Source of the DNA: a virus
Virus record (IMG/VR): IMGVR_UViG_3300020411_000011
Span: 1-21,541 of that record
Strand: one strand, 5' to 3'
Length of the DNA stretch: 21,541 nt
The notes under the pieces are model-generated. The model ran no database searches. It saw nothing but the letters and a program-made list of their open reading frames with translations, and was not told where the DNA came from. Position 1 is the first letter of the stretch, and every line of letters starts with the position of its first letter. Positions 1-21,541 of this stretch are shown here, piece after piece. The position numbers were made by a program, and so were the translations under genes.

Positions 1-182
1 TGTGTATCATTAGCTTGAAAGAAAGAAAGACTATCGAAACTTCCGAAATCGCCTATGTGTATTATATAATCAGGTTTAGTTTTTTTAATATGTTTAGCGA
101 TCCACTTAAATCGATCCTGTGGTATATGAGGACTATCATGAGTATCCCCTATTACTAGGACTTTGTGTCCTGAAAACTTCAT
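1..182 (-). CDS. Metallophosphoesterase, N-terminal part (runs off the left edge)
   Basis: Only the first 60 codons are inside the window; the gene continues past position 1. The translation starts MKFSGHKVLVIGDTHDSP and shows the two first metal-binding blocks of calcineurin-like phosphoesterases: D13-x-H15 after a hydrophobic beta strand (VLVIGDTH) and G44-D45 after a second one (YIIHIGDFGS). The later asparagine and histidine blocks would lie outside the window. Family members hydrolyse phosphomono- or diesters with two metal ions; the substrate here is unknown. The ATG at 182-180 is the only sensible start because an in-frame stop (TAA, 191-189) lies just upstream. There is no clear Shine-Dalgarno sequence. 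It follows the small gene 215-460 by 32 bases and is probably the last gene of the late transcript seen here. Confidence in the fold is good, in the role low. Confidence 0.8.
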   Translation of the reverse strand, partial: MKFSGHKVLVIGDTHDSPHIPQDRFKWIAKHIKKTKPDYIIHIGDFGSFDSLSFFQANDT

Positions 183-199
183 AGCTATTTATAAGCTAT
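181..199. repeat. Small AT-rich inverted repeat over a start codon
   Basis: ATAGCT (181-186) and AGCTAT (194-199) are perfect complements around a 7-base loop. The stem covers two bases of the ATG of the metallophosphoesterase gene on the minus strand. That gene lacks a visible ribosome binding site, so a weak hairpin could affect its translation, but a six-pair AT-rich stem is easily a chance event. Confidence 0.25.
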
Positions 200-214
200 C
201 ATATTCAACCTTGT

Positions 215-460
215 CTAGAATTTAGTTTTATATACCATTAGCTTTGGAATAGGAAATGACTCAAAAGGTAAACAATGAGCATCTACTCTTGTAAACCTTT
301 TATATGATTCTGGTTTACTTTCGTAGATATTCATAAATTCAGCTAATTGCTCATAACATTCATGTTCTGTTTTAAATATTGTTGCTTCATATTTAACACT
401 AGGCATAGATGGTGTATGAAGAAAGGCAATTAAAAGCCAAACTTTAAAACCCTCCATCAT
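215..460 (-). CDS. Small hypothetical protein with hydrophobic N-terminus (81 aa)
   Basis: I do not recognise a named family. Residues 5-15 (FKVWLLIAFLH) are hydrophobic and could be a weak signal anchor or a beta strand; the rest is polar with cysteines at about 35 and 63 and a short C-terminal block, CLPFESFPIP. The start ATG at 460 overlaps the stop of the upstream gene (ATGA, four bases), which supports translational coupling and a real gene. Its layout (short hydrophobic start, an E-C segment near residue 35, a later cysteine) is loosely like that of the neighbour 457-696, so the two may be diverged relatives. I recall similar unnamed small proteins from marine phages, but no function is known to me. 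Being near the single-membrane-segment gene 686-1084, a role at the envelope is possible but unproved. Confidence 0.7.
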   Translation of the reverse strand: MMEGFKVWLLIAFLHTPSMPSVKYEATIFKTEHECYEQLAEFMNIYESKPESYKRFTRVDAHCLPFESFPIPKLMVYKTKF

Positions 461-696
461 TTAGAATACTTATCTTCTATAATTTTGTAGATTTTTAAAT
501 TACCTTCTGAATCTTCTCTAAGTTCAGCTTTAACCTTACCACATTCATAACGAATACGATTTGTTCTGTTCTCTGCCAAATTCCTCTCTGCCTGCCTTTT
601 AGCTTTTAGGCACTCTGATAATCCGTCTGTCATCATATGGCCGTCAAGCGACCCATTAACAAACATACATAAACTAAACACATACTCAATGACCAT
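457..696 (-). CDS. Small hypothetical protein (79 aa)
   Basis: Unrecognised small protein. Residues 1-15 are mildly hydrophobic (MVIEYVFSLCMFVNG), followed by the block GSLDGHMMTDGLSECLKAKR and a charged helical stretch rich in R, K and E with a cysteine at about 52. It could be a secreted or membrane-associated accessory protein, but the hydrophobic stretch is too short for a confident membrane segment. The ATG at 696 lies inside the 3' end of gene 686-1084 (11-base overlap) and is preceded by a purine-rich GGGAG, a usable ribosome binding site. The downstream gene starts within its stop codon. Position after the fibre block matches where T7-like phages keep holin, small terminase and spanin genes, yet the sequence does not clearly match any of these. 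Confidence 0.7.
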   Translation of the reverse strand: MVIEYVFSLCMFVNGSLDGHMMTDGLSECLKAKRQAERNLAENRTNRIRYECGKVKAELREDSEGNLKIYKIIEDKYSK

Positions 697-1084
697 TTCC
701 GTTCTCCCTCACTTTATCTTTTAATTTTTCAACATCTGATTGTAACTTCATTACCTGATCTTTTAAAAAATCGATATTCACTTTATTATGCATACCTCCT
801 TCAAGCTGCTGTGTATGCTTTTCTACCTGTCCAGCAATATGTTCTATTAACATAAACTGTTCATTATCAGCAGGAAGTGAACCCATTTCACCTCTAGGCC
901 ATTTAATTCTAAACTCAGTATTTTTTTCTACATCAGCTACCATTAACTTACCTTGAGTCTCAATATTATTTAGGCGTTCAATAATTCCGAAGTAGGCCCA
1001 TACAGCTGTAGCTGTTGCTCCTAATAAACCAATAAGATTTTTAAGAGGTAGTCCTATTTCTGTTTTATCAGAGACACTTGGCAC
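686..1084 (-). CDS. Single-membrane-segment protein with C-terminal coiled coil; candidate lysis or entry protein (132 aa)
   Basis: The protein begins with a short polar stretch, then one strong hydrophobic segment at about residues 12-35 (LPLKNLIGLLGATATAVWAY), followed by a helical, heptad-like region (IIERLNNIETQG) and, near the C-terminus, another charged coiled-coil helix (DQVMKLQSDVEKLKDKVREN). One membrane segment plus a coil resembles class III-like holins, i-spanins or other phage membrane proteins, and the gene sits after the fibre genes where T7 has holin and Rz. The start is a GTG at 1084-1082 that shares its G with the TAG stop of the six-cysteine microprotein upstream (TAGTG), so it is probably read by re-initiation. 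I see no catalytic motif. The lysis role is inference; a structural or tethering role is also possible. Confidence 0.75.
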   Translation of the reverse strand: MPSVSDKTEIGLPLKNLIGLLGATATAVWAYFGIIERLNNIETQGKLMVADVEKNTEFRIKWPRGEMGSLPADNEQFMLIEHIAGQVEKHTQQLEGGMHNKVNIDFLKDQVMKLQSDVEKLKDKVRENGNGH

Positions 1085-1167
1085 TATGCCCCACAGTTCT
1101 CACATTCATCAGGACACTTACAATCTGCTTTTGTTTCAGCACCACAATCAGGACAAGGATTAATCAT
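1084..1167 (-). CDS. Six-cysteine zinc-ribbon-like microprotein (27 aa)
   Basis: A complete 27-codon reading frame runs from ATG (1167-1165) to TAG (1086-1084). It has six cysteines at residues 5, 8, 16, 18, 22 and 25: a CxxC pair near the start (CPDCG), a CxC in the middle and a CxxC-like pair near the end (CENCG). The spacing looks like a miniature zinc ribbon or other metal-binding knuckle. The ATG overlaps the TAA stop of fibre gene 1167-1634 by one base (TAATG), and its own stop overlaps the GTG start of the next gene by one base (TAGTG). Without this frame there would be an 82-base hole in an otherwise seamless gene chain. No ribosome binding site is visible, so expression probably depends on coupling. 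Function unknown; metal binding is inferred. Confidence 0.65.
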   Translation of the reverse strand: MINPCPDCGAETKADCKCPDECENCGA

Positions 1168-1634
1168 TAGTCTGTTAAAGGAAAAAAGAAAGATAATCTT
1201 AAATAGTAGGCACCATCCCCACTATTACTTGGACTTCCAACTTTTATATTCCCATTACTTTCTACATATATTACATCAGTTGAATCTGCTTGATAACCAA
1301 TACTACTTGCAACATATTTTGTTGATGCTGGTCTATAACCACTAGGTAAAGTTCCAACTACCATATTGTTATCTGGTGTAGAACTTCTTGAACAATGGCA
1401 TATAACATAAACTACATTTTGCATTTTCCAAACTATGTTTCTAGTATTACCAGTTCCTTGAGCAGAATAACTATTATCAAAAGTTATATTAGTAAATGTT
1501 GTAGCTGTTTCTGCATTATTAAAACCAGATGTTAAAGCTGTGCCACCATTAGCTACTGGTAAAGTGCCTGTAACTTTAGCTGTTAAATCAATACTCCCTG
1601 CTAGACCTGCGTTTTTTACTGTTGTTAATGCCAT
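1167..1634 (-). CDS. Short tail fibre / adhesin protein, NGGT-type N-terminus (155 aa)
   Basis: Fibre-like protein. Residues 1-40 carry a motif common in phage fibres, GTLPVANGGTALTSGF, which is nearly the same as in gene 4652-5209 and probably docks or folds against other fibre proteins. Residues 85-155 contain TLPSGYRP and a small-residue, beta-rich end (SNGNIKV, YYLRLSFFFPL), like the head domains that close many phage fibre proteins. The protein is short for a complete fibre and may be a tip subunit. It starts one base after the stop of gene 1636-1941 with an AAGGAAG ribosome binding site upstream, and its stop overlaps the six-cysteine microprotein. Two cysteines near residue 79-81 are unusual for this set. 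The ligand is unknown. Confidence 0.75.
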   Translation of the reverse strand: MALTTVKNAGLAGSIDLTAKVTGTLPVANGGTALTSGFNNAETATTFTNITFDNSYSAQGTGNTRNIVWKMQNVVYVICHCSRSSTPDNNMVVGTLPSGYRPASTKYVASSIGYQADSTDVIYVESNGNIKVGSPSNSGDGAYYLRLSFFFPLTD

Positions 1635-1635
1635 G

Positions 1636-1941
1636 TTATGCTTCCTTTGGTATATCTGATTTTACTTTAGCAATAGCATCTTTCCAATTTGTTGTACCAT
1701 TCACATTATCCCAATATTGCATATCTAATTGTTCTTGTATTGAAGGGTATGCTTCTGCTCTGTCTCTTTGATATTTATTGTTATCATATGCTGTTTGTAA
1801 TTCTGCCATTTTTGTTTTTATATCTGCTCTTGATATTTCTGAAGAACTCCAAGTTAACACAGCCGTATCAATATCTTCTCCAACAACTGATACTTGTGCT
1901 TTTTCATCAATTTTTAAAATTGCTTCTATAATAGTTATCAT
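1636..1941 (-). CDS. Fibre-associated small protein, QLD-type (101 aa)
   Basis: Small soluble protein, not a fibre by composition. The second half has the pattern YQRDRAEAYPSIQEQLDMQY followed by a DNxxGTTxW block and AIAKVKSDIPK, which I recall as recurring next to tail fibre genes in marine phages. Gene 2466-2795 ends in a related pattern (EYGDIGDQLDEIYKD, ITAIKDANPK), so the two are probably paralogues. The role is not known to me; a fibre chaperone or small structural linker is a reasonable inference from the constant fibre neighbourhood. The ATG at 1941 overlaps the preceding gene by four bases (ATGA) and has a good GGAGG ribosome binding site seven bases upstream, inside the end of gene 1938-2462. 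Confidence 0.75.
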   Translation of the reverse strand: MITIIEAILKIDEKAQVSVVGEDIDTAVLTWSSSEISRADIKTKMAELQTAYDNNKYQRDRAEAYPSIQEQLDMQYWDNVNGTTNWKDAIAKVKSDIPKEA

Positions 1942-2462
1942 GCTGCAACCTCCATCAAAATTATATTTGATTGATTACCATTTTGTTGTGATTTAACTGT
2001 TGAACTTGATTCTGGTTTCATTTGGCTTTTATATACCAAGCTAGATGTAGAAGAAGGTGTATCTAAAATATTAAAAGCTAACATTGTGCTATGTGCTAAA
2101 TCACTTCCTGTTTGTTGCATATTAATTGTCCAGTTGTTAGGAGTAAATATTGTTGTACTATCTCTTAATACATTTACTTGCGCTCTAGCAAGTGAACTTG
2201 ATCTAGTAATCATAAAATGTTGAGCTACTAAAACAAGAATTTTATTTGATGTGCTGGTAGGAGTAATAGACGCTGTTAATCCTGTATCTGTAAAACTGCC
2301 ACTTGTTGTAGTAGAAACTTCTGTTGTAGTGCTTCCTTGCACAATTTGTAAAATTTTACCTTTACCAATATTATTTGTTGTAAGTGTACCAGAACCATCA
2401 GAAACTAAAAGATTGTTTCCTCCGCTGTCTTGTATTGTATCAACTTTCAGTATTGAACTCAT
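1938..2462 (-). CDS. Short tail fibre / adhesin protein, KVDTI-type N-terminus (174 aa)
   Basis: The N-terminus SSILKVDTIQDSGGNNLL is a frequently seen start of marine phage fibre proteins and is shared in part with gene 2824-3420 (STLKVDTI). Residues 35-174 are beta-rich and Ser/Thr/Asn-rich, with a block FTDTGLTASITPTSTSNKIL that I associate with a small head domain of phage fibres (strand-rich, S-N-K-I-L-V turn) and a closing strand NIILMEVAA. It is likely a short receptor-binding or decoration subunit of the tail fibre assembly. An AAAGG sequence nine bases upstream may serve as ribosome binding site; the gene begins three bases after the stop of 2466-2795. No enzymatic motif is seen. The ligand is unknown. 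Confidence 0.75.
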   Translation of the reverse strand: MSSILKVDTIQDSGGNNLLVSDGSGTLTTNNIGKGKILQIVQGSTTTEVSTTTSGSFTDTGLTASITPTSTSNKILVLVAQHFMITRSSSLARAQVNVLRDSTTIFTPNNWTINMQQTGSDLAHSTMLAFNILDTPSSTSSLVYKSQMKPESSSTVKSQQNGNQSNIILMEVAA

Positions 2463-2465
2463 ATC

Positions 2466-2795
2466 TTAGCCTTTTGGGTTAGCGTCTTTGATAGCTGTAA
2501 TTCTAGCCTTCCAAGCGTCTATATCTTTATAGATCTCATCAAGCTGATCACCAATGTCACCATACTCTGCTTTACGAGTAGCTCTAACCTGATTGTTAGA
2601 TTCCTCTGTATTACCAGCAGATTCATAACTAGCTAGTTGTTCATCAGTTGGTTTATTTAAACCATCGATACTCCAGCTCTTTATGTATGGCCCATTACCA
2701 TCGCTGTCGTCTTGTAAAATAACATTGTTTCCGAAATCTGCAACCTTACTGTTGGCTTCACAATACAATTTTACTTTCGTAGATAATTGTGCCAT
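2466..2795 (-). CDS. Fibre-associated small protein, QLD-type (109 aa)
   Basis: Non-fibre small protein with two parts. Residues 1-60 include LYCEAN, a DDSDGNGPYIKSW block and LNKPTDEQLASYE; residues 70-109 carry RKAEYGDIGDQLDEIYKD and ITAIKDANPK. The second part parallels the C-terminal half of gene 1636-1941, and the KPT-x-E/Q segment parallels gene 4462-4650, so at least three of the interleaved small genes look related. Function is unknown; chaperone or linker for the adjacent fibres is inference. It is one of the few fibre-region genes with free space in front (28 bases) and has a very strong ribosome binding site, AGGAGGTG, suggesting high expression on its own. Confidence 0.75.
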   Translation of the reverse strand: MAQLSTKVKLYCEANSKVADFGNNVILQDDSDGNGPYIKSWSIDGLNKPTDEQLASYESAGNTEESNNQVRATRKAEYGDIGDQLDEIYKDIDAWKARITAIKDANPKG

Positions 2796-2823
2796 TATGC
2801 ACCTCCTCTATTTATTGTTAAAC

Positions 2824-3420
2824 TCATTCTATTATTTTAAAACCTCCAAATTGAGAATATCTTCCATTACCTGTGCCATACATATTCCAACTACCGCCAT
2901 CAGTATCCATTCTGCAATAAACACCTACTGTATCGTTAGCACTTAAACTTTTAATACCCATAACATTAATATCAAACCTGTTAGCATCAGCATCAGTACT
3001 ATTAAATTTATAAAAAGTTAGTGCTGTTCCATCATTTGAACTATTGTGTGACAATCCAATAGTGAATGTACTTCCAACAGAAGAACCTCCTCCATCAACA
3101 TTTTGAATAGCGTAAAAAAAATATTTTCCTGCTGATGGTGCTGTAAATAATCCTGTTGAAGTATCATAAGCATTATTAGAGTCATATATTTCGCTATTAA
3201 AAATTCTTTTAGTTTCTGTGTTGTCTGATAAACTGCTTTGGTCACTTGTTCCATGTGCAAGAAATGTTGGTGTCATATTTCCACCAACCCCTGTTTGTGT
3301 TGCATTAGATAAATCCATTGTTGCACCTGAAGGCACAGAAATTGTATCGCCAGATTGTCCAAGTGTGATTGTACCTGTTCCTGTTCTTTTTAATATTGTA
3401 TCTACTTTTAATGTACTCAT
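2824..3420 (-). CDS. Tail fibre protein with C1q-like head (198 aa)
   Basis: Residues 1-40 form a docking-type N-terminus (STLKVDTI, then SGDTISVPSGAT, the latter shared almost exactly with gene 3417-4019). From about residue 50 the sequence follows the C1q/TNF-like jelly-roll pattern: FLAHGTSDQ, KRIFNSEIYDSNNAYD, then the hallmark STGLFTAPSAGKYFFYAI, LSANDTVGVY and a terminal GRYSQFGGFKII. In eukaryotic C1q and in phage or bacterial relatives this fold makes trimers that bind surface ligands, so this is a probable trimeric receptor-binding head. The gene overlaps its upstream neighbour by four bases (ATGA) and lacks its own strong ribosome binding site. Family assignment is by recalled pattern only. 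Confidence 0.75.
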   Translation of the reverse strand: MSTLKVDTILKRTGTGTITLGQSGDTISVPSGATMDLSNATQTGVGGNMTPTFLAHGTSDQSSLSDNTETKRIFNSEIYDSNNAYDTSTGLFTAPSAGKYFFYAIQNVDGGGSSVGSTFTIGLSHNSSNDGTALTFYKFNSTDADANRFDINVMGIKSLSANDTVGVYCRMDTDGGSWNMYGTGNGRYSQFGGFKIIE

Positions 3421-4019
3421 GTTATTATTTTATGCCCCCAAAATGCTGAATAATCATTTCTAGCGTTTGCATTAGAACTATCATTGTGACCTTGTTGTCC
3501 ATAAACTTCAACATAGTCTCCTGCGTTTAAATAAAGTATAAAACTTGTACTTGTCATAATATTTCTATGACCAGAAGAAGAGCCATTATTATAATGGTCA
3601 AATACATTTGAGCCACCTCCACTTACATTTATGTCACTTCCATTTAATTTAAACTTTAACCAAGCAATCATTTGTTTACTGTTAGCACTAGCTTCAAAAC
3701 AAATTTTAGCACCAATTTGATAATAACCAGTTTTTCCACTTGGCACAGTCATACGATAATTTGTTGAAGGATCATAACAACTTCCAATATCATAAACCTC
3801 TTTATCAAATTCTAATTTTGTCATAACTTCATGGCTTAAACTTTGATTTCCATTTAAACAAGCAAACCATAAAACATCTGAAACTGCACCAAAACCTGTT
3901 GCAGTACCAGAATTTGTTATTGTTGCTCCACTAGGAATTGTAATCGTATCGCCAGAGTCTCCAACTTGTAAAGCTGTGCCAGAACTCGGACTTAATTTAT
4001 TTGCTTGTATTTCACTCAT
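3417..4019 (-). CDS. Tail fibre protein with diverged C1q-like head (200 aa)
   Basis: The N-terminus has SGDTITIPSGAT at about residues 23-34, matching the start of the next gene (2824-3420) at protein and DNA level. The body looks like a diverged C1q-like jelly roll: KLEFDKEVYDIGSCYDPS, then a TVPSGKTGYYQIGA strand pair in the place of the usual FTAPxxGxYxF, LNAGDYVEVYGQQGH, and the closing SAFWGHKII. It is therefore probably a second trimeric receptor-binding head arisen by duplication and divergence. It overlaps 4016-4465 by four bases and 2824-3420 by four bases, so translation is likely coupled along the chain. The ligand is unknown and the domain call less sure than for 2824-3420. Confidence 0.7.
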   Translation of the reverse strand: MSEIQANKLSPSSGTALQVGDSGDTITIPSGATITNSGTATGFGAVSDVLWFACLNGNQSLSHEVMTKLEFDKEVYDIGSCYDPSTNYRMTVPSGKTGYYQIGAKICFEASANSKQMIAWLKFKLNGSDINVSGGGSNVFDHYNNGSSSGHRNIMTSTSFILYLNAGDYVEVYGQQGHNDSSNANARNDYSAFWGHKIIT

Positions 4020-4465
4020 AATATAACCATAGTTGAAGAAGCTGGTATTGTCAAAGTACCAGTTACAGTTATAGGCCCAGCCACTAAAGCATTACGACCA
4101 CTTGTTATTGTTATATCAGCATAGCTAGTAGGATTTTCCATATAATAGGTACTAGATAGTTTACTAGCAGCTACTGTTCCATCTGAAGGTGTACCTGTAT
4201 CTACGCTTTCACCCATAGCTATAATAAAATCTATATCCCCACTTGCAACACTGACGCCATTAAAATCAATGGTAGACCCTGAAACCGTATATGCGGTTAC
4301 TGGCTCTTGAATAACACCATTAATAGACACCATTAAATTTTGTGCAGCACTAGGATCATAGTTAGCTGAATTGTGTTGTAATGTATAACTTGTCGCAGGT
4401 GTACTTCCTGATACTGATAGGATTTTTCTGTCACCTATATTTAAATCTCGGCCTATATAACTCAT
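4016..4465 (-). CDS. Fibre or adaptor protein, MSYIG-type N-terminus (149 aa)
   Basis: Starts MSYIGRDLNIGDR, the same opening as gene 5394-6845 (MSYIG). Residues 25-85 carry a small beta domain with LMVSINGVIQEP, YTVSGSTIDF and a strand DFIIAMGE, comparable to the VWVNGVKQDYTNYSVS block of 5394-6845; this looks like a conserved fibre docking domain. It then has SDGTVAASKLSS, a linker often found before fibre shafts, and a short end with SGRNALVAGPITVTGTLTIP, which resembles the small C-terminal domain of marine phage fibre proteins. It may be a connector that brings a head onto the fibre rather than a head itself. It overlaps its neighbours on both sides by four bases. Confidence 0.7.
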   Translation of the reverse strand: MSYIGRDLNIGDRKILSVSGSTPATSYTLQHNSANYDPSAAQNLMVSINGVIQEPVTAYTVSGSTIDFNGVSVASGDIDFIIAMGESVDTGTPSDGTVAASKLSSTYYMENPTSYADITITSGRNALVAGPITVTGTLTIPASSTMVIL

Positions 4466-4650
4466 GTATTATCGCTATCCCAAGCGTCTTGTAATGCTTT
4501 TAATCCATCAGTACATTCTTTCTCAGTAGGTTTACTTCCACCATCATGTACTATTAAGTTAGCATAAATTTTATTTTTACTGTCTGACCAACCAAACCAT
4601 TGACCTTTTCTAACATTTACTAAATAATCTTCTATATGTTCTGGTCTCAT
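4462..4650 (-). CDS. Fibre-associated small protein (62 aa)
   Basis: Very small soluble protein of unknown function. Features seen are DYLVNVRKGQWFGWSD near the start and HDGGSKPTEKECTDGLKALQ near the end, where the KPT-x-E segment resembles the middle of gene 2466-2795. The compact acidic and aromatic composition differs clearly from the Ser/Thr/Asn-rich fibre genes on both sides, as in the other interleaved small genes. It begins one base after the stop of 4652-5209 and has an AGGAGC ribosome binding site about ten bases upstream; it overlaps the next gene by four bases. A fibre chaperone or linker role is inferred only from position. Confidence 0.65.
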   Translation of the reverse strand: MRPEHIEDYLVNVRKGQWFGWSDSKNKIYANLIVHDGGSKPTEKECTDGLKALQDAWDSDNT

Positions 4651-4651
4651 T

Positions 4652-5209
4652 TTACGTTGCTCCTAATTTCATAAACATAGCGTATGTGCCATTTTGATTT
4701 GAGTCAGTTTGAACATAATGATTGTTGTCTTGACTCGTAGTATTAAAACGAACTTTTTGATTACTTGTATCAGTAATATCAAATAATTTTTTAACACTAC
4801 ACATTTGATAAGTAGCATTATTTTTAATACTGGCATAAGCAAAAGCAGCATTATTATAATCACTATTATTTGTTGTGTATTGAATTTGTGCTAAAATATA
4901 ATCATTATCAGCCGCACCTGAACTAAATTGCATATTAAAAGTTACTAAATAATATCCAGTAGAAGGAAAAGTAAATATACCACTAGATTGACTCATACCA
5001 GTACCAATATAACCATTTAAATCTGTATCGTCTCTTTCCCAGTTAGACGCAATAGGTGTAGTATTTCCTTGAAAGTTACTTGTTACTCTCCATGTGTCAA
5101 CTTCGGTAAGACTACCTCCATTAACAAAACCAGAAGTTAAACCTGTTCCACCATTAGCTACTCCAAGTGTACCTGATTGTTTTGATAAATCCAAAGTTGT
5201 AAAAGGCAT
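4652..5209 (-). CDS. Tail fibre protein with C1q-like head, NGGT-type N-terminus (185 aa)
   Basis: Residues 1-30 contain SGTLGVANGGTGLTSGF, almost identical to the start of gene 1167-1634. Residues 45-185 read as a C1q/TNF-like head: WERDDTDLNGYIGTGMSQSS, the signature SGIFTFPSTGYYLVTFNMQF, a QIQYTTNN strand, and an ending TYAMFMKLG typical of the last strand of such domains. A trimeric receptor-binding head is therefore likely. The ATG at 5209 overlaps the stop of 5209-5394 by one base, with a good AGGAGAG ribosome binding site inside that gene. This makes a third C1q-type gene within 2.4 kb, each with a different N-terminal docking type or a diverged body. Confidence 0.75.
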   Translation of the reverse strand: MPFTTLDLSKQSGTLGVANGGTGLTSGFVNGGSLTEVDTWRVTSNFQGNTTPIASNWERDDTDLNGYIGTGMSQSSGIFTFPSTGYYLVTFNMQFSSGAADNDYILAQIQYTTNNSDYNNAAFAYASIKNNATYQMCSVKKLFDITDTSNQKVRFNTTSQDNNHYVQTDSNQNGTYAMFMKLGAT

Positions 5210-5394
5210 TATTCACTCTCCTGTATTGTATTACCATCTGCTACCCATTGAAGAATATTTTGATAGTCTGTGTTTTCATTATCTATTGGAACTGATAAAA
5301 TTTTAGTTGTGTTACCTTCACTTGGATAAGTAACTTTTACTGAAATATTAACACCATCCCTTGCAATATATTTTAAAGTACAATTTTCAAACAT
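5209..5394 (-). CDS. Fibre-associated small protein (61 aa)
   Basis: Short protein with a beta-like first half (CTLKYIARDGVNISVKVTYP) and a C-terminal block ENTDYQNILQWVADGNTIQE. The latter pattern (E-N-T-D-Y then W-x-x-x-G-N-T-I) recurs, to my recollection, in small phage proteins encoded beside tail fibres. Its role is unknown to me. It overlaps both neighbours by one base (TAATG junctions) and has GGAG six bases before its start, inside the end of the 5394-6845 gene. It could be a fibre assembly helper or a small virion component; nothing in the sequence decides between them. Confidence 0.65.
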   Translation of the reverse strand: MFENCTLKYIARDGVNISVKVTYPSEGNTTKILSVPIDNENTDYQNILQWVADGNTIQESE

Positions 5395-6845
5395 TATAAC
5401 TCCGCTGTATAAGATATTTTAGATGAAGAATTATTTGTATACATAATTCCTCCATCACCTGAATTTGAACTCATAGAGGTAAATAGTAATTGAGTACCAT
5501 TAAGCATTGCTCTATCAATAGATACATTACTTCCTGTTACACTTTCTACATTACCATCTTCTCCATGACTATAATAATTACTTCCAGTATTTATTTCTAA
5601 AGTAGGTGCTGTTCTCATTGTTGTTGGAAAATTGTGCATCACTACAACTTCATTTGAATTATAGGAAGCTGCTATGCCTAGCATTTTATTACTACCTTCT
5701 ACATAATTTAAATAATATCTCTGACACCTAGCTAAATTATCTCCATAACTTTCATGTTGGAAAGGTGGTAAAGTAGAAGAAGTATATTCGCCTACTTCTA
5801 ATTGTATTCCTGTAATTGCCCAGTCATTCGCTGTGTTATCTTGAATATTTAAAGTACCACCAGCATTTACTTTAGTATTATCTTGTGCTTCCCAAGTACC
5901 ATGATTTGCTGTACCACTATCATAGTTACTACCACTATCTAACCACCAATTTATATTTAAACTTTTTCCGTTATCATCATCAAAAGCACCTGTCGTATCT
6001 GCACCAAATACACAAACCTTATGTTCCCATGTATTTGCACTAGAAATTGTATAGGATTGTGTGCATTGTCTATTTGAATTATCTTTATCTTTGAGTTGAA
6101 TATTTCCAGTACCTGTTTTACTTGATTTAACCCAAAAAGCTAAAGTAAACTTTTCTGCATTAGATGTACCTTTTTTAAATACTTGTAAATCTTGACCTTC
6201 TAAATTGTATTGTAAATACATATAATCGCTTGCGGCAGGAGAAGCATCAGCTACTGCACAATCTACTCTCCATGCGTTTCTAAAACCATTATCAAAAGCA
6301 TTACCACTCGTTAAACTTTCTTGTTGTAGTCTACCTTCTCCCATAGAAGAAATTGCAAAATACATTCTATCAACTCTGTAATAACCACCACTACTTTCAT
6401 CTGTTGCTGAAGTACCTCTTTGTGATACGGCACAATTTCCATTTATAATTAATGGCTTTGCATTAGGTCTTAAACTTGGAACTACACCACTAGCAATTTT
6501 ACCAGAGGTTACAGCACCATCATTTATTTTAGCTGTGGTTACTGCATCATCTTGTAAAGCACTTGTTCCAACACTTGCATCATTAGGAACTACTGAACCA
6601 TATGTTCTTCCAAGATAAGCTACTTCTACTATATCACTAGATACTAGAGTACCTCCTAAAGTTAAGGTAGTACTGGAAACAGAATAATTTGTATAATCCT
6701 GTTTGACCCCATTTACCCAAACTAAAATATCATTAACTGAACTAACAGCATAAGAAAGAGTAACAGTCGTACCAGTCGTACTGGTAAATCTATCTTTCCT
6801 TACGCTGTCATAAGCAGTTTTAGGTTTTACTCCAATATAACTCAT
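5394..6845 (-). CDS. Tail fibre protein with carbohydrate-binding-type domain (483 aa)
   Basis: Largest of the downstream fibre genes. Residues 1-80: docking domain starting MSYIGVKPKTAYDS with VWVNGVKQDYTNYSV. Residues 95-125: a short repetitive shaft (DDAVTTAKINDGAVTSGKI). From about 127 to 375: a domain pattern known from many phage fibres, with NGNCAVSQRGTS, YYRVDRMYF, LAFWVKSSKTG, W-x-HKVCVF, WAITGIQLEVGEYTSS, FQHESYGDNLARCQRYY; these resemble jelly-roll carbohydrate-binding modules. The last 100 residues include FPTTMRTAPTLEI, a usual C-terminal element. It should bind cell-surface glycans. It starts two bases after the stop of 6847-7170 and has no strong ribosome binding site, so coupling is likely. 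Confidence 0.85.
   Translation of the reverse strand: MSYIGVKPKTAYDSVRKDRFTSTTGTTVTLSYAVSSVNDILVWVNGVKQDYTNYSVSSTTLTLGGTLVSSDIVEVAYLGRTYGSVVPNDASVGTSALQDDAVTTAKINDGAVTSGKIASGVVPSLRPNAKPLIINGNCAVSQRGTSATDESSGGYYRVDRMYFAISSMGEGRLQQESLTSGNAFDNGFRNAWRVDCAVADASPAASDYMYLQYNLEGQDLQVFKKGTSNAEKFTLAFWVKSSKTGTGNIQLKDKDNSNRQCTQSYTISSANTWEHKVCVFGADTTGAFDDDNGKSLNINWWLDSGSNYDSGTANHGTWEAQDNTKVNAGGTLNIQDNTANDWAITGIQLEVGEYTSSTLPPFQHESYGDNLARCQRYYLNYVEGSNKMLGIAASYNSNEVVVMHNFPTTMRTAPTLEINTGSNYYSHGEDGNVESVTGSNVSIDRAMLNGTQLLFTSMSSNSGDGGIMYTNNSSSKISYTAEL
6764..6786. repeat. Tandem 9-bp repeat overlapping a 7-bp-stem palindrome
   Basis: CAGTCGTAC occurs twice in tandem (6764-6772 and 6773-6781), and TACCAGT-CGT-ACTGGTA (6770-6786) forms a perfect inverted repeat with a three-base loop. 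It lies about 60-80 bases inside the 5' end of fibre gene 5394-6845 and encodes a Ser/Thr/Gly-rich stretch, so biased composition may explain it. Confidence 0.4.
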
Positions 6846-6846
6846 C

Positions 6847-7170
6847 TTATGAACTTATTGCGTCTACGACAGAAACCCAAGCGTCTACACTTGAAGCTGT
6901 GTCAGATTTTACTTTTAATGCGTCACTGTTTTGCACTACTACTTTTCCTGTTCCTAATACTTGTAAAGCTCCGCCAGTTGCTATTGGAGCTCCTTTAACT
7001 AGGTAAATATCATTTGATCCATCATTAATATATACATCAACATTAATAGCTGCTGTATGAACATTAGTAACATGAATACCTACCACAGTATCATAGGAAT
7101 TAGCAGTGAACACAGTAGCCGCACTTGTACCTACATTGTTAGAGGTAAATCGTCTAAAATTCTGTGCCAT
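6847..7170 (-). CDS. Small beta-rich virion protein, fibre or neck associated (107 aa)
   Basis: The protein reads as a compact beta sandwich: FTSNNVGTSAATVFTA, VVGIHVTNVHTAAINVDVYI, IYLVKGAPIATGGALQVLG, GKVVVQNSDALKVKSD and a final strand VDAWVSVVDA. This pattern is familiar from small structural proteins found beside tail or neck genes in many marine phages, including myoviruses; no biochemical role is established as far as I know. It follows the gp17-like fibre by nine bases, with a strong AAGGAGA ribosome binding site, and precedes the large fibre gene by one base. A role as a small collar, linker or decoration protein at the fibre base is inferred from its place between two fibre genes. 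Confidence 0.75.
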   Translation of the reverse strand: MAQNFRRFTSNNVGTSAATVFTANSYDTVVGIHVTNVHTAAINVDVYINDGSNDIYLVKGAPIATGGALQVLGTGKVVVQNSDALKVKSDTASSVDAWVSVVDAISS

Positions 7171-7179
7171 TATATCTCC

Positions 7180-8580
7180 TTATAAAGCTACACTCATGGC
7201 GATTGCAAAACCAGCAGAAGCAAAACTACTTGCATCTACTGCGGCAGTTTGCCATGAACTGCCATTGTAAACTTTTAATTCGTTAGCTGAAGTGTTAAAA
7301 TACAAATCACCAGTTGTCAATGCATCACCATCATTGTCTGCACTAGGATCAGATGATTTAGCACCTAAGTATGTATCATCAAAATTATCGGCTGCTGCCT
7401 CTGCTGCTGCTTGAGCAGTTTGAGCCGCAGTTGCAGATGTTGCTGCATTGGTAGCTTGTGTACTAGCTGTTGTTGCGGATGAAGCCGCATTGGTTGCTGA
7501 AGTTGCAGCCTCACTAGCTTTCGTTGTTGCTGTCGTTGCATGACCAGAAGCAGTAGTCGCAGAACTAGCTGCCGCAGTAGCACTAGAAGCGGCATTCGTT
7601 GCCGAGGTACTTGCTTCACTTGCTTTGGTAGTAGCTGTAGTAGCAGAAGCCGCTGCATTTGTTGCAGAAGTACTAGCCTCAGATGCTTTAGTCGTTGCAG
7701 TAGTTGCAGAGCTAGCGGCTGAAGTTGCCGAACTTGCAGCATTAGTTGCTTGAGTAGAAGCAGTAGTAGCTGAACTTGCCGCAGCAGTTTCTGAACTTGC
7801 TGCCGCTGTAGCAGAACTAGCTGCCGCTGTTGCTGATGATGCTGCCGCTGAAGCACTAGACGCTGCCGCACTTGCTGAAGTCGCTGCTGCTGCCGCATCT
7901 ACTAATAAATCCCATTTAGCTACATCTGTGTTTGATGAAATTGGTTGCGATCCACTTGAGGTATGATTGGTATTACAAAGATATATATTATTATTGGAAG
8001 TATCTTTGATAATATCCCTCTGAACATATGCAGTACTTGTTGCCCAGTTACCTCTGTAGTTACCTATTTCTTGTGAAAATTCTAATCCATTTCCAGCACT
8101 GTTTACCGTTAGTAGCTTATTTGCGACCAACTCTGGAAATGTTAAACCATAAGCTGTACTTGTTGATGATTTAGATTTTACTGTATAATTGAAATCTCTT
8201 TCATTCTGTTGCATCATAGCAACAATTTTATCTAATTCTGTATTAAGTGTTTCTATTGGGAATTGACCTGAAGCTGGAAAGTCAGTACTTCTAGCTATAG
8301 GTAAATCTCTGTAAATTGTATATTTGTCATTTACAGTAGCACCAGAACCAAGGGTTATAGAACCTCCACCAGTTTCTCCAGCACCAGATACAGAGTATTG
8401 AGTAACGCCACTAGGACTAGAAGCATAGGTTAATGTAGTATCTACACCACCAGCATTAGTATTAATTACCTTAATATCTGTGGCATTAAAAAACTCAAAA
8501 GGAACTGTAAAAGAAGTTTGCGAAGCTGTAGCAGTATATTGTACTCTAGGAGAAGTATCTGATATTGTAATAGATGCCAT
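7180..8580 (-). CDS. T7 gp17-like tail fibre, shaft protein with N-terminal tail-docking domain (466 aa)
   Basis: Residues 1-150 match the pattern of the T7 tail-fibre N-terminal domain that attaches to the tail: YTATASQTSFTVPFEFFNAT, YSVSGAGETGGGSITL, YTIYRDLPIARSTDFPASGQ and LDKIVAMMQQNERDF. Residues 173-225 (YRGNWATSTAYVQRDI, IYLCNTNH, KWDLL) look like a small carbohydrate-binding-type module. Residues 233-400 are 24 uninterrupted heptads of Ala/Ser/Thr. The last 65 residues contain YLGAKSSDPSADNDGDALTT and LYFNTSANELKVYNGSSWQT, a common closing element, with no knob domain. So it probably forms the proximal fibre and shaft, with tips supplied by downstream genes. TAATG overlap joins it to the gp16-like gene; a weak AAGG precedes the start. 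Confidence 0.88.
   Translation of the reverse strand: MASITISDTSPRVQYTATASQTSFTVPFEFFNATDIKVINTNAGGVDTTLTYASSPSGVTQYSVSGAGETGGGSITLGSGATVNDKYTIYRDLPIARSTDFPASGQFPIETLNTELDKIVAMMQQNERDFNYTVKSKSSTSTAYGLTFPELVANKLLTVNSAGNGLEFSQEIGNYRGNWATSTAYVQRDIIKDTSNNNIYLCNTNHTSSGSQPISSNTDVAKWDLLVDAAAAATSASAAASSASAAASSATAAASSATAAASSETAAASSATTASTQATNAASSATSAASSATTATTKASEASTSATNAAASATTATTKASEASTSATNAASSATAAASSATTASGHATTATTKASEAATSATNAASSATTASTQATNAATSATAAQTAQAAAEAAADNFDDTYLGAKSSDPSADNDGDALTTGDLYFNTSANELKVYNGSSWQTAAVDASSFASAGFAIAMSVAL
7381..7884 (-). repeat. 24 tandem 21-bp units coding an alanine-core heptad shaft
   Basis: Within the gp17-like fibre gene, residues 233-400 divide without gaps into 24 seven-residue units such as ASSATAA, STQATNA and TTKASEA. 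Position 7 is alanine in 23 units (the last ends in Phe) and position 4 is alanine in most (exceptions E in one ASSETAA unit, Q in QTAQAAA). Alanine spaced 3 and 4 is the a/d pattern of a coiled coil with a very thin core; other positions are mainly Ser, Thr, Asn, Lys. DNA is visibly richer in G and C than its surroundings. Similar repeats are known from lambda side tail fibres. Confidence 0.85.
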
Positions 8581-11500
8581 TATTTTATACCTTTTTCAAA
8601 GCTGTCAAAAATTCCGTCTAGGTAAAATATATTCTGTAAAGGTATTAATCTACGCACATTTCTAGCTGTGTGATGATTATGTTCGCCACTTACCCAATCA
8701 GTCGTAATATTATATAATTTCTCTAATTGCCCTACAGTTGGCCCTAATACAGCTCCAGCTTTATCAAAGGAATCTGTACCATATGGTCTATTTGCTCCTA
8801 TAGTGGCCCTTAATCCAATTTTATTATTTGTTAGTCTTTCTATAGAATTATTAACATCCATAAATATACCTAATACTCCTGAACGATCTACACCATTCAT
8901 TAACTTCTCAGGCATCTTAGTTTTGCTATAATCTCTATTAAATGCTTTATGACGAACCATATCGACTATCATACCCATAGCTATCAGCATAGCTACACCA
9001 CCATAAAAACTTGCATCATTCTCTTGTAAGCCTCTAACAAACATTCTGTTATATGCTCCCATACCGAACTTCTTATACTGGGCAATAAGTGAACCCATTT
9101 CTGTACTCATCCATAAAGGCGTATCACCTTTCTGTGGTGTAACAATAGTTATATTAACATCCCTTTGAGTAGCTAGTCGTAAAGCTCTTTGAGCATCAAT
9201 ATCTGTCCATAAATCAGATTGAGATAATCGTAATTCATCTAATTCTAAATCATTGTATTTACCTGTTTTACCTTGACCATGTTGTTCAAATTGATCAGCT
9301 ATTTTTCTAGCCATCTTTTCATCAATACCTGAAGCAGCTAATTTCATTTTGTTTTGATCACTAATTATTCCTTTTGCCCAATTTTGAGATTCTTGAATAA
9401 TACGAGATTGAATAGCTAATGCAGCTTGAGCTTTTGCCCATTGGTTCCATGGACTCATTAAATTTATAACAAAGGAAGCAGCAGTAAACTTTTGGAATCC
9501 TTTTTCGAATTTATTAAAAACACCATAAACATTTTCTAAATCAGCATAAGCCATAGCTCTCGTACCGAGTAATATATCCCATGACTCTCCAGCTAATCTT
9601 GATTCATTGATTGCCATACTTTGAATTTGTTTCCATTGTTTATTGGAATACTGTTCATAAAAATTACCAAGCGTTCTTCTAAATCCACTTGTCATTACTA
9701 ATCTTGCCATATCTGGTAAAGCAGCTAAAGCACCAGTTAATTGTGTAACAGCATTAAAGTTTTTAGCTGTTCTTACTGCTTTACTAAATACTCTACTAGG
9801 ATTAGCAGGAATACCATATGTTCCTCTAATTAAATCTCTAGCATTTTCTAAATCTCTAACAACAGCTTCAGCTTCTTTTTGAATTTCTAACTTTTTCTTT
9901 TTTGTTTTAGCTCTAGTATATTTTAATTTATATTCAGCTAATACTTCTCCTATTCCAATATTCTTACCCATGTATCCACCCCACATAGTTTGATCACCAA
10001 ATACATTTGCTAGGTGAACATCAGGGCCGACACTTCTATTATAGACTTGCATTAAAGCCATAATATCATCTTCTATCCAACCATCTATCATCCATTGTTT
10101 ATAATCAAGATTAAGTTTTCTTGCTTTTAAATGACCTGATAGACCAACTGGATTTAAAACAACTTCTAAATTGTAATCATCATAATTCTTTTTTAAATCT
10201 ACTTCGGTTCTACGCATTGGTTCCCATGCTGTTTCACCTTTAAAACTTTCTACAATTTCATCTATTTCTTTTTCTGTTAATTTATCTCCATGAGATTTTC
10301 TAATAGATGCTTTAGCATACTCATCAAATGCAGCTTCTTCTGCTAAGATTCTATCCTTTTTAACAAAAACATTTAGATAGTTTTTTCGTCTAACATTTTT
10401 TTTAAGAGCTTCTAAATATTCTTCTTGCTCTAAAACCATCTTTCTAAGTTTTGCAACTTCATAATATTTTCCACGAATTTCAATTTCTTTTTTTAATAAA
10501 GGGCCTTTATATGTTTTTAATTCTTCCCAAGTCATAATAGTCTTATCTGCTTTACGAAGTCCTAATAATTTTTCTTTCAAGAAGTTAATATTTCTTTCAA
10601 CACCCCTTTCCATAATTTTAGATTCTTGGATTCTATCTGCCCATATTTTATAAAACTCTCTTACCTTTTGAGCAGCAGCCATTACCTGAGCATTATCTTC
10701 TATTGTATCATCCATTACCGCAAGAGATACCCTTCTTCTAAAATCAGTTAAAGAAATTCTGTCAGTTTTATTTTTCTGCATTTTATTCCATTTCTTTTGT
10801 TGACGAACAACTTCTGACATAGCTGTTCCTAAGAAATATCTATCTAATGCCATCTTTTCTTCGATAGCAAATTCAGTAGCAATACCTTTAATATTTTTAT
10901 TTCTAATAAAAGGTAAATGTAATACTTGGTTCATTACTTTAATAGCAGCCAAGTTTCCTGAATTAACTATTCGAGCAACTGGATTCCAATTACTACCTTC
11001 TCCTATTTTAGAAATAATTGTAGGTTTAAATCTTTCATCAGCAATATTTTCTAATAATGCTTTTTTATTTTTTATTGTTTGTAAATGATTTGCTTGAGTC
11101 CACATATCTCCTTTTTTAGTTGTATGCTTCCAAGCAATCTTACTAACTCTTACTTCATAAGCCTCCTTGCCACCTTTTTTCCAATTTTTTCTTTCAATAG
11201 CATTAGGTCTTACATACAAATGAACCAATTCATGATTAATGATATATTCTTTAAATTGTTCAAAACTTGTCCATTTTTTTCCTTTAACTAACCAAGATGT
11301 TTTATCTTTCCATAACTGTTTAATAACATGATTATTAAATGTAACAACACCAGCACCAGATTCATCATATGATTGTTTAGCGGCAGTTGGTTTCCATGTT
11401 CCATTTTTGTAATTAATGCTACCATCTTTATTTTTCATTTCAGCTTTAATAGCTTTATTACTAATAGTAACAACTTCTCCTGTTTGTATATTTCTCCATT

Positions 11501-12260
11501 TATCTGTTGGGCCATCTTTATAGGTAAAAGTTTTACCATTAAGACTTCCTTTAAAATCTGCTATTGCAGCACCATCTTCTAAATCATCTGCTAATCTTTT
11601 TTTATCTTGCCAAGTTAATTTATTTTTAAATCCATTACCAAGAATAAGAGGAAATAGAAAAGCACCACCAGTTATGTATGCACTTTCTTCTAATGTTCTA
11701 TCAGGATTAAGTCCGTGTTTTATAACTTCTTGTCCAGCTTCTAATCCAGCAGCTCTTTTAGCTGTACTCCATCTACCTCCAGTAAACACATATTTACCAG
11801 CTCTAGTAAACCATAACAAAGCTGTAGGGTCTGTTAATCCACCAAGTATTCTTCCCATCCAATAGGCAGGCCCTTGAGCTTCATGTTGAGCCTCACTATG
11901 AAACTTTCTTATAAGAGCTTGTGATTGTTCTTTGCTTGTTGAGTATTTAAAATAATCTATATACTGTGAATAAGGTTCTAAGGATGGATCATCCATATAG
12001 TTATAACTCGCATCAAAGGTTGGAGCTTGAGGAGCTTCTGTTGCTATACTTGCAGAGTATAACATAGCTCCTAAATTTTCATCTTTAAAACCTTCTGTAA
12101 AAGATTCCCATGATGGATGGTCAAAAATAGAATCTTGTAAAATATTAAATTTTAATCCGTCTTGTTTTAGGGTTTCTTGTTCTTTTTCAAACCCTACAAT
12201 ATTTTCATACGGATCAGGAAATTCTGTTTCAGCTACAGATGGATTACGCCATTGGCCCAT
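8580..12260 (-). CDS. Large internal virion (ejection) protein, gp16-like, with HExxH motif (1226 aa)
   Basis: Size and place match T7 gp16 (about 1318 aa), the ejected protein that spans the inner membrane. The C-terminal third has the pattern I associate with these proteins: LWMSTEMGSLIAQYKKFG near residue 1050, a hydrophobic stretch FYGGVAMLIAMGMIVDMV near 1085-1100, then GVDRSGVLGIFMDVNNSIER, GAVLGPTVGQLEKLY and RRLIPLQNIFYLDG. Residues 555-640 are charged and probably helical coils. Instead of the lytic transglycosylase at the N-terminus of T7 gp16, residues 230-390 hold a region with HELVH at 343-347 and possible third ligands E366 or E369, resembling a zinc metallopeptidase. Start overlaps the previous stop by one base (TAATG) with no ribosome binding site. 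The structural role is well supported; the peptidase activity is inferred. Confidence 0.85.
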   Translation of the reverse strand: MGQWRNPSVAETEFPDPYENIVGFEKEQETLKQDGLKFNILQDSIFDHPSWESFTEGFKDENLGAMLYSASIATEAPQAPTFDASYNYMDDPSLEPYSQYIDYFKYSTSKEQSQALIRKFHSEAQHEAQGPAYWMGRILGGLTDPTALLWFTRAGKYVFTGGRWSTAKRAAGLEAGQEVIKHGLNPDRTLEESAYITGGAFLFPLILGNGFKNKLTWQDKKRLADDLEDGAAIADFKGSLNGKTFTYKDGPTDKWRNIQTGEVVTISNKAIKAEMKNKDGSINYKNGTWKPTAAKQSYDESGAGVVTFNNHVIKQLWKDKTSWLVKGKKWTSFEQFKEYIINHELVHLYVRPNAIERKNWKKGGKEAYEVRVSKIAWKHTTKKGDMWTQANHLQTIKNKKALLENIADERFKPTIISKIGEGSNWNPVARIVNSGNLAAIKVMNQVLHLPFIRNKNIKGIATEFAIEEKMALDRYFLGTAMSEVVRQQKKWNKMQKNKTDRISLTDFRRRVSLAVMDDTIEDNAQVMAAAQKVREFYKIWADRIQESKIMERGVERNINFLKEKLLGLRKADKTIMTWEELKTYKGPLLKKEIEIRGKYYEVAKLRKMVLEQEEYLEALKKNVRRKNYLNVFVKKDRILAEEAAFDEYAKASIRKSHGDKLTEKEIDEIVESFKGETAWEPMRRTEVDLKKNYDDYNLEVVLNPVGLSGHLKARKLNLDYKQWMIDGWIEDDIMALMQVYNRSVGPDVHLANVFGDQTMWGGYMGKNIGIGEVLAEYKLKYTRAKTKKKKLEIQKEAEAVVRDLENARDLIRGTYGIPANPSRVFSKAVRTAKNFNAVTQLTGALAALPDMARLVMTSGFRRTLGNFYEQYSNKQWKQIQSMAINESRLAGESWDILLGTRAMAYADLENVYGVFNKFEKGFQKFTAASFVINLMSPWNQWAKAQAALAIQSRIIQESQNWAKGIISDQNKMKLAASGIDEKMARKIADQFEQHGQGKTGKYNDLELDELRLSQSDLWTDIDAQRALRLATQRDVNITIVTPQKGDTPLWMSTEMGSLIAQYKKFGMGAYNRMFVRGLQENDASFYGGVAMLIAMGMIVDMVRHKAFNRDYSKTKMPEKLMNGVDRSGVLGIFMDVNNSIERLTNNKIGLRATIGANRPYGTDSFDKAGAVLGPTVGQLEKLYNITTDWVSGEHNHHTARNVRRLIPLQNIFYLDGIFDSFEKGIK

Positions 12261-15200
12261 TAGAAATTATATTTACCTTTGCTTGTCGCACCCCACATAT
12301 TAACATGATAAGCATGACGAGCTTTATTAACATAGAAAGGTTCTAATCTTTTAAGCTCATTATAAACTCCATAAGTATTTCCTTCTTGGATATAATTATA
12401 AATAGGACTATCTAATCCAGCGTGTTCTAAACCTAGATTAGCAATTAAGTCTACCATTACTTCTCTCTGTAAAGGAGTAATAATAACATCACCATATAAG
12501 TCGTCATATTGTGTAGTTGCTAAATCATATTTCTCATCTAATAATTGATCATAATGATGAACAGGGATACCTATTTCACCATTCATTAATTTTTCTATAT
12601 CACTATCTGTGTAATCCATACTTTTTAATTTATTAATACCAGCTTCATCTAATTGTAGATTAGGCCCAATAGCTTTATAGCTATTTATATTTTTTAAATT
12701 ATCTATATATTTTTGTTCATACACATAAAAATTATCACCCACTCTATTTTGAAAAGGAACATCAAATGCTTGAGCCACACTTTTAAATTTAGTTTTAGCT
12801 AATAATGGTTGAGGATTTTCTATTTCGTTTTTCTTTTTATTAATTTCTAATGCTACCTTTTTTTGATTCTTAGTTGCTATTTCTACCCATGTATCAATAT
12901 CTTCCCAATCAGAAAATACATCTTTAAATCTTTCTATATTGTTTCCAATAGTAGCAATAAATCCATTAATAGCACTAATCATTTGATGGTCGTTTTCACC
13001 TATCTTTCCACTCTCTACTTTAACCCATCCATCCTTATCCATTTTACCAGCAAATCCAGCAGTACCTCTACTTTTACCAATATAAGTCCATAACTCTTTT
13101 GTTCCATCATCTGTAATTCTAGTTTGATATAAGCTAGATAATTGTTCCATAGTATTATCAGCAACAATTTTTCTTTTAATAGATTCTACACTAGCTTGAT
13201 TTGTATTGGTTAATAAGTTTCCAGTAGGTGACCAAGAATAACCATAGTTTTCAGGATTGCGTAATTCTTTCCAATCACCTTCTCCTGATACATCAATCAT
13301 AATATGCCATTGAGGAGTATCAGTAAATCTTGATCTTTCGTCAAACTTAAATCTTATTCCCCCTTCTTCAAATAAAGTATTTAAATTATCTAATTTTTCT
13401 CCATAATCAGCAGTACCCCAAAAATCTTCTGCTGCTTCAAAATCCATAGCATTTGTCATAGCCATAGTTTCTATAATAACATTTGCTCTTAATGTTTCAT
13501 TATTCCATCCAGTATGTTTTTGTATTCCATTATCTGTTAAGACCACACCTCTTTGATTAAACTTATGAGGATCAAACATATAATTTTCAAATTGCATATC
13601 TCCTGAGTTTAATCTTGAATACACATTATAAGTAGCAGCTTCTGCTAATTGTTCCATTCCTTCTTGATCAAATATACCACCTTTATCTCTACGCATCAGC
13701 ATAGTTTCCATTTCATTACGAATCATGGTGTTTAATACATCTTTATTATTATCTAAAGCATCACGAATAGTACTAGCTGTCCATGTCCACCATGTCGCTT
13801 GTTCTTCTCCAAACTTTTGTATATTTTCATTTGTTAATTCATACTTCCAACTTTCTAATGATTTAGGAAGTAATATTTTTTTCCATGCTTCCATTGACCA
13901 TACCCAGTCTTTTTGATCTGTAATATGATCGTTTATTTCTGCAATACGAGAATCTAACCATTGATTGTCTGCATCCCAAGTAGCTATCATATCAATAATC
14001 TTATCTTCTTCTAATTCATTTGGTTCAAAGTATCTGTTAAACCTATCAATAGCATCAGTTAAATTTCCAGTTTCTAATACTTCTGCTGCATCTTTTAATG
14101 CCATATAAGTATCACCATCTAATCCAACACCAAATCCAAGAGTATTACTTAAAGTAATTAGTCCTTTAAATTTATTAACTTGATCAGCACTTTCAGCATT
14201 TACTTTACCCATAGCTTGTACCGTTTTAATAAAGTTTGTTGGATACTGTCTTGTCTTTTGAAAAGCTAATTGAAAATTATTTAAAACAGGATCAACATTA
14301 AAAGCTCTACCACTTTCAACAGCAGTAGACATTCTTTCTATAATTTCAGAACCACTAATTTCTGCTTGTAAAGTATTAAAGTAAAAAGCATCTACTATAT
14401 CTTGCTCTGTTCCAAACTCTTGATTTCTTCCAACAATATCATGCCAAGAAAATTTGTTTTCTCTTAATGCATCAAAGTCGTCAATTAACTGATCTCTAAG
14501 AGCTAGTTTATTAATTGCTTGTTCAACTTTAACTGGATTAGGGTCAGATGTTCCATCCCCATTAAATTTTGTATAAGAAAATTCTATTTCATCTCTACTA
14601 GGAGCAATAAAGGATGCACTCATATCATTAAATGAACCTAAACCATCACTCTCCCACATAGCTGTTTTTAAACTATTAGTTAAATTTTTCTGATCTATAA
14701 CTTGTGACCATCCTAATTTAGAACGATTATATTTTGCATTAACTTGTGATTCAGCAAAACTTCTTATTTGATCTCTTTCAGCTTGAGAATGCTCATCACT
14801 TGTCCAAGCATTTAATGCAGCACCTATTCCTGTTTTTGAATTAGCAAATTCTCCATTCCACCAATCATTAATAAATTCCATAGCAGTAGCTTTTTCTGCT
14901 TCTCTATTTGCTGGATCACCAGAAATAATAAACTTAGCAAAAGCTCCTAGAATATGAGAATCTAATGTTGTGCGTTGTTTATTTAATTCAGCAAGAACAT
15001 CAGTTTCATTATAAATATCAGGATACATTTGAGTTAAATTAAGTAAACTTGCTTGGTATTCTTCAAACTGTTTATAAAGAGGCCCCATTACAAGTTCCAT
15101 TTGACCAATTATATCTCCAGCAACAGCTCTTTTACTTAAATGTTCTTTATCAAATTCTTCTGTTCCCCATAAACCTTGCAGCATTACATCTACTTCGTCT

Positions 15201-15910
15201 GTAGGAATATTTAATCCATCACCTAATTGATTAATTAATTGTACTGCATTACTTAAACCTGATTCCCATGACTCTGTTTGTTTGCCCCAGCTTTCAGCCG
15301 AATGAATTTTTCTTGCTTCTTTAGCAGCCGAAACATAATTTGGAAGAAAGGCTGCACTAGATTTAGTTTCAAATTCTAATAAAAAATCACCTATTAATAC
15401 TCCATCACGATCTTTAAGTTGTTTAGGAAATTCTTTTCCACTTGTGTATCCTTTTTTCCATGCTTCCCATTCTTCTGCTAATGCAGCTGGATCAGCAATA
15501 TGTTTTAATGCTAGTTGCTCTATCTTACTATTAATATCAAGATTAATAATTGCTTTCATGCTATGAACATAATTTTTGTTATTAGCATCTTCTATTGCTT
15601 GCTGTTTTTTTAATTTTTCTTTAGCTATTCTTTCAGCTTCTTTTTTTTGTGCAGCAGATAAAGTTTCTAAAGTTTTTCTATTAAATCTATCTTTATCTAA
15701 CTGATATTTGTAATTTGTAATTTTTTCTGTAGAAGATAATTGTAACTGTTCTAATTCTAAATCTTGTTTATGTGCTTCTAACTCTGCTAAAGGTTGAACA
15801 ACATCTAATGCAGCACCAAAGAAATCTGTTCCTCTAGGTTGTTTTCCCATACGAGAAAAATCCTGACTGATAGGCAGTTGTACTTTTTTATCGCCTCTAG
15901 TTAAAGCCAT
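12260..15910 (-). CDS. Large internal virion (ejection) protein, gp15-like (1216 aa)
   Basis: Placed between gp14-like and gp16-like genes, as gene 15 of T7, but longer (T7 gp15 is about 747 aa). Residues 40-125 form a long charged coil (LAELEAHKQDLELEQLQLSS, KKEAERIAKEKLKKQQAIED). The middle is a long, mostly helical region rich in W, N and D without motifs I can name. The last about 104 residues (1113-1216) resemble the C-terminal lobe of GH24-type phage lysozymes: LQREVMVDLIANLGLE, IYNYIQEGN and ARHAYHVNMW in place of the usual RR-x-x-E/W element. The catalytic Glu-Thr part of GH24 is not visible in front of it. Expected role: part of the ejected periplasmic tube. A GGAG lies about seven bases before the ATG. 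Confidence 0.8.
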   Translation of the reverse strand: MALTRGDKKVQLPISQDFSRMGKQPRGTDFFGAALDVVQPLAELEAHKQDLELEQLQLSSTEKITNYKYQLDKDRFNRKTLETLSAAQKKEAERIAKEKLKKQQAIEDANNKNYVHSMKAIINLDINSKIEQLALKHIADPAALAEEWEAWKKGYTSGKEFPKQLKDRDGVLIGDFLLEFETKSSAAFLPNYVSAAKEARKIHSAESWGKQTESWESGLSNAVQLINQLGDGLNIPTDEVDVMLQGLWGTEEFDKEHLSKRAVAGDIIGQMELVMGPLYKQFEEYQASLLNLTQMYPDIYNETDVLAELNKQRTTLDSHILGAFAKFIISGDPANREAEKATAMEFINDWWNGEFANSKTGIGAALNAWTSDEHSQAERDQIRSFAESQVNAKYNRSKLGWSQVIDQKNLTNSLKTAMWESDGLGSFNDMSASFIAPSRDEIEFSYTKFNGDGTSDPNPVKVEQAINKLALRDQLIDDFDALRENKFSWHDIVGRNQEFGTEQDIVDAFYFNTLQAEISGSEIIERMSTAVESGRAFNVDPVLNNFQLAFQKTRQYPTNFIKTVQAMGKVNAESADQVNKFKGLITLSNTLGFGVGLDGDTYMALKDAAEVLETGNLTDAIDRFNRYFEPNELEEDKIIDMIATWDADNQWLDSRIAEINDHITDQKDWVWSMEAWKKILLPKSLESWKYELTNENIQKFGEEQATWWTWTASTIRDALDNNKDVLNTMIRNEMETMLMRRDKGGIFDQEGMEQLAEAATYNVYSRLNSGDMQFENYMFDPHKFNQRGVVLTDNGIQKHTGWNNETLRANVIIETMAMTNAMDFEAAEDFWGTADYGEKLDNLNTLFEEGGIRFKFDERSRFTDTPQWHIMIDVSGEGDWKELRNPENYGYSWSPTGNLLTNTNQASVESIKRKIVADNTMEQLSSLYQTRITDDGTKELWTYIGKSRGTAGFAGKMDKDGWVKVESGKIGENDHQMISAINGFIATIGNNIERFKDVFSDWEDIDTWVEIATKNQKKVALEINKKKNEIENPQPLLAKTKFKSVAQAFDVPFQNRVGDNFYVYEQKYIDNLKNINSYKAIGPNLQLDEAGINKLKSMDYTDSDIEKLMNGEIGIPVHHYDQLLDEKYDLATTQYDDLYGDVIITPLQREVMVDLIANLGLEHAGLDSPIYNYIQEGNTYGVYNELKRLEPFYVNKARHAYHVNMWGATSKGKYNF

Positions 15911-16530
15911 TAATAATCTCCACCAAATTCTCTAGTTTTTAACCAATATCTGTCATAAGCATTTTTATAAACAGAAAGACTTTTAGGTCTAATATCAGGA
16001 TCATAATTAAATAAATCTCTACGAGAAGTAAAATGTCCTTTTCTATTCATACTAAATCCTGTTTTAAATTTAGTTTCTCTTTCAATACCAGCTTTAACAA
16101 TATCTTTATGTTGTTTATTTAAAGCTATTTGATGTAAAGATATTTTTGTTTGAACAGCAGTTGATAGAATATTCCACATATCAGCTTGTCTACTACTAGC
16201 TATTCTAGAATTAAATTCATCTGTCATGCTCATAGTCATTAATTTAATATCATCTAAATCGCTTTCTTTTTTTCTACCTACTTCTTGTTGAATAGCTCTA
16301 AAAGTACCTGAATATTCAGGCATAGCTCCTGAAGAAGAATATACTGCATAGTTTAACTTTTCAGTTTCTATCCAATCTCTCCATGTATTATTATAATCTT
16401 TAGCTCCCTTAAGCTCATTCATTAAACGTTGAGAACGTAAAGAAGCTCTATAAGCCTTACCGCCAAAGAAAGTACTGCCTATATTTAATCCAGCTGCTAC
16501 AACAGTATATATACTATAAGGGTCTGCCAT
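15910..16530 (-). CDS. Internal virion protein, gp14-like (206 aa)
   Basis: Length (T7 gp14 is 196 aa) and place directly after tail tube B and before the gp15-like gene support this. The N-terminus has a small hydrophobic, glycine-containing stretch (YTVVAAGLNIGSTFFGG), followed by long amphipathic helices, the short SSGAMPEYSGTFRAIQQE segment that is reminiscent of gp14-type proteins, and a basic C-terminus (SMNRKGHFTSRRD). In T7, gp14 is ejected first and forms a pore in the outer membrane; the same is inferred here. The ATG follows the stop of tail tube B directly with no spacing, so translation is probably coupled. Sequence identity to named gp14 proteins cannot be judged by eye. Confidence 0.75.
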   Translation of the reverse strand: MADPYSIYTVVAAGLNIGSTFFGGKAYRASLRSQRLMNELKGAKDYNNTWRDWIETEKLNYAVYSSSGAMPEYSGTFRAIQQEVGRKKESDLDDIKLMTMSMTDEFNSRIASSRQADMWNILSTAVQTKISLHQIALNKQHKDIVKAGIERETKFKTGFSMNRKGHFTSRRDLFNYDPDIRPKSLSVYKNAYDRYWLKTREFGGDY

Positions 16531-18747
16531 TTATTTAAATTGTAACTCCAACGCCATACCCAACACTTTAAGCGGTAATGGATCGTTTTGGGTGATTGTA
16601 ACTGTGGGTGCTCTATCGTACCCAAGGAAGAAAAATTCTTTTCTATCTGTAACTGGTTGTAAATCTTCATCGACATTCAAATTCACTTGTTGTATCACTA
16701 ATTCATGCTCCGTGCCAGTACTAGGCGATTTTATCCTTAAATCTAATGCACCTGATATATCAGCTACGCAACGCACTATTCTTCTAAATTCACCTGACAA
16801 TGGGCCAGTATCTAATTCCTTATCGACAGGCATAGTTTCTAAAGTAGGAGAAAAGTTAAATCCTACTTTTACTCCAGTAGGTTGTGGTAGGTTAATTAGA
16901 GTAATTCTATCATTTGAATCTACTGTATAGCTTCCAAGTGAACTGTTTCCATAGACTGCATTGACTGATGTACTATTTCCGTAAATAGCATTAACTGTAT
17001 GAACAAATCCTTTAACAATAGTAATCGCTGCATTATCAGCTGGTGTTGCGGCAAGATTCTGGTCTAATTGTAAATCATATCCTGATGCTGTAGCTGTAAC
17101 TGCTGTTATAGCGTATATAGTTGCATTACCAGCAATACTGAATGTTTCTTGTACTTGAGGAGCTGTACTAAATCCATCTACAGATAATGTATTACCACTT
17201 TGACTACCCCCATTAACCAAAGGTGTACCTTTTTGATATACAGTAGTAGTTGATTGACAATCCATATGAGTAGAATCATCTTCTCCAAATTTTTCTAATA
17301 AATATTGTGTACTTCCACCTATATCTCTTTTTGCAACAGTAAATAAGTTTTCATTGGCAGCAGCAATAGAATGAAAATAATCTCCACTTTTTGTTTGCCA
17401 CAATGACCACCCTTGTATTTCTTCATCACGAATACTGTGAAATACAGCAATAGAACCATTATAAGTAGAACCACTATTAAGAAACAAAGCATAGTTTTCT
17501 GGTCTACTTGCAGTTCCTTCTATTTGTGCTAAATCTTTAGGAGTATCAATAAGGTGTGATGACATTACCGAAAGGTTAGTAGACCTATATCCACCTTCTA
17601 CTTCTGTATAAATAAATTCTCTAATTGATTGTCCGTTCTTTTGAACAAACAATGTACCTCCATCAAAGAGAGAAGGTCTAGTTCTATTACATCCGTATAG
17701 GCTTTGTCGTCTAAAGACTATGTTTGTAGGAAGTATAGCAGCTGTATCAGATGAAGTAGGTACAAACCATTCACCACCATCTGTAAATATTTGTAAGTTT
17801 CTTCCTGAATATAGATGTCTTACTTCGTTTACTTTATCACCAGCAATAGCTACATTAATTGAATCTGTAGGACTTCCTGTTCCTACATCAAAATTAAAAT
17901 ACTCTCCTACTTTAGAAGCTAAAATTGCTGCTGGTTTTTGTTTTACTCCACCAAACCACAATCTATTATCATGAAAAGTAACTGCTTGTGGATAGCCTCT
18001 AACAGCAGATATTAATTGTTCATCCCAATCTGTATCAGCGCTTGTACCAGCTAATGTTTCTAATATTGTAACTGCTACTTCTGTGGCACTTGTATATCCA
18101 GTTATTTTACATTGTTTACCACCAATACGAATGTATGTGCCATTATGAGCAGACTCAAATGCGTTTGCACTTGCAGTTACAGTTACTCCTGTACCTGATG
18201 TTGCAGCTGGTGTTAAAGTTATAGAAGAATCAGCATATTTATAAAATGGCTGGTTGCTTTTATTTACACCTCCTACTGTTACTGAATCATCTTCTTCAAA
18301 CTCAAATGCAGATACACTAAATGAAGTAGCACTTGTTCTTTTTAATTGTCTTATAGGATTATCTCTATGTGTAATAAATACGGTGTCACCAAATTGTGCA
18401 AAGTTTAACTGAAATAATTGAGCTGTAGTCCAGTTACAATTAGCAGTAATATTGCTCTGGATTACAGCTCCAGCACTTGAATAAACATCTAACCGATTGT
18501 TAGAAAGCGCAAATATTGCTACCTCATCTTCAGAAAAAATGAAAGGAATTATTCTACATTCTGCTGGAAGTGTTGCTTTATATTCAGTTCCGGGTCTCCT
18601 CATTACCCCACCAGTATTCATAATTAACCAGTTTCGACATTGTTTAGCTCCTTCAAAATAAGCCTTAGTATCTGTTCTTGATGATAATATAGGATCAAGT
18701 TCTCCAGCAGAATAATGTGTAAGAACAGTACGAAGTGTTCTAGCCAT
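16531..18747 (-). CDS. Tail tubular protein B, gp12-like nozzle (738 aa)
   Basis: Strong family match by recalled pattern. The start TLRTVLTHYSAGELDPIL and KQCRNWLIMNTGGVMRRPGT is the usual opening; around residue 250 there is RGYPQAVTFHDNRLWFGG, followed by ILASKVGEYFNFDVGTGSP and LQIFTDGGEWFVP, the most conserved core of podovirus tail tube B proteins. A beta insert has NTLSVDGFSTAPQVQETFSI and later an AIYGNSTSVNAVYGNSS stretch that is a near-exact local duplication. Length is close to T7 gp12 (794 aa). It should form the hexameric nozzle at the tail tip that opens for DNA release. It begins one base after the stop of tail tube A, lacks a good ribosome binding site, and abuts the gp14-like gene. 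Confidence 0.93.
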   Translation of the reverse strand: MARTLRTVLTHYSAGELDPILSSRTDTKAYFEGAKQCRNWLIMNTGGVMRRPGTEYKATLPAECRIIPFIFSEDEVAIFALSNNRLDVYSSAGAVIQSNITANCNWTTAQLFQLNFAQFGDTVFITHRDNPIRQLKRTSATSFSVSAFEFEEDDSVTVGGVNKSNQPFYKYADSSITLTPAATSGTGVTVTASANAFESAHNGTYIRIGGKQCKITGYTSATEVAVTILETLAGTSADTDWDEQLISAVRGYPQAVTFHDNRLWFGGVKQKPAAILASKVGEYFNFDVGTGSPTDSINVAIAGDKVNEVRHLYSGRNLQIFTDGGEWFVPTSSDTAAILPTNIVFRRQSLYGCNRTRPSLFDGGTLFVQKNGQSIREFIYTEVEGGYRSTNLSVMSSHLIDTPKDLAQIEGTASRPENYALFLNSGSTYNGSIAVFHSIRDEEIQGWSLWQTKSGDYFHSIAAANENLFTVAKRDIGGSTQYLLEKFGEDDSTHMDCQSTTTVYQKGTPLVNGGSQSGNTLSVDGFSTAPQVQETFSIAGNATIYAITAVTATASGYDLQLDQNLAATPADNAAITIVKGFVHTVNAIYGNSTSVNAVYGNSSLGSYTVDSNDRITLINLPQPTGVKVGFNFSPTLETMPVDKELDTGPLSGEFRRIVRCVADISGALDLRIKSPSTGTEHELVIQQVNLNVDEDLQPVTDRKEFFFLGYDRAPTVTITQNDPLPLKVLGMALELQFK

Positions 18748-18748
18748 T

Positions 18749-19348
18749 TTAGACTGCCGATCTAGTTGATTGTCTTAAGTTAATATATCTATTAGTATCT
18801 AATTTTTTCGTAGTTTGTTGCTGTGAATCTATATTCTTTGCAATCAAATACTGTCTTTCAGCTTTATCTGAAAACTCTCTAATCATTCCTGAATCTCTTG
18901 CTATTGCTCCAGCATATATAGATGCTAAATGATATTCAAGGGCAAGACGAAAGTAAGGAGGAAATTCACTTTCGTCTTGCCTGTAGATATAATCCATAAT
19001 TAAGGTCGAACCACTACCATAATCATTTACATATATCTTATCTTCGTATCTGTTAAAGTTTATATTATAATCATTAACTGTAACAGCTATTATATTTAAA
19101 ACCTGTGGATTAGCTGGTATTTGATATGCGTAAGAATATCTACCAGCTGGAGTATCTGCTAATAAAGATAGTTGTTTTTGTCCTGTTGCAAATCTCCATC
19201 TATGTCTAGTTAAGCTAGACTCTACAATTTCTTCATAAATATTATTGGTAACTTCTGCTTCTGTGCTGTCGTCTGTAAAAGAAGATATTGGTTTTGCACC
19301 AATCATAATTAAAGCTCTAGTTGCTATATCTACTTTTGTAACTGCCAT
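18749..19348 (-). CDS. Tail tubular protein A, gp11-like adaptor (199 aa)
   Basis: The N-terminal half has the clear family pattern: VDIATRALIMIGAKPISSFT, DDSTEAEVTNNIYEEIVESS, LTRHRWRFATGQKQLSLL. Later come the strand-rich IYVNDYGSGSTLIMDYIYR and EFPPYFRLALEYHLA, the usual helical end segment. Length matches T7 gp11 (196 aa). It forms the dodecameric ring between portal and tail nozzle. No Shine-Dalgarno sequence is visible before the ATG at 19348; the leader on the mRNA is AU-rich and directly follows a GC-rich hairpin (19365-19384). A perfect 14-bp inverted repeat sits inside the coding region at 18941-18981, over the EFPPYFRLAL codons. Confidence 0.92.
   Translation of the reverse strand: MAVTKVDIATRALIMIGAKPISSFTDDSTEAEVTNNIYEEIVESSLTRHRWRFATGQKQLSLLADTPAGRYSYAYQIPANPQVLNIIAVTVNDYNINFNRYEDKIYVNDYGSGSTLIMDYIYRQDESEFPPYFRLALEYHLASIYAGAIARDSGMIREFSDKAERQYLIAKNIDSQQQTTKKLDTNRYINLRQSTRSAV
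18941..18981. repeat. Perfect 14-bp inverted repeat with anti-Shine-Dalgarno-like loop
   Basis: GGCAAGACGAAAGT (18941-18954) and ACTTTCGTCTTGCC (18968-18981) are exact reverse complements around a 13-base loop. On the minus-strand mRNA the loop reads GAATTTCCTCCTT, which contains CCTCCTT, the core of the 16S rRNA 3' end; on the plus strand it reads AAGGAGGAAATTC. It lies wholly within the tail tube A coding region. Confidence 0.9.
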
Positions 19349-19364
19349 AATTTATATTTAGCTA

Positions 19365-19384
19365 GAGGGGGAATAATCCCCCTC
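19365..19384 (-). terminator. GC-rich hairpin between head and tail genes, possible terminator or processing site
   Basis: GAGGGGGA and TCCCCCTC form a perfect 8-bp stem with loop ATAA, in the 49-base gap between the decoration gene and tail tube A. On the minus-strand mRNA the stem is followed by TAGCTAAATATAAATT, AT-rich but without a proper U run, so it may be a leaky terminator, an attenuator or a 3'-end stabilising hairpin. T7 has its T-phi terminator in the same place, between genes 10 and 11. Confidence 0.65.
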
Positions 19385-19397
19385 ATAGTTGTTTTTC

Positions 19398-19652
19398 CTA
19401 TGCAAGAGCTACTGTAGTAACAGTAGTTGCTCCTGTTTCAGAAGTAACTGTAATCACATCCATTTCATGTGTTCCACCTACACCGATTGAACAAAGGATA
19501 ACATCACCTTTGCTTAATTCTTTGTAAGCTGAATTGAAATAGCCTGACGCTACAACAGCAGCTTTTGCGTCACCATCAGTATAAAACCATAGTGCGTTTC
19601 CAGCTCCCATTCCAGCGATTTTTTTAATCGGATTTGCTGATGCGTATGCCAT
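19398..19652 (-). CDS. Probable capsid decoration / small head protein (84 aa)
   Basis: Small protein directly after the capsid gene. The pattern NPIKKIAGMGAGNALWFYTD, VVASGYFNSAYKELSKGDVI and a final strand pair (MDVITVTSETGATTVTTVAL) is one I recall for small beta proteins encoded next to phage capsid genes, usually read as head decoration or stabilising proteins. The W-x-Y-x-D and GYFN-x-A...L-x-x-GD elements are the most telling. Its AGGAGGT ribosome binding site (19658-19664) overlaps the capsid stop codon, which suggests high, coupled expression similar to the capsid. It is followed by two hairpins (19409-19426 and 19365-19384). The decoration role is inferred from type and position. 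Confidence 0.75.
   Translation of the reverse strand: MAYASANPIKKIAGMGAGNALWFYTDGDAKAAVVASGYFNSAYKELSKGDVILCSIGVGGTHEMDVITVTSETGATTVTTVALA
19409..19426. repeat. 7-bp inverted repeat at the end of the decoration gene
   Basis: CTACTGT (19409-19415) and ACAGTAG (19420-19426) pair perfectly around the loop AGTA. It falls in the last codons of the decoration gene (Val/Thr-rich), about 25 bases before the GC-rich hairpin on the mRNA, so the two could form a tandem hairpin. The repetitive Thr-Val codons may explain it by chance. Confidence 0.4.
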
Positions 19653-19657
19653 TATCT

Positions 19658-19664
19658 ACCTCCT
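19658..19664 (-). promoter_or_regulatory. Strong ribosome binding site overlapping the capsid stop
   Basis: AGGAGGT on the minus strand lies five bases before the decoration gene ATG and shares two bases with the capsid TAG stop (19665-19663). Ribosomes ending the capsid gene can therefore start the next gene directly. Confidence 0.8.
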
Positions 19665-20508
19665 ACTCTGCACATTTCTGTACTCTTATACCATTAGTAT
19701 CGATAAGAATCGAACCCATAGATAAGTACGAAGTTAATAAGTGAGATACTTTCTCAGGGATATAGTTAGCTTCTGTTCTAACTTCTGATCCAACACCTAG
19801 ACCCATAGATGATTTGTGCCATGCTACAGTGTGTCTGTCAGTTGAACCTGAAGAATCAAGACCAGAATGAACAAAAGTAAGGAATCCAACGAATTTCTTA
19901 GCAGTATAGTTCATACCACCAAAAGGTAATTCGCCAGAACCAATGTACTCAAGTCTAGTCCATTGATCGTCAGCTAATAAGTCTGCCCATTGATTAGGGC
20001 CGATTGCCCAGTATCTTTGACCATCATCAGGAACATCATTAGTTCCGAAAAGCGCTTGCATTTCTTTGAACTTGTCAATGTTCATATCAGTTGATACAGT
20101 ACCGCCTTGTGCACCAGCGTTGTTAGCTAGTGTAGTAGCAGAACTCATAGCATCTGTGATGATTGAATCTGTTTTACGACCAAGAGCATATGCTGCGTTA
20201 TTCGCAATAACAGCTCTTTCGTCAATATTAGTTTTAAGCTCATCTAATTTGTCTACATAGTCAGACGCATAGAAGTCAGCTAGAGTTGCAGTAACATTAG
20301 TATGAGAGATATTCATAGCTACTACTTCAGCGTGTCTCGCTTTAGAAGTTGCTTCTCCCGTACCTACTTTTTGGAACTTAACTGATTCTCCTGATACACC
20401 ATTTACTACACGAACAAGATTCTTTAGCTTAGAACCCATTCTTTGATATGCCATATGTACTTCAGCTTCGAACTGAGTAATAAAAGCATTAGTAATACTT
20501 GCACTCAT
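19663..20508 (-). CDS. Major capsid protein (281 aa)
   Basis: Position after the scaffold gene and before the tail tube genes, plus the sequence pattern, identify it. Residues 1-60 read SASITNAFITQFEAEVHMAY, then VNGVSGESVKFQKVG and a GEATSKARHAEV loop; residues 60-110 have TATLADFYASDYVDKLDELK and a long helix with YALGRKTDSIITDAM. Later: FGTNDVPDDGQRYWAIGPNQ, LEYIGSGELPFGGMNYTAKK and the end SYLSMGSILIDTNGI. This is the general layout of HK97-fold podovirus capsid proteins of the shorter kind; T7 gp10A is 345 aa. It assembles on the scaffold protein encoded upstream. The ATG at 20508 has an AGGAGA site six bases upstream and a 128-base free leader. No frameshift site for a longer form is visible at the stop. 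Confidence 0.9.
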   Translation of the reverse strand: MSASITNAFITQFEAEVHMAYQRMGSKLKNLVRVVNGVSGESVKFQKVGTGEATSKARHAEVVAMNISHTNVTATLADFYASDYVDKLDELKTNIDERAVIANNAAYALGRKTDSIITDAMSSATTLANNAGAQGGTVSTDMNIDKFKEMQALFGTNDVPDDGQRYWAIGPNQWADLLADDQWTRLEYIGSGELPFGGMNYTAKKFVGFLTFVHSGLDSSGSTDRHTVAWHKSSMGLGVGSEVRTEANYIPEKVSHLLTSYLSMGSILIDTNGIRVQKCAE

Positions 20509-20513
20509 AAAAA

Positions 20514-20519
20514 TCTCCT
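20514..20519 (-). promoter_or_regulatory. Ribosome binding site of the capsid gene
   Basis: AGGAGA on the minus strand, ending five bases before the ATG at 20508. It fixes the capsid start and fits the high expression needed for a capsid protein. Confidence 0.8.
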
Positions 20520-20561
20520 ATTTTTAAGTACGTTACCAGTTATCTTTAGAGAATCGTTTAA

Positions 20562-20591
20562 GTTATCCCTTATGGGCTTAATGTGTTTCAA
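20562..20591 (-). promoter_or_regulatory. Possible promoter before the capsid gene
   Basis: In the longest gene-free stretch (20509-20636) the minus strand has TTGAAA (20591-20586, one mismatch to TTGACA) and, 18 bases on, GATAAC (20567-20562, two mismatches to TATAAT). A short CCC-ATAA-GGG inverted repeat (20567-20576) sits at the -10 end. A phage-polymerase promoter or an RNA-processing site could equally lie here. In AT-rich DNA such matches are common. Confidence 0.35.
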
Positions 20592-20636
20592 TAAAGGCCT
20601 TCAGGATACAGGTATAAATATAGTTATTAATTTTTC

Positions 20637-20993
20637 TCAACGCACATTATGTAGTCTTTGCGTTAATTCTTTTAAAAGAAAAGGATTATCTCTAAAAGCA
20701 GCAGTTAATCCATTAGCAATATTATTAACCACTATTTCTTCTTTTGAATCAGAATCAAGCGGTTGTCCTGATTGTGTTAATCCATAATAATAAGCAATAG
20801 CATGGATTATTTCATGGATAAGCGTACAGCTATAATCTAAATTAGAAAGATTATCTGTTATAACTATACTATTCTTCCTATGATCAAATTCGCCATAGGA
20901 ATCAATTTCATTTTGAAAATTAGATTGTTGGATACCAAGCGTGAGTTCTTGGTATCCTATTTTTATTTTATTGTTTGTTGAAGGTTTTTTCAT
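20637..20993 (-). CDS. Small HExxH zinc metallopeptidase-like protein (118 aa)
   Basis: Residues 60-64 are HEIIH in the context TLIHEIIHAIAYYYGL, followed 21-22 residues later by E85/E86 in SKEEIVVNNIANGLTAAFRD. This is the gluzincin-like layout (HExxH plus a downstream glutamate) of a small phage or prophage protein type in which a DHRKNSIVIT-like strand precedes the motif. The fold is a minimal zinc peptidase domain; substrate and activity are unknown. It overlaps the end of the scaffold gene by 26 bases and precedes the capsid gene, a place where other phages may encode prohead proteases (usually serine proteases). A role in scaffold or capsid processing is therefore a tempting inference, but it could be an unrelated cargo gene. 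There is no clear ribosome binding site. Confidence 0.75.
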   Translation of the reverse strand: MKKPSTNNKIKIGYQELTLGIQQSNFQNEIDSYGEFDHRKNSIVITDNLSNLDYSCTLIHEIIHAIAYYYGLTQSGQPLDSDSKEEIVVNNIANGLTAAFRDNPFLLKELTQRLHNVR

Positions 20994-21541
20994 AGAGTTC
21001 AGTTACTCTCTTAATGTAAGCTGGGTCTTTCGCCCCATCTTTCCAATATCGAGGGTCTGCCATCATAGAACGTAAATCTAAAGCATCAGGTGCAGCTTCT
21101 ATCACTGATTCTTTTGGTAGAGGTGCATCCTTATTTAGATTCATTATTTCTTCAATCGCTTTGATACCTTCTGATGTTTGGGCAACTGATCTAATTGCGT
21201 TATAAGCATCTTGGGAAAGGTATTTCTTTGACCAAGCATTTGCTGCTTCAACTCTTTCTTTAGAATTATCCCCCAGTTTACGCATTTCCTCATTTGGATC
21301 AGGCGTATTACTGAGCTCGTTCTTAACAAAAGCGCTAATACCTGAATTAAACTCATCTTGATTTAATCCTCTCTCTTTAGCAAAGCCTTTCCACCATTCA
21401 AGAATAGGTTGATCTTCAGATACTTGAAAATCTACCCCTTCTGGCATATCATCTGGTGCTTTGACTTCATAATTTTCAGGCGCATTAGCTTTAATTTCAT
21501 TAGCAATATCTTCTCTAACAGACTTTGCTAAATCTTCTGTT
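20968..21541 (-). CDS. Capsid assembly scaffold protein, C-terminal part (runs off the right edge)
   Basis: The reading frame is open to the window end, so the true start is upstream of 21541; the internal ATG at 21447 is unlikely to be the start because the same type of acidic sequence (PENYEVKAPDDMPEGVDF) spans it. The visible 190 residues are acidic and helical, with WWKGFAKERGLNQDEFNSGI in the middle and the C-terminal block DPRYWKDGAKDPAYIKRVTE. The latter is the best mark of podovirus scaffold proteins, whose basic C-terminal helix binds the capsid shell. T7 gp9 has the same place before the capsid gene. Its 3' end overlaps the HExxH gene by 26 bases. Confidence 0.85.
   Translation of the reverse strand, partial: TEDLAKSVREDIANEIKANAPENYEVKAPDDMPEGVDFQVSEDQPILEWWKGFAKERGLNQDEFNSGISAFVKNELSNTPDPNEEMRKLGDNSKERVEAANAWSKKYLSQDAYNAIRSVAQTSEGIKAIEEIMNLNKDAPLPKESVIEAAPDALDLRSMMADPRYWKDGAKDPAYIKRVTELYEKTFNKQ

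Follow-up and report, generated by a model that had tools for sequence, protein, structure and literature searches.

A Probable Modular Receptor-Binding Array of Fiber Heads and Putative Cognate Chaperones in a Virus Apparently Related to SAR11 Phages

Introduction

Arrays of C1q and tail fiber genes are already known from pelagiphages, in which "metaviromic islands" of the HTVC010P type carry tail fiber, C1q, XkdW, and tail fiber assembly genes (PMC3909814). Cognate fiber-chaperone pairs have been described as well. In phage Pam3, the nonconserved N-terminal domain of the chaperone binds a TNF-like head and the conserved C-terminal domain trimerizes (PMC9608196), and in the Alteromonas phages V22 and A5, the host-recognition module of the fiber and its cognate chaperone are shared between phages (PMC10579305).

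Here, we analyzed a 21,541-nucleotide stretch of viral DNA (IMG/VR record IMGVR_UViG_3300020411_000011, positions 1 to 21,541), referred to below as the window. The source is apparently a marine phage akin to those infecting SAR11, the commonest bacteria in the ocean. Its capsid belongs to PF19821, and among isolates, Pelagibacter phage Hodr comes closest (capsid identity, 56.5%); the label "T7-like" of the first-pass annotation thus applies only loosely. To our knowledge, no receptor of a SAR11 phage is known, and expression and receptor-binding assays depend on knowing which genes encode heads and which helper belongs to each head.

Results

Layout of the array. Eight fiber-like genes (F1 to F8) and five small genes form a single minus-strand run of 13, from position 8580 to position 1167, as the first-pass annotation had proposed. 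Fibers and heads were assigned by matches to PHROGs and Pfam and by blind clustering with relatives. In order of transcription, the genes are as follows.

7180..8580, minus strand: F1, gp17-like shaft, 466 aa; predicted N-terminal fiber-docking domain, Ala-rich repeats, C terminus ...GFAIAMSVAL
6847..7170, minus strand: BETA, jelly-roll structural protein, 107 aa; all-beta AF2 model (pLDDT 93.5), located after the decapeptide-bearing shaft
5394..6845, minus strand: F2, 483 aa, YIG N-module and NGDM-type head; phrog_4492 tail fiber (E 3.9e-40)
5209..5394, minus strand: s61, 61 aa, putative chaperone for the F2 head (class sNTDY), with just the N-terminal domain; the class comes after NGDM heads
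4652..5209, minus strand: F3, 185 aa, TNF-like head; TNF-type cluster (Pfam TNF 19.3 bits, under the 23-bit cutoff)
4462..4650, minus strand: s62, 62 aa, putative chaperone of class sWFG, cognate to the F3 head; sWFG directly follows a TNF-type head in 20/20 cases
4016..4465, minus strand: F4, 149 aa, YIG N-module and short beta C terminus without a globular head; phrog_18673 (E 7.4e-30)
3417..4019, minus strand: F5, 200 aa, C1q-type head; C1q cluster (Pfam C1q 18.3 bits, under the 23.7 cutoff)
2824..3420, minus strand: F6, 198 aa, C1q head; Pfam C1q E 4e-7, over the cutoff; PDB C1q-like 3, E 0.005
2466..2795, minus strand: s109, 109 aa, putative chaperone of class s109, XkdW-type N-domain and helical C-domain, cognate to C1q heads; Pfam XkdW E 1.4e-9
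1938..2462, minus strand: F7, 174 aa, SITP-type head; SITP cluster
1636..1941, minus strand: s101, 101 aa, putative chaperone of class sINP, cognate to the F7 head; phrog_9114 E 6.4e-26; sINP directly follows a SITP head in 32/34 cases
1167..1634, minus strand: F8, 155 aa, terminal fiber-like protein with an LPSGYRP head and no chaperone gene; phrog_3285 minor tail protein (E 3.6e-10)

The 12 junctions measure, in the same order, +9, +1, -1, -1, +1, -4, -4, -4, +28, +3, -4, and +1 nt. Six of them are overlaps and the other six are gaps of 1 to 28 nt, so the earlier description of genes joined by overlaps of 1 to 4 bases was only half right; the alternation of fiber and small protein described with it is broken at F4-F5-F6, which adjoin with no small gene between them, and otherwise mostly holds. 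A Shine-Dalgarno match of at least 4 nt was found at 9 of the 13 starts, compared with 25 of 186 internal ATGs, and F4, F5, and F6, which have no such match, start within 4-nt overlaps. A nearly identical contig of 38.7 kb, with 100% identity across 6.3 kb and 99.4% across 3.9 kb, has every gene that it covers open. A promoter/terminator scan gave no useful signal, with 49 promoter-like sites against 35 in shuffled sequences. A matching architecture occurs in the isolates HTVC035P, 203P, 100P, 019P, 010P, 106P, 026P, 115P, and Hodr, as well as in Puniceispirillum phage HMO-2011, and this recurrence indicates that the array is not a product of chance.

Fibers F2 to F8. By hhalign (93.8%, E 1.7e-7), the YIG N-module of F2 and F4 is homologous to the N-domain of T7-type shafts, and 69 headless YIG proteins resembling F4 were present in the set. 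The same method links the C1q cluster with the TNF cluster (69%). F8, predicted to be a fiber from its phrog_3285 match and from an N-module that it has in common with F3 (80% nucleotide identity over 60 nt), is the weakest of the fiber assignments.

Shaft F1 and the jelly-roll protein BETA. The N terminus of F1 matched orf22 of 9efk, a phage protein of known structure with 18 chains (phmmer, E 6e-14), as well as the tail PHROGs phrog_1640/38058, and PF03906 gave no match at E 0.1. Neither a head cluster nor a receptor-binding tip domain was found on F1, which ends instead in a decapeptide shared by 139 genes from ten N-terminal clusters. This decapeptide was carried by 135 of 168 genes preceding BETA, compared with only 4 of 2,432 other genes, and all 4 of these encode shafts too; the tag precedes BETA, except where another gene intervenes. 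In the PDB, the fold of BETA matched Ena spore-appendage pilins, tail fibers of phage 7-7-1, and the trimeric cement protein of KHP40, and its sequence had no relative among solved structures below E 0.29. We ruled out BETA as a chaperone because it is a jelly roll in a constant position that is tied to the shaft and independent of head type.

Small proteins of the chaperone type. s109 exceeded the cutoff for PF09636 (XkdW), which itself is not a proven chaperone, and no Pfam model matched s61, s62, or s101 above its cutoff. By sequence, s109 resembled XkdW in the PDB (2hg7; E 0.0016). Its AF2 model (pLDDT 96.9) has two domains, and 2hg7 was again the best and sole PDB match to the fold, albeit a weak one (E 0.23; probability, 0.96); Mu Tfa and Pam3 gp25 were absent among the matches listed. 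s101 and s109 belong to one family, phrog_9114, a class-mate of s101 within sINP carries PF16778, and C-domains in relatives match this same Pfam tail assembly chaperone model. A variable N-domain joined to a conserved helical C-domain was seen in s109 from the AF2 model and in s101 from the sequence, whereas s61 and s62 consist of the N-domain only, and among relatives the C-domains are shuffled across N-domain classes.

Coupling of small proteins to upstream heads. In a set of 182 loci, small-protein N-terminal types and head types were clustered blind, and the N-terminal class matched the type of the upstream head in 176 of 181 dereplicated pairs. The mutual information was 2.04 bits upstream, against a maximum of 0.20 in permutations (0/5,000), and 0.32 bits downstream (8/5,000). 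Loci picked without using chaperones gave 52 matches and no mismatch; the isolates together with the window gave 25 and none. The coupling persisted with the fiber N terminus held fixed: the information between chaperone and head given the N-module was 2.00 bits (0/2,000), compared with 0.006 bits between chaperone and N-module given the head (1,445/2,000). sNTDY came next after all 29 NGDM heads that have an adjacent gene. Fibers with an intramolecular Peptidase_S74 chaperone were followed by a small chaperone gene in 0 of 13 cases. For 38 of 219 dereplicated small proteins, the upstream head was unclassified or absent, many of these heads being divergent but with the same C-terminal motif, and in 11 loci s109 comes after the small protein sSLG and not directly after a C1q head.

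In the window, s61, s62, s109, and s101 are each encoded directly downstream of the matched fiber. It had been suggested that each small protein serves its neighbor; this is supported for these four, whose class tracks the upstream head, and fails for the 107-aa BETA and for the downstream neighbor. We rejected service to the downstream neighbor, since downstream coupling was near random and upstream coupling near complete.

Exchange of cassettes. The first-pass annotation had called for a comparison of gene content among close relatives, which revealed that head and chaperone change together. Two relatives (L006 and L007) are 99.3% identical over 3,994 nt into the N-module of a fiber, after which one has a KLYG head and sEEE and the other a C1q head and s109. 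Furthermore, one N-module, 94 to 97% identical among its carriers, was combined with NGDM and sNTDY, with SITP and sINP, or with TNF and sWFG. Cassettes are thus swapped between near-identical phages, with the type of small protein tracking that of the head, in agreement with the modular array with exchanged heads that had been proposed.

Discussion

The locus is very probably a modular receptor-binding array that comprises a gp17-like shaft with no recognizable head, BETA, and then head/chaperone cassettes. Each cassette would consist of one or more small fibers, built of an N-terminal attachment module and a C-terminal head, followed by a trans-acting chaperone for that head. s61, s62, s109, and s101 are putative chaperones of the tail fiber assembly type that probably fold the heads of their 5' neighbors; the variable N-domain would fit the head type (C1q, TNF-like, NGDM, SITP, or KLYG), and the helical C-terminal part, where present, would be generic. 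The heads presumably bind receptors, and several may be displayed on one virion, conceivably on a single shaft. Recombination within a fiber gene, past the N-module, would replace head and chaperone together, so that a phage could change its heads and keep its attachment.

BETA may dock on the shaft via the decapeptide and act as an adaptor at the shaft tip. More tentatively, the tag, G-F-x-[IV]-A-M-[AS]-[IV]-A-L, could be a portable docking peptide bound by BETA, perhaps by strand complementation, with BETA serving as a hub for changing, separately encoded heads. If so, tag and BETA would be a generic plug and socket for multiheaded fibers, used by several types of shaft that are unrelated to one another among marine phages.

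It is conceivable, though unlikely, that the small proteins are chaperones retained at the tip as a component of the adhesin, the head and small protein together being the receptor-binding unit, as reported for Tfa of phage Mu, a chaperone that stays in the virion (summarized in PMC9608196). Matching of N-domain and head is equally expected in that case. However, mass spectrometry of virions of Pam3, whose fiber has a TNF-like head, detected the fiber and not the chaperone (PMC9608196), and pN/pS was lower in the chaperone-class proteins (0.18 to 0.49) than in the heads (0.67 to 0.77), unlike a variable binding surface, although these are single, partly saturated comparisons. We consider it very improbable that head and small protein are coupled by joint block inheritance only, without a functional link. 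Gene order in phages is often conserved, and downstream coupling was slightly above chance; yet the directional contrast, the survival of coupling after conditioning on the N-module and through swaps in near-identical backbones, and the lack of a small gene after S74-bearing heads all speak against it, with the swaps and the conditional test lessening the concern over inheritance rather than removing it. A host-range switch, with heads as alternatives picked by inversion or retroelement mutagenesis, is marginally less probable again: variable heads do sit behind conserved N-modules, but the array has no paired repeats of the kind that inversion needs, we noticed no reverse transcriptase gene in the window (a partial genome), and the heads lie within a single translationally coupled run, so we rejected inversion- or DGR-type switching, having found nothing of the sort in the window. 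The least probable reading, that the small fiber genes are decayed pieces of one larger fiber, was rejected, for although several fibers are short (149 to 200 aa) and F4 is headless, the ORFs are complete, most starts have a Shine-Dalgarno site or are coupled, pN/pS is below 1 for all 13 genes (in a partly saturated comparison), sizes and order are repeated in many isolates with an N-module for each fiber, and no relative with a single fused fiber gene, which the first-pass annotation had named as evidence for fragments, was seen in the loci examined.

The modular array supplies a rule for the most variable region of some very abundant ocean phages: the small gene after a fiber reveals the fold of the head, so that "hypothetical" genes lacking annotation can be assigned. 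Head and putative chaperone travel as a single unit, implying that grip and probable helper are swapped jointly when a lineage changes what its phage can hold on to. Besides, the pairing of tag and BETA suggests a specific docking interaction between the shaft and the jelly-roll protein.

Among known systems, the Klebsiella phages phiKp24 and phiK64-1/RaK2 likewise derive many receptor-binding proteins from one locus (PMC9700779, PMC10253068), but these are large, mutually docking tailspike/depolymerase proteins, whereas small fibers and putative trans-acting chaperones are found here. HMO-2011 (GU557055) has, as in the window, a side tail fiber and next a BETA-type protein, followed by many small tail fiber genes in a row, C1q among them, although its array is longer, with fibers mostly of 120 to 175 aa, most of them without a recognized chaperone. 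V22 and A5 likewise share fiber and chaperone as one unit (PMC10579305), but theirs is a single pair, and the present arrays hold many interchangeable ones. The myocyanophage Pam3 (gp24/gp25) shares the TNF-like head and a chaperone with a variable N-domain and a conserved helical C-domain (PMC9608196), but has one fiber, one chaperone, and a contractile tail, in contrast to the several heads of the window and the five N-domain types found in arrays when relatives are included. In the literature searched, we found no earlier description of the five-type code or of the pairing of shaft tag and jelly roll. The pelagiphage metaviromic islands resemble the window in phage kind, gene content, and hypervariable C1q heads, whereas, in the accessible part of that report, the small genes are not linked to heads and XkdW is given as a protein of unknown function (PMC3909814). 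To that account, the present analysis adds the cognate code, its direction, and the co-swapping of head and chaperone.

Organization of the array and its relatives

The source virus, catalogued as an IMG/VR virus record, is a marine podovirus with a capsid of family PF19821. Its closest isolate is Pelagibacter phage Hodr (capsid identity, 56.5%), and a 38.7-kb contig is near-identical to the window. The array forms one minus-strand run (8580 to 1167) in the order F1 (the gp17-like shaft, 466 aa), BETA (a 107-aa jelly-roll protein), F2, s61, F3, s62, F4, F5, F6, s109, F7, s101, and F8, where F2 to F8 are fibre-like and the s genes encode small, probably chaperone-type proteins. Six junctions overlap by 1 to 4 nt, and an SD match was present at 9 of the 13 array starts versus 25 of 186 internal ATGs. 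Each gene gave a pN/pS below 1 against its nearest relative, with higher values for heads (0.67 to 0.77 in F2, F3, F5, F6, and F7; 0.60 in F8) than for the small proteins (0.18 to 0.49), F4 (0.26), and BETA (0.25), these being single comparisons with saturated synonymous sites in several. The first-pass annotation had proposed a modular receptor-binding array with small proteins serving their neighbours; this central idea is upheld, but in the refined form described below, and the array is real, functional-looking, and modular, with a probable role in receptor binding.

GC reaches 0.44 across the Ala-rich shaft repeats at 7001 to 8000 (window, about 0.33), and the long other-frame ORFs there are probably composition artefacts. 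Elsewhere in the window, we noted a metallophosphoesterase gene start at the contig edge (3 to 182) and, upstream of the capsid gene, a putative small metallopeptidase (20637 to 20993; phrog_1233, below Pfam cut-offs).

The relative set comprised Hodr, 11 further annotated isolates, and 160 IMG/VR loci retrieved with BETA and s109 profiles. Their layout was nearly uniform, SHAFT - BETA - (head[s] - chaperone)n; HMO-2011 likewise starts with shaft and BETA, followed by a long series of small tail fibre genes. In HTVC010P (L022, 8169 to 8992), the C1q fibre preceding s109 apparently falls into two ORFs of 216 and 45 aa; either the deposited sequence contains a frameshift or the gene itself is broken.

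The class of a small protein tracks the upstream head

Genes were called in 182 loci. Heads were represented by the C-terminal 120 residues of proteins no shorter than 135 aa, small proteins by their first 60 residues, and each set was clustered blind by all-against-all phmmer. Five main N-domain classes of small protein occur in the arrays, each paired almost always with one type of head immediately upstream.

Small-protein classes and the heads immediately upstream (dereplicated pairs)
s109 with C1q: 65
sEEE with KLYG: 36
sINP with SITP: 32
sNTDY with NGDM: 25
sWFG with TNF: 18
Off-diagonal: 5

Mutual information between class and upstream head was 2.04 bits (permutation mean, 0.08; maximum, 0.20), whereas the downstream gene gave 0.32 bits (permutation mean, 0.16; reached in 8 of 5,000). 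Three of the five off-diagonal pairs are s109 behind a SITP head that itself has C1q upstream, and most unclassified heads preceding sEEE and sNTDY carry the class-typical terminal motif. The arrays show a multi-type head/chaperone rule with a direction, and the window obeys it in four of four cases. Loci selected by BETA only gave 52 matched and no mismatched pairs; the isolates plus the window gave 25 and none.

The head coupling persisted given the fibre N-module (2.00 bits; 0/2000), while N-module coupling vanished given the head (0.006 bits; 1445/2000), the N-module clusters being coarse, in effect YIG (the N-terminal module of F2 and F4) versus other. Natural swaps also occur. L006 and L007 are 99.3% identical over 3,994 nt, a stretch that covers the shaft and BETA and extends into the following fibre, past which L006 has a KLYG head with sEEE and L007 a C1q head with s109. 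Similarly, N-modules in L163, L153, and L017 are 94 to 97% identical over 100 aa and precede three distinct head and chaperone pairs. No small chaperone gene followed fibres with a built-in Peptidase_S74 chaperone (0 of 13, assigned by Pfam in two and by cluster and C-terminal sequence in the others). Besides, a 60-nt direct repeat (1511 to 1570 and 5116 to 5175; 80% identical) encodes an N-module common to F8 and F3 (GTL-VANGGT-LTSGF-N), a possible recombination seed.

Nature of the small proteins and attachment of the fibres

s109 matches XkdW by Pfam, by PDB sequence (2hg7), and by fold (AF2 model pLDDT, 96.9), and in several class members the C terminus carries PF16778, which Pfam lists as a tail assembly chaperone domain. 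C-domains are exchanged among N-domain classes, sINP being found with three C-domains or none; the N-domains had no detectable mutual relationship in the profile comparisons made, except a weak sINP-sWFG match (29%). Because s61 and s62 consist of the N-domain only, they would, if chaperones, do without a C-domain trimeriser or borrow one. A further class, sSLG (about 117 to 122 aa; L112, L113, L116, L118, L123 to L125, L128, L132, and L133), lies mostly between a headless YIG protein and s109, and is perhaps an adaptor or a second kind of chaperone.

Profile comparison shows homology between YIG and the N-domain of T7-type shafts (hhalign, 93.8%; E, 1.7e-7; controls, at most 1.5%), and the 149-aa YIG protein of HMO-2011 matches PF03906 slightly below the cut-off. 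From this homology, YIG fibres could dock shaft-like at the tail hub, or on BETA. The N-modules of F3 and F5 to F8 are short and different.

BETA and the shaft tag

BETA is predicted to be an all-beta jelly roll (pLDDT, 93.5), and its fold resembles that of jelly-roll proteins that form oligomers, among them the Ena pilins, the tail fibre of a phage, and a cement protein that is trimeric. The F1 C terminus (GFAIAMSVAL) exemplifies a tag, GF[AS][IV]AM[AS][IV]AL or TALAIALG, found in 135 of 168 genes preceding BETA versus 4 of 2,432 others, a descriptive count, since the motif was set after inspecting shaft C termini, albeit independently of BETA. The four exceptions are also shafts. Grouped by N terminus, tagged shafts fall into ten clusters (several singletons, one truncated call); grouped by the segment just upstream of the tag, they fall into seven. 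We infer that the tag docks BETA.

BETA genes without a preceding tag are mostly divergent copies (MANIYK and MANSYK types) that lie elsewhere. In three further cases, HTVC100P, L062, and L069, a small endonuclease-like gene separates BETA from its shaft. This Endonuclease VII/HNH-like insert lies exactly at the shaft/BETA boundary (annotated in HTVC100P, L019, 8582 to 8986; apparently so in the two contigs), as if at a homing site. The divergent copies (in L030, L046, L057, L125, L163, L172, and others), which include a MAIEYK type, are located behind the last chaperone or behind a 52- to 62-aa gene elsewhere in the locus.

Comparison with known systems

The literature searched, with most subscription journals outside its scope, held no earlier account of a multi-type head/chaperone rule in arrays or its direction, or of the shaft-tag/BETA pairing. 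Metaviromic islands of pelagiphages are reported to carry C1q and tail fibre genes that are hypervariable, along with XkdW and genes for fibre assembly (PMC3909814), and Alteromonas phages have cognate fibre-chaperone modules in common (PMC10579305). To these, the present analysis adds the multi-type rule in arrays, its direction, and the pairing of shaft tag and BETA.
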